From: Gaiellales bacterium
GTDB lineage: Bacteria > Actinomycetota > Thermoleophilia > Gaiellales > JAICJC01
Direction: 5' to 3'
DNA length: 50,585 nt
Assembly (NCBI GenBank): GCA_036403155.1
Contig: DASWRM010000042.1
Span: 113,463 to 164,047 of the forward strand
Each line of letters begins with the position of its first letter. The stretch's first letter is position 1. Under the pieces are notes generated by a model that searched no databases, had not been told where the DNA came from, and saw only the letters and a program-made list of their open reading frames with translations. Shown piece by piece: positions 1 through 50,585 of the stretch. A program made the position numbers and the translations under genes.

Positions 1-81
1 GTCCGCTTCGAGGACCTGCTCCTGGTCACCGGCGACGGAGCCGAGACGCTGAACCGCTACCCGTTCGACCTGGCGCCCTGA
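1..81 (+). CDS. M24-family peptidase (Xaa-Pro aminopeptidase-like), C-terminal end only
   Basis: Only the last 26 codons are present; the gene begins before the window and stops at TGA 79-81. The peptide reads V-R-F-E-D-L-L-L-V-T then G-D-G-A-E-T-L-N, which matches the closing strand of M24 metallopeptidases (consensus R-x-E-D-x-V-x-V-T-x-x-G-x-E-x-L). The catalytic metal site lies upstream and cannot be checked, so the call rests on this short tail alone. Confidence 0.5.
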   Translation, partial: VRFEDLLLVTGDGAETLNRYPFDLAP

Positions 82-136
82 CGCCGCCGCCGCGCGCCTA
101 TCGTTCGGCGTGACCGACGACTCAGGAGAGTGGACG

Positions 137-772
137 ATGGCGAACTACACCGTGACCCGGCTCGAGGACGTCGCAGAGATCACCGACGGCCGGTGCCCCT
201 GGCGGCCGATCCGGCACGAGCTTGGGATCACCTCGTTCGGAGTGAACGCCTGGACGGGCCGCAGCACCGGCGACCGGATCATCAACGAGCACGACGAGGC
301 GGGGGAGGACGAGGAGCTCTACCTGGTCATGCAGGGCCGGGCCCGGTTCGACCTCGACGGCGAGCACGTCGACGCGCCGGCCGGTACGTTGGTCTTCGTT
401 CGCCCGGGGATCACGCGCACCGCCTTCGCCGAGGAGGCGGGAACGACGCTGCTGGCGCTGGGCGGCCGGCCCGGCGAGGCGTACGAGCCGACGGGCTTCG
501 AGCTGTGGGCGCCGATCGCGCCGCTCTACGAGCAGGGGCGGTACGAGGAGGCGGCCGACCTGGTGGCGCCGCTGGTCGACGAGCACCCCCAGTACCCCGC
601 ACTTGCATACAACGCCGCCTGCGTCGCGAGCCTGGCGGGGCGGACGGAGCAGGCGATCGAGTTCCTCCGCCGGTCGATCGCGGGCTCGCCGCGTTCGCGG
701 GAATGGGCCGCAGAGGACAGCGACCTCGATGCGATCCGCGACCGGCCGGAGTTCGCCCAGCTGGTCGGGTGA
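137..772 (+). CDS. Cupin-TPR protein, small-molecule binding, function unknown
   Basis: A 211-residue protein with two parts. Residues about 40-115 form a cupin barrel (E-L-Y-L-V-M-Q-G then D-A-P-A-G-T-L-V-F-V-R-P-G), and residues about 130-205 form tetratricopeptide-like helices (Y-N-A-A-C-V-A-S-L-A-G). Cupin-plus-TPR proteins of this size are common in actinobacteria and have no settled role. The ATG at 137 is preceded by a good ribosome site (aggaga, 124-129). A -10-like TATCGT at 99-104 sits 5 nt before an in-frame GTG at 110, so a leaderless start nine codons upstream is possible. It converges on the kinase-like gene ending at 776. Confidence 0.82.
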   Translation: MANYTVTRLEDVAEITDGRCPWRPIRHELGITSFGVNAWTGRSTGDRIINEHDEAGEDEELYLVMQGRARFDLDGEHVDAPAGTLVFVRPGITRTAFAEEAGTTLLALGGRPGEAYEPTGFELWAPIAPLYEQGRYEEAADLVAPLVDEHPQYPALAYNAACVASLAGRTEQAIEFLRRSIAGSPRSREWAAEDSDLDAIRDRPEFAQLVG

Positions 773-775
773 CGT

Positions 776-1249
776 TCAGCCGGCGACCGCCCCGGCGATC
801 GATTCCAGGATGTCGGCCACCTCGGCGGGCGGCCGGAGCGTGTCGATCTCGTGCCCGGCTCCCGCGCGGAGCAGCGGCTCCACCGCTCGCAGGTCGGCAA
901 CGATGCGCGTCCGCTCCTCCGCGGTCTTGCCGAAGTCGTTGGTGTCCCGGGTCGCGATTCGCTCGAGCAGCACGTCCTCGGGTGCGCTCAGCAGGACGAC
1001 GGCGGCGAACCGGTCGTAGAACCGGCCTTGATTCGCCACGCAGCCGCCGATGAAGAGCGCGCCGGACGTGTGCCGTTCGAGCAGCTCGGCCATGCGGCGC
1101 TCGCGCCACATCGGCTCGACCTCGCCGCCGGCCAGCGGGACGTCCTCGATCCAGTCGCCATGACTGGTGTCGACCACGCGGTGGCCGCGCCGCGCGAGCT
1201 CGGCCAGCACGGTCGACTTGCCGGTGCCCGACATGCCGGTGATCAGCAC
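776..1249 (-). CDS. P-loop NTPase, small kinase-like (AAA_18 / shikimate-kinase fold)
   Basis: A 157-residue protein with Walker A G-M-S-G-T-G-K-S near its N-terminus, followed by a substrate-binding-like stretch (D-T-S-H-G-D-W) and a lid region rich in Arg (E-R-I-A-T-R-D-T-N). Size and order of motifs fit nucleotide- or shikimate-type small kinases; the substrate is not evident. I chose the GTG at 1249 because ggggag lies 4 nt before it and the chain then starts at the first beta strand, V-L-I-T-G. An upstream extension to 1351 in the same frame looks non-coding. It converges on the cupin gene with only 3 nt between stop codons. Confidence 0.75.
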   Translation of the reverse strand: MLITGMSGTGKSTVLAELARRGHRVVDTSHGDWIEDVPLAGGEVEPMWRERRMAELLERHTSGALFIGGCVANQGRFYDRFAAVVLLSAPEDVLLERIATRDTNDFGKTAEERTRIVADLRAVEPLLRAGAGHEIDTLRPPAEVADILESIAGAVAG

Positions 1250-1363
1250 GGCGCTCCCCGGCGGCTGCGGCGAGCATGAGCCGGGGCTCAACCGTCCGGC
1301 CCGTCGAGCGCTGGGCGAGGCCCGGCTGTGATAGCTTGTACGCATCGACACAAAGGAGCACCA

Positions 1364-1669
1364 ATGATCGGCGTCATCGTCAGCATCGGGCCCAGCGATA
1401 CCCTCGACCAGGCTCGGGCGTCCGCCGTCGCCGACCAGGCGGCGTCGATGTTCGAGGGTATGGCGGGTCTTCGCAGCAAGGTGTTCATGTGGGATCCAGA
1501 GACCTCGTCTGTGGTCAACGTGTACGTGTGGGAGTCGGAGAGCGCCGCCCGCGAGTTCTTCTCGCCCGAGCTGGCAGCCCGGATCGTCGAGCTGTACGGC
1601 GCCGAGCCGCGGGTGCAGTTCACGGACGTTGCGGCACTCGTCGACAACGGCGTGGGAGTCGGCGCCTGA
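1364..1669 (+). CDS. Small ABM-fold (YdhR-like) mono-oxygenase-type protein, uncharacterised
   Basis: A 101-residue protein. The pattern of a hydrophobic N-terminal strand, a helix over residues 15-30, the strand S-K-V-F-M-W-D and the later V-V-N-V-Y-V-W-E-S-E-S-A-A-R-E-F-F resembles the dimeric alpha/beta-barrel YdhR/ABM family, where W-E-S-x-x-A-A-x-x-F is typical. No cofactor or substrate is evident. The ATG at 1364 has a perfect aaaggag 6 nt upstream. An upstream TAGCTT (1333-1338) or TACGCA could be the -10 box. Function remains open. Confidence 0.68.
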   Translation: MIGVIVSIGPSDTLDQARASAVADQAASMFEGMAGLRSKVFMWDPETSSVVNVYVWESESAAREFFSPELAARIVELYGAEPRVQFTDVAALVDNGVGVGA

Positions 1670-1677
1670 ACCCGGCC

Positions 1678-1693
1678 ATCACCCCCCGGTGAT
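1678..1693. terminator. Short hairpin between convergent genes
   Basis: ATCACC, four C, GGTGAT: a six-base-pair stem lying between the stop at 1669 (plus) and the stop at 1737 (minus). There is no T tract, so termination is plausible from position only. Confidence 0.4.
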
Positions 1694-1736
1694 CCCGATC
1701 CGGCGGTCGTCCGGAACCGGTGGTCCGAGCGGCCAC

Positions 1737-2207
1737 TCACACAGCGGCTGCTGAGCGATCCGCGTCGGCCCGCGCACGAGCGCCCAACATTGGCCCGGTT
1801 GCGGGCCGAGTGGGCGCGAATCCGGCCATACCGACGCCGGGCTCCACGTCGACGAAGATCGATTCGAACCCGCCGCGGCGGAAGTAGGTCTCATGCCAGC
1901 CGCCCCGATCCCGCAGGTAGTCGGTCCACCACTGCTTGTGCGGCAGCGTCTTCGTCCAGGCCTGCAGCGATTCGAAATCGCGCCAGTACTGGCGCATGCC
2001 GGTGTGCGGCGGGTCATCGCCGTACATGAGCCGTTCGTGCAGGAGTAGCCCGTCCGGCTGCTCGTCGACCGTGGCGTCGATCTGCGGCCGCAGGGCCTTG
2101 AGCGTCTCGATTCCTCGCGGTTCCTCGACTCGCATGCCCAGGTAGATCACGACGAGATCCGGATATGCGGACAGGTCGACGGTCTTCCGGTCGGGTGCCT
2201 CAGCCAT
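1737..2207 (-). CDS. DUF4188 protein (haem-monooxygenase-like fold)
   Basis: A 156-residue protein recognised by its C-terminal half: Y-W-R-D-F-E-S-L-Q-A-W at about 75-85 and G-G-W-H-E-T-Y-F-R-R-G-G-F-E-S-I at about 102-117, then a V-G-M-A-G-F-A-P tail. W-H-E-T-Y followed by a G-x-Y/F-E-x-x-Y strand is the hallmark of DUF4188, an alpha/beta-barrel family with no proven reaction. The ATG at 2207 has gggaggat about 8 nt upstream, and TACTGT (minus strand, 2231-2236) is a likely -10 box. The last 20 residues are Ala/Arg-rich and probably disordered. Confidence 0.75.
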   Translation of the reverse strand: MAEAPDRKTVDLSAYPDLVVIYLGMRVEEPRGIETLKALRPQIDATVDEQPDGLLLHERLMYGDDPPHTGMRQYWRDFESLQAWTKTLPHKQWWTDYLRDRGGWHETYFRRGGFESIFVDVEPGVGMAGFAPTRPATGPMLGARARADADRSAAAV

Positions 2208-2278
2208 GGGTCACATCCTCCCTTCGTCAGGTGAGTGCCGACAGTAACCGACCGATGCACCGCCTGCCCAACCCGCCG

Positions 2279-2665
2279 TCAGCTCCGCTCGATCAGCTCG
2301 ACACGGTAGTCGTCTGGGTCGCGCACGAAGCACAGGCGCGACCCGCCTTCGCTCACCGTGTAGGGCGGGCGCTCCGGCTCGATGCCCTGCGCCTTGAGCT
2401 GCTCGAGCGTCGCGTCGAGATCCTCGACGCCGATCGCGATGTGGCCGTAGCCGGTGCCGGTCTCGTAGGTGCGGCCGTCGTGGTTGAAGGTCAGCTCGAG
2501 CACGTCCGGCTGGCCCGGCAGCCCGAAGAAGTAGTTCGTGGCCTCGAGCTCGCCGTTGCGGACGATCGGCGACTCGTGGCCTGCTTCGAACCCGAGCGCC
2601 TCGTAGAACGCGCGGCTGCGCTCGGGGTCGGTGATGCGCACCATGGTATGGAGGTAGGTCGTCAT
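2279..2665 (-). CDS. gloA: Lactoylglutathione lyase-type glyoxalase I
   Basis: A 128-residue single-domain glyoxalase/VOC protein. All four metal ligands of the family are in place: His6, Glu57, His75 and Glu123 (motifs Y-L-H-T-M-V-R-I, V-L-E-L-T, G-H-I-A-I-G-V, Y-R-V-E-L-I-E). The family isomerises the hemithioacetal of methylglyoxal and a thiol. Actinobacteria usually use mycothiol or another thiol instead of glutathione, so the cofactor is uncertain. The start is probably leaderless: TAGAAT on the minus strand ends 6 nt before the ATG. Confidence 0.88.
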   Translation of the reverse strand: MTTYLHTMVRITDPERSRAFYEALGFEAGHESPIVRNGELEATNYFFGLPGQPDVLELTFNHDGRTYETGTGYGHIAIGVEDLDATLEQLKAQGIEPERPPYTVSEGGSRLCFVRDPDDYRVELIERS

Positions 2666-2671
2666 GCCCGC

Positions 2672-2677
2672 ATTCTA
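2672..2677 (-). promoter_or_regulatory. -10 box of the glyoxalase gene, leaderless
   Basis: TAGAAT on the minus strand, six nucleotides before the ATG at 2665. Transcription would begin at or next to the start codon. Confidence 0.6.
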
Positions 2678-3436
2678 GGAGCGGCGCGCGACGTCCGGCG
2701 GCTCGGCGGCGGGGGCTCGGAGCGCCGCATCCCAGCGGTCGTCGTCGGGCACGGCCAGCCTGCGCCGCGAGCGGCTGCGTCCGGCCGAATAGAGGACATA
2801 CGCGATGACGCTGATCAGCGGTAGGCACAGCACGGTGAGCACGCCCACCATGACCAGGTTCGCGCCCGCCTTGTGCTCCAGGTAGTCGCCGCCGGCGCTG
2901 GGCGCGATGTCCGGCTGGGCGAACAGCTTCGGCGGCTGGTTGTCGGCGGCGAAGAACGCCGAGGGGGTGAACCAGTCGACCAGCCAGCGGCCGTGGTGCT
3001 TCGTGACCCGGATGTTGTAGGCGATCGCGCCCTGCGTGCGTGGGTGCCGCGGCTGCAGCACCATCGACAGGTACGCCTGATTGCCGTCGACGGCCATCAC
3101 CGAATAGCCGTGGAAGCTCGTTCCCTTCGACTGGAATGGCGGCACCGGAAGCGACCCCGACAGCCACTCGGCGTGCGTCACGCCGCTCCGCATCATCGGC
3201 GACGCGAGTGAATACGCCTTCGCCGGGCCCTGCCGTTCCACGCCGTAGCGCACGAACACGTCGAGCGTGTGGTTGATCTGCCTCCGCGCGGCCCTCGGCA
3301 ATGTGGGCTGCGGCGGCGCCGATTCCGGCTGCAGCGGCTCGTTGGTGTCGTGCACCGTCGTGCCGCAGGCGGCGCAGAGACAGGCAGCGATCAGCGCCAA
3401 GGCGCCGGCGACACGTGATCGGAAGGCGGGCATCAT
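2675..3436 (-). CDS. Exported or lipid-anchored protein with C-terminal membrane helix, unknown function
   Basis: A 253-residue protein with an N-terminal signal (M-M-P-A-F-R-S-R then A-L-A-L-I-A-A-C) whose I-A-A-C could be a lipobox; a second Cys lies five residues on. The mature part carries a proline-rich linker, a domain of about 130 residues with no motif I know, then one strong membrane helix near residues 190-215 and a basic cytoplasmic tail (R-S-R-S-R-R-R). So the middle domain is predicted outside the cell. I took the first of two adjacent ATGs (3436); a gggaagg lies about 13 nt upstream. It follows panB by 65 nt on the same strand and may be cotranscribed, with no evident metabolic link. 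Confidence 0.6.
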   Translation of the reverse strand: MMPAFRSRVAGALALIAACLCAACGTTVHDTNEPLQPESAPPQPTLPRAARRQINHTLDVFVRYGVERQGPAKAYSLASPMMRSGVTHAEWLSGSLPVPPFQSKGTSFHGYSVMAVDGNQAYLSMVLQPRHPRTQGAIAYNIRVTKHHGRWLVDWFTPSAFFAADNQPPKLFAQPDIAPSAGGDYLEHKAGANLVMVGVLTVLCLPLISVIAYVLYSAGRSRSRRRLAVPDDDRWDAALRAPAAEPPDVARRS

Positions 3437-3501
3437 GGTGTGTAGGACGCCTTCCCGGCCGGTGAGTTCGCCGCGTCGCCGAATTCTATGCACGGCGCGT
3501 C

Positions 3502-4377
3502 CTACCAGTCGGCAAGCGTGTCCTCGATGCCGCCCGCGTCCACCGCCGATTGGAACAGTGCAAGCTGATCCTCTGGGATCGAGTACGTGTGCTCGGCCGC
3601 CGGATAGACGCGCCGGCGCACCTCGTCGGCGTACGCCGCAACGGCGGCCGCCATCGTCTCGCCGATCTCGGCGTACCGCTTGACGAACCGCGGCTGTGGG
3701 CCGTCCTCGCGGATGCCGAGCATGTCGTGCAGCACGAGCACCTGGCCGTCGGTCTCGGGGCCCGATCCGATGCCGATGGTCGGGATCCCGAGCCGCCTGC
3801 TGATCGCGCCGGCGACGGGCGCCGGCACCGCCTCGAGCACGATGGCGAAGCAGCCCGCCTGCTCGAGCGCAACGGCGTCGAGGAACAGCCGGCGTGCCGC
3901 CTCGGCCTGGCGGCCCTGCGCCTTGTGCCCTCCCATCGAGGTCGCCGTCTGCGGTGTCAGGCCGATGTGGCCCATCACTCCGATACCCGCCGAGACGAGC
4001 GCTCGGACACGGTCGAGCGAGGGACCGGCGCCCTCAAGCTTCACCACGTCGGCGCCGCCCTGCTTGATCAGCCGCCCGGCGTTTCCGACCGCCTCGGCGT
4101 CGGACACCTGATAGCTCATGAACGGCAGGTCGCCGATCACCATCGCGTGCGCGACGGCGCGGCTGACCGCTGCGGTCAGCATGGTCATCTCGTCCATGGT
4201 CGCGGGCACCGTCGAGGCGTGGCCGAGCACGACGTTCGCCGCCGAGTCGCCGACGAGGACGAGGTCGACGCCCGCCGCGTCCACGATCCGCCCGCTGGGA
4301 TGGTCGTAGGCGGTGATCATGACGATCGGGCGGCCGTCGGCCTTCATCTGCCGCAGGTCCGGCAGCGAGATCTTCAC
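3502..4377 (-). CDS. panB: 3-methyl-2-oxobutanoate hydroxymethyltransferase
   Basis: Makes ketopantoate from 2-oxoisovalerate and methylene-tetrahydrofolate, the first committed step of pantothenate synthesis. The 291-residue chain has the family landmarks M-I-T-A-Y-D near 20-25, V-G-D-S near 45-48 (metal-binding Asp), G-D-L-P-F-M-S-Y, V-K-L-E-G-A and M-G-H-I-G-L-T-P-Q. One oddity: the usual V-G-D-S-L-G-M reads V-G-D-S-A-A-N. It starts at GTG 4377 with ggagga 3 nt upstream and overlaps the panC stop by 4 nt (GTGA), so the two are translationally coupled. An extended reading to 4464 would run into panC and is rejected. Confidence 0.95.
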   Translation of the reverse strand: MKISLPDLRQMKADGRPIVMITAYDHPSGRIVDAAGVDLVLVGDSAANVVLGHASTVPATMDEMTMLTAAVSRAVAHAMVIGDLPFMSYQVSDAEAVGNAGRLIKQGGADVVKLEGAGPSLDRVRALVSAGIGVMGHIGLTPQTATSMGGHKAQGRQAEAARRLFLDAVALEQAGCFAIVLEAVPAPVAGAISRRLGIPTIGIGSGPETDGQVLVLHDMLGIREDGPQPRFVKRYAEIGETMAAAVAAYADEVRRRVYPAAEHTYSIPEDQLALFQSAVDAGGIEDTLADW

Positions 4378-5093
4378 GGCTCCTCCAGGACGACGTTGTC
4401 GATCAGCCGCGTCGACCCGAACCGGGCTGCCGCTATGCGCAGCGCGCCGGCACGGGGCTCGCACGGCTCGAACGTCTCCGGGTCGACCACGTCGAAGTAC
4501 TCGAGGTCGCCCTGCACCAGGGTGCGGTCGCCCGCGATGAGCGCCTCGTGGAGCGACGCCGCGCGCCCGCGCTCGCCGGCGTCGAGGTAGATGTTGCGGC
4601 TCGAGAGCGCCAGGCCGTCGGCCTCACGTTCGGTGGGGATCGCCCGCACCTCCACCCGGACGTCGAGGTCGCGCACCATGCGGCGCACCACGGCAAGCTG
4701 CTGGGCGTCCTTCTGCCCGAAGTAGACGCGGTCCGGTCTGACGATGTTCAGGAGCTTGAGGACGACGGTCGCCACCGCGGCGAAGTGCCCGGGCCGCGCG
4801 GCTCCCTCGTAGCGATCGGCCACGCCGGCCACCTCGACGCGTGAGGAGAAGCGCTCGGGGTACATGCGCTCCACGGAGGGTGCGAAGACCTCGTCCACGC
4901 CCTCCTCGCCGGCGATCCGCCGGTCGCGCTGCTCGTCGCGAGGGTAGCGCTCGAAATCCTCGCCCGCCCCGAACTGGGTCGGGTTGACGAACAGGCTCAT
5001 CACCACGCGGTCGTTCTCAGCGCGGGCGGCTCGCAGCAGCGCACGGTGGCCGTCGTGGAGCGCGCCCATCGTGGGAACGAGCGCGGTGCTCAC
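4374..5093 (-). CDS. panC: Pantothenate synthetase (pantoate--beta-alanine ligase)
   Basis: Joins pantoate and beta-alanine using ATP. Landmarks: P-T-M-G-A-L-H-D-G-H at 7-16 with the H-x-x-H nucleotidyltransferase pair (His13, His16), N-P-T-Q-F, R-Y-P-R, F-G-Q-K-D-A-Q-Q and L-A-L-S-S-R-N (the KMSKS equivalent). At 239 residues it is short for the family (about 280): the usual 20-odd N-terminal residues before the first strand are missing, and the C-terminal dimer region is trimmed. The GTG at 5093 overlaps the upstream stop by 4 nt (GTGA), which fixes the start. Active-site motifs look complete. Confidence 0.93.
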   Translation of the reverse strand: MSTALVPTMGALHDGHRALLRAARAENDRVVMSLFVNPTQFGAGEDFERYPRDEQRDRRIAGEEGVDEVFAPSVERMYPERFSSRVEVAGVADRYEGAARPGHFAAVATVVLKLLNIVRPDRVYFGQKDAQQLAVVRRMVRDLDVRVEVRAIPTEREADGLALSSRNIYLDAGERGRAASLHEALIAGDRTLVQGDLEYFDVVDPETFEPCEPRAGALRIAAARFGSTRLIDNVVLEEP

Positions 5094-5815
5094 AGCAGCG
5101 GCTCCACCGCGGACGCGGAGCGCGGGTTGACCAGCGGCAGCGTCGCGCGGCCCAGGGCACGGTAGAGCGGCGCCAGCTCGGGCCCGACGGCGTCGATGTG
5201 CGCGCGGACCGTGGCCGCGTCACCTCGTGCAATCGGCCCCGTGGGCGGACGTCCGGCGACATCGACGGTGCGGTGCTGGAGCGGTCGCAGCGCCTCCAGC
5301 GCCAGCTCACGGTCGAGTCCCGCGCGCTCGAGCAGCCCGACCGCGACGTGGGTCAGGGTGACCAGGTAGTTCGACGCGAAGGCGGAGGCCGCGTGGTAGA
5401 CGGCCTTCGCGTCGTCGGCGAGCGGGAACGCCGTCATGCCCAGGTCGGATGCGAGGCGCTCGCCGAGCCCGATGTCGCCGGTGACCGCCGCATAGGCGCC
5501 TTCCAGCTGATCGGGGCCGCGTTCCACCCAGACCGTCTGCAGGGGATGGACGCACGCCGTCGGGCCGCGCGCGGCGTCGAGCGCGTGAACCGTGGTGGCA
5601 CCGGAGAAATGGACGACGCCGGCGCCGGCGGGAAGCGCCGGCGCAAGCGTGCGGCAGACCGGCTCGATCTGCGAATCCGGCGTGGCGATCAGGAGCAGCG
5701 TGCACCCCGACAGATCCGGCCGCTCGCCGCGGCTGACCAGCCTCGCCCCGCCCAGCCGGGCGGCGACAGTGCGGCCGACCCTGCCGGCCCCGATGACGAC
5801 GGTGGTGGTGTGCAT
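5090..5815 (-). CDS. Rossmann-like plus DUF2520 oxidoreductase, candidate ketopantoate reductase
   Basis: A 241-residue protein with an N-terminal NAD(P)-binding Rossmann domain (G-A-G-R-V-G at 9-14) and a helical C-terminal DUF2520 half (S-G-A-T-T-V-H-A-L near 88, H-P-L-Q-T-V, then S-A-F-A-S-N-Y-L-V). The fold is that of 6-phosphogluconate/ketopantoate reductases. It heads the panC-panB operon with a 4-nt overlap, and no panE or ilvC is in the window, so reduction of ketopantoate is an attractive but unproven role. The ATG at 5815 has ggaggcgg 5 nt upstream. Confidence 0.83.
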   Translation of the reverse strand: MHTTTVVIGAGRVGRTVAARLGGARLVSRGERPDLSGCTLLLIATPDSQIEPVCRTLAPALPAGAGVVHFSGATTVHALDAARGPTACVHPLQTVWVERGPDQLEGAYAAVTGDIGLGERLASDLGMTAFPLADDAKAVYHAASAFASNYLVTLTHVAVGLLERAGLDRELALEALRPLQHRTVDVAGRPPTGPIARGDAATVRAHIDAVGPELAPLYRALGRATLPLVNPRSASAVEPLL

Positions 5816-5871
5816 GTGCTCCGCCTCCCGGCAGCGCCACTCTACCGAGCGGCCGTGCCAGGGCGGCACGG

Positions 5872-5877
5872 TATGCT
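5872..5877 (+). promoter_or_regulatory. -10 box of the FmdB gene, leaderless
   Basis: TATGCT followed by six nucleotides and then the ATG at 5884. Confidence 0.6.
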
Positions 5878-5883
5878 CCTGCC

Positions 5884-6093
5884 ATGCCCATCTACGAGTA
5901 CCTCTGCAGCGGATGCTCCGGCACCTTCGAGGAGCTGGTCTCCGCCAGCGGCGAGGCCTCGGTGCGGTGCCCGTCCTGCGGTGACGCGGCGGTCACGCGG
6001 CTGCTGTCCTCGTTCGCGACCTCCCGCCCGGAGGGCGCGATGGTCGGCGGTGGCGGCGGCTGCTGCGGCGGCAGCTGCGGCTGCGGGCACTAG
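5884..6093 (+). CDS. FmdB-family zinc-ribbon protein
   Basis: A 69-residue protein beginning M-P-I-Y-E-Y, with two C-x-x-C knuckles (Cys8/Cys11 and Cys29/Cys32), the FmdB/CxxC_CxxC_SSSS signature. The C-terminus is a Gly/Cys tail (G-G-C-C-G-G-S-C-G-C-G-H) that could bind further metal. FmdB proteins are proposed regulators or metal-binding accessory proteins, without a firm role. The start is leaderless. The downstream glycosylase gene begins 43 nt later on the same strand. Confidence 0.85.
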   Translation: MPIYEYLCSGCSGTFEELVSASGEASVRCPSCGDAAVTRLLSSFATSRPEGAMVGGGGGCCGGSCGCGH

Positions 6094-6136
6094 CCGGCGG
6101 AACACCCCGTCCGACCGCTCTGCCAGAATCGCCCGC

Positions 6137-6820
6137 ATGGTGGCGGACGCGGCGGCGCGGGCAGCGGAACTGGAACGGCGAGCCGCGGAGTGGGCCGGAT
6201 GCACGCGCTGCCCCCTGGCGGAGTCGCGCACCCAGGTCGTCGTCGGAAGCGGGGATGCGAACGCCGACCTGATGTTCGTGGGCGAGGCGCCCGGGTTCCA
6301 CGAGGACAAGCAGGGCGTGCCCTTCGTCGGGCAGGCCGGCAAGCTGCTCGAGACGTTGCTCGAGGAGATCGGCCTGCGCCGCGACCAGGTGTTCATCGCG
6401 AACGTGCTGAAGTGCCGACCGCCCGGCAACCGCGATCCGCTGCCGGGAGAGATCGAGGCGTGCCAGGGCTACCTCCACACGCAGATCCAGCTGATCCGGC
6501 CGGTCGTGATCTGCACGCTCGGCAACTTCGCGACGAAGCTGCTGTCCGGCAGCCCGCTCGGCATCACGCGGGTGCGCGGGACGCCCCAGACGCACACGTA
6601 CGGGGCGGTGACCGTCCAGCTGTTTCCGATCTACCACCCCGCGGCGGCGCTCTACACGCCGGCCATGCTCGAGATGCTGCGCGGCGACTTCCGGCTGATC
6701 CCGGCACTGCTGGCGGGCAACGCCGAGGAGCCATCGCTCCCGCCCGCATCTGAGCCGGCCCCGGCGATCGAAGCCGACCTCCCTGCGCTCGAGGACGTTC
6801 AGCTCAGCTTCCAGTTCTGA
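6137..6820 (+). CDS. Type-4 uracil-DNA glycosylase with [4Fe-4S] cluster
   Basis: Removes uracil from DNA in base-excision repair. The 227-residue chain carries the four cluster cysteines in family-4 spacing (Cys22, Cys25, Cys93, Cys109), motif A G-E-A-P-G-F-H-E-D near 49-57 and the closing motif Y-H-P-A-A. Residues after about 195 form a Pro/Glu-rich tail common in actinobacterial members. The ATG at 6137 was chosen because the upstream in-frame extension has non-coding character and CAGAAT sits 7 nt before it as a weak -10; no Shine-Dalgarno is visible. Confidence 0.92.
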   Translation: MVADAAARAAELERRAAEWAGCTRCPLAESRTQVVVGSGDANADLMFVGEAPGFHEDKQGVPFVGQAGKLLETLLEEIGLRRDQVFIANVLKCRPPGNRDPLPGEIEACQGYLHTQIQLIRPVVICTLGNFATKLLSGSPLGITRVRGTPQTHTYGAVTVQLFPIYHPAAALYTPAMLEMLRGDFRLIPALLAGNAEEPSLPPASEPAPAIEADLPALEDVQLSFQF

Positions 6821-6886
6821 GCCCGCCGGCATTGCCCCGGCGCGGGTTGCCGGGTATCGTCGGTGCATCGCCTAGGGGGTTGGCCG

Positions 6887-7906
6887 ATGAAGCTGCGGAT
6901 GCTCGTGATCGTGTGTGCGGCGGTGTCGCTGCTGGCAGCGTCGAGCGCTCCGGCGGGCGCCGCCGGCGCCGCCGTGCCGCGCCTCGGCCATGTCTTCATG
7001 ATCATCGGCGAGAACTCGGATTACAGCCACATCACGCCGACGAACTCGCCCTACACCATGTCGACGCTGAAGCCGCGCTCGGCGTGGATGACGAACTACT
7101 ACGCCGCCACGCACTGGTCGCAGGCGAACTACGTCGCCCTGCTCAGCGGGCAGTTCAATCGCTGCCAGCAGCAGGATGGCGGCGTGGCGTGCCACCAGGA
7201 CGTCGACAACCTCTATCACCAGCTCGATGTCGCCGGTATCGGGTGGAAGACGTGGCTGGAAGACGAGGGCGGCACGGGCTGCGGGAACCTGGGGGTGCAG
7301 AACGGCACCGAGACGTTCACGTCGGGCGAGTGCGTGCCGCACGGCAACTGCCCGCTGGTCGGCTTCTACACGACCGGGAACCCGCCGATCAACTTCGACG
7401 ACATCGAGGGCCCGGGAGGCGTGTTCGACCCGACCACGCCGAGCCGCGAATGCCTCCAGCGCGACGTGCAGGCCGGCCCGCAGATGGCCACGTTCAACGC
7501 CGACCTCGCCGCCGGCGCGGTGCCGCGGTTCAACGTCGTCATCCCGAACGGCTGCGAGGACGCGCTCGGCAACTGCAAGCCGATCAACAATCGCTACACC
7601 CAGTTCGACGAGTTCCTGCGGCGCGAGATCCCGCTGATCGAGGCGTCGCCCTCGTACGACAGCCGTGCCGTCATCATCGTGCTGTTCGACGAGGACCAGC
7701 GGCAGGGCGGCATCAACCCGAAGAATCCGTTCACGGCGGGCGGCCACACCGTCTGCTTCCTGCTGGGGCCCGGCGTGCGGCCCGGCGGCTACGGGCGGCT
7801 GACCTATGCCTACAGCGTGCTGCGGATGCTGCAGGACGGCTACGGGGTCGGCCCCTATCTCGCGCACGCCGGGGACGTCCGCACGATCGACCAGATCTGG
7901 CGCTGA
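6887..7906 (+). CDS. Secreted phosphoesterase (alkaline-phosphatase superfamily)
   Basis: A 339-residue exported protein: cleavable signal peptide over residues 1-26 (hydrophobic core then A-G-A-A-G-A), then G-E-N-S-D-Y-S-H-I, which corresponds to the E-N-x-S-x-D-H motif of the PF04185 phosphoesterase/phospholipase-C-like family. Later F-D-E-D-Q-R-Q-G-G and G-G-H-T fit the metal site of that superfamily. Several Cys pairs suggest disulphides. The substrate is unknown. A TATCGT (6853-6858) and aggggg upstream of the ATG support the start. Its stop overlaps the next gene (CTGA). Confidence 0.72.
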   Translation: MKLRMLVIVCAAVSLLAASSAPAGAAGAAVPRLGHVFMIIGENSDYSHITPTNSPYTMSTLKPRSAWMTNYYAATHWSQANYVALLSGQFNRCQQQDGGVACHQDVDNLYHQLDVAGIGWKTWLEDEGGTGCGNLGVQNGTETFTSGECVPHGNCPLVGFYTTGNPPINFDDIEGPGGVFDPTTPSRECLQRDVQAGPQMATFNADLAAGAVPRFNVVIPNGCEDALGNCKPINNRYTQFDEFLRREIPLIEASPSYDSRAVIIVLFDEDQRQGGINPKNPFTAGGHTVCFLLGPGVRPGGYGRLTYAYSVLRMLQDGYGVGPYLAHAGDVRTIDQIWR

Positions 7907-8391
7907 GCACGCGCGACGGCGCATCGGACGGCGGCGCGCTGACGCGACGGTCGACCGGCGTCGATGACACCGAGCGGCTGGCGGCTCACCTGGCGCGCGC
8001 TCTGCGCCCGGGTGACAGCGTGTGGCTGCACGGCGAGCTTGGCGCCGGGAAGACCGCGTTCGTGCGGGGCGCGGCCCGTGCGCTCGGCATCGCGGGCGCC
8101 GTGACGAGCCCGACGTACACGGTCGGGAACAGGTACCGCGGCTCGGGGCCGGACGTCTCGCACCTCGACCTCTACCGCTCGACGGGCATGACCGACGAGG
8201 AGTGGGGCGACCTCGAGCCGTACTTCGACGAGGCCGTGGCGTTCGTCGAATGGCCCGACGCCGGGGCGCGCATCCTGCCTGCTCCCCGGGTCGTCGTCCA
8301 TATCGAGTTCGTGCCGCCCGATGCTAGGCTGATCACGGTTTCGTCCGACGACCGAGCCCTCCTGAACGCGCTTGCTGCTGCTTGCCCTTGA
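7903..8391 (+). CDS. tsaE: tRNA t6A biosynthesis ATPase
   Basis: P-loop ATPase that works with TsaB and TsaD to make N6-threonylcarbamoyladenosine in tRNA. Walker A G-E-L-G-A-G-K-T, then T-S-P-T-Y-T and H-L-D-L-Y-R are diagnostic. The start is problematic: no ATG, GTG or TTG is in frame between the previous gene and the first conserved helix (D-D-T-E-R-L). The best candidate is CTG 7903, which overlaps the phosphoesterase stop as CTGA, giving 162 residues; CTG 7939 is the alternative. A GTG inside the first beta strand (about 8020) would delete the N-terminal helix. Confidence 0.85.
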   Translation: MSTRDGASDGGALTRRSTGVDDTERLAAHLARALRPGDSVWLHGELGAGKTAFVRGAARALGIAGAVTSPTYTVGNRYRGSGPDVSHLDLYRSTGMTDEEWGDLEPYFDEAVAFVEWPDAGARILPAPRVVVHIEFVPPDARLITVSSDDRALLNALAAACP

Positions 8392-8995
8392 CACCGCGAC
8401 GGACGCCGCCACGGCATGCCTGTGGCGCGACGGTCAGGTGCTCTCCGAGTCGGTGACGAGCGGCAGGTCGACGGCCGCCCAGCGGCTGCTGGACGACGTG
8501 CACCACCTGCTGCGCGCCGGGCGCGTCGAGCCCGCGCAGCTCGACGCCGTGGTGGCGGGCACCGGACCGGGGACGTTCACCGGGCTTCGCATCGGCCTGG
8601 CCTCGGCGCGCGCGCTCGGCTTTGCACTCGGCATCCCGGTGCACGGGGTGTGCACGCTGGACGCCCTGCTCGCCGGTGACGGCGTCGACGTGGCCTGCAT
8701 CGACGCGCGCCGGGGCGAGGTGTTCTGCAAGGGCGCCGGCATCGACATCCGCGCGATCGCGCCGGACGAACTTGCGGCCATACTCCCGGAGGGCGCGACG
8801 GTGGCGGGGGACGGTGCCGTTCGCTACCGGGAAACGCTCGGCGAGGTTGCAGCGGTGCCGCCGGACGGGTCGCCGCTGCACGTCCCGTGGTCGCGGCACC
8901 ACGCGGCCCTGCGGGAGCTGTGGACGGCTCCCGAGCCGCTCTACGTGCGCGCGCCGGACGCCGAACGGTCGATCGCCATGGGGTCTGCGCCATGA
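8372..8995 (+). CDS. tsaB: tRNA t6A biosynthesis protein, TsaD partner
   Basis: A 207-residue ASKHA-fold protein that forms the TsaBDE complex. Landmarks: L-A-L-D-T-A-T near the start, G-T-G-P-G-T-F-T-G-L-R-I-G (the classical TsaB loop) near 65-77 and H-G-V-C-T-L-D-A-L. It starts at TTG 8372, 20 nt inside tsaE, implying coupled translation. It lacks some C-terminal length compared with E. coli TsaB (231), as is usual for actinobacterial forms. Its stop overlaps rimI as ATGA. Confidence 0.9.
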   Translation: MLLLALDTATDAATACLWRDGQVLSESVTSGRSTAAQRLLDDVHHLLRAGRVEPAQLDAVVAGTGPGTFTGLRIGLASARALGFALGIPVHGVCTLDALLAGDGVDVACIDARRGEVFCKGAGIDIRAIAPDELAAILPEGATVAGDGAVRYRETLGEVAAVPPDGSPLHVPWSRHHAALRELWTAPEPLYVRAPDAERSIAMGSAP

Positions 8996-9452
8996 TGACC
9001 GCAGTCGACGTGCTGCCGCTTCGGCCGGCGGACCTGGACGCTATCGAGCGGATCGAGCGGCGCGCGTACCCGACGCCGTGGTCCCGCTCGATGTTCGCGG
9101 GGGAGCTGTCCAAGCCGAGCGGCATCTGCCTGGGCGCGTTCCAGGGCGAGGACATGCTCGGCTACCTGATCGTTGCGCGCTACGTCGACGCGTGGCACGT
9201 GATGAACGTGGCGGTCGACGAGCAGTGGCGCGGGCGCGGCGTCGCCAGGCAGATGCTGGAGCGCCTGTTCGACCTGACCGAGGGCGACGTCGAGCGTGGG
9301 TACACCCTGGAGGTGCGCGTCTCGAACGAGACGGCCATCGCGCTGTATCGCAGCCTCGGGTTCGTCGAGACCGGCATCCGGCGTGGCTACTACACGGACA
9401 ACCGGGAGGACGCCCTGATCATGTGGCGCGATCCCGAGGCAGGCGACGGCGC

Positions 9453-9456
<4 letters not shown>
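8992..9456 (+). CDS. rimI: Ribosomal-protein S18-alanine N-acetyltransferase (GNAT)
   Basis: A 154-residue GNAT protein. Acetyl-CoA loop Q-W-R-G-R-G-V-A, followed by L-E-V-R-V-S-N-E-T-A-I-A-L-Y-R-S-L-G-F, the RimI signature, and Y-Y-T-D-N-R-E-D-A-L-I-M at the C-terminus. RimI is routinely encoded between tsaB and tsaD, as here. Start ATG 8992 overlaps the tsaB stop (ATGA); the stop overlaps tsaD (GTGA). Target specificity in actinobacteria can be broader than S18. Confidence 0.9.
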
Positions 9457-10444
<988 letters not shown>

Positions 10445-10448
<4 letters not shown>

Positions 10449-10702
10449 ACGTCGAGGTCGTCCTCTACGGCGCGCCCGGGTGCCATCTGTGCGACGTCGC
10501 AAAGGACGTGCTCAACCGCCAGCGGGAGCTGCTGGGCTTCGACCTGCGGGTTGTCGACATCTCGGGCGACGAGCAGCTCGAGCGCGCGTACCGGGAGCAG
10601 ATACCCGTCGTGTTCGTGGCCGGGCGCAAGGCGTTCATCTACCGGGTCGAGCCGCTGGAGCTTGCGAGGCGCGTGACGTCGGCGTCACAATCTCCCGCCT
10701 GA
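10445..10702 (+). CDS. Glutaredoxin-like protein (DUF836)
   Basis: An 85-residue thioredoxin-fold protein with C-H-L-C at 13-16 and the cis-proline motif I-P-V-V-F near 59-63, matching the glutaredoxin-like DUF836 family. Its redox partner is unknown. GTG start 10445 overlaps tsaD by 4 nt, so it is the last gene of the t6A operon. It directly precedes rex, which senses NADH/NAD+, giving a redox flavour to this stretch, though rex appears to have its own promoter. Confidence 0.8.
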
Positions 10703-10771
10703 CCGGCCCGCTTGTGACAAGCGCAGTGCCGTCGCGGAGCCGATCGCTACACTGATCGTGCGATGTCACAA
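10684..10771 (+). promoter_or_regulatory. rex promoter region with three Rex-type half-sites
   Basis: GTCACAA at 10684-10690, TTGTGAC at 10712-10718 (inside the perfect palindrome CTTGT-G-ACAAG) and GTCACAA at 10765-10771 resemble halves of the Rex operator TTGTGA-n-TCACAA. TACACT at 10748-10753 is a likely -10 box. The last half-site overlaps the predicted transcription start and the ATG. Autoregulation by Rex is typical, but the spacing here is not the usual 18-bp palindrome. Confidence 0.45.
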
Positions 10772-11419
10772 GGAACCGTGCCGAGGGAGGAATCGTTGGT
10801 CCAGGAACGCCTAACCGTGGGTGTGGCAGCACGCCTGTCGCGTTATCTGCAGGTGCTCACGCAGGCGAAGAAGATGGGCCGCGACTCGATCTCGTCGCAG
10901 GAGATCGGCGAGTACACCAACGTGAACGCCACGCAGATCCGGCGCGACCTGTCGGGCTTCGGCAAGTTCGGCAAGCGGGGGGTGGGTTACAACATCGACT
11001 CCCTGATCTCCGAGATCCGCGGCATCCTGCGGACCTCCGGACAGCACAACATTGCGCTGATCGGGGCGGGCGACCTGGGGCGCGCGATCGCATCGTCGAC
11101 CGTCTTCGCAGACCACGGGTTCCACATCGCGGCCGTGTTCGACTCGGACCCGCAGAAGGTGGGCAGCCAGATCGCGACGCTGGCCGTGCAGGATGCCTCC
11201 ACCCTCGCCGACGTCGTGCGGGAGAAGAACATCATCGTGGGCGTGCTCGCCGTTCCGCCGGCCGGCGCCCAGGCCGCCGCCGATGCGCTCGTCGACGCCG
11301 GCGTGAAGATCATCTTCAGCTACTCCGACGCGCTGATCGACACGCCGCCGGACGTGACGGTGCACCGCTCGAGCCCGGCCGCTGCGCTGCTCTACGCGCT
11401 CTACTTCCACCTGACGTAG
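10763..11419 (+). CDS. rex: Redox-sensing transcriptional repressor Rex
   Basis: Represses energy-metabolism genes when NADH is low and lets go when NADH binds. The 218-residue chain has an N-terminal winged helix (residues about 22-75: S-S-Q-E-I-G-E-Y-T-N-V-N-A-T-Q-I-R-R-D-L) and a Rossmann domain with G-A-G-D-L-G-R-A-I near 102-110, then a domain-swapping C-terminal helix. G-K-R-G-V-G-Y is a family landmark. Two starts are possible: ATG 10763, 9 nt after TACACT (nearly leaderless), or TTG 10796, preceded by a strong gagggagga. I list the longer one. Confidence 0.92.
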   Translation: MSQGTVPREESLVQERLTVGVAARLSRYLQVLTQAKKMGRDSISSQEIGEYTNVNATQIRRDLSGFGKFGKRGVGYNIDSLISEIRGILRTSGQHNIALIGAGDLGRAIASSTVFADHGFHIAAVFDSDPQKVGSQIATLAVQDASTLADVVREKNIIVGVLAVPPAGAQAAADALVDAGVKIIFSYSDALIDTPPDVTVHRSSPAAALLYALYFHLT

Positions 11420-11422
11420 CAT
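11417..11422 (+). promoter_or_regulatory. -10 box of the GT4 gene, leaderless
   Basis: TAGCAT, whose first three bases are the rex stop codon, ends 8 nt before the ATG at 11431. Confidence 0.5.
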
Positions 11423-11430
11423 CGGGCCCC

Positions 11431-12681
11431 ATGAATCTGGTGCTCTGGCACGGCTACCTGCTGTCGGGCACCGGTTCGAACATCTACACGCAGCACGTGG
11501 CGCGCGCGTGGGACAGGCTCGGCCACGGGGTTCGCGTGATCTGCCAGGAGCCGCACCCCGAGCGGTTCGATCTCGGCCGCAACGTTCGGATCCTTCGCCC
11601 GGACATCGGCCCGCTGCTCCCCGTGTTCGTGCTCGACCGCTACGAGGGCGTGGAGGCGCGCCGCGTCGGCGACATGACGGCCGCCGAGCGAGCGCGGTAC
11701 CTCGAGGCCAGCGAGCGCGGGCTTGCCGGCACGCTCGCCGCCGAGCCCGCCGATCTCGTGCTCGCAAACCACGCCATCATGGGCGGGCCGGTGGCGGCGG
11801 CCGGCTGCGCGGCGACCGGCACTCCCTATGCCGTCAAGCTCCACGGCTCCGAGCTCGAATACGCGATTCGAGGCGAGGCCCGGCTCGCGGCGCTGGCGCG
11901 CGAGCCGCTGGACGGCGCGGCCGCCGTGTACGCGGGATCGCGGCACATCGTCGAGGTCACCCGCGAGCTGCTGGGCGCCGGCCCGTACCTCGAGCGGACG
12001 GCGATCGTCCCGCCCGGCGTGGACGTGGACGCCTTCCACCCTGGCGGCGGCTCGAGGGAACGGCTCGACGCGCTGCTCCGCGCGGACCGCCCCGGCGCGC
12101 ACGCCGAGCGGCACCCGGATCCCGGCGCTGCCGACCGGCTCGCCGCGGCCGGCGATTTCGTCCTGTTCGTGGGGAAGCTGCTGGAGCAGAAGGGCGTCCA
12201 CCTGCTGCTCGAGGCGTGGCGGGAGCTGGCGCCGCGGTATCCCGAGCTCTCGCTGGTTGTCGTGGGATTCGGCTCGGATCGCGATTGGCTCGAGCGGCTG
12301 GCCGGCGATCGCGTCGTCTTCACCGGTGCCATGGACCACGCGCAGCTGCAGGCGCTGATGCCCCTCGCGGAGGCCCTGGTCGTCCCCAGCGTGCTGCCGG
12401 AGGCGTTCGGGATGGTGGCCGCAGAGGCGGCCAGCTGCGGCGTGGTGCCCGTCGTGGCGAACCACTCCGGGCTGGCGGAGGTGGCGGCCGGGCTGGGCGA
12501 CGCAGCGCGCGTGTTCGACGGCGGCTCCCAGGAGCTGGCCGCGGCGATCGCGGAGGTGCTGAACCTGCCGCCGGCGGAGCGCCGGGCGGCCGGCGGGCGT
12601 GGCCGGGCGCGCGTGCTCGAGCGCTGGAGCTGGGAGCGGATCGCCGAGCAGCTGCTCGAGGGCGCGCTGGGCAGCGGCTGA
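11431..12681 (+). CDS. GT4-family glycosyltransferase (GT-B fold)
   Basis: A 416-residue retaining glycosyltransferase. The N-terminal domain opens with a Gly-rich acceptor-side loop (L-S-G-T-G-S-N); the C-terminal GT1-type domain has F-V-G-K-L-L-E-Q-K-G, V-V-V-G-F-G and the E-x7-E donor-site motif (L-P-E-A-F-G-M-V-A-A-E-A). The sugar and acceptor cannot be read from sequence. A glycolipid or capsule role is plausible because a second glycosyltransferase (GT2) follows 3.7 kb downstream. The start is probably leaderless. No signal peptide, so cytoplasmic. Confidence 0.88.
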   Translation: MNLVLWHGYLLSGTGSNIYTQHVARAWDRLGHGVRVICQEPHPERFDLGRNVRILRPDIGPLLPVFVLDRYEGVEARRVGDMTAAERARYLEASERGLAGTLAAEPADLVLANHAIMGGPVAAAGCAATGTPYAVKLHGSELEYAIRGEARLAALAREPLDGAAAVYAGSRHIVEVTRELLGAGPYLERTAIVPPGVDVDAFHPGGGSRERLDALLRADRPGAHAERHPDPGAADRLAAAGDFVLFVGKLLEQKGVHLLLEAWRELAPRYPELSLVVVGFGSDRDWLERLAGDRVVFTGAMDHAQLQALMPLAEALVVPSVLPEAFGMVAAEAASCGVVPVVANHSGLAEVAAGLGDAARVFDGGSQELAAAIAEVLNLPPAERRAAGGRGRARVLERWSWERIAEQLLEGALGSG

Positions 12682-12735
12682 CCGGTCCTGCGCCATCGCC
12701 TCAAGGCGCCTCCACATCGGCCGATAGCTGGCCCT

Positions 12736-14220
12736 GTGAGGCTCTCAGGCCGCGCCACTTCCCCCGCAGGGGCGCTCTTTCGCCTCTCCATGCTGGCCGC
12801 TTCGGCCAGCCTCGGAGCGATGCTGGCCGCCCTGTGGGCGGTTCCCGTGCACGACCGGTTGACGCTCGCGCTCGCGGCTCCGGTCGCCTGCGTCGCGGCT
12901 GCGATGTCGGTGATGTGGCGCGACAGCCTGTCCGAGCACGCGCGGCTCCTGACGCCGCTTGCGACGCTGCTCGCCGTGGCGCTGCTCCGCAACGCCGCCG
13001 GCGGGGACCGGATCCGGTACGAGCTGCTGCTGCTCCTGCCGATCGTCTGGCTGGCGCTGCAGGGCAGTCGCGCCGAGCTCGGTGTGGCCGTCGCGGGGCT
13101 CACCGCGGGGCTCAGCCTTCTCAACCTCTCGGATCCGCACTCCCCGTCGGGCTGGTCGGACGAGGTGGTCTTCGTGGCCGTGGCGTCGGCCGTCGGGCTG
13201 ACCGTCCAGCACCTGATCTCTCAGGTGCGGCGCCAGGCCAGTGACGTGGCCGCGATCACGCGGGTCGTGCAGGACGCGGCCGTGGCGGCGGACACCAAGG
13301 CGGCGCGCGACGCGGTGTGCCGGGCGGCGATCGAGATCTGCGGCGCGCAGGTCGCGCTGATGCTCGAGCCCGAGGCCGGCGGCACGCTGGTCGTGTCGGC
13401 GGCCAGGGGCAGCACCGTCGCCGCCGGCACCGCCGTGCCGCTGTCCGGCGCGGCGCCGTCGGTGCTCGAGGCGCTCGAGTCGGGCGAGCAGCGGTTCCTG
13501 CCCGACGAGGGCGGCTCCCTGTGCGCGGCGGCGCTCGGCGTGCGTTCTGCGCTGCTCGCACCGGTCAGGCACGACGGGGCGCCCGCTGGCGCGCTGGTGC
13601 TCGGGTGGCAGCGGCCGTTGCGCCGGCTGCCCGCCCGCATGGCGGAGGTGGTGTCCCTGTTCGCGGTCGAGACCGCCCGTTCCCTCGAGCGCGGTGACCT
13701 GATCGCGCAGGTGCAGATGCACGCCAGCGATCTGGAGGCCGTCGTCGAGATCGCCCGCCGCCTGCCAAGGAGCACGGACGGGCAGGCCGCTCGCGATGCC
13801 GTGTGCGCGGCGGTGCTCGAGGTCTGCGACGGGATGCTGGCGGTGCTGATGGAGCCCGACGGCCAGGGCAATCTGGTCTCAACGGCCATCGCCGGTGCCG
13901 ATGTCCCGCCGATGCGCGTCTCGATGGACGACTCGGGATCCGCGACGGTCGAGGTGTTCCGGACGCTGGAGCCGTTCTTCGTCGCAGACCTGGGCGGCCA
14001 TCCGAACGTTCCCAGCGGCTCGTGCATGCGACCGGCGCGCTGTCCGCGCTCTGGCAGCCGGTGGTCGGCGACGGGGCGCCGGTGGGCGTGCTGGTCGTCG
14101 CGTGGGAGCGCCGGCTGCCCGCGCTCTCCGACCGGGCGGCCGCGGTGGTCGGCCTGTTCGCCGCCGAGGCCGCCGTGGCGCTCGAGCGCGCCGACCTGCT
14201 CGCGCGGCTCGAGAACCTGA
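12736..14220 (+). CDS. Membrane GAF sensor, N-terminal part of a frameshifted histidine kinase
   Basis: Starts at GTG 12736. Residues about 15-160 hold four or five hydrophobic segments, then a GAF domain at about 175-320 and most of a second GAF from about 335. In-frame coding character ends near 14010: after F-F-V-A-D-L-G-G-H-P-N-V-P the frame turns into Arg/Ser/Trp-rich nonsense and stops at 14220. The natural continuation is in the next frame (see 14022-14960). One missing base within about 14008-14016 restores a single chain of 741 residues. It may be a real disruption or a sequencing error; the rest looks intact. Confidence 0.75.
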   Translation: MRLSGRATSPAGALFRLSMLAASASLGAMLAALWAVPVHDRLTLALAAPVACVAAAMSVMWRDSLSEHARLLTPLATLLAVALLRNAAGGDRIRYELLLLLPIVWLALQGSRAELGVAVAGLTAGLSLLNLSDPHSPSGWSDEVVFVAVASAVGLTVQHLISQVRRQASDVAAITRVVQDAAVAADTKAARDAVCRAAIEICGAQVALMLEPEAGGTLVVSAARGSTVAAGTAVPLSGAAPSVLEALESGEQRFLPDEGGSLCAAALGVRSALLAPVRHDGAPAGALVLGWQRPLRRLPARMAEVVSLFAVETARSLERGDLIAQVQMHASDLEAVVEIARRLPRSTDGQAARDAVCAAVLEVCDGMLAVLMEPDGQGNLVSTAIAGADVPPMRVSMDDSGSATVEVFRTLEPFFVADLGGHPNVPSGSCMRPARCPRSGSRWSATGRRWACWSSRGSAGCPRSPTGRPRWSACSPPRPPWRSSAPTCSRGSRT

Positions 14221-14960
14221 ACCGGATGCTGGCCGTGCAGGTCGAGGCGCTGCGCGTGTCCGACCAGCTGAAGAGCGACTTCGTCTCGAGCGTGTCGCAC
14301 GAGCTGCGGACGCCGCTCGCCTCGATCCTCGGCTATCTCGACGTGCTGCTCGAGGGCGCGCTCGGGGACATGCCGCCGGAGCAGACGGAGTTCGTCAGGA
14401 TCGTCGACGAGAACGCCCGCCGCCTGCTCTCGCTGATCAACGACCTGCTCACCCTGTCGGGCATCGAGAGCGGCCGGCTGCTGCTTCGTCCGGAGCCGGC
14501 CGACCTGCGCACGCTGGTGGAGCGCCATGTCTTCGACCTGGCGCCTGACGCGTCGGCGAAGGGGCTGAACCTGGCCGTGCAGCTTCCGGCCGAGCCGTTG
14601 ACGGCCGAGATCGACCGCGACCGGATCGGACAGGTCGTCACCAACCTGGTCGCCAATGCTGTCAAGTTCACGGAGCGGGGCGGCGATGTGCGGGTCTCGC
14701 TGCGACGCGACGGCGAGCGCGCCGAGCTCACGGTTGCCGACACGGGCATCGGCATCCCGGCCGAGGACAGCGACCGGCTGTTCCAGCGGTTCTTCCGCGC
14801 GCGGAACGCAACCGACGCCGCCATCCCCGGTACCGGCCTGGGGCTTGCGATCTGCAAGGGCATCGTCGATGCCCACGGCGGCGACATCGCCGTCGACAGC
14901 GAGACCGGCACGGGCACAACTCTGCGCGTGTTCCTGCCGATGACCATGGCAACCCAGTGA
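14022..14960 (+). CDS. Histidine kinase core, C-terminal part of the frameshifted kinase
   Basis: Continues the second GAF domain (A-L-S-A-L-W-Q-P-V-V then V-G-V-L-V-V-A-W) and follows with a HisKA domain (V-S-H-E-L-R-T-P-L-A-S-I-L-G-Y, phospho-accepting His) and a HATPase domain with the N box (N-L-V-A-N-A-V-K-F-T), G1 (D-T-G-I-G-I-P), F box and G2 (G-T-G-L-G-L-A-I). If expressed alone it could begin at GTG 14022, but no ribosome site is seen; more likely it is the C-terminal half of the 12736 gene. Its stop is 12 nt before the response regulator, so the two form a cognate pair. Confidence 0.85.
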   Translation: MHATGALSALWQPVVGDGAPVGVLVVAWERRLPALSDRAAAVVGLFAAEAAVALERADLLARLENLNRMLAVQVEALRVSDQLKSDFVSSVSHELRTPLASILGYLDVLLEGALGDMPPEQTEFVRIVDENARRLLSLINDLLTLSGIESGRLLLRPEPADLRTLVERHVFDLAPDASAKGLNLAVQLPAEPLTAEIDRDRIGQVVTNLVANAVKFTERGGDVRVSLRRDGERAELTVADTGIGIPAEDSDRLFQRFFRARNATDAAIPGTGLGLAICKGIVDAHGGDIAVDSETGTGTTLRVFLPMTMATQ

Positions 14961-14971
14961 AGGAGACCCCG

Positions 14972-15352
14972 ATGGAGACCGTTCATGCGAAGGTGCTCGT
15001 CGCCGACGACGAGCCGCACCTGCTGCGTTTGGTGAAGTTCCGGCTGGAGCGCGAAGGCTACGAGGTGCTGACGGCCGTGGACGGCGAGGCCGCCCTGCAG
15101 GTCGCCCGCGACGAGCACCCGGACCTGTGCGTGCTCGACGTGATGATGCCCAAGCGCAGCGGGTTCGACGTGCTGCGGGAGCTGCGCAGCGACGATCGCT
15201 GCGCCGGCATGAAGGTGATCATGCTGACGGCTCGCGCCCAGGATCGCGACGTCGACGTCGGATTCTCGCTGGGCGCCGACGACTACATCACGAAGCCGTT
15301 CTCGCCGCAGGAGCTGCGGGTGCGCATCGGCGCCCACCTGAGCAAGCGGTGA
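14972..15352 (+). CDS. Single-domain response regulator (CheY-like)
   Basis: A 126-residue receiver with no output domain. Acidic pocket Asp12/Asp13 (A-D-D-E-P-H), phospho-acceptor Asp56 (L-D-V-M-M-P), Thr86 and Lys108 (T-K-P-F) are all present. The ATG at 14972 has aaggag 6 nt upstream; the ORF extends five codons further up but without a better site. Lacking a DNA-binding domain, it should act by protein contact, most simply on the HEAT protein or GT2 synthase next to it, since its stop overlaps the HEAT gene by 4 nt (GTGA). Confidence 0.9.
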   Translation: METVHAKVLVADDEPHLLRLVKFRLEREGYEVLTAVDGEAALQVARDEHPDLCVLDVMMPKRSGFDVLRELRSDDRCAGMKVIMLTARAQDRDVDVGFSLGADDYITKPFSPQELRVRIGAHLSKR

Positions 15353-16368
15353 TCGTCGCCGTCGAGATGCTCGCGGCCGCGCAGGTGGCCGTGATCTCGA
15401 TACTGGCGGTGGCACTGACGTGGAGGCGGATCGCGATCGGCCGCGCCGACCGCCGCCGCGAGCTGCTGCTGGACCGCTACCGCGACGCCGTCGTCGAGCT
15501 CGTCGGCATCGACGATGAAGCGCCGCTCGGGCTGCTGGGCCTGCGGACGTCCGAGCAGCGCGCCGCGGTGGCCGAGCTCCTCGCCGAGTACACGGGCACG
15601 GTGCGCGGGGAGGCGCGCGCCCGGGTGGCCGCGTTCGTCACCGAGCAGGGCTATGCCGACGCGGCGGCCGGCGACCTCCACGCTCATCGCGCCTGGCGCC
15701 GCGGCACGGCCGCGAAGACGCTCGGCGACTTCGGCATCGTGGGTGCGGCCGGCGACCTGGGGGATGCGGTGCGCGTCGACCGCAGCCCGCAGGTTCGCGT
15801 GGCGGCTGCGCGGTCGCTGGGGCGAATCGCCGATCGGGCCGGCGCCTCGGAGTTGATCGACGCATGCGCCGCCGGCACTGTCCCGCCGGGCATCGTCGCC
15901 CAGGCGCTGCTCGACATCGGGGAGGATGCCGTGCCCTGGCTGCTCGGCGCGCTGCAGTCGCCTGAGCGGCGCGTGCGGCATGTGGCGTGCACCGTGCTCG
16001 CCCAGGTCGGCGTGAGCGCCGACGCGGACATCGTCGACGCGCTGCAGACGGCCGCCGCGACGGATTGCGACGTCGCGGTGCGGGTTGCGGCGTGTGAGGC
16101 GCTGGGCCGTGTCGGCGGGCATGAGGCGGCCCTGGCGGTGGCCGGCGCGACCGCCGACGGAGAGCCGGCCGTGCGCCGTGCGGCATGCGACGCCGCCGCG
16201 CGCCTGGCCGCGCCGGAGACGGCTGCGGCGGTCAGGCGCGCGCTCGAGGACCGGTCGCCGGAGGTGCAGCGCTCCGCGGCGCGAGCGGCCATGGCGCTGG
16301 GCGTTGCGGAAGGGCGGTCGCCCTTCCTGCGCGAGGCCCAGGCAGACCTGGCGTGGGGCTGGCGGTGA
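15349..16368 (+). CDS. Membrane-anchored HEAT-repeat protein
   Basis: A 339-residue protein with one N-terminal membrane helix (residues about 7-25) and a basic stop-transfer R-R-I. A helical linker domain follows, and from about residue 120 onward come five or six HEAT/Armadillo-like repeats of about 31 residues (V-R-V-A-A-A-R-S-L-G-R-I, V-R-H-V-A-C-T-V-L-A-Q-V, V-R-V-A-A-C-E-A-L-G-R-V, V-R-R-A-A-C-D-A-A-A-R-L). HEAT solenoids are protein-binding scaffolds; here it overlaps the regulator before it and the GT2 synthase after it (both GTGA), so it may tether one to the other. The exact partner is inferred. Confidence 0.82.
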   Translation: MIVAVEMLAAAQVAVISILAVALTWRRIAIGRADRRRELLLDRYRDAVVELVGIDDEAPLGLLGLRTSEQRAAVAELLAEYTGTVRGEARARVAAFVTEQGYADAAAGDLHAHRAWRRGTAAKTLGDFGIVGAAGDLGDAVRVDRSPQVRVAAARSLGRIADRAGASELIDACAAGTVPPGIVAQALLDIGEDAVPWLLGALQSPERRVRHVACTVLAQVGVSADADIVDALQTAAATDCDVAVRVAACEALGRVGGHEAALAVAGATADGEPAVRRAACDAAARLAAPETAAAVRRALEDRSPEVQRSAARAAMALGVAEGRSPFLREAQADLAWGWR

Positions 16369-17786
16369 GCGGCCCGCTCGAGCAGCTGGTCTACGGCTAC
16401 AACCACGTCGTCCTGGCGTACTTCGCGCTGATGAACCTGATGTACCTCGCGCTGCTGTACCACGCCGCCCGGGCGATGCTCGACCGCGTGCAGCGAGGCA
16501 GGATGGAGGCGATCGACGACCTGCTCCGCTCGCCGCTTGCGCCGGGCGTGACGGTCGTGGTGCCGGCCTTCAACGAGCAGGAGTGCATCGTCGAGAGCGT
16601 CCGGTCGCTGCTCGCGCTGCGCTACCCGCGGTTCCAGGTGATCGTCGTCAGCGACGGCTCGACGGACGAGACGGTCGCACGGCTCGAGCGCGAGTTCGCA
16701 CTCGAGAGGTTCCCCCGCGTGTACGTCCCCGGGATCTCGACTGCTCCGGTGCGCCGGGTGCTGCGGTCGCGGGACGAGCCGCGCCTGCTCGTCGCCGAGA
16801 AGGTGAACGGCGGCAAGGCGGACGCCCTCAACTGCGGCATCAACCTTGCGGACGAGGAGCTGGTCTGCGCCATCGACGCCGACGCGATCCTCGATGCGGA
16901 TGCGCTGCTGCTCTCGTGCCGTCCGTTCGTCGAGCAGCCCGACGAGGTGATCGGGACGGGCGGGATCGTCCGTATCGCGAACGGCTGCCGGATCGAGCAG
17001 GGCCGGGTCGAGGAGGTGGCGCTGCCGCGCAGCGGGCTGGCTGCGATACAGGTGGTGGAGTACCTGCGGGCCTTCCTGACCGCGAGGGCGGGGTGGAGCA
17101 GGGTCAATGCGCTGCTGATCGTCAGCGGCGCGTTCGGCGTGTTTCGCCGGGACGTCGTGCGCGAGGTGGGCGGCTACCGCGTCGACACGGTCGGCGAGGA
17201 CGGGGAGCTGGTCGTCCGGCTGCACCGAGCGATGCGCGACGCGGGGCGGAGGTACCGGATCACGTTCGTGCCGGACCCGGTGTGCTGGACGGAGGCGCCC
17301 GAGTCGCTCGCCGTGCTGCGGCGCCAGCGCAACCGCTGGCAGCGCGGGCTGGCCGAGATCCTCTGGTTTCACCGCGATATGGTCGGGCGCGGCCGCTACG
17401 GCGCGGTGGGCCTGCTGGCGCTGCCGGCGGCGATCGCCTTCGAGCTGCTCGGCCCGGTGGTCGAGCTGACCGGCATCGCGGCCGTCGCCGCCGGGTGGTA
17501 CTTGCACCTGCTCAGCGTGCGGTTCATGGTGGCGTTCATGCTGGTATCGCTGGTGTTCGGGCTGTTTCTGTCCGTGACCGCGCTCGCGCTCGAGGAGGCG
17601 TCGCTGCAGCGGTACCCCAGGCTGCGGCAGCTCGCGGGACTCGTTGTCTACAGCGTGCTGGAACAGCTCGGCTACCGGCAGCTGACCGCGATGTGGCGGC
17701 TGCGGGCGCTGCTGCAGGCGCTGCGGTCGAAGCACCGGGGGCACTGGGGTGCGATGGACAGGCGCGGGCTCGTCCGCGGGCGCTGA
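16365..17786 (+). CDS. Processive GT2 glycosyltransferase (polysaccharide synthase type)
   Basis: A 473-residue membrane synthase. One N-terminal membrane helix (about 8-30), a GT2 domain at about 55-300 with V-V-V-P-A-F-N-E-Q, the D-x-D motif (A-I-D-A-D-A-I-L), V-G-E-D-G-E-L-V-V-R (catalytic ED) and Q-R-N-R-W-Q-R-G (the QxxRW motif of processive synthases such as cellulose, hyaluronan and poly-GlcNAc synthases), then three or four C-terminal helices. It should polymerise and export a cell-surface polysaccharide; the sugar is not readable. GTG 16365 overlaps the HEAT gene by 4 nt. Confidence 0.9.
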   Translation: MSGPLEQLVYGYNHVVLAYFALMNLMYLALLYHAARAMLDRVQRGRMEAIDDLLRSPLAPGVTVVVPAFNEQECIVESVRSLLALRYPRFQVIVVSDGSTDETVARLEREFALERFPRVYVPGISTAPVRRVLRSRDEPRLLVAEKVNGGKADALNCGINLADEELVCAIDADAILDADALLLSCRPFVEQPDEVIGTGGIVRIANGCRIEQGRVEEVALPRSGLAAIQVVEYLRAFLTARAGWSRVNALLIVSGAFGVFRRDVVREVGGYRVDTVGEDGELVVRLHRAMRDAGRRYRITFVPDPVCWTEAPESLAVLRRQRNRWQRGLAEILWFHRDMVGRGRYGAVGLLALPAAIAFELLGPVVELTGIAAVAAGWYLHLLSVRFMVAFMLVSLVFGLFLSVTALALEEASLQRYPRLRQLAGLVVYSVLEQLGYRQLTAMWRLRALLQALRSKHRGHWGAMDRRGLVRGR

Positions 17787-17840
17787 GCCGCGCCGGGCCT
17801 GCGGGTCGGGGCGAGCCCGGGCTGGTGGGATAGCAGACGG

Positions 17841-17880
17841 CCGGTGAAAAAAAACTGCCTGGCACCTTTTTTTCACCCGG
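17841..17880. repeat. A8/T7 palindromic element between operons
   Basis: CCGGTG plus eight A, then CTGCCTGGCACC, then seven T plus CACCCGG: 13-base arms pair almost perfectly around a 13-nt core that itself holds TGCC-T-GGCA. It stands out in this G+C-rich sequence. It could end the GT2 transcript or be a small mobile/REP-type palindrome. Confidence 0.6.
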
Positions 17881-17949
17881 CGCATGGCGGAGCCGGAACC
17901 GGAGGCCCGGGCCAGGTGGATCCACGGCTCGGGTATCGTGGCGCTGCTC

Positions 17950-19146
17950 ATGGGAGAGTCGCCGAAGATCACCGACCCGCTCACTGCGCTCGAGACGGCC
18001 CGGCGGCAGTTCGACGAGGCGGAGGATTTCACCATCGCGATCGAGGAGGAGTTCGCGATCCTCGATCCCGACACCCTCGAGATGACCGCCGGCTTCGAGC
18101 GCTTCGCCGACGCCGCGGCCGGGCACCCGACGCTCGACGGCATGGTCGCCGGCGAGCTGATCCGCAGCGAGGTCGAGGTCAAGACCGGCAAGTGCGAGAC
18201 CTTCCCGGAGGCCGCCGAGACGATGGCCCGGCGGCGGGTCGCCCTGTTCGAGCTCGCGGACTCCCTCGGCTACCGGCTCTGCGCGGCGGGCACCCACCCA
18301 TACTCCCGCTGGCAGGATCAGCAGGTGATCGACACCCCGCACTACCAGATCGTCGAGTCCACGCTGCGGTACGTCGCCTGGCGCAACAACACGTTCGGCC
18401 TGCACGTCCACGTCGCCGTCCGCGGCGCCGACCGGGCGATCGCGGTGAACAACGCCCTGCGCACGGTGCTCCCCGAGCTGCTCGCCTTCTCCAGCAGCTC
18501 GCCCTGGCTGGAGGGCCGCCACACGCACCTGCATTCCACGCGAACCGAGATCTTCACGAAGTTCTTCCCCCGGTGCGGCATCCCCGACAGCTTCCGCGGC
18601 TGGGACGACTACGCCGACTTCGTCCGCTTCCTGATCGCCACGCGCTCGATCCGCGAGCACACCGAGATCTGGTGGAGCGTGCGGCCCCACCAGGCGTATC
18701 CGACCGTCGAGACGCGCATCTGCGACGGGCAGCCGGACTACCGCCGCTCGATCGCCCTGTCCGGCATGATGGTCGCGCTGACCGCCGACTTCGCCCGCCG
18801 CTACGACGCGGGCGAGCCGCTCCCCGAGCACCCGCATCGCGACCTCGAGGAGAACTTCTGGCGGGCGATCCGCTGGGGCATGTCCGGCGAGCTGATCGAC
18901 CTGGACGCGCGCCGCAGCATCCCCGCCGGGGAGCGGCTCGAGCAGCTCCTCGAGCAGGTCTCGGGAACCGCGCAGGAGCTCGGCATCGCGCCCTACCTCG
19001 ACCCGCTCCGCGAGCCGACGCTGTCCCAGCGGATGGGCCGGCGGCTCGACGAGGGCGCGCGCCTCCACGACCTGTGGCCGGAGGTCGTCGACAGCACCCA
19101 CCGCTCGGCCGGCGAATGGTTGGCCGCGAGGGAGCCGGCACGGTGA
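17950..19146 (+). CDS. Carboxylate-amine ligase, glutamate-cysteine ligase type 2 (YbdK-like)
   Basis: A 398-residue ATP-grasp-like ligase. I-E-E-E-F near residue 30 (Mg-ATP acidic cluster), R-S-E-V-E-V-K-T-G, G-T-H-P-Y-S-R-W and N-T-F-G-L-H-V-H-V-A are typical of YbdK/EgtA-like GCS2 proteins, which join a carboxylate (often glutamate) to an amine such as cysteine. A true gamma-glutamylcysteine role would feed glutathione or ergothioneine, but weak YbdK-type activity is equally likely. I prefer ATG 17950, with TATCGT ending 10 nt upstream; an in-frame ATG at 17884 would add 22 poorly conserved residues. Overlaps the next gene by 4 nt. Confidence 0.85.
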   Translation: MGESPKITDPLTALETARRQFDEAEDFTIAIEEEFAILDPDTLEMTAGFERFADAAAGHPTLDGMVAGELIRSEVEVKTGKCETFPEAAETMARRRVALFELADSLGYRLCAAGTHPYSRWQDQQVIDTPHYQIVESTLRYVAWRNNTFGLHVHVAVRGADRAIAVNNALRTVLPELLAFSSSSPWLEGRHTHLHSTRTEIFTKFFPRCGIPDSFRGWDDYADFVRFLIATRSIREHTEIWWSVRPHQAYPTVETRICDGQPDYRRSIALSGMMVALTADFARRYDAGEPLPEHPHRDLEENFWRAIRWGMSGELIDLDARRSIPAGERLEQLLEQVSGTAQELGIAPYLDPLREPTLSQRMGRRLDEGARLHDLWPEVVDSTHRSAGEWLAAREPAR

Positions 19147-19523
19147 GCGACCAGGAGCGCCGCGCGGGTGGGGCGGACCAGGAGCTGCGGCTGCCGACGG
19201 CGCCCGAGCTGGTGCTCTCGACGGCACAGCTGGCCATCGAGCTTGCAGCGGCGGCGATCGCCCAGCGCCGGGAGCTGGACCAGGCGCAGCTTGCCATCGA
19301 CACGGCGGACGCGCTGCTGCCGCTGGTCGGGCGTCTGGTGCCCGAAAGCCAGCTTCACCAGTACCGCCGCGCCGTTGCGGAGCTGCAGCTGGCCTACGCG
19401 GACGCGGTGAAGCCGCCCACCGAGCAGGCCTCCGAGCCGGCAGCCGCCGAGCCGGCAGCCCGCGAGCCGGCGGTGGAGACGCCGCCGCGGCCACCGATCT
19501 GGACCCCGGGAGGAGAGGTATGA
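19143..19523 (+). CDS. Small helical protein, DUF1844-like
   Basis: A 126-residue protein. Residues about 20-90 (L-V-L-S-T-A-Q-L-A-I-E-L-A, then L-A-I-D-T-A-D-A-L-L-P-L-V-G, then E-L-Q-L-A-Y-A-D) follow the spacing of DUF1844 proteins, which have V-L-S-x-A near the start and an A-x-x-x-I-D-x-L helix in the middle, but the match is distant. The C-terminus repeats a P-A-A-x-E-P-A-A type low-complexity stretch. GTG start and stop both overlap neighbours by 4 nt, so it is firmly in a ybdK-like/mtnP operon. Role unknown. Confidence 0.7.
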   Translation: MSDQERRAGGADQELRLPTAPELVLSTAQLAIELAAAAIAQRRELDQAQLAIDTADALLPLVGRLVPESQLHQYRRAVAELQLAYADAVKPPTEQASEPAAAEPAAREPAVETPPRPPIWTPGGEV

Positions 19524-20329
19524 GCGACACCAGTCAGCTGGCGGAGATCGGCGTGTTCGGCGGCTCGGGGTTCTACTCGTTCCTCGACGACGCCGAGGAG
19601 GTGGCGGTGGACACGCCGTACGGGCCGACGTCCGACCGCTTCGTGATCGGCGACATCGGCGGCAGGCGGGTCGCCTTCATGCCCCGCCACGGACGGCACC
19701 ACAGCCTGCCGCCGCACTCGATCCCCTACCGCGCCAACCTCTGGGCGATGAAGGAGATCGGGGTGCGCCGTGTGATCGGGCCGTGCGCGTCGGGCAGCCT
19801 CTCGAGGGACCTGCCGCCCGGCACGTTCGTCGTGTGCGACCAGTTCGTCGACCGCACCAGCGGACGTCGCGACACGTTCTACGACGGCCCGGTCACCGCG
19901 CACGTCTCGTCCGCCGATCCGTACTGCGCCGACCTGCGGCGCATCCTGCTGGATACCGGGAGGGAGCAGGGGCTGGACATCCGCGACGGCGGCACCGTCG
20001 TGGTCATCCAGGGGCCGCGGTTCTCGACGCGGGCCGAGAGCCGGTGGTTCAGCGCGATGGGATGGGGAGTGATCAACATGACCGCCTACCCGGAGGGCTG
20101 GCTCGCCCGCGAGCTGGAGCTGTGTTACGCCAACGTCTCGCTGATCACGGACTACGACGTCGGGCTGGAGGACGATCCCGACGTCGAGCCGGTCAGCCAT
20201 GAGGGAGTGGTCAAGGTCTTCACCGAGAACAACGAGAAGCTGCGCCGCCTGCTGTTCGATGCGATCCCCAGGATCGGCGCCCAGCCGCAGGACGCGTGCG
20301 CGACCGCGCTCGACGGCGCGCGCTTCTAG
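19520..20329 (+). CDS. mtnP: S-methyl-5'-thioadenosine phosphorylase
   Basis: Splits methylthioadenosine with phosphate into adenine and methylthioribose-1-phosphate, the first step of methionine salvage. In 269 residues it shows the phosphate loop G-G-S-G-F-Y, R-H-G-R-H-H-S-L-P-P-H and V-I-N-M-T-A-Y-P-E. T-D-Y-D near residue 215 favours adenosine-type substrates, because 6-oxopurine phosphorylases carry Asn there. ATG 19520 has aggagagg just upstream and overlaps the previous stop (ATGA). A purine phosphorylase of broader specificity cannot be excluded. Confidence 0.9.
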   Translation: MSDTSQLAEIGVFGGSGFYSFLDDAEEVAVDTPYGPTSDRFVIGDIGGRRVAFMPRHGRHHSLPPHSIPYRANLWAMKEIGVRRVIGPCASGSLSRDLPPGTFVVCDQFVDRTSGRRDTFYDGPVTAHVSSADPYCADLRRILLDTGREQGLDIRDGGTVVVIQGPRFSTRAESRWFSAMGWGVINMTAYPEGWLARELELCYANVSLITDYDVGLEDDPDVEPVSHEGVVKVFTENNEKLRRLLFDAIPRIGAQPQDACATALDGARF

Positions 20330-20396
20330 CGCCGCGCCCGAATCGCTCGTAACGTCACAACCTGAACCGCAACCCGCCTATTCAAGCCGGGGCCGC

Positions 20397-20405
20397 TGAT
20401 ACAAT
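20397..20405 (+). promoter_or_regulatory. Extended -10 promoter of hppA
   Basis: TG-a-TACAAT, an extended -10 box, 38 nt before the GTG start. No good -35 is seen. A Rex-type half-site GTCACAA lies at 20354-20360, about 40 nt upstream. Confidence 0.6.
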
Positions 20406-20443
20406 CGCGCGGTTGCCACTCGACCTTGTAAGGAGCTTGCCAC

Positions 20444-22492
20444 GTGAGTTCACTGGCTGATCATGCCGTCCTGATCGCGCTCATCTGCGGTGCTGCGGCT
20501 GTCGTCTACGGGCTCGGACTGACGCGCTGGGTGCTGAACCAGCCCGAGGGGTCCGACCGCATGAAGGAGATCGCAGGCGCGATCCAGGAGGGTGCTGCGG
20601 CCTACCTGCGCCGGCAGTACGCGACCATCGCCGTCGTGGCGGTCGTCGTCACGATCGCGATCGCGGTCGCGGGTGCGTGGACCGAGGACCTCGGCCCGAA
20701 GGTGGCGATCGGCTTCGTGATCGGCGCGGTCCTGTCCGCGCTCACGGGCTTCATCGGCATGAACGTGGCCGTCCGGTCGAACCTGCGCACCGCCGAGGCC
20801 GCCCGCAGGGGCCTGGCACCGGCGCTCTCCGTGGCCTTCAAGGGCGGCACCGTCACCGGCATCCTCGTCGTCGGCCTGGGGCTGCTCGGCGTCGCCGGCT
20901 ACTACGGCGTGCTGCGCGTCATGGACTACAGCGACCTCTCGGCGACCAAGGCGCTGGTCGGCCTGGCCTTCGGCGGCTCGCTGATCTCGGTGTTCGCGCG
21001 TCTCGGCGGCGGCATCTTCACGAAGGGCGCCGACGTGGGCGCGGACCTGGTCGGCAAGATCGAGGCCGGCATCCCCGAGGACGACCCGCGGAACCCCGCC
21101 GTGATCGCCGACAACGTGGGCGACAACGTCGGCGACGACGCCGGCATGGCCGCCGACCTGTTCGAGACCTATGCGGTCACCATCGTCGCCTCGATGTTCC
21201 TCGGCGCGCTGCTCGGCAACCATGAGGCGGTCGTGCTGCCGCTGCTGCTCGGCGCGGTCGCCATTCCCGGCTCGATCGTGGGCACGCTGTCGGTGCGGAT
21301 GTGGGGCAACATCAGCGTCATCTCGGCGCTCTACATCGGCGTCTTCGTGTCCGCGGCCATCTCCGCGATCGTCTACATCCCGGTCGTCAAGAACGTCGCC
21401 GACAACTTCGGCTTCGCGTCGTGGACGGACCTGTACTGGTGCGCACTGATCGGCCTCGCCATCACCGCGCTGCTGGTCGGGATCACCGAGTACTACACGG
21501 GCACGCGGTTCGGCCCGGTGCAGCGCGTCTCCCAGCAGTCGACCACCGGGCACGCGACGAACATCATCGCCGGCCTGGCCGTCGGCATGCAGGCCACGGC
21601 GCTGCCCGTGATTGTGCTGGTCGTCGGCACCGTCGGCTCCTACAAGCTCGCCGGCATCTACGGGATCGCAACCGCGGTCACGGCCATGCTCTCGATGGCA
21701 GGCATGGTGGTCGCGCTGGACGCCTTCGGCCCGATCACCGACAACGCCGGCGGCATCGCCGAGATGGCGGATCTGCCGCACGAGGTGCGCGACAAGGTGA
21801 CCGATCCGCTGGACGCGGTCGGCAACACCACCAAGGCGGTCACCAAGGGCTACGCGATCGGCTCCGCCGGTCTGGCGGCCCTGGTGCTGTTCCAGAGCTA
21901 CAACGACGAGCTGGCCAAGCAGGTGGGTCACAACGTCACCTTCCGGATCAACGACCCGTGGGTGCTCGCGGGCCTGCTGATCGGCGGCCTGATGCCGTTC
22001 CTGTTCGCCTCGCTCGCGATGGACGCGGTCGGCCGGGCCGGCGGCGCAGTTGTCGAGGAGGTGCGCCGGCAGTTCCGTGAGATGCCGGGGATCATGGAGG
22101 GAACCACGCGGCCGGACTACGCCCGCTGCGTCGACCTGGTCACACGCTCGGCCATCCGCGAGATGCAGCTGCCCGCACTGATCCCGGTTGCCATCCCGAT
22201 CATCGTCGGGCTGATCAGCTACCAGGCGCTCGGCGGCCTGCTGGTCGGCACCATCGTGACGGGGCTGTTCCTGGCCATCTCGATGACCTCGGGCGGTGGG
22301 GCGTGGGACAACGCGAAGAAGCTGATCGAGGACGGCGCGCACGGCGGCAAGGGCTCGCCTGCACACGCCGCCTCGGTGACCGGCGACACGGTCGGCGACC
22401 CCTACAAGGACACGGCAGGGCCCGCCATCAACCCGATGATCAAGATCACCAACATCGTGGCGATCCTGATCATCCCCCTGCTGACACGGTAA
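20444..22492 (+). CDS. hppA: K+-independent membrane H+-translocating pyrophosphatase
   Basis: Pumps protons across the membrane using pyrophosphate. The 682-residue chain has about 16 membrane helices and the two acidic signature loops, D-N-V-G-D-N-V-G-D with D-D-P-R-N-P before it, and near the C-terminus [11 protein letters not shown]. The switch motif reads G-N-T-T-K-A-V-T: Lys at the position called 460 and Thr at 463 mark the K+-independent class. It starts at GTG 20444 with aaggag 8 nt upstream and a leader of about 35 nt. A hairpin follows the stop. The gene is monocistronic. Confidence 0.96.
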
Positions 22493-22537
22493 CCGTCGCC
22501 GTCCGGCTTCACGCTGACCGCGGTTTCCGGGGCGGCG

Positions 22538-22559
22538 GGGCGCCGGTGTCCCGGCGCCC
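22538..22559 (+). terminator. Strong G+C hairpin after hppA
   Basis: GGGCGCCGG-TGTC-CCGGCGCCC, a perfect nine-base-pair stem 46 nt after the hppA stop. It lacks a T tract, as is usual for actinobacterial L-shaped terminators. Confidence 0.6.
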
Positions 22560-22568
22560 TCCACCCGC

Positions 22569-22574
22569 TATAAC
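22569..22574 (+). promoter_or_regulatory. -10 box of the first APC-USP gene, leaderless
   Basis: TATAAC six nucleotides before the ATG at 22581. Confidence 0.55.
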
Positions 22575-22580
22575 AACGCG

Positions 22581-24524
22581 ATGCCCGTAAAGCGCCGCCA
22601 AGCCGGGGGTCTCCACCGCGTTCTCGGCACGGCGGCGCTGTTCTCGACCGCGTACGGCAACGTCGGCTCGTCGATCTACTACGCGCTCGGCCTCGTCACC
22701 GCCTATGCGCTCGGTCTGACGCCGGTCGCGTTCGTGATCTCAGGGATCATCTTCTTCTTCACGGCGGTGACATACGCCGAGGCGACGGCGAGATTCCCCG
22801 AGGCCGGTGGGTCGTCGTCGTTCACCCGTCACGCGTTCAACGAATCGGTCTCCTTCTTCGCCGGCTGGGCGCAGATGCTCAACTACACCGTGACGATCGC
22901 CATCTCGGCGATCTTCGTGCCGCATTACCTGTCGAAGTTCTGGCCGGGCGGCCACCTCGGCACGCACCCCAACGACATCGCCGGCGGCGCGGTCGTCGTC
23001 GCGTTCCTGGCGCTGCTCAACATCGTCGGCGTCAAGGAGGCCGCGGGGCTGAACATCTTCCTGGCGCTCGCGGACCTTGGCACCCAGGCGCTGCTGGTCG
23101 TGATCGGCGTGTTCACCGTGCTCTCGCCGCACGTCCTCGAGACCAACGTCCATCTCGGCGTCGCGCCGAGCTGGCACGATTTCATCATCTCGATCCCGGT
23201 GGCGATGGTTGCCTACACCGGCATCGAGACGATCTCGAACATGGCCGAGGAGGCGATCGATCCGCCACGGCATGTTCCGCGGTCGATCATGTACGTCGTC
23301 CTTGCCGTCTTCGCGATCTACGCGTTTCTCCCGTCGGTCGCGATGTCGGCGATGCCGGTGCATCCCGCGACCGCGCAGGACGTCCGCGACGTCCAGACAT
23401 ACCAGTCGCCGCAGGCGGGGCTGAAGCAGGGGGATCCCACGTCCGGCCTGGCAAACCGATACGCCGGCGATCCGGTGGCCGGGGTGGTCGAGCACCTGGG
23501 GCTGCCCGGCACGGTGACCGAGGGCCTCGGCTATTACGTCGCGATCCTGGCCGCGACCATCCTGATCATCGCGACGAACGCCGGCATCATCGGGGTCTCC
23601 AGGCTGACGTACTCGATGGGTCAGCACAGACAGCTGCCCGAGGTCATCCGTCGCGTTCATCCGAAGTACAACACGCCGTACGTTGCCATTCTCGTATACA
23701 GTGTCATCGCGGTGCTGATGATGGTGCCGAACGGCGTGATCGGCTTCCTCGGCAACCTGTACGCGTTCGGAGCGATGCTGTCGTTCACCCTCGCGCACGC
23801 ATCCGTGATCTGGATGCGGCGGACGATGCCGTCCCATGACCTGCCGTGGCGCGGGCCGACCTCCATCTGCATCGGCGACCGCGACATCCCGACGTTCGCG
23901 ATCCTGGGCGGCATCGGGACGCTCGTCTCGTTCCTCGTCACGGTGGTGCTCCACTTCAGCGACTACGTCGCGCCCGTGGGCGTGGTCTGGCTCGCAATCG
24001 GGATGGTCGTGTACTACGTCTACCGTCGTTCGCAGGGCCTTCCGCTGAGCGTCACGGTGCTCGCACCACACGCGCTGGTGGGGCCGTCCGTCGAGGTCGA
24101 GTACCGCTCGATCCTGATGCCGATCGGCAGGGACCGCGTCGACGACGTCATGACCGCGACCGCCGTCCGGCTCGCCGCCGAGGCTGACACCACGCTGGTG
24201 CTGCTCTATCCGATCGAGGTGCCGTTGAACGTGTCGATGGCCGCCCCGCTCGTCGAGGAGACCGCGGAGGGCGAGCGGCAACTCCGCGAGGCGGCCGCGA
24301 TCGCGCGCGAGTACGGCGTTCCCGTGGTCACGCGCATCGTCCGCACGCGAAACATCGGCCAGGCGATCGTCGAGGAGGCGGAGCGCCGCCGCTCCGAGAT
24401 CATCGTGCTGGGCGCTCGCGACCGGATGAAGCCCGGTCAGCAGGTGTTCGGCCCACGCGTCGACTACGTCCTGCGAAATGCGCACTGCCGCGTGATGGTC
24501 GGCGCCGAACCGGCGCCGGTCTGA
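22581..24524 (+). CDS. APC-superfamily permease with C-terminal universal-stress domain (copy 1)
   Basis: A 647-residue protein: about 12 membrane helices (residues about 15-480) with the TM1 motif S-T-A-Y-G-N-V-G-S-S-I-Y-Y-A-L-G, and a cytoplasmic UspA-like domain at about 508-645 (S-I-L-M-P-I-G-R-D ... I-I-V-L-G-A-R-D). The usual Usp ATP loop G-x-x-G is not complete (G-A-R-D). The substrate could be an amino acid, or K+ by analogy with KimA, an APC-type K+ importer that also has a Usp-like cytoplasmic domain. The start is leaderless. A paralogue of identical length follows at 24692, and two TrkA/RCK genes lie 5 kb downstream. Confidence 0.88.
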   Translation: MPVKRRQAGGLHRVLGTAALFSTAYGNVGSSIYYALGLVTAYALGLTPVAFVISGIIFFFTAVTYAEATARFPEAGGSSSFTRHAFNESVSFFAGWAQMLNYTVTIAISAIFVPHYLSKFWPGGHLGTHPNDIAGGAVVVAFLALLNIVGVKEAAGLNIFLALADLGTQALLVVIGVFTVLSPHVLETNVHLGVAPSWHDFIISIPVAMVAYTGIETISNMAEEAIDPPRHVPRSIMYVVLAVFAIYAFLPSVAMSAMPVHPATAQDVRDVQTYQSPQAGLKQGDPTSGLANRYAGDPVAGVVEHLGLPGTVTEGLGYYVAILAATILIIATNAGIIGVSRLTYSMGQHRQLPEVIRRVHPKYNTPYVAILVYSVIAVLMMVPNGVIGFLGNLYAFGAMLSFTLAHASVIWMRRTMPSHDLPWRGPTSICIGDRDIPTFAILGGIGTLVSFLVTVVLHFSDYVAPVGVVWLAIGMVVYYVYRRSQGLPLSVTVLAPHALVGPSVEVEYRSILMPIGRDRVDDVMTATAVRLAAEADTTLVLLYPIEVPLNVSMAAPLVEETAEGERQLREAAAIAREYGVPVVTRIVRTRNIGQAIVEEAERRRSEIIVLGARDRMKPGQQVFGPRVDYVLRNAHCRVMVGAEPAPV

Positions 24525-24679
24525 TGCTGCACGTCAACCGCGCCCTCGCATACGTGTTCCTGGCGCTGGGAGCGGCGCTGCTCGTCGAGACCGCCGTCAT
24601 CCGCGGCGGCAGCGTTGGCTACCTGGCCGGCGCGGTGTTCCTGCTGCTCGGGTACATCCGCCTCCGCGCTGCGCGGTAG
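24524..24679 (+). CDS. 51-residue membrane protein between the two APC-USP genes
   Basis: ATG 24524 overlaps the last base of the permease stop (TGATG). The product has two membrane helices (A-L-A-Y-V-F-L-A-L-G-A-A-L-L-V and G-Y-L-A-G-A-V-F-L-L-L-G-Y-I) joined by a short T-A-V-I-R-G-G-S loop and ends in a basic R-L-R-A-A-R. It has no family I know. Tight coupling and membrane character suggest a small subunit or regulator of the permeases. Its TAG is reused as the first bases of the next promoter's -10 box. Confidence 0.6.
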   Translation: MLHVNRALAYVFLALGAALLVETAVIRGGSVGYLAGAVFLLLGYIRLRAAR

Positions 24680-24682
24680 GCT
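24677..24682 (+). promoter_or_regulatory. -10 box of the second APC-USP gene
   Basis: TAGGCT, overlapping the stop codon of the 51-residue gene, nine nucleotides before GTG 24692. Confidence 0.5.
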
Positions 24683-24691
24683 CCGCTCGCT

Positions 24692-26635
24692 GTGGCACGG
24701 AAGATCCCGGTCCTGGACAGGTTCCTCGGTGCGCCGACGCTGTATGCGATGGCCTACGGCGAGATCGGCAGCTCGCTCTACTACGCGCTCGGCATCACGG
24801 CCGTCTACGCCCTCTCGCTGACCCCGGTGGTGTTCCTGGTGGCCGGAGCGATCTTTGCGCTCGCCGCCGCGGCGTATGCGGAGGGCGGCGCGACGATCCC
24901 CGGGCCGGGAGGCGCAGCGACGTTCGCGCGGCGCGCCTTCAACGACCTGGTGGGCTTCATCGCCGGATGGGCGACGGTGCTCGACTACGTCATCTCGATC
25001 TCGCTCGCCGCGCTGTTCCTCCCGCACTACGTGCTCGGCGCCGTGGGGGAGGACACGCTCAGCGATAACCAGTCGACGGCCGCCGCCGTGGCCATCGTCC
25101 TGGCCGTGACGGTGGCGCGGCTGGTGCGGCGCACCGACGTCTACATGGCGGGGGTCCTGCTGACGCTGCTCGACCTGCTCGTCCAGGTCATGCTCGGGGC
25201 GCTCGGCCTGCTGCTGCTCTTCGACTGGACGGCGCTGACCCGTAACGTCGACCTGGGCGTCGCGCCGACGTGGAACTCGCTCGCGTTCGCGCTGCCGATC
25301 GCGATGATCGGGTTCACCGGCCTCGAGAAGGTGACCAGCCTGGCCGGGCTGGCGAAGCATCCCGAGAAGACGGTGCCAGACAGCGTCCGCACGTCGGTGT
25401 TCACGGTCATCCTCGTCTACGCCGCCGTGGCGACGGCCGCGACGTCGGCGTTCCCGGTGCACCGCGATCCGAGCGCGCCCGCCGGGTACTCGAGCGAGCT
25501 GACGACGCGTTGGCTGGACGCCCCGCTGCTGGGGCTGGCGCGAGCGATCGGCGACCAGTGGGGCAGCGCGGCGGCCGACGCGATGCGCTTCGTCGTCGGC
25601 GTCACCGCGACGCTGATCCTCCTGCTGGCGATCACGACCAGCTTCTCCGGTGCCGCACGGCTCTCGGTCTCGATGGGCGAGCGTCTCCAGCTGCCGGCCG
25701 TGTTCGCAGCGCGCAGCCGCCGTTCGCTGCAGCCCACGGCCGCCCTGCTCGGCATCGGCCTGCTCGCGGCGGGCGGTCTCGTGATCGCGTCGCTGTTCCA
25801 GGGCGAGGAGGTGCTCTCGCTCGCCTCCATCTACAGCTTCGGCATTCTGATCGCGTTCGGGCTCGCCAACGCCTCGATCGTCTGGTTGCGGATCTCGGAG
25901 CCCGACATGCCCCGGCCGTTCATGATGCATGGCAACGTCTGGGTCCGCGGCAGGCTGATCCCGGTGACCGCCGTCGCGGGCGCGGTGGCGGCGTTCGGCG
26001 CATGGGTGATCGCGCTCGGCACGCACCCGGGCGCCCGCGACGTCGGTGTGCTCTGGATGCTCGCCGGGCTTGCGATCTACGCGGTGATTCGGGTGCGGGC
26101 GGGCTTCCCGCTGATGGACCGCTACGAGCCGGGCGCGCCTCCGCCGGAGGACGTGATCGACCTGCCCCGCGGCCCGATCGTCGTGCCGCTCGAGGAGCCG
26201 GGGGACATGGCGGACGAGGTGATGGCGACGGCGTGCCGGCTGGCGGCGGAGAACGGCGCACCGGTGGTCGGCGTCACCGCGATCTCGATCCCGATGCGCG
26301 ACCCGCTCGACGCCCCACGACCCGAGCGCGAGCACGCGGCCGCCGCGGTGCAGGACATGGCGCGGTCGCTGGCCGCGGACTACGGGATCGAGTACCGCAG
26401 CGTGGTGCAGCGGACGCGCAGCCCCGGGCGCGCGATCGTGGATGCGGTGGCCGAGCATGGTGCCGCCCTGATCGTGATCGGCTCACCGGAGAAGCAGCGC
26501 CTCGCGTCGAATCGCCAGGAGGCCTTCTTCGGCCGCACCGTCGACTTCGTGCTCCGCAAGGCGCCGTGCCGGGTGATCGTGACGCACTTCCCGTCGGAGC
26601 AGAGCGTCGAGGCGGCCCACGCCGTGCCTCACTGA
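24692..26635 (+). CDS. APC-superfamily permease with C-terminal universal-stress domain (copy 2)
   Basis: Also 647 residues and clearly a paralogue of the 22581 gene: TM1 has M-A-Y-G-E-I-G-S-S-L-Y-Y-A-L-G, and later F-T-G-L-E-K-V-T replaces Y-T-G-I-E-T-I-S. The Usp-like domain runs from about 490 (G-P-I-V-V-P-L-E-E) to the end (I-V-I-G-S-P-E-K ... F-F-G-R-T-V-D-F-V-L-R). Hydrophobic helices are conserved but the large loop near residue 290 differs, so the copies diverged well before the present. GTG start; possible own leaderless promoter. Confidence 0.87.
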   Translation: MARKIPVLDRFLGAPTLYAMAYGEIGSSLYYALGITAVYALSLTPVVFLVAGAIFALAAAAYAEGGATIPGPGGAATFARRAFNDLVGFIAGWATVLDYVISISLAALFLPHYVLGAVGEDTLSDNQSTAAAVAIVLAVTVARLVRRTDVYMAGVLLTLLDLLVQVMLGALGLLLLFDWTALTRNVDLGVAPTWNSLAFALPIAMIGFTGLEKVTSLAGLAKHPEKTVPDSVRTSVFTVILVYAAVATAATSAFPVHRDPSAPAGYSSELTTRWLDAPLLGLARAIGDQWGSAAADAMRFVVGVTATLILLLAITTSFSGAARLSVSMGERLQLPAVFAARSRRSLQPTAALLGIGLLAAGGLVIASLFQGEEVLSLASIYSFGILIAFGLANASIVWLRISEPDMPRPFMMHGNVWVRGRLIPVTAVAGAVAAFGAWVIALGTHPGARDVGVLWMLAGLAIYAVIRVRAGFPLMDRYEPGAPPPEDVIDLPRGPIVVPLEEPGDMADEVMATACRLAAENGAPVVGVTAISIPMRDPLDAPRPEREHAAAAVQDMARSLAADYGIEYRSVVQRTRSPGRAIVDAVAEHGAALIVIGSPEKQRLASNRQEAFFGRTVDFVLRKAPCRVIVTHFPSEQSVEAAHAVPH

Positions 26636-26655
26636 TGCCGGCTCCAGCTGACCTG

Positions 26656-26661
26656 TAGGCT
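26656..26661 (+). promoter_or_regulatory. -10 box of the SDR gene, leaderless
   Basis: TAGGCT eight nucleotides before the ATG at 26670; the same hexamer recurs before other starts in the window. Confidence 0.6.
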
Positions 26662-26669
26662 CACCGGCC

Positions 26670-27416
26670 ATGGAACCGCCCATCCCGCGGGTCGCGCTCG
26701 TCACTGGTGCGAGCCGCGGCGTCGGCGCCGCGATCGCAGCGGCATTCCTTGCCGAGGGCTACGCGGTGGTGGGCTGTGGGCGAAGCAGTCGGCCGGATGA
26801 GGCGGTCGCCGGGCTCGACTACCGCGTGTGCGACGTCGGCGATCCCTCCGCGATCTCCGGCCTGGTGGCCGGCGTCGTGTCGTCCCACGAGCGGCTGGAC
26901 GTGCTCGTGAACAACGCGGCGGTCGAGGTCGACGCGACGGTGGAGGAGACGACCGTGGAGCAGTGGGACGAGACGCTGGCCGTGAACGTCCGGGCCCCCG
27001 GGCTGTTGTCCGCCGCGGCGATTCCGCACATGCGCGAGCGGGGCGGCGGCGTGATCGTCAACATCGCCTCGATCGACGGCCTCTGGGCGGAGCCGGCGCT
27101 ACCCGCGTACTGCGCGTCGAAGGGGGCGCTGATCGGGCTCACCCGCGCGCTGGCGATCGACCACGGCCGCGACGGGATCCGGTGCGTTGCGATCTGCCCG
27201 AGCTACGTGCGAACGGCGATGCTCGAGCAGTTCTTCGATTCCCAGCGGGATCCGGCGGCTGCGCGGGCGGACGGCGTCGCGATGCACCCGATCGGCCGGC
27301 TCGCAGAGCCGTCGGACATCGCCGATCTGGCGGTGTTCCTCGCGAGCGACCGCGCATCGTTCCTCACCGGGCACGCATACATGGCCGACGGCGGGATGAT
27401 CGCCGGGCACCTCTGA
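26670..27416 (+). CDS. Short-chain dehydrogenase/reductase
   Basis: A 248-residue classical SDR. NAD(P)-binding T-G-A-S-R-G-V-G-A near residues 11-19, N-N-A-A at about 87, the catalytic triad Ser (N-I-A-S), Tyr and Lys (Y-C-A-S-K), and a C-terminal A-Y-M-A-D-G-G-M. An Arg/Ser-rich loop after the second strand (C-G-R-S-S-R) suggests NADP preference. Many actinobacterial SDRs act on 3-oxoacyl or sugar substrates; nothing here narrows the choice. It is followed by the repeat array rather than a gene. Confidence 0.88.
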   Translation: MEPPIPRVALVTGASRGVGAAIAAAFLAEGYAVVGCGRSSRPDEAVAGLDYRVCDVGDPSAISGLVAGVVSSHERLDVLVNNAAVEVDATVEETTVEQWDETLAVNVRAPGLLSAAAIPHMRERGGGVIVNIASIDGLWAEPALPAYCASKGALIGLTRALAIDHGRDGIRCVAICPSYVRTAMLEQFFDSQRDPAAARADGVAMHPIGRLAEPSDIADLAVFLASDRASFLTGHAYMADGGMIAGHL

Positions 27417-27438
27417 GGCCGGGGCGTGCGGCGCCGCC

Positions 27439-27644
27439 GTCACAGAGTTCATGACGCAGACGCCCAATTCTTGGAGACCAAGCCAGATCGTGTGGGCGTG
27501 ACGCTCGTGGTGCACCGTTGCGACGGGGTCCCGCCTGGTTGGGCGGAATCGGACGCTCACCCCACCCGCCGGTGACCAAGTCGATCTCGTGGGTGGGTGC
27601 CGAGACGTTGCGTACTCGGCACAGGCCGTCATGGGAGCGTCACG
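27439..27644. repeat. 206-bp structured tandem repeat, copy 1
   Basis: First of two nearly identical units spaced 232 bp apart between the convergent ends of the SDR and hom genes. It holds stem-loops CTTGG-AGA-CCAAG (27470-27482), CCGCC/GGCGG (27531-27546), CACCC-c-ACCC/GGGTGGGTG (27558-27599) and GTGCCGAGACG-TTG-CGTaCTCGGCAC (27597-27622); the last two overlap and may exclude each other. GTGACGCT/AGCGTCAC (27498-27505 with 27636-27643) could close a multibranch fold. The region carries no recognisable gene; short open frames on both strands have no conserved protein features. Confidence 0.9.
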
Positions 27645-27670
27645 CCCGCCGTTGCCGCTCGGCGCCGCGC

Positions 27671-27876
27671 GTCACAGAGCTCATGACGCAGACGCCCAAT
27701 TCTTGGAGACCAAGCCGGATCGCGTGGGCGTGACGCTTGTGGTGCACGATTGCGACGGGGTCCCGCCTGGTTGGGCGGAATCGGCCGCTCACCCCACCCG
27801 CCGGTGACCAAGTCGATCTCGTGGGTGGGTGCCGAGACGTTGCGTACTCGGCACAGGCCGTCATGGGAGCGTCACG
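27671..27876. repeat. 206-bp structured tandem repeat, copy 2
   Basis: Differs from copy 1 at seven positions (unit positions 10, 47, 53, 68, 78, 79 and 115); the last 91 bases are identical. None of the differences falls in the paired arms listed for copy 1. A 26-bp spacer separates the units, and ggcgccg precedes both. The hom gene ends 20 bp downstream on the other strand. No integrase, transposase or inverted end is seen. A structured RNA, a REP-like element or a decayed repeat family are all possible. Confidence 0.9.
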
Positions 27877-27896
27877 GCGGCCGTCACCGGGGCCGG

Positions 27897-29186
27897 CTAC
27901 CGAGGCGCCCGCTCCAGCACCGGCAGCAGGACCGGAGCCGCGCGGCTGAAGTCCTTGCCGGCGACGCCGTCCGCCGCGGCGCGGACGTCGCCCTCGGGTG
28001 CGCGGTGCGTGAGGATGACGATGTGCACGCCTGCCTCACCCGGGTGCTGCACCACCTGGGCGACCGAGACGCCGTGGTCGGCGAGCTGCTGCGCCACCTG
28101 CGCCAGCACGCCGGGCGTGTCGTCGACGGTGAACCGCAGATAGCAGGGGCTCTCCAGCCGGTCGGGCGGGAAGCGCCCGATGTCCCGGTAGTGCACGTCG
28201 TGCTGGAGGAACCCGGTGCCCTGTGTCCCGATCACCGCGACCACATCCCCGATCACGGCGCTTGCCGTCTCATCGCCGCCGGCGCCCGGCCCCTCGAGGA
28301 TCACCTCGCGGATCGAGCGGCCCTGCAGCATGACGGCGTTGAACGCCCCGTCCACCGCCGCGAGCGGGTGGTCGGCTCTCAGCAGGCACGGGTGCACGCG
28401 CGCCGCCACGCCGCCGTCTCCCTGCCAGGCCGACGCGATCAGCTTCACCGCGTAGCCGAACTCGGCGGCATGCTCGACGTCTGCCAGATGCAGCTCGTTG
28501 ATCCCGACGTGCCCGACCTCCTCGAGCCGCACCCGGGTGTGGAAGGCGATCGACGCGAGGATCGCGATCTTTGCAGCGGCGTCTGCGCCGGTGACGTCCT
28601 CGGTCGGATCGGCCTCCGCGTAGCCCAGCGCCTGGGCCTCCGCCAGCGCCTCCTCGTACGTCGAGCCGCTCTGGATCATGCGCGTGAGGATGAAGTTGGT
28701 CGTGCCGTTGACGATGCCGTCGATCCGGTGCACCGTCGTGACGATCATCGACTCGCGGAGCACCTTGACCACCGGGATCGCCGCGCAGACGCTGGCCTCG
28801 AACCGCAGCTGCACGCCGTTTCGCTCCGCCGTCCCGAACAGCTCGTCGCCGTATCGCGAGAGCAGCTGCTTGTTCGCGGAGACGACCGACTTGCCGGCGG
28901 CCAGCAGCTGGAGCACGTATTCGCGGGTCGGGTCGACGCCGCCCATCACCTCCGCCACCACGGAGATGTCCGGGTCGTCCCGGAGCCGGGCGAAGTCGGT
29001 CGTCAGCAGCCCTTCGGGGGCGTCCGGGTGCCGGCCGGGGTCGCGCACGAGCGCCGCCGCCACCTCCACCGGGTGCCCGGTGACCCGCTCGATCGCCTCG
29101 GCGCCGTCGGTCAGCAGCCGGTGCACGGACGAGCCGACCGTCCCGTACCCGAGCAGGCCGATGCGGATGGGGGATGGGGCGGACAC
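27897..29186 (-). CDS. hom: Homoserine dehydrogenase with C-terminal ACT domain
   Basis: Reduces aspartate semialdehyde to homoserine, the branch point to threonine and methionine. The 429-residue chain opens I-G-L-L-G-Y-G-T-V-G (NAD(P) site), has S-A-N-K-Q-L-L, the catalytic region N-G-T-T-N-F-I-L-T and A-D-P-T-E-D-V-T-G-x-D, and an ACT regulatory domain at about 350-420 (V-D-D-T-P-G-V-L-A-Q-V), which in the family mediates threonine inhibition. GTG 29186 is leaderless: TAGCCT ends 8 nt upstream. It is divergent from the TrkA genes and faces thrC-thrB across them. Confidence 0.95.
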   Translation of the reverse strand: MSAPSPIRIGLLGYGTVGSSVHRLLTDGAEAIERVTGHPVEVAAALVRDPGRHPDAPEGLLTTDFARLRDDPDISVVAEVMGGVDPTREYVLQLLAAGKSVVSANKQLLSRYGDELFGTAERNGVQLRFEASVCAAIPVVKVLRESMIVTTVHRIDGIVNGTTNFILTRMIQSGSTYEEALAEAQALGYAEADPTEDVTGADAAAKIAILASIAFHTRVRLEEVGHVGINELHLADVEHAAEFGYAVKLIASAWQGDGGVAARVHPCLLRADHPLAAVDGAFNAVMLQGRSIREVILEGPGAGGDETASAVIGDVVAVIGTQGTGFLQHDVHYRDIGRFPPDRLESPCYLRFTVDDTPGVLAQVAQQLADHGVSVAQVVQHPGEAGVHIVILTHRAPEGDVRAAADGVAGKDFSRAAPVLLPVLERAPR

Positions 29187-29194
29187 GACGCGCA

Positions 29195-29200
29195 AGGCTA
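29195..29200 (-). promoter_or_regulatory. -10 box of hom, leaderless
   Basis: TAGCCT on the minus strand, eight nucleotides before GTG 29186. With the plus-strand box at 29248 it forms a compact divergent promoter within 73 bp. Confidence 0.6.
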
Positions 29201-29247
29201 CCGAAAGACGGCCGCCGGAAGTCTTCGCACCCGCCCGGGGCAGCCTG

Positions 29248-29253
29248 TACGCT
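29248..29253 (+). promoter_or_regulatory. -10 box of the TrkA pair, leaderless
   Basis: TACGCT six nucleotides before ATG 29260. Confidence 0.6.
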
Positions 29254-29259
29254 AATCCC

Positions 29260-29679
29260 ATGAAGCTCTTGATCGTGGGATGTGGCCGCGTGGGCTCGTC
29301 GATCGCCCGCGAGATGGCGGACGACGGGCATGACGTCGCGGTGATCGACGAGGATCCCGAGGCGCTCCAGCGCCTGCCCGAGTCGTGGCCGGGCCGCTTC
29401 CTCCACGGCCACGGGCTCGACACGGAGGTGCTGGTCGAGGGCGGCATCGCCACGGCGGACGCCGTGGTCGTCTGCACGGACGGCGACAACACCAACATCG
29501 TCATCGCCCAGATCGCGCGCACCCGCTTTCATTGCCCGTGCGTGGTCACGCGCGTCTTCGACCCGGGTCGGGCGGCGTTCTACGACAAGCTCGGGCTGCA
29601 GACCGTCTGCCCGACGTCGCGGTCGATCGAGACGATGACCCAGGCGATCTGCGACACACCGGGTCGCAGCGTCGCGTGA
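29260..29679 (+). CDS. TrkA-N (RCK) nucleotide-binding protein, short form
   Basis: A 139-residue RCK N-lobe: V-G-C-G-R-V-G-S-S-I-A-R (dinucleotide loop, residues 6-17), V-I-D-E-D-P at the second-strand acidic end, G-L-D-T-E-V-L and C-T-D-G-D-N-T-N. There is no RCK-C lobe. Such proteins gate K+ channels or transporters in response to NAD(H) or ATP/ADP. It is paired with the longer 29693 protein, as in the CeoB/CeoC pairs of mycobacteria. No TrkH/KtrB membrane subunit is in the window. Confidence 0.87.
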   Translation: MKLLIVGCGRVGSSIAREMADDGHDVAVIDEDPEALQRLPESWPGRFLHGHGLDTEVLVEGGIATADAVVVCTDGDNTNIVIAQIARTRFHCPCVVTRVFDPGRAAFYDKLGLQTVCPTSRSIETMTQAICDTPGRSVA

Positions 29680-29692
29680 GAGGAGCGGGCTC

Positions 29693-30361
29693 GTGTACAT
29701 CCTGATCGTCGGCGGCGGCAAGGTGGGCAGCAACCTGACGTCGACCCTGATGAAGATGGGGCACGAGGTGACCCTGATCGAGGGCGACCGCGACCGGTAC
29801 GCGCTGCTCGAGGAGAAGTTCGAGCACGTGGTGCGGCCGGGCGACGCGACCGAGCTGTTCGTGCTGGAGCGAGCCGGGGTCGAGCGCGCCGACCTGGTGG
29901 TGGCTGTGACCGGTGACGACGAGGACAACATCATCGTCTGCCAGGTGGCCAAGGAGAAGTACGGCGTCCCCAAGGTGATCGCCCGCGTCAACGACCCGCG
30001 CAACCAGCCGCACTTCGACATGGTGGGGATCACGCTGACGGTATCGGCCACGGCGACGATCCTCGCGCTGATCGAGCACGAGCTGCCCCAGCACGAGCTG
30101 GTGACGCTGATCGACCTCAAGCGCGAGAACCTCGAGATCGTCGAGTTCGCCATCGGCGACGGCTCGCCGGCTGCGGGCAAGTACGTGCGTGAGCTGAACC
30201 TCCCGAGCCGGTCGCGGCTGATCTCCGTGACCCGTGACGGGCGGGCCGAGATCGCCATCGGCGACACCCAGCTCGAGCCCGGCGATCTCGTCATGGCGAT
30301 CCTCGAGCCGGGCGTCGAGGAAGAGCTGAAGCACCAGCTGATGCCCAGCATGCCGGCGTAG
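29693..30361 (+). CDS. TrkA (RCK-N plus RCK-C) potassium-uptake regulator
   Basis: A 222-residue protein with RCK-N at about 1-125 (I-V-G-G-G-K-V-G-S-N-L, then G-D-A-T-E-L, T-G-D-D-E-D-N-I-I) and RCK-C at about 135-215 (L-V-T-L-I-D-L-K, ending G-D-L-V-M-A-I-L-E-P-G). RCK-C lobes often bind c-di-AMP or cations. GTG 29693 has gagaggag 7 nt upstream. It lies 13 nt after the first RCK gene, and its stop abuts thrC. The likely partner is a K+ transporter encoded elsewhere, or one of the APC-type permeases nearby. Confidence 0.9.
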   Translation: MYILIVGGGKVGSNLTSTLMKMGHEVTLIEGDRDRYALLEEKFEHVVRPGDATELFVLERAGVERADLVVAVTGDDEDNIIVCQVAKEKYGVPKVIARVNDPRNQPHFDMVGITLTVSATATILALIEHELPQHELVTLIDLKRENLEIVEFAIGDGSPAAGKYVRELNLPSRSRLISVTRDGRAEIAIGDTQLEPGDLVMAILEPGVEEELKHQLMPSMPA

Positions 30362-31414
30362 GTGCCGGCGATGACCGGGCTGATCGATCGCTACCGCGAC
30401 CGGCTCCCGGTCACCGACGCGACGCCGGTGATCTCGCTCGGTGAGGGATCGACGCCGCTCGTGCACGCGCCGCGGCTGTCGGCGCTGACCGGGCTCGACG
30501 TCCACCTCAAGTACGAGGGCCTGAACCCGACCGGGTCGTTCAAGGACCGCGGCATGACCATGGCCGTCTCCAAGGCCGTCGAGGACGGCGCGACCGCCGC
30601 CGTGTGCGCGTCGACCGGGAACACGTCGGCGTCGGCCGCCGCGTACTGCGGTCGCGCGGGGCTGCGGCTGGCGGTCGTGCTGCCCGAGGGCGCGATCGCG
30701 CGCGGGAAGCTCGCGCAGGCGCAGATCTGCGGCGCACGCGTGATCGCGATCCAGGGAAGCTTCGACGACGCGCTCCGGCTCGTCCGGGAGCTGGTCGACC
30801 GCCATCCGGTGGCGCTCCTGAACTCGATCAACCCGTTCCGGCTCGAGGGCCAGAAGACCGCTGCGTTCGAGGTGGTCGAGCAGCTGGGAGGCGCGCCGGA
30901 CTGGCTGGCGCTGCCCGTTGGCAACGGCGGCAACATCACTGCGTACTGGAGGGGATTCGGCGAGCTCGGCGTCGCGCCGCGCATGCTCGCCGGTCAGGCG
31001 GCGGGAGCCGCGCCGCTGGTCACCCGAGCACCGGTGCCGCACCCGTCCACCGTTGCCACCGCGATCCGCATCGGCAACCCGGCGCGGCTGGACGAGGCGC
31101 TGGCCGCGGTGGACGAGTCCAACGGCGGCATCCGGGCGATTCCGGATGACGGCATCCTGGCCGCCTACCGGATGCTGGCCCAGGAGGAGGGGGTCTTCTG
31201 TGAGCCGGCCTCCGCCGCCTCGGTCGCGGCCCTGCTCGAGGCGGCGCGTGACGGGCTGGTCGAGGAGGGCTCGCGGGTCGTGTGCGTGCTGACCGGCCAC
31301 GGCCTCAAGGATCCCGACACGGCCGGTCAGGAAGGCGCCGAGATCCTGCGCTGCCCGCCCGCGGTCGAACGGCTCGAGGAGCTCGCCTTCGCGCCGGAGC
31401 CCGCGCTTGTCTGA
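30362..31414 (+). CDS. thrC: Threonine synthase
   Basis: PLP enzyme converting O-phosphohomoserine to threonine. In 350 residues: the PLP lysine is Lys61 in [24 protein letters not shown] follows, and G-N-G-G-N binds phosphate. The length and T-G-N-T-S motif fit the class I-like actinobacterial form. It starts directly after the TrkA stop at GTG 30362 (an ATG three codons on is the alternative). Its last 8 nt overlap thrB, giving a thrC-thrB unit downstream of the TrkA pair. Confidence 0.94.
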
Positions 31415-32279
31415 CAGCCTGCGCGTCACCGCGCCGGCGTCGTCGGCGAATCTGGGGCCGGGGTTCGACGCCATGGCGCTCGCGCTCGAGCTGCGAAACG
31501 AGGTGGTGATCGACGCCGCCGAAGGGGCGAGCCCCCAGATCGACGTGACCGGCGAGGGTGCCGATGAGCTGCGCGGCGGGCGCGACAATCTGTTCCTGCG
31601 AGCGTTCGCCGCGGGCGGCGGCGATCCGGCCGGGCTGCGTTTTCGGATGCTCAACCGCGTCCCGTTTGCGCGCGGCCTGGGGTCGAGCGCGGCAACGATC
31701 GTCGCCGGCCTCGCCGCAGCCGACGCCTGGAGTGAGCACCCGAGCCGCGACCTGCTCGGCATCGCCGCGGAGCTCGAGGGGCACCCCGACAACGTCGCCG
31801 CCGCTCTGAACGGCGGTCTCACCCTGGCCTGGGCCGGCCCGCAGGGGCTCTCGGCGATCGGGTTCGGCGCGCCCGAAGCCGGCTTCGTCGCCGTCGTCCC
31901 CGAGCAGCGGCTGTCAACGGCGCAGGCGCGCGCCGCGCTGCCGGCCGAGGTGCCGCACGCGGACGCGGTGCACACCGCCACCAGGGCGGCGCTGCTCGTC
32001 GCGGCACTCGGTTCCGGCGACGCCGAGCTGCTGCGCGACGCGCTCGACGACCGGCTGCACGAGCCCTACCGTGCGCCGCTGGCGCCTCTGCTGGGGACGG
32101 TCCGCGAGCGGTGTGCGGCCGATCGCGGCGTCTACGGCGTGACGCTCTCGGGGGCGGGACCGAGCGTCCTGGTCTGGTGCGAGCCGGGCGAGGAGACGCG
32201 TGTCGCGGCCGCGCTCGACGTCCCCGGCTCGTCGGCGATGCCGCTCGACGTGGCGGGGCACGGCGTCAGCGTGGACTGA
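31407..32279 (+). CDS. thrB: Homoserine kinase
   Basis: GHMP kinase that phosphorylates homoserine. The 290-residue chain has [13 protein letters not shown] near the N-terminus, the ATP loop [10 protein letters not shown] near 89-98, [10 protein letters not shown] and the C-terminal S-G-A-G-P-S-V. The start is TTG 31407, overlapping thrC by 8 nt. Its stop abuts the stop of the convergent HAD gene, so TGATCA serves both. Confidence 0.94.
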
Positions 32280-32885
32280 TCACGCGGCCGCCCGGAGCAG
32301 CTCGGCCGGCGACTCCATCAGGTATGTGGGATGCGCGGCCAGGATCTCGGCACGGTCGCCGCCTGTCCAGAGCGCGCCGGCCGTCTCGGCACCCGCGCGG
32401 GCCGCCGCTGCGATGACGGCGGGGGAGGCGGAGACGATCAGCGCGTCGCCGTGAGCGAGGCCCATCTCCTCGATCAGGCGGACGGGCCCGGCATGCTCGG
32501 GCTCGACGCGCTCCAGCTCGAGCCGTCGCGCGAGCCCCAGGAAGTGGGTGACTATGGCACCGACCTGCGCCGGGCCCGGCGACCAGGCGGCCATGCGCAC
32601 CCCTGCTGTGGCCAGCCGGCGCACCACCGAGTTCAGCTCCGGGTCGGGCCGCACATAGACGGGGATGTGCTCCTCGTAGAACCGGGCGAGCTCGATCTCC
32701 CAGGTGGAAACCTCCGCGCCGGCCCACGCCTCGAGCTGGGCGAGCCCCTCGCAGCGGTCGGCCGAGATCGTTGCCGGGTCGAGCGGGGACACGCGGCCGA
32801 GACGGCGGGCGAGATGGTCGACCGCGTCGTGCCAGAGCCGCGCTCCCGGCGCGAGCGCGTCCTCGGCCAGGATCACCGCCTTCAC
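32280..32885 (-). CDS. Degenerate HAD-superfamily protein
   Basis: A 201-residue chain with the HAD layout: opening strand V-I-L-A-E-D-A-L, a helical cap, M-A-A-W-S-P-G-P at the motif II position, and A-L-I-V-S-A-S-P-A-V-I-A-A-A-A-R-A-G-A-E-T at the motif IV position. The motif I D-x-D is replaced by A-E-D-A and the motif IV aspartates by Ser/Ala, so phosphatase activity looks lost. GTG 32885 is leaderless, with TAGGCT 7 nt upstream. It converges on thrB with no gap. Regulatory or binding role possible; the HAD assignment is from overall pattern. Confidence 0.65.
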   Translation of the reverse strand: MKAVILAEDALAPGARLWHDAVDHLARRLGRVSPLDPATISADRCEGLAQLEAWAGAEVSTWEIELARFYEEHIPVYVRPDPELNSVVRRLATAGVRMAAWSPGPAQVGAIVTHFLGLARRLELERVEPEHAGPVRLIEEMGLAHGDALIVSASPAVIAAAARAGAETAGALWTGGDRAEILAAHPTYLMESPAELLRAAA

Positions 32886-32892
32886 GGGCCGC

Positions 32893-32898
32893 AGCCTA
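32893..32898 (-). promoter_or_regulatory. -10 box of the HAD-like gene, leaderless
   Basis: TAGGCT on the minus strand, seven nucleotides before GTG 32885. Confidence 0.6.
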
Positions 32899-33032
32899 GC
32901 CCCGGCCCCGCGGGTGTCACGGCAGTCGTGACGGATTCGCGGCGATCTTGCACGAAACGCCGTCTGGATCCGTGACGGGGATCCACCGCAGGATGGGCCT
33001 GAACGCTCCCATCCAGAAAGGAACCCCGCCCC

Positions 33033-35618
33033 GTGAAACGTCTGCTCCTCCTGCTCTGTGGCGCGCTCGGCCTCGCCGTGCCGCTCCTCTCCGCGCCGGC
33101 TGCGCTGGCCGGCACGTACCCGATGTCGACCGACACCAGCACCAACGTCGACGGCTGGAAGTCCAGCACGCCCACCGCGTACTGGGCATGCTCGTTCGCC
33201 AGCCGCCCAGGCCCGTGCGCTGACGCCGACGTCCATATGCCCACTCCGCTCCGGCTGTTCGCCAAGGGCGGCGTGCAGGCCGATGACGAGGCGTACTGGT
33301 ACTGGATGACCCCGCCGACGGTGACCATCGCGTCCGGCACCGTGACCGTCACGTACGCGACCACCAACGACTTCCGTGCCTTCATGAAGGCACGCCTCCG
33401 GAACTTCGCCTTCGCGTCGCAGCCGCGTCTGCACGTCGCCAACGACTCCGGCACCGCCAGCTGGAACATCCCGGCGAACAGCGAGGCGGTCGGCCTGTTC
33501 CTGAGCAGCGTGGCGAACCACAGCCCGACGAACAAGTGGGCGAACTCGCTGAGCGTCGATGCGATGAACGTGACGCTCCGCGACGACACCGCCCCGACCG
33601 CCGCTGTGTCCGGCGATCTCGCATCCGGACGCTGGTTCAACCAGACGCAGCCCGTGTGCGTCACGGTCTCGGCGTCCGACGCCGGTTCCGGCGTCGTCTC
33701 CTCCGAGCTGCGCGACGCGGTTGCGTCGGTCTACGACTCGCACCTGCTTCCGACCCAGCCGGTCATGCAGCCGGGTGTCGGCAGCTACAGCCATGACCTC
33801 TGCCTGACCCCGTCGCGCTTCGCGGACGGCCGCCACGACCTGCTCGTCCGCGTCAAGGACGCGGCGGGCGAGAGCGTCGACGTTCCGTTCACGATCGCGA
33901 CCGACAGCCATGCCCCCGTGGCGCAGGCGATGAGCCCGTCGGAGACGACCGACCGCCGTTCCGACGTGTCGTTCTCGGTCGACCCGGGCCCCAGCGGCCT
34001 GGCGGAATTCGAGGCGTCGGTGGATGGGCAGCCGATGACGATCTCGGGCGCAACCGCCGCGTACCACCCGGTGGCCGACCTTGCGTACGGGTGGCACACG
34101 GTGACCTGGAGCGCGACCGACATGGCGGGCAACCACCGCGACGGCTTCTGGTCGTTCCAGGTCGCCGATGCCGTCGCTCCGGTGCTGAGCGACAGGGCGC
34201 CTGCTCCCGGGTCGGCCTCCGAGCTGCGCCGGCCGGCGATCGGTTTCTCGCTCACCGACGACGGAAGCGGGGTCGCGGCTGCCACTCTCCACGTGCTGCT
34301 CGACGGCAGCGACGTGGCCGCGTTCGGCACGCTGACCGACGGCCGCTTCGCCTACCAGCCGTCCGCGGATCTCGCCTACGGCCACCACACGCTGAGCGTG
34401 GCCGTGTCCGACCGCTTCGGCAACGCGATGCCGCCGCAGCAGTGGGGCTTCGACATCGCCGACGCGACGGTTCCCGTACTCGGCGACGTGCGGCCGGACG
34501 ACGGCTCGGCCGGCAGCGACCGCACTCCCACGGTCTCGTTCGCCGTGACCGATGCCGGCGTCGGCGTCGATGCGTCCGGCATCTCGCTCACGCTGGACGG
34601 GGTCGACGTGACGGGGCGCGCCTCGTTCGCGGGCGGGCGCCTGACGTTCGTGCCGGGTGCGCCGCTGTCCTACGGCCGCCATACGGCGGTCGCCCGCGCC
34701 GCCGACCGCGCCGGAAACCGCGCGCAGCCGCTGACCTGGTCGTTCGACGTGCGGGACGAGGTCGCGCCCACGGTGGCCAACAGGTCACCGCGTCCCGGTG
34801 CCATGGTCGTCGGGCATGCGGCCGTCACGTTCGACGTCGCGGATGCGGGGACGGGCGTGGACGAGTCGACGCTCGAGGTCACGGTCGACGGCTCGGATGT
34901 CATGCCGTGGTCGACGTTCGCCAACGGCCACTTCGTCTACGACCCGGGGACGATCGGCGCAGGCGTGCACACGGTCGCCGTCACCGTGGCGGACGCCTCC
35001 GGCAACATCGCCGGGCCGGTGATGTGGCAGTTCGCGGTGGCCGATCCGGCGCGGCTCGACATTGCCGTGGTCGGCGGCGCCGGCCGGATCGTCGCCGGCC
35101 AGTCGACGACGCTGCGGTACCAGGCGACCGCGAACGGGGCGCCGCTGGCCGGCGCCACCCTGCGGCTGACCAGCAGGACGGCCGGCGGCGCCGCGTTCGC
35201 CGGACAGCGCCTGCTGGTGACGGGGTCAGGCGGGGAGGCGACGGTCGACGTGCATCCGCTCGCCAGCACGGACTACAAGGTCGAGCTGGTCGACAGCGGC
35301 ACGGTCAGCGTGGCCCACACCGTCGTCGTCGCAAGCCGGGTCGGTCTTGCGTCCGCGAAGTCGACGCAGCGCCGGGGCACGACGATTCACCTGTCCGGGC
35401 GTGTGCTTCCCGCACACGGCGGCACCCGGGTACTGGTGCAGCTGTTCACGCACCGGGGATGGATGACCGTCGCCAGGCCGCTCGAGGACGCACGCGGGCG
35501 ATACGGAGCCACCCTGCTGCCGCGCGTCGCCGGCCGCTACGTGTTCAGGGTCGTGGCCCCGGCGACGACCGAGAACGCTGCCGGGACGAGTCGCGGCGTG
35601 ACGGTGCGCATCGTCTGA
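33033..35618 (+). CDS. Large secreted Ig-like repeat protein
   Basis: An 861-residue exported protein. Signal peptide over residues 1-27 (L-L-L-L-L-C-G core, cut near A-L-A). Residues about 30-185 form a unique domain with paired Cys. From about 185 follow five beta-sandwich units of about 95 residues, each with a D-x-x-x-P start, D-A-G-x-G-V, a strand V-D-G-x-D-V and a closing A-D-x-A-G-N; the last three are plainest (starts near 384, 482 and 579). The C-terminus has two further beta domains. No LPXTG or membrane anchor is seen, so it is released or bound non-covalently. GTG start with gaaagga 10 nt upstream. Confidence 0.8.
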   Translation: MKRLLLLLCGALGLAVPLLSAPAALAGTYPMSTDTSTNVDGWKSSTPTAYWACSFASRPGPCADADVHMPTPLRLFAKGGVQADDEAYWYWMTPPTVTIASGTVTVTYATTNDFRAFMKARLRNFAFASQPRLHVANDSGTASWNIPANSEAVGLFLSSVANHSPTNKWANSLSVDAMNVTLRDDTAPTAAVSGDLASGRWFNQTQPVCVTVSASDAGSGVVSSELRDAVASVYDSHLLPTQPVMQPGVGSYSHDLCLTPSRFADGRHDLLVRVKDAAGESVDVPFTIATDSHAPVAQAMSPSETTDRRSDVSFSVDPGPSGLAEFEASVDGQPMTISGATAAYHPVADLAYGWHTVTWSATDMAGNHRDGFWSFQVADAVAPVLSDRAPAPGSASELRRPAIGFSLTDDGSGVAAATLHVLLDGSDVAAFGTLTDGRFAYQPSADLAYGHHTLSVAVSDRFGNAMPPQQWGFDIADATVPVLGDVRPDDGSAGSDRTPTVSFAVTDAGVGVDASGISLTLDGVDVTGRASFAGGRLTFVPGAPLSYGRHTAVARAADRAGNRAQPLTWSFDVRDEVAPTVANRSPRPGAMVVGHAAVTFDVADAGTGVDESTLEVTVDGSDVMPWSTFANGHFVYDPGTIGAGVHTVAVTVADASGNIAGPVMWQFAVADPARLDIAVVGGAGRIVAGQSTTLRYQATANGAPLAGATLRLTSRTAGGAAFAGQRLLVTGSGGEATVDVHPLASTDYKVELVDSGTVSVAHTVVVASRVGLASAKSTQRRGTTIHLSGRVLPAHGGTRVLVQLFTHRGWMTVARPLEDARGRYGATLLPRVAGRYVFRVVAPATTENAAGTSRGVTVRIV

Positions 35619-35670
35619 ACGGCGGGCCGGAGACGGCGTCCGCGACGGGCGCCGCCTCCGGCCCACCATC

Positions 35671-35676
35671 TACACT
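35671..35676 (+). promoter_or_regulatory. -10 box upstream of pcrA
   Basis: TACACT, 41 nt before the pcrA ATG and only 3-6 nt before two in-frame GTG codons that open a 12- or 11-codon leader frame. Confidence 0.5.
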
Positions 35677-35679
35677 TCG

Positions 35680-35717
35680 GTGGTGGACCGTGCCCCAGCC
35701 GAATCGAGCGCCGGCTG

Positions 35718-35718
<1 letters not shown>
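35680..35718 (+). CDS. Possible leader peptide ahead of pcrA
   Basis: GTG-GTG opens a frame (V-V-D-R-A-P-A-E-S-S-A-G) that ends at TGA 35716-35718, sharing its A with the pcrA ATG (TGATG). With TACACT just upstream the mRNA would be leaderless at GTG 35683. It may simply load ribosomes for coupled pcrA translation; pcrA itself has no visible Shine-Dalgarno. Too short to judge by composition. Confidence 0.3.
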
Positions 35719-37898
<2,180 letters not shown>

Positions 37899-37901
37899 CG
37901 G

Positions 37902-38825
37902 TCAGGAGATCCGGACTGCGCCGTCGTAGTGCCGCCTGAACCAGGTGTGGCCGAGCTGCGACGCGTGCACCCGCGCGCCGCGATGCGGCGCATGCAGGAA
38001 CCAGCCATGGCTGGTGTAGATGCCGACGTGGTTTCGGTGGTCGAAGAACACCAGGTCGCCGGCGCGCAGCTCGCTTCGCGGCACGTGGCGACCGGCGTGC
38101 CACTGGTCGAACGTCACGCGTGGGAGCTCGACGCCGAGGCGGCCGTAGACGTACTGGACGAGCCCCGAACAGTCGAAGCCCTTGGGCGACTCGCCGCCCC
38201 ACCGGTAGGGGGTGCCGACGAACGTCCTCGCCAGGCGCACGGCCCGGGTGCCGAGGGTTCCGTGCCGCGACGCATGACGCGTTCCGTGGCCGGAGCGCGA
38301 CGCGTGGTTCAGGGCCCGGAGCGTCTGGGGGCCCACCTCGCCGTCCACCACCAGGTCGTGGCGGCGCTGGAAGCGACGCACGGCGCGGTAGGTCGTGCGG
38401 TCATAGAGGTCGCCGGCCGGCAGGTGCAGCCGCCGGCGGACGTGTGCGACCGCGGGCCCGCGGTCTCCGAGCCGCAGGATCGCGTCCTCCTGAGCGCGTC
38501 GAGCGTGCGACGCGTGGTGGCGCAGCAGCGCCCGCCATGTCTGCGGCCCGACCTGCCCGTCGACCAGCAGGTGGTGCGACCGCTGGAACGCCTTCACGGC
38601 CTTCCGTGTGTGCGGGCCGAAGATGCCATCGTCCGGCAGGTGCAAGAGGCGTTGCACACGCCGGACCAGCGTTCCGTGGTCGCCCACGCGCAGGACGCGG
38701 TGTGGAGTCCGGGCGGCATGGGCCGCCGGCGGCGGCGCCGTCGCAGCGAGCAATGCCGCGACCGCGCCGGCGCAGGCGAGGGCGCCCAGCGCCCGAAGGA
38801 GCGGGTGTTTCATGCGGTGTGCCAT
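37902..38825 (-). CDS. Secreted NlpC/P60 peptidoglycan hydrolase with two peptidoglycan-binding domains
   Basis: A 307-residue cell-wall hydrolase. Signal peptide 1-38, peptidoglycan-binding domain 1 at about 43-102 (D-D-G-I-F-G-P-H-T-R-K-A-V-K-A-F-Q), domain 2 at about 113-173 (G-E-V-G-P-Q-T-L-R-A-L), then an NlpC/P60 endopeptidase at about 192-300 with Cys219 (F-D-C-S-G-L) and His266 (N-H-V-G-I-Y). It should cut stem peptides during growth or division. Basic, His-rich linkers are unusual. I took ATG 38825; a second in-frame ATG is four codons later. No riboswitch-like leader is visible in the 73 bp upstream. Confidence 0.9.
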   Translation of the reverse strand: MAHRMKHPLLRALGALACAGAVAALLAATAPPPAAHAARTPHRVLRVGDHGTLVRRVQRLLHLPDDGIFGPHTRKAVKAFQRSHHLLVDGQVGPQTWRALLRHHASHARRAQEDAILRLGDRGPAVAHVRRRLHLPAGDLYDRTTYRAVRRFQRRHDLVVDGEVGPQTLRALNHASRSGHGTRHASRHGTLGTRAVRLARTFVGTPYRWGGESPKGFDCSGLVQYVYGRLGVELPRVTFDQWHAGRHVPRSELRAGDLVFFDHRNHVGIYTSHGWFLHAPHRGARVHASQLGHTWFRRHYDGAVRIS

Positions 38826-38898
38826 CGTGCCCGTGTCTCGTTCTAGGAACGGGTTGCAAAGGAGCCGTGATGCGCTCGTAAGGATTTGGCAAACGCGC

Positions 38899-40149
38899 CT
38901 AGCGCTCGCCGCGACCGCGCGGCGCCCACGGCGACTCGCGCAGCACCCATTCGGCCCGCGGGCCGACGGCGTGAGCAACCGGCGCAGCGACCAGGAGGGC
39001 CACCGACCCCGACACGACGAACGCCCACCGCGGGGACAGCACCGTCGCAAGGACGCCGCCCAGCACCGTGCCTGCGACCTGCCCGGAGACGGCGACCGCG
39101 ATCAGGAAGGCGATCAGTCCGACGCGCTCGCCCGCTTCCGCCTCCCGAACGGCACGGGTGCGGTTCAGGACGATGGCGACCCCGTTGAAGACGCCGAGGA
39201 TCGTCAGTCCGAAGGCGGCGAGCGGCAACCACGTGGACGCGCCGGCGATCATCACGGCGGCCCCCATGCCCGCCAGTGCGAGCGGAAATGCGGCGCGCCC
39301 GAAGGTTCGCGAACCGGCGAACATGCTGCCCGCGACCAGCCCGAGCGCGTCGAGCCCGAGGATCAGACCGACGGCGGCGGGCGAGGCATGGAACTGCCCG
39401 CGGAGGAGCGGCACCTGCACGCTCAGCACGACGCCGAGCACGACCGCGGCGACCGCCCAGCCGAGGGCGATCTGCCGGAGCACGGGCGACATGCGGATCC
39501 GCCTCACGGTCGCGCGGACATGCAGGGACGCCCGGCCGGGGGAGTCGACCGTCCCGGGCCGCGCGAGCGCGCCGCAGCCGGCGATCAGGAGCGCCGACGC
39601 AGCGAACGATGCGGCGTTGAGCCCGAGCGCCACGGCTGCGCCGACGCTGCCGACCAGTACTCCACCGACCAGCTCGCCGAGGAATGTCATGGCGTTGTCC
39701 GCCGAGCCGATCGCGCCGGTGGCCGGCTCGAGATCCTCGTCGGGGACGAGCAGCGGCACCGCGGCGGTCGCGAGCGGACGGAACACGCCGCCGGCCACCC
39801 CGGCCAGGCCGGCGAGCGCGACCACGATCCACGGCGTGTCGACCGCCGCCAGCACAGCGAAGACCCCGACCGATGCGACGTCAGCGGCGATCAGCGCCGC
39901 GCGTACCGGCAGGCGGTCGAGACGGTGCCCGAACAGGAAGCCGATCAGTACGAGCGGCGTCAGCTCCGCGAACAGCAGGGCGGACACCCATCCCGGAGAG
40001 CCGGTCACGTCATACATGCGGATCGCGAGCGCGATCGCCGCCATCCAGGTGCCAAGGACGCTGATAGCCGTCGCGAGCCAGAAGCGCCGGAAGCCCGGCC
40101 GGGCGGGGCCGACGGATGCGCGGATCAGCGATCGGAGGTGCGGGCGCAT
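38899..40149 (-). CDS. MFS transporter
   Basis: A 416-residue membrane protein with about 12 predicted helices. A cytosolic loop after the second helix reads G-H-R-L-D-R-L-P-V-R, a form of the MFS loop 2-3 motif (G-x-x-x-D-R-x-x-R-R). The family member most alike in style is the enterobactin-exporter/MFS_3 group, but the substrate is unknown. The start is leaderless: TAGGAT lies 7 nt before ATG 40149, and the longer in-frame reading upstream to 40371 has no membrane or signal character. No neighbour suggests a role. Confidence 0.85.
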   Translation of the reverse strand: MRPHLRSLIRASVGPARPGFRRFWLATAISVLGTWMAAIALAIRMYDVTGSPGWVSALLFAELTPLVLIGFLFGHRLDRLPVRAALIAADVASVGVFAVLAAVDTPWIVVALAGLAGVAGGVFRPLATAAVPLLVPDEDLEPATGAIGSADNAMTFLGELVGGVLVGSVGAAVALGLNAASFAASALLIAGCGALARPGTVDSPGRASLHVRATVRRIRMSPVLRQIALGWAVAAVVLGVVLSVQVPLLRGQFHASPAAVGLILGLDALGLVAGSMFAGSRTFGRAAFPLALAGMGAAVMIAGASTWLPLAAFGLTILGVFNGVAIVLNRTRAVREAEAGERVGLIAFLIAVAVSGQVAGTVLGGVLATVLSPRWAFVVSGSVALLVAAPVAHAVGPRAEWVLRESPWAPRGRGER

Positions 40150-40474
40150 CGGGGCGATCCTATCGAGCGCCGCCACACGACCGCCCGTGGTGCCCGAGGA
40201 TGTGCCGAACCCGCCGCGCCCGTTCACGGGGGTGGAGCGTGACCGCATCGATCCTCGGCGAGCTTGTGTGGTTCCTAAGTCGGCTTGTGGATGGATCGCC
40301 TCGCGCGGACTCCATGGGCGGGCCGGCTGTCGCGCCCGCGTGAGCCGGGAGCTCGGCCAGGCGGACCGCACGCGGCGCGTTGCTGGCGGCTGCTATCCTC
40401 GCTGCCTGCCGCGAGTTGGCGGAAGTCGTTAGCGGCGAGGTTTCCGTCGATTTCGCGCGGTTCGCAACAGTCCG
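40150..40474. other. Intergenic region between the MFS gene and tRNA-Val
   Basis: 325 bp with no convincing gene. It holds the MFS -10 box on the minus strand (40157-40162) and, on the plus strand, TATCCT (40394-40399), the best -10 candidate for the tRNA, about 76 nt upstream of it. No -35 of good quality is seen. Short open frames here have no recognisable protein features. Confidence 0.5.
40157..40162 (-). promoter_or_regulatory. -10 box of the MFS gene, leaderless
   Basis: TAGGAT on the minus strand, seven nucleotides before ATG 40149. Confidence 0.6.
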
Positions 40475-40547
40475 GGGCGGTTAGCTCAGTTGGGAGAGCA
40501 CCAGCTCGACAAGCTGGGGGTCACTGGTTCGAGCCCAGTACCGCCCA
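40475..40547 (+). tRNA. tRNA-Val (anticodon GAC), with C33
   Basis: All four arms fold: acceptor GGGCGGT/ACCGCCC, D-arm GCTC/GAGC, anticodon stem CCAGC/GCTGG with loop TCGACAA, variable GGGTC, T-arm ACTGG/CCAGT with loop TTCGAGC, discriminator A. The seven-base loop puts GAC at 34-36, reading GUC/GUU valine codons. Position 33, almost always U, is C. The 3' CCA is not encoded. A terminator follows at once. Confidence 0.92.
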
Positions 40548-40555
40548 TTTTCCGG

Positions 40556-40579
40556 AAACCCCTGCACCCGCGGGGGTTT
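40556..40579 (+). terminator. Terminator after tRNA-Val
   Basis: AAACCCC-TGCACCCGCG-GGGGTTT: a seven-pair stem that can extend through a GC pair, eight bases after the tRNA. The TTT arm doubles as a short T run. Confidence 0.7.
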
Positions 40580-40619
40580 CGTGTTGTCACGGGCGTCGAC
40601 GCGGGATCCGGAGTGATCC

Positions 40620-41303
40620 TCACTCGTGCGCTGATCGCAGCATGAACAGGATGCGTGCGAGCTCCGACTCGAGCCGGTTCTCGCACAGTGTGTAGAGGGG
40701 TGCGGCGTAGCCGCCGTCGAGCAGTCTGTCCGTGAGGGCAACGGCGCGGAGGCACGGCGGCTCACGGCTGAGTCGTTCGATGACCTCCCGGATGGCGGGC
40801 TCGTGGCCGGCGAGGGTTGCGGCGCTCGGCGGTGGTCGTGAGGCGATGGGGATCTGATGCAGGCGCACCGCATCACCCAGCGCGCGTTGGAGCGTCGCTG
40901 CGAGCCGCCTGGTGTGTCGGAGAGAGGTCAGCCGGTGCGCTTCCCGACGCAGCTCCGCGACGGCGTGGTCGTACCCGTGGATGATCAGTGCGCGTGCCGC
41001 TCGGCGCCGCATCGTGATCTGACAGGCCAGTATGACCGTGAGGACGAGCTGGACGAGCATCGCGGCCGCCTCGAATCGCACGAGCTGGCTGAGCGTTCGG
41101 TGGGACAGCGCTGCGATCAGCAGCATGAATCCGGCGAGGCTGGCGATCTGCTTCCGTGTGGCAGCGACGGCTTCGAGTGCCCGTCGGTACGGATGCTCAT
41201 GGGGGAGCAGTTGGCGTGCCGAGATCGTGCGGCTAGTCGTCTTCAAGATGTCGCTCGACCTGGTCGATTCCTGATGGCCGGCCGTTTCGCACCCAGAGGG
41301 CAT
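40620..41303 (-). CDS. Two-helix membrane protein of unknown function
   Basis: Up to 227 residues. Two membrane helices lie at about 53-70 and 80-98 (L-A-G-F-M-L-L-I-A-A-L and L-V-Q-L-V-L-T-V-I-L-A), followed by a basic R-R-R-A-A-R-A and a cytoplasmic helical domain of about 120 residues. I know no family. The ATG at 41303 lies 71 nt inside the upstream APC gene with a weak ribosome site; a TTG just before the APC stop (in L-K-T-T-S-R) is a sensible alternative. The overlap suggests coexpression with the transporter. Confidence 0.6.
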   Translation of the reverse strand: MPSGCETAGHQESTRSSDILKTTSRTISARQLLPHEHPYRRALEAVAATRKQIASLAGFMLLIAALSHRTLSQLVRFEAAAMLVQLVLTVILACQITMRRRAARALIIHGYDHAVAELRREAHRLTSLRHTRRLAATLQRALGDAVRLHQIPIASRPPPSAATLAGHEPAIREVIERLSREPPCLRAVALTDRLLDGGYAAPLYTLCENRLESELARILFMLRSAHE

Positions 41304-42624
41304 GGAGCCCGGCGGCGATCACGCCGGTCGCGACAAGCGACAGCAGTGGGTAGCCGCGTCCGAGGTTGACGGCCAGCGTGAACGCGACGCTCGCCGCGCC
41401 GACGAGGTTCACCGCAGCCAGTCCGCGGCGGCCGTCGCGAAGCGAGAACCGGGCCATCGCTGTCAGCCCAGCGAGGAAGCTGACGAACACCGCGACCGCA
41501 TAGAACAGCACGAGTTCCTGCTCGTGGCCGCCTGCTGCGAACAGCACGACGGCGGAGATGGCGAGGTAGACGGCCACCGACCAGTACGGCGTGTGATGGG
41601 CGTTCGCCTCGCCGAGGCTGCGCGGCAGGATGCCGACGCCTGCGCTGTCGGGGTGGCGAGAGAGGGCTTTGAGGAGGCCGGGGCCCGCCTGGAAGGACGA
41701 ACTGGCGGCCGAGAGCAGCAGCAGCGAGCTGGCCGCCTGGAAGAGCACGAACAGGACGCCATTGCCGACCGAGGCTTTGGCGATGTCGGCGATCTGCGTC
41801 GAGTCGGCCTGCGGGATGCCGACGTGCAGCCGCACGGCGAGAGCGGTGATGCCGATCGTCAGCACCGCGACGATCACCATGGTGAGCACGATGGTCGCGC
41901 GGGCGAAGCGGCGGCGATCCTCCGCTCCGAGCTGTCCGAGCTGGCCGATTGCCGTCGCGGGCGCCTCCGTCCCCGTTGCAAGCGCCATCGCGACCGGAAA
42001 CGAGAGCAGCACCGCGAGCAGCGGCGAGCCATCCGCACCGGTGATCGGTGAGTGTCCGTGCGTGTCGGCCGGTGACACGAATCCGTGCGCGAGGACGAGA
42101 ACCGATGCTGCGACGAAGAGCATGGTCATCGCTGCGAACACGAGCCGGCCGCCGTGGCCGAACCACGTCAGCCCGGCCACGCCTCCCAGGAGACCGAGCC
42201 CGATCGCGAGCCTCGCCGGTGCGAGGCCCGGCAGGTAGGCGATCAGCGCGCTGACCGCGGCGGCCACCGAAATGGTGATCGTGAGGACGAAGTCGACGAT
42301 CAGCGCACCGATCGGCAAGAAGACCCATTTCGTCCCGAACGCGCGGCCGGCCGCCTCGGCTGATCCGCCGCCCAGCGGAAAGCGGCCGACCAGCTGCCAG
42401 TAGTTCACGTCGACCAGCGCGATGATGCCTAGCACGATCAGCTGGGTCACCATCAGCAAGCTGAGATGACCATCCAGCGACCGAAGCGACGCCTCGATCG
42501 TGTACGCGACCGATGACACCGGGTCGGCCATGACGGCGAACGCGAAGCCGACGAAGAGGGCTAGCCGATAGGGCCTGCTCTGGGCTCGCGGCAGCACGGC
42601 GGTGATGGCGGTGTCGGCAGGCAT
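41233..42624 (-). CDS. APC-superfamily transporter (KimA/KUP-like TM1)
   Basis: A 463-residue protein with about 12 helices and no C-terminal cytoplasmic domain. TM1 reads A-V-M-A-D-P-V-S-S-V-A-Y-T-I-E, resembling the D-x-x-S-S-x-A-Y motif of KUP/KimA-type APC K+ importers more than amino-acid permeases; this is a similarity judgement only. ATG 42624 has ggag 6 nt upstream; the in-frame extension to 42657 is unlikely. It is divergent from the SRPBCC gene and overlaps the two-helix protein. Confidence 0.82.
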   Translation of the reverse strand: MPADTAITAVLPRAQSRPYRLALFVGFAFAVMADPVSSVAYTIEASLRSLDGHLSLLMVTQLIVLGIIALVDVNYWQLVGRFPLGGGSAEAAGRAFGTKWVFLPIGALIVDFVLTITISVAAAVSALIAYLPGLAPARLAIGLGLLGGVAGLTWFGHGGRLVFAAMTMLFVAASVLVLAHGFVSPADTHGHSPITGADGSPLLAVLLSFPVAMALATGTEAPATAIGQLGQLGAEDRRRFARATIVLTMVIVAVLTIGITALAVRLHVGIPQADSTQIADIAKASVGNGVLFVLFQAASSLLLLSAASSSFQAGPGLLKALSRHPDSAGVGILPRSLGEANAHHTPYWSVAVYLAISAVVLFAAGGHEQELVLFYAVAVFVSFLAGLTAMARFSLRDGRRGLAAVNLVGAASVAFTLAVNLGRGYPLLSLVATGVIAAGLHALWVRNGRPSGIDQVERHLEDD

Positions 42625-42681
42625 GGCAATCTCCACGCCGACCCGGCTTCCCGGCACACCGCAGTCAGCGTACGGCCCGCC

Positions 42682-42732
42682 GCATCACGCTGGTATCCCG
42701 ATTCACCACGATCGCATCACGATTGCATCACG
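42682..42732. promoter_or_regulatory. Repeated GCATCACG motifs in a divergent promoter region
   Basis: GCATCACG at 42682-42689, 42714-42721 and 42725-42732; the last two lie in an 11-bp tandem repeat (CACGATCGCAT, CACGATTGCAT). The motifs sit between the divergent APC (starts 42624) and SRPBCC (starts 42829) genes, so a shared operator is possible. Confidence 0.35.
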
Positions 42733-42828
42733 GGCCGCGCCGCCGGATGCGGCACGGGGTGCGGGAGCGGGATTGACCGCTGAAGGCGGCGGGTACGCGT
42801 GCTCTTCACCCGAGGAGAGGAGCATGGC

Positions 42829-43290
42829 ATGGCGCATGTGGCAGAAGAGGTGCGAGTCGACCGCCCGGTGTCCGAGGTGTACAACCAGTGGACGCAGTTC
42901 GAGGAGTTCCCGCAGTTCATGAGCGGCATCGAGCAGGTGCAGCAGAAGGACGACACGCACCTGCACTGGAAGGCGAACATCGCCGGCAAGACCGCCGAGT
43001 GGGACGCCGAGATCACCGAGCAGGTGCCCGATCAGGTGATCGCCTGGCGCGCCGTCGAGGGCGCCCAGAACCAGGGACGTGTCCAGTTCCAACAGGAAGG
43101 CGGCGGGACGCGCGTCCGGCTCGAGCTCGACGTCGAGCCCCAGGGCATCGTCCAGCAGGCGACCGACATGATGGGCATGCTGGAGGGCCAGGTGCGGGAC
43201 GATCTCAATCGGTTCAAGCAGCTGATCGAGTCGCGCGGCGAGGCCTCCGGCGAATGGCGCGGAGAGGTGCGCGGCGGCGAGACCCAGTGA
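42829..43290 (+). CDS. SRPBCC (START-like) ligand-binding protein, polyketide-cyclase family
   Basis: A 153-residue single-domain helix-grip protein: an opening strand V-R-V-D-R-P-V-S-E-V-Y, F-E-E-F-P-Q-F-M, then V-P-D-Q-V-I-A-W-R-A, G-G-T-R-V-R-L-E-L and a long C-terminal helix D-L-N-R-F-K-Q-L-I-E-S. Such proteins bind hydrophobic ligands; small stand-alone members of this type (cyclase/dehydrase) are often stress-linked. No catalytic residues are known. ATG 42829 follows gaggagagg by 8 nt; nearby out-of-frame ATGs are ignored. Confidence 0.85.
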   Translation: MAHVAEEVRVDRPVSEVYNQWTQFEEFPQFMSGIEQVQQKDDTHLHWKANIAGKTAEWDAEITEQVPDQVIAWRAVEGAQNQGRVQFQQEGGGTRVRLELDVEPQGIVQQATDMMGMLEGQVRDDLNRFKQLIESRGEASGEWRGEVRGGETQ

Positions 43291-43296
43291 CGCAGC

Positions 43297-43334
43297 CCGG
43301 GGCGGCGGTCGGCTCGAGCTGACCGCCGCCCCGG
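43297..43334. terminator. Bidirectional terminator between SRPBCC and nitroreductase genes
   Basis: CCGGGGCGGCGGTC and GACCGCCGCCCCGG form a perfect 14-bp stem around ggctcgagct. It lies between convergent stops at 43290 and 43366. Confidence 0.75.
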
Positions 43335-43365
43335 CACCTCACGGGCGAGCGGTCGCACCGCCGGC

Positions 43366-43794
43366 TCAGCGACGGCTGAGGACGACCACCGGGATCTCCC
43401 GGTCGGTGCGCGCGGCGTAGGCGTCGTAGTCGGGCCACACCTCGGTCATCAGCCGCCAAAGGCGCTTCCGCTCGGTGCCCGTCGCGATCGACGCCCTCAC
43501 CGGAATCACCTCGCTCCCGACCTGCACGGTCACCTCGTCCGGGTGCGCCTCGATGTTCCGATACCACGCCGGATGCTCCGGGGCGCCTCCCTTCGATGCG
43601 ACGATCACCCACCGATCGCCGTCCGGTTGGTAGATCAACGGCGCCGTGCGCTCCTCGCCGGAACGGCTGCCCATCGTCGTCAGCAGCAGGATGCGCGTGC
43701 CGTGCTTCCACTGCGACCCCACGGCGCCGCCCGTCTCGCGGTAGACCCGCACGTGCTCCGCGCCGTAGAGCCGATCCTCATGCGTGCTGCGCAT
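43366..43794 (-). CDS. F420-dependent nitroreductase/quinone-reductase family protein (Ddn-like, DUF385)
   Basis: A 142-residue split-barrel protein. L-L-L-T-T-M-G-S-R-S-G-E-E-R-T-A-P-L-I-Y, V-A-S-K-G-G-A-P-E-H-P-A-W-Y-R-N and the late W-P-D-Y-D-A-Y are the family hallmarks; mycobacterial members use the deazaflavin F420. F420 use by this organism is therefore likely, though no biosynthesis gene is in the window. ATG 43794 begins at M-R-S-T-H-E-D; the longer upstream frame is Arg/Pro-rich and non-conserved. Confidence 0.87.
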   Translation of the reverse strand: MRSTHEDRLYGAEHVRVYRETGGAVGSQWKHGTRILLLTTMGSRSGEERTAPLIYQPDGDRWVIVASKGGAPEHPAWYRNIEAHPDEVTVQVGSEVIPVRASIATGTERKRLWRLMTEVWPDYDAYAARTDREIPVVVLSRR

Positions 43795-43976
43795 CGTCCG
43801 CGGATGGTTCCCCGCCGCCGGGTATCTCAACCAGCCGCCTCGCCGGCATGGCCGGCGGAGCTCACGAAGCCGCCGAACCCGGGGGTATAACTCCACAGGC
43901 AACGCCGGCTCGCCGCCGAGCCCGACGCGCGACGGCCGGCTGTTGACGACCCCCCGTGAGCAGAGGAGCGGCAAGC

Positions 43977-44324
43977 ATGACGGGAAGCATCTCGGTCGAG
44001 GATCGCGACGATGCGGTGGTGGTTCACCTCGTCGGAGAGCACGACGTGTCGACCATCCCGCTCATCGGCGACGCGGTCTCCGCGGCGATGGCACGGTCGG
44101 ATCGTGTCCTCATCGACCTCTCCGGCGCCACATTCCTCGACTCGTCGGTGCTCGGCGTCGTGTTGCGCTCCCGCGACCGGTGTGTCGTGATTGCGGGGGA
44201 CGGCTCCCTCGCCGCCCGGCGCATCGCCCTGCTCGGCATCGGCCATCTCCTGCACATGGGGGCGTCCTTCGAGGAGGCCGTGCAGCGGTTCGTGGGCCCC
44301 GAGCCGCTGCCGTCGGATGGCTGA
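43977..44324 (+). CDS. STAS-domain anti-sigma-factor antagonist
   Basis: A 115-residue SpoIIAA/RsbV-like protein. L-V-G-E-H-D-V-S-T opens the second strand region, and A-T-F-L-D-S-S-V-L-G holds the phosphorylatable Ser (Ser57, second Ser of D-S-S). In the family the unphosphorylated form binds an anti-sigma kinase and frees its sigma factor. A histidine kinase and a WhiG-type sigma gene follow within 4 kb, but no RsbW-like kinase is seen nearby. ATG 43977 has agaggag upstream. TATAAC at 43886-43891 may be the promoter. Confidence 0.87.
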   Translation: MTGSISVEDRDDAVVVHLVGEHDVSTIPLIGDAVSAAMARSDRVLIDLSGATFLDSSVLGVVLRSRDRCVVIAGDGSLAARRIALLGIGHLLHMGASFEEAVQRFVGPEPLPSDG

Positions 44325-44375
44325 ACCGGCCTCCACGGTGGTTTGGGGGCGTCGCGGCTACGGTATGGCCGCACC

Positions 44376-44675
44376 ATGAGCGAGCTTCCCGATCGCCTCG
44401 AAACCGAGCAGGACGCCCCTGAGCCGGACGTTCCGCCGCTTGCGGCACCGGTGACCGCTCCGCCGCAGGGGATGTTGCCTGCCCGGGAGCGGCGCCGGTT
44501 CTTGGTCGAACGAGGCCTGATGCGGCTCGTCGCCACGTGCGGCGTCGTCGCAATCGGTACCGCCACCGCCGCCATCCTGAGCAGCCAGGACGTCGCCGGA
44601 TGGATCATCGGTCTGGTCGTGTCGCTCGTTTCCGTGGTGCTGGCCGCTCTGCTCTGGTCGTCGCGGGAGCTGTAG
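44376..44675 (+). CDS. Small two-helix membrane protein
   Basis: A 99-residue protein with a charged and Pro-rich N-terminal 45 residues and then two membrane helices (L-V-A-T-C-G-V-V-A-I-G-T-A and W-I-I-G-L-V-V-S-L-V-S-V-V-L-A-A-L-L-W). No family recognised. ATG 44376 follows TACGGT by 11 nt. It lies between the STAS and kinase genes on the same strand and is closed by a perfect palindrome, so it is probably its own unit. Confidence 0.65.
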   Translation: MSELPDRLETEQDAPEPDVPPLAAPVTAPPQGMLPARERRRFLVERGLMRLVATCGVVAIGTATAAILSSQDVAGWIIGLVVSLVSVVLAALLWSSREL

Positions 44676-44692
44676 CCCGCCGATCGGCGGGC
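44675..44692 (+). terminator. Perfect palindrome at the stop of the small membrane gene
   Basis: GCCCGCCGATCGGCGGGC, 9-bp arms with no loop, starting at the last base of the TAG stop. Probable terminator; no T tract. Confidence 0.55.
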
Positions 44693-44845
44693 GGCCCGAA
44701 CGAGCGTCCGGAAGCTTGGGGCTATACCGCCGATCGGCTCTGATGTACGCTCGCCGGGCCTGGGACCCGCCACGGAAGGATGTCCAGTGCCCCGCGCTCC
44801 ACGTCCAGCGACTGCTCCGCGGTTCAGCCGCCCGGTCGGAGGCTG

Positions 44846-47281
44846 ATGCCGGTGGCGCGACCGCAGTCCCGGTATCTGCTGATGGGCGCGTTGATCGTCG
44901 TGATCGCGCTCGTCAATGCCGTCTCGTTCGTCCTCGTACGGGACGCCGGGTCCACGCTCCACGACCAGGCGACGCCGCGATCGCTGGCCGTCGAGCAGCT
45001 GCGGCTGGACATCGCCGACATGAATGGCGCCCAGAACCTGTACCTGATCGACCCGGGCGGCGGCAGGCCGGTGTACGTGGCGTCCCGCACCGCCGTGCGC
45101 CGCGACCTCGCAGCCGTCCGGCCGCTCGAGACCTCCGCGGACGGCCGCGCGACGCTGGCCGGCCTGATCCGCGACGAGCGGGCGTTCGAACGCGTGGACG
45201 GGCAGATCTGGTCGTCGCTGCAGGCCGGTCAGGTCCAGGTGGCACGGTCGCTGGCGGCCGGCGCAGAGACGACCACGTACACCCGGATGACAGCGCAGGC
45301 GACCGCGCTCGACCGCGACGCGGTCGCCCGGCGCGTCGCCGCACTCGACTCCTACAACACCCGCGAGCGCATCGCCCTCGCCGTGTCGCTCACGTTCGCC
45401 GCCGCCGCGCTGGCACTGACCGTCGTCCTGCTCACCGAGCGGCTCCGCACCGGCCGGCGGCTCGACACCAGCGAGGCGCAGTTCCGGACGCTGCTCGAGG
45501 AGCTTCCGGCGGCCGTTCGCATCTACGACTCCGCACGCGACCGGGTGACGTACGCGAACCCGCGCTATCTGGAGATGTACGGCTATACGCGCAGGCACAT
45601 CGACTCGGGCCTCCCCCTGCACTGGGCCGAGCGCCTGCACGACGACGACCGCGACCGCGTCGTCCACGGGTGGCTCACCGCCGCTGCCCGGGGCCGGCCG
45701 TGGTGGGACCGCTACCGGTGGGTCTCCATCGACGGGCAGGTGCTATGGGTCTCGGACTCTGAGCGGTCGCTGCCCGGTGAGCCGGGCCAGCGGCTCGGGA
45801 TCGCCATGGACGTCACGGAGCAGGAGCAGGTCGCGGCGGAGCTCGAGGAGCAGCGCCGGCGCTACCGCACGCTCGTCGAACGGATGCCGCTCGTGGTCTA
45901 CATCGACGGGCGCGCGGGCGATGAGGCCGTGTACGTCAGCCCGCAGATCGAGACCGTCCTCGGGGTCGGTGTGCAGGAGTGGTACGACGCGGTCGGCGAC
46001 GTCGGCTTCTGGGAGCGGCACGTCCATCCGGACGATCTGGAGCGCGTCAAGCGGGCAATGGGCTACGACATGCCGGACCGGCCACCGGCGGACTACACGA
46101 TCCTGTTCCGCTTCCTGCGCGGCGACGGCCAGTACCGCTGGATCGTCAACGAGGACGTGGAGGTGACCGGCGACGACGGCAGGCCGCTGTGGCGCCAGGG
46201 GCTGATCCGCGACGTCCACGACCGCATGCTCGCGGAGCAGCGCTGGGAGGACCTGATCCACCGGCTGCCCGGCACGGTGGCTCTCTGGGACAAGGCGACC
46301 GAGTCCACCGTGTACGCCTCACCGCACATCGAGCAGCTCACCGGTGAGCGCCCGGAGCTGTGGCTGGGCCGCGAGGGATTCGAGCGGTTCCGCTCGCGAG
46401 TGCATCCCGACGACCTCAACGACCCGGAGCGCTGGCGGACGGACGGCATGCCCAGCACGTATCGCTGGCGCCGCAGCGACGGGCGCGAGATCTGGATCCG
46501 CGAGATCGACGCGCCGTCGCCCGAGCGGGAGTCGGGCATCGGCGTGCTGCTGTTCGACGCCACGGTCGAGATGACCGCGCAGATGCAGCTTCGCGACGCG
46601 CAGCGCAAGGCGCTGGAGTCGCTCGCAGCGCTGGTCACGGCGGCGGAGGAGGAGCGCTCGCGGATCGCCACCGAGCTGCACGACGACACGGTGTCCGACC
46701 TGACGGCGGTGCTCATGCACATCCGCCTGCAGATGCGCCGGCGGCCGGAGCTGGAGCCGCTCGAGCGGGTGGTCAGCCAGGCCCTCGAGCGCACTCGCCG
46801 GCTGATGTTCGAGCTGCGCCCGCACATCCTCGCCCACGACGGCCTGCACGCGGCGGTCGAGCAGACGCTCAAGGTGGCGCCGGCCGAGCAGGAGTGGGAG
46901 AGCGCGGTCGACATCGACATTCCCCGGCAGAGCGATACGCTGGAAGCGCTCGCCTACCGGTCGATCCGGGAGCTGGTCGTGAACGCGCGCAAGCACAGCC
47001 GGGCCGCGCACATCAGCGTGCGGGGCAGGGAGGTGGGCGGCGAGCTCGAGTTCGTCGTCCAGGACGACGGCGTCGGCTTCGATCCGCAGGCGGTGGCGCT
47101 TCGCGAGGGAGCGATCCTGCACATCGGGCTGTCGAGCACGCGCGAGCGGCTCGAGCTCGCCGGCGGCAGCCTGGCGATCGATGCCGCGCCCGGCGCCGGA
47201 GCCCGCTTCACGATCACGCTCCCGGCCCAGCCGCGCGAGCAGGGGGCCGCGCCGAGCCCGCTGACCGGCGAGCCCGTCTGA
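44846..47281 (+). CDS. Membrane histidine kinase, CHASE3-like sensor, three PAS domains, NarL-type kinase core
   Basis: An 811-residue kinase. TM1 at about 9-31, a helical extracytoplasmic CHASE3-like domain to about 170, TM2 at about 170-192, then three PAS domains, each opening with a similar phrase (F-R-T-L-L-E-E-L-P; Y-R-T-L-V-E-R-M-P; W-E-D-L-I-H-R-L-P), and a HisKA_3 domain with His612 (A-T-E-L-H-D-D-T-V-S-D-L), then HATPase (V-N-A-R-K-H-S, G-V-G-F-D). HisKA_3 kinases phosphorylate NarL-type regulators; the 48250 regulator is the natural partner. ATG 44846 has ggagg 4 nt upstream; ATG 44780 is less likely. Confidence 0.88.
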   Translation: MPVARPQSRYLLMGALIVVIALVNAVSFVLVRDAGSTLHDQATPRSLAVEQLRLDIADMNGAQNLYLIDPGGGRPVYVASRTAVRRDLAAVRPLETSADGRATLAGLIRDERAFERVDGQIWSSLQAGQVQVARSLAAGAETTTYTRMTAQATALDRDAVARRVAALDSYNTRERIALAVSLTFAAAALALTVVLLTERLRTGRRLDTSEAQFRTLLEELPAAVRIYDSARDRVTYANPRYLEMYGYTRRHIDSGLPLHWAERLHDDDRDRVVHGWLTAAARGRPWWDRYRWVSIDGQVLWVSDSERSLPGEPGQRLGIAMDVTEQEQVAAELEEQRRRYRTLVERMPLVVYIDGRAGDEAVYVSPQIETVLGVGVQEWYDAVGDVGFWERHVHPDDLERVKRAMGYDMPDRPPADYTILFRFLRGDGQYRWIVNEDVEVTGDDGRPLWRQGLIRDVHDRMLAEQRWEDLIHRLPGTVALWDKATESTVYASPHIEQLTGERPELWLGREGFERFRSRVHPDDLNDPERWRTDGMPSTYRWRRSDGREIWIREIDAPSPERESGIGVLLFDATVEMTAQMQLRDAQRKALESLAALVTAAEEERSRIATELHDDTVSDLTAVLMHIRLQMRRRPELEPLERVVSQALERTRRLMFELRPHILAHDGLHAAVEQTLKVAPAEQEWESAVDIDIPRQSDTLEALAYRSIRELVVNARKHSRAAHISVRGREVGGELEFVVQDDGVGFDPQAVALREGAILHIGLSSTRERLELAGGSLAIDAAPGAGARFTITLPAQPREQGAAPSPLTGEPV

Positions 47282-47432
47282 ACCGCGAACCGGGGAGGCG
47301 GAGTCTGCGATCTGCGGTAGAGCCGATTGCCCCGTAACGCGGACACCGGTGCACCTCGATCGAGGATGGCTGCGCCCGCCACCGCCGTCCGATGCTCCGC
47401 ACACCGGAAAGCGGACACGAGGAGGAGGCGGA

Positions 47433-48218
47433 ATGCAGGACGAACCCCGGCTGTCGGCCGAGACGGCCGAGACGCTGTGGCGGCGGTGGAGCGAAACTCG
47501 AGACGTGGCGTCCCGAGACCGCCTCGTGCTCTCGTATGCGCCGATGGTCAAGTATCTCGCCATGCGGAAGATCCGCGGGGCGCCGAACCACGTGTCGCTC
47601 GACGACCTGGTGGCCGCAGGGCTCCTGCGGCTCGTCCAGGCGGTGGAAGGATTCGACCCGGCGCTCGGTGCGACGTTCGAGCAATACGCCTGGACTCGCG
47701 TCTCGGGCGGCATGATCGACGAGCTGCGCAAGGCTGACTGGGCGCCTCGCAGTGTGCGCCGGCGCCAGCGGGAGATCGAGGAGGCGCGGGGCCAGCTCGC
47801 GCGGCGCCTGGGGCGCGCGCCGACGACGGCCGAGATCGCCGCGCGCCTCGGCATCGACGGCGCCGAGATCGACGCCCTGATGGCCGATGTCGACCAGGCG
47901 GACGTGAGCTCGCTGAACTCCGTCGTGCACGACGGCGAGGAAGGCGGCATCGAGATCGTCGATACGCTCCGGTCGGGCGGCCACTCGCCCGAGCAGGCTG
48001 CGCTGGCGATCGAGCGCGCCGCCGTGATCCGTGAGGCGCTGGCGCTGCTCAACGATCGCGAGCGCCTGATCGTGCGCATGGTGTTCGTCGAGGGGCGGTC
48101 GGCGCGGGAGGCCGCCCGGGTGCTCGGCGTATCGGAGTCACGCGTCAGCCAGGTGTCCCGGGACATTCGTGCCAAGCTCGCGGGCCACATCGACAGCTAT
48201 GACGCTCAGGCTGCCTGA
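47433..48218 (+). CDS. Sigma-70-family factor of the FliA/WhiG type
   Basis: A 261-residue group-3 sigma factor. Region 2: Y-A-P-M-V-K-Y-L-A, S-L-D-D-L-V-A-A-G-L, then F-E-Q-Y-A-W-T-R-V-S-G-G-M-I-D-E-L-R-K-A-D-W-style 2.3-2.4 with P-R-S-V-R-R following, the hallmark of WhiG/FliA; region 3 (P-T-T-A-E-I-A-A-R-L-G) and region 4 (V-L-G-V-S-E-S-R-V-S-Q-V) complete it. In the family it drives sporulation or flagellar genes. It has a strong gaggaggag ribosome site. It lies between a NarL-type kinase and a receiver protein. Confidence 0.9.
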   Translation: MQDEPRLSAETAETLWRRWSETRDVASRDRLVLSYAPMVKYLAMRKIRGAPNHVSLDDLVAAGLLRLVQAVEGFDPALGATFEQYAWTRVSGGMIDELRKADWAPRSVRRRQREIEEARGQLARRLGRAPTTAEIAARLGIDGAEIDALMADVDQADVSSLNSVVHDGEEGGIEIVDTLRSGGHSPEQAALAIERAAVIREALALLNDRERLIVRMVFVEGRSAREAARVLGVSESRVSQVSRDIRAKLAGHIDSYDAQAA

Positions 48219-48249
48219 TCGGCTCCGCGCCGCGTGCGATCATGGGCGC

Positions 48250-48936
48250 GTGCCGACTGCAACGATCAACGTCCTCGTCGTCGACGACCACGTCGCGACG
48301 CGCGCCGGCCTGAAGGCGATCCTCGCGGGCGAGCTGGACATCGTCGTGGTGGGCGAGGCCGGCACCGCGGAGGCTGCCGTGGCGATGGCGGCCCGGCGGC
48401 GTCCGGATGTCGTCATCATGGACCTGCGCCTGGGGACGTCGATGGCCGGCTTCGACGCCACCCGAGAGGTGCTGAGCGCCGATCCGTCGATCGGCGTGCT
48501 CCTGTTCACCGCCTTCGGTGAGCGCCAGCTGCTGGCGCACGGTCTCGAGTGCGGCGCACGCGGGTTCGTCGTCAAGGAAAACAAGAGCCCCGCAACCATG
48601 CGGTTTTCGCTCAACTACGCCGTTCGCCGACGTCGTGCAGGCGCTCGAGTGCGGTGCTGGTGTGGTCCCGGTGTGGTCCCGGAGCGAGCGGCCGGCATGA
48701 GCATCGCCGACCTGATCCACGCTCGGCGCGCCGAGCTCCGCGGCCGGATGGCCGTCGCGGTCGCCCACGACGACAACCTGCTCGCCGGAACCACCGCGGA
48801 CGAGATGGGGTTCCTGGTCGCGCTGCTCCGCGATCTACTCGACGAGTCGCACCGTCAGGAGGCGATGCCGATCGTCGCCGCGGTCCGCGCGCGCTGGGCG
48901 CGCGAAGGCTACGCGCCGGCGGACGCGCCGACGTGA
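48250..48936 (+). CDS. NarL-type receiver, truncated and fused to unrelated sequence
   Basis: Residues 1-115 are a good receiver: V-L-V-V-D-D-H, phospho-acceptor in I-M-D-L-R-L-G, the F-T-A switch and G-F-V-V-K-E. A NarL-family regulator would now have a linker and a LuxR helix-turn-helix. Instead the frame turns Arg/Cys-rich after S-P-A-T (about 48598) and then runs into a helical 79-residue stretch starting M-S-I-A-D-L-I-H-A-R-R, which could be its own gene (ATG 48697). GTG 48250 is chosen from the alignment of V-P-T-A-T-I-N with family starts; ATG 48199 is an alternative. The missing output domain is probably the trace of an insertion. Confidence 0.65.
   Translation: MPTATINVLVVDDHVATRAGLKAILAGELDIVVVGEAGTAEAAVAMAARRRPDVVIMDLRLGTSMAGFDATREVLSADPSIGVLLFTAFGERQLLAHGLECGARGFVVKENKSPATMRFSLNYAVRRRRAGARVRCWCGPGVVPERAAGMSIADLIHARRAELRGRMAVAVAHDDNLLAGTTADEMGFLVALLRDLLDESHRQEAMPIVAAVRARWAREGYAPADAPT
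48577..48680. other. Candidate element boundary inside the regulator gene
   Basis: Receiver homology ends here. The sequence holds a hairpin CCGCA-acca-TGCGG followed by TTTTC (48590-48608), with GAAAA at 48577-48581 able to pair with TTTTC, and a perfect 11-bp tandem GGTGTGGTCCC twice (48659-48680). CTCGAGTGCGG occurs at 48544-48554 and again at 48644-48654. These are suggestive of an attachment site, not proof. Confidence 0.35.
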
Positions 48937-49010
48937 TCGCTATGCTGCGATGGCCGGTAGACGCTTCGCGTCACGCCCGCCACAACACGCCCGGTTCTTC
49001 GAGCCCGGTA

Positions 49011-49037
49011 GTTGCGAATCGCAGACTCACTCGCAAC
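49011..49037. promoter_or_regulatory. Inverted repeat upstream of the capsid gene
   Basis: GTTGCGA and TCGCAAC separated by 13 nt, 23 nt before the capsid GTG. Operator or leader hairpin; TATGCT at 48941-48946 is a possible -10. Confidence 0.4.
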
Positions 49038-49059
49038 CCGTACGCACGGAGGACCCAAA

Positions 49060-50313
49060 GTGGACAAGAAGCACGACTATCGCAGCCGCGTTGACGGCTC
49101 GTGGCGGTACGACATTGAGCGGATGGCGACCTGGGGCGGACAGGCGCAGCTCGATCGCTACGCCGGCCTGGTCGACGGCGTCAAGAACGAGCTCGAGGTG
49201 CTCGGCAAGGAGACCAACGGTTTCCGTGACGCGTCTGACGAGCAGCGCGCCGAGGCTGAGGTGCTGATCGGCAAGGTGCAGGTCCTCGAGGGCGTTCTCG
49301 CCGAGCCGGAGAAGTTCGCACCGAAGGGCTCGATCCAGCATCCCGTCGCGGCGAGGGATCGCCGCGGGCCCGACATGGCCGGCGTGCCGCGCAACGGCTT
49401 CGCACACCAGATGCTCCAGTCGATCGGGGACGGTGACTGGATGCAGTTGCGCGCTGCGCTCGACGGGACCAGTGGTGGCACCGTCGTGCAGCCGTACTTC
49501 GAGCCGACCGTGCTCGACCTGCCGCAGCGTGGCCTGTTCCTCCGCTCGCTGATCCCGACCACCGTCATACCCGCCAACCAGGCGAGCGACCAGGTCGCGT
49601 TCGTTCGCCAGACCGTAGCCACGCAGAACGCTGCGGCCGTGGCGGCGGGCAGCCAGAAGCCGACGTCGGTCTACACCATGGAGCGGGTCAGCCAGAAGTT
49701 CAGCGTCATCGCCCATATGAGCGAGGCGGTCGACAAGAATTTCTTCAGCGACTTCGCGTCACTGTCGACGTTCCTCGAGTCGGAGATGCGACTCGGCCTG
49801 CTGCTCGCCGAAGAGGGCGAGATCCTCAGCGGCAGCGGCACCTTCCCGCACCTGCCCGGCATCATCAACACGGCCGGCATCCAGACACAGGCACTCGGCG
49901 CCGACGTCCGATTCGACGCGGTCCACAAGGCGGTCACCAAGATTCGCCTCAACGCGCGGCGCGAGCCGGACGCCGTCGCCTTCCATCCGACTGACTGGGA
50001 AACGCTGCGGCTCACGCGCACAACGCAGGGCGAGTACATCTCGGCCGATCCGCTGTCCAGCGACCCGAACCAGCTCTGGGGAATGAAGGTCGTGACCAGC
50101 AGCCTGCTCACGCAGGGCACCGCGGTCGTCGCCTACTGGCCCGACATGCACCTCTGGGTCAGGGAGGACGCGCGGATGGACTTCCGAGACACCGGCCTCA
50201 ACAGCAGCGGCCAGGACATGTTCTCCTACAACCAGCTGCTCTTCCGAGCTGAGGAGCGGGTGACGTTCAGCGTCATCCGCCCGCTCTCGGTGTGCCTCGT
50301 GACGGGCCTCTGA
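49060..50313 (+). CDS. HK97-family phage major capsid protein
   Basis: A 417-residue capsid subunit. The N-terminal 100 residues are charged and helical (delta-domain-like, E-Q-R-A-E-A-E-V-L-I-G-K), then a Gly-rich G-T-S-G-G-T-V-V-Q-P start of the mature fold, S-L-I-P-T-T-V-I-P, M-E-R-V-S-Q-K-F-S-V-I-A-H-M, a helix S-T-F-L-E-S-E-M-R-L-G-L-L-L-A-E-E with the L-S-G-S-G turn, and a late L-W-G-M-K-V-V-T-S. These are the HK97-fold order. No protease, portal or terminase gene precedes it. GTG 49060 has cggagga 6 nt upstream. It belongs to a prophage or satellite whose remainder lies to the right. Confidence 0.88.
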   Translation: MDKKHDYRSRVDGSWRYDIERMATWGGQAQLDRYAGLVDGVKNELEVLGKETNGFRDASDEQRAEAEVLIGKVQVLEGVLAEPEKFAPKGSIQHPVAARDRRGPDMAGVPRNGFAHQMLQSIGDGDWMQLRAALDGTSGGTVVQPYFEPTVLDLPQRGLFLRSLIPTTVIPANQASDQVAFVRQTVATQNAAAVAAGSQKPTSVYTMERVSQKFSVIAHMSEAVDKNFFSDFASLSTFLESEMRLGLLLAEEGEILSGSGTFPHLPGIINTAGIQTQALGADVRFDAVHKAVTKIRLNARREPDAVAFHPTDWETLRLTRTTQGEYISADPLSSDPNQLWGMKVVTSSLLTQGTAVVAYWPDMHLWVREDARMDFRDTGLNSSGQDMFSYNQLLFRAEERVTFSVIRPLSVCLVTGL

Positions 50314-50585
50314 TGAACCCGTTCGCCGCGGCGTACAACGCGCTCTCCGAACGGACACACGCACGCATCATCAACGACGTCTCCGAGCACGCACGCCGGA
50401 CTCGGGGGCGTCGCCTTCCCATCGACGACGAGGGCTACATGGCAGCCAAGGACGCAGCCGAAGTCATGCGCGTCAGCGAAGCGGACCTACTCCTCATGGC
50501 ACGACGCGGCGAACTCAACTGGCGCACGGTTGGCAGCGGCGTCGAGATCCAGCCGGCCATCGTCAGCGGAGCGAGCCTCCCGCCA
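50313..50585 (+). CDS. Helix-turn-helix protein, excisionase-like (partial)
   Basis: ATG 50313 overlaps the capsid stop (TGATG); the gene runs off the window after 91 codons. Residues about 45-80 (Y-M-A-A-K-D-A-A-E-V-M-R-V-S-E-A-D-L-L-L-M-A-R-R-G-E-L) form a MerR/excisionase-type helix-turn-helix followed by a wing strand (L-N-W-R-T-V). The N-terminal 40 residues are basic. Coupling to a capsid gene suggests a regulatory or recombination-directionality role in the element. Confidence 0.65.
   Translation, partial: MNPFAAAYNALSERTHARIINDVSEHARRTRGRRLPIDDEGYMAAKDAAEVMRVSEADLLLMARRGELNWRTVGSGVEIQPAIVSGASLPP

Follow-up and report, generated by a model that had tools for sequence, protein, structure and literature searches.

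Canonical REPs carry a GT[AG]G foot, are organized in inverted doublets and are located on both sides of the RAYT gene (PMC2817692, PMC6006769). They have been reported mostly between convergent or co-directional genes (PMC3733652). No REP-like sequences were reported for the TnpA-Y1 transposases of subclass 2.1 after automatic as well as manual searching (PMC6006769). The repeat family studied here bears on how REPs originate and on which transposase subclasses make them. The window, that is the whole stretch of 50,585 nucleotides that was analyzed, contains two repeat units of a family that is species-specific and comprises about fifty short boxes scattered between genes.

The two units of 206 bp, both on the plus strand, span positions 27439-27644 (unit 1) and 27671-27876 (unit 2), as seen by repeat search and copy alignment. 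They are 96.6% identical and, in agreement with a preliminary description of this DNA, show exactly seven mismatches (unit positions 10, 47, 53, 68, 78, 79 and 115). In a repeat search of the window, the pair can be extended to 220 nt at 95%, with a spacing of 232. The convergent setting proposed earlier was also borne out, with an SDR-type oxidoreductase gene (26670-27416, plus strand) on one side and a homoserine dehydrogenase gene (27897-29186, minus strand), 90% identical in the sister genome G001, on the other. A third full-length unit, 93% identical to unit 1, is found on another contig of the same genome (G000:C33:38584-38789, G000 being the genome of the window).

Each unit is made of two related boxes of ~50 nt that share the core CCAATTMTTGGAGACCAAG, have the same orientation and are 97-98 bp apart. 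In unit 1, box 1 (27454-27506; 50.9 bits with our covariance model R1) contains the core CCAATTCTTGGAGACCAAG at 27464-27482, and box 2 (27552-27604; 38.3 bits) contains the core CCACCCGCCGGTGACCAAG at 27562-27580, 98 bp downstream by core start. The same distance separates the cores of unit 2, located at 27696-27714 in box 1 (27686-27738; 54 bits) and at 27794-27812 in box 2 (27784-27836; 38.7 bits); all four boxes are on the plus strand. The 19-nt core CCAATTCTTGGAGACCAAG has two matches in the window, as against 0 in 100 dinucleotide shuffles. A TGGTTGGGC motif precedes box 2 on the same strand (27536-27544 in unit 1, 27768-27776 in unit 2); it recurs, as TGGTTGRGC, shortly upstream of box 2 in most of the genome's doublets. 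Genome-wide, a spacing of 97 or 98 bp is observed in 17 of 25 neighboring same-strand box pairs, a constancy that is not an independent statistic for each copy since the boxes share descent. All phased pairs at this distance are direct and none is inverted; the sequence between the boxes has diverged although the spacing is kept. This fixed phase had escaped the preliminary description, which saw no CRISPR-like periodicity. On CRISPR itself we concur, since short repeats alternating regularly with spacers are absent.

A box can be drawn as an outer stem (e.g. ACGCCC/GGGCGT) around an inner TTGG-AGN-CCAA hairpin; its sequence is conserved more strongly than its pairing. At the foot of the drawn stem, the box consensus shows neither GTAG nor GTGG. 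A GTGGG precedes the 11-pair hairpin drawn in the preliminary description (plus strand, 27597-27622 in unit 1 and 27829-27854 in unit 2). We rejected this hairpin as an independent repeat: only the three 206-bp units have it, and where its arms recur in other palindromes, these look unrelated. Among the three copies, 19 positions are variable; unit positions 11-46 and 116-165, where both boxes lie, contain none of them. Inspection of the unit ends revealed no terminal inverted repeats (15-30 bp) at both ends, a 13-nt inverted pair lying in part within the unit; neither a target duplication nor a target or cleavage site was found at the units.

Used as a DNA query, the 206-bp unit matches 20 places in its own genome, the partial relatives being mostly ~70% identical. 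With up to 3 mismatches, the core has 47 sites in this genome, compared with 0 for a reversed control and 0 in 60 relatives, one of the same genus. The exact core with one variable base gives ten scattered single matches in GTDB contigs, in other phyla, which corresponds to the chance level. A covariance-model search of the kind suggested beforehand, with R1 built on 46 boxes, identified 52 places in the own genome and 0 in 20 relatives; the model derives from the own genome, so that its informative part is the absence elsewhere. Hence, the earlier suggestion of a new repeat family was right. All 32 clusters for which both flanks are known lie between genes, as judged from a simple codon-usage gene caller applied to the stretches around the copies: 12 are convergent, 19 co-directional and 1 divergent, the last being the upstream region of one of the transposase genes described below (C37 RAYT). 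A weak match located within a gene was considered false. The host genome, a draft of 79 contigs with 3.1% estimated contamination, carries the repeats and their RAYTs on many of these contigs. Since several contigs end in such repeats, the genome may contain somewhat more copies than were counted.

The absence of a transposase, also put forward earlier, holds locally. Elsewhere in the genome, however, transposase genes directly adjoin the same repeat. Five genes of the own genome encode an IS200-type Y1 domain (PF01797), and the NCBIfam model REP_Tyr_transpos (NF047646) is the best model for all five, with scores below its cut-off of 80 bits; the C30 and C37 proteins described next score 64-66 bits. 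Among nine relatives, residues H60, H62, Y118, N122 and P123 of the HUH and tyrosine motifs, the last three within a Y...NP motif, are invariant, and the profile of these relatives matches E. coli TnpA-REP (4er8) at E 2.6e-6, with IS200 transposases ranking behind it. Two of the genes, C30:24412-24957 and C37:120619-121143, each follow a doublet in the same orientation, starting ~90 bp downstream of its second core. The chance probability that two of the five Y1 genes lie within 300 bp of a site is about 4e-4. The C30 RAYT is preceded by GACCAAGTCG-type boxes, which is the type of the window copies, and the C37 RAYT by GACCAACCCC- and TCCGACTCC-type boxes, the types of the second large group among the dispersed copies. 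At both genes the doublet is present upstream only, and the neighboring genes start directly after the RAYT stop codons. As a separate observation, the two box types of the C37 RAYT doublet are in reverse order with respect to most dispersed doublets of that subfamily.

In both proteins, the HUH motif is THWH and the tyrosine motif YIPLNP; SS follows the core and there is no HTH tail. Their closest own paralog is 72-74% identical. The tree places the C30 protein as sister to the C37 protein (97/86); next to them branches a second pair, the product of another own gene, C30:2336, with a G001 protein (100/98 for the four). The genes of this pair, orthologous in appearance, adjoin rpoC in the two species (G000:C30:2336-2875 and G001:C46:2716-3261, both on the minus strand). 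Upstream of the former is a 61-nt direct doublet, 109 bp apart, that is found nowhere else in its genome; upstream of the latter is a short CTCAGAGG pair, 110 bp apart. Unlike C30 and C37, the RAYT gene G000:C42:5423-5932 (minus strand) is bordered on both sides by a GGGGTCWGCCT..AGGCWGACCCC palindrome, as in the canonical flanked layout. The RAYT-like gene G000:C49:44723-45169 (minus strand) encodes a sigma-70 region 4 (HTH) tail and is flanked by several GTGAAAAAAAGGNGCCTGGCAC..TTTTTCAC palindromes.

Comparison with G001 and between copies bears on mobility. The truA-surE interval holds a doublet and the C30 RAYT in the own genome, versus ~21 bp with neither of them in G001. At the locus of the window, G001 has its homoserine dehydrogenase gene ~17 bp from a permease gene; G001 being the one informative relative, gain and loss look the same at both loci. 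The SDR-type gene and the repeats are jointly missing there, and this gene may have arrived or been lost in the same event as the repeats. In addition, a second doublet exists as two near-identical copies. Their left flanks (end of C15, start of C70) agree from ~46 bp before the core and their right flanks (starts of C73 and C2) until ~161 bp after the core start, which defines a unit of ~207 bp beyond which the flanks diverge. This pattern indicates that doublet-length units were recently copied to new sites.

Taken together, the units are most likely small passenger elements copied by a domesticated transposase that is encoded elsewhere in the same genome. They are probably non-autonomous, REP-like mobile DNA elements, putatively mobilized in trans by the C30 RAYT. 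C30-linked mobilization is favored by the dispersed, species-restricted and intergenic family, by the fixed geometry of the doublets and by their adjacency to two RAYT genes in which the HUH and Tyr motifs are intact. It is further favored by the existence of one subfamily per RAYT, by the recent duplicates with unrelated flanks and by the empty truA-surE site of G001. On the other hand, the REP-like reading is weakened by the lack of a GT[AG]G foot and of inverted doublets, by RAYT doublets that are upstream only, by NF047646 scores below the cut-off and by the partial conservation of pairing in the box hairpin. In the proposed mechanism, the boxes of a doublet would form imperfect hairpins once single-stranded, for instance at a replication fork, and would be recognized in that form by the HUH/Y1 transposase G000:C30:24412-24957, which lies downstream of its own doublet. 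Its catalytic tyrosine would nick beside the boxes, and the ~205-nt unit would be transferred to intergenic sites elsewhere. Local duplication may give rise to tandem copies such as the window pair. Recognition on the single strand, cleavage and strand transfer, as well as present activity and effects on neighboring genes, are what we infer at this stage.

The preliminary description leaned towards a structured RNA, and a related possibility is a 3'-UTR element, terminator or mRNA stabilizer, selected for its RNA fold and only incidentally close to RAYTs. Nearly all copies do lie downstream of at least one gene. The stem-loops drawn earlier exist, their arms being untouched by all seven differences between units 1 and 2, and none of the three copies shows a change in the CACCC/GGGTG arms or in the closing GTGACGCT/AGCGTCAC stem. 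Double changes are also observed at four outer pairs of the box (e.g. columns 9-44: C-G 9, A-U 8, G-C 2). Against this, the outer stem pairs in 57% of cells, RNAalifold retains two invariant pairs only, and the covariation score over the 46 boxes is equalled by 16 of 500 shuffles, which makes the covariation marginal. Folding of the unit is no better than that of shuffles, with z values of -0.80 (plus strand) and -1.09 (minus strand), within 1.1 sd for a GC-rich sequence. In the third copy, one pair of the CCGCC/GGCGG stem and two pairs of the 11-pair stem are lost, without compensation. At gathering and relaxed thresholds, Rfam returned tRNA elsewhere and chance matches only, and the repeat occurs in one species only. 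The RNA proposal is therefore unsupported, and we consider it improbable; missing compensatory substitutions or a link to a transposon had been named beforehand as what would speak against it, and this is mostly what was found. An apparent structured RNA between convergent genes can thus be a mobile DNA repeat.

Two further readings remain at the DNA level. The boxes could be an array of sites at which a protein, regulatory or nucleoid-associated for instance, binds double-stranded DNA, and selection instead of transposition could have spread them. Such sites would account for a core conserved more in sequence than in pairing, for the strict 97-98 bp phasing and for short inverted motifs such as CCAANNNTTGG. 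They would not account for recent duplicates that copy ~207 bp including non-box sequence, for the pairing of two RAYT paralogs with two box subfamilies, or for the absence from the congener, and we give this reading very little weight. A MITE, or another miniature element moved by an unrelated DDE transposase and adjacent to RAYTs by chance, would have a compatible size (~205 bp) and dispersal, and could show recent unit duplication. However, the units have no terminal inverted repeats at both ends and no target duplication was seen at them; chance adjacency to RAYTs is moreover unlikely, which makes such an element quite improbable here.

Among known systems, the family comes closest to the REP/BIME/REPIN and RAYT (TnpA-REP) systems named "REPtrons" (PMC2817692, PMC3733652, PMC6006769, PMC8266576). 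As in these systems, many short extragenic copies are restricted to a single species, lie mostly between convergent or co-directional genes and contain partly palindromic boxes; copies adjoin a gene for a Y1/HUH transposase, the subtypes of repeat and transposase correspond, and turnover between species is fast. In contrast to REPs, which form inverted doublets of 20-40 nt palindromes with a 5' GT[AG]G foot, the doublets are direct with a fixed 97-98 bp phase and the boxes have no foot and weak pairing. The C30 and C37 RAYTs are not flanked on both sides by inverted repeats, and the copies number about 50, not hundreds. The family would work like a REP system but lies outside canonical REP/REPIN as defined: since the foot, the inverted doublets and the two-sided flanking are missing and the other features are shared, we file it as a new RAYT-associated REP-like variant.

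The transposases also recall TIRYT/TnpA-Y1 subclass 2.1 (PMC3733652, PMC6006769), by the Y..LNP-type motif and the SS after the core, and by the helix-turn-helix tails of same-order relatives. Unlike this subclass, their HUH motif is THWH, W not being among the listed residues, they have no HTH tail, and their units have no terminal inverted repeats. Moreover, they go with dispersed repeats, whereas subclass 2.1 is reported without REP-like repeats. Judged by motif alone, YIPLNP and the SS tail resemble the subclass 2.1 signature best. With the IS200/IS605 insertion sequences and their miniature derivatives, they share a transposase of the HUH family with a single tyrosine. A unit bounded by two hairpins of like orientation recalls the left and right ends of IS200. 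Unlike IS200/IS605, the C30 and C37 proteins have Y...NP (YIPLNP) and not the class 1 Y...Q, there is no identical multicopy IS, and the doublet lies upstream of the gene and not around it.

As a tentative proposal, for which we see somewhat less than an even chance, a RAYT branch with 2.1-like motifs (THWH/YIPLNP, no HTH tail) may have its own dispersed direct doublets phased at ~97 bp. If true, movement would use like-oriented hairpins as left and right ends, nearer to the logic of IS200 than to inverted REPINs, and the rpoC-side RAYT, whose own-genome doublet is undispersed, would represent the stage that precedes expansion of a repeat family. The three related RAYT loci of the own genome and the sister-species ortholog look like a before-and-after, with one undispersed doublet and two dispersed families. 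Should the direct, phased doublet prove to be the mobile unit, the spread of REPs would be linked to the two-ended logic of IS200.

Two other candidates were discarded. An integron attC, prompted by GTTGGGC/GCCCAAC-like motifs, does not fit sites on more than 20 contigs beside unrelated genes and without a cassette array. An 11-bp GTGAC iteron has a window count not above that of shuffles and is not specific to the own genome. Finally, two loci depart from the usual arrangement. At G000:C48:44482 onward, box 2 of a doublet is interrupted shortly after its core by unrelated sequence of lower GC content, which may contain a reading frame and may have inserted into the repeat. At G000:C37:181398-181876, four box cores form a tandem array with a period of 153-154 bp instead of 97, and an additional GGCCGGCCGTWGGCCGGCC hairpin follows the cores.
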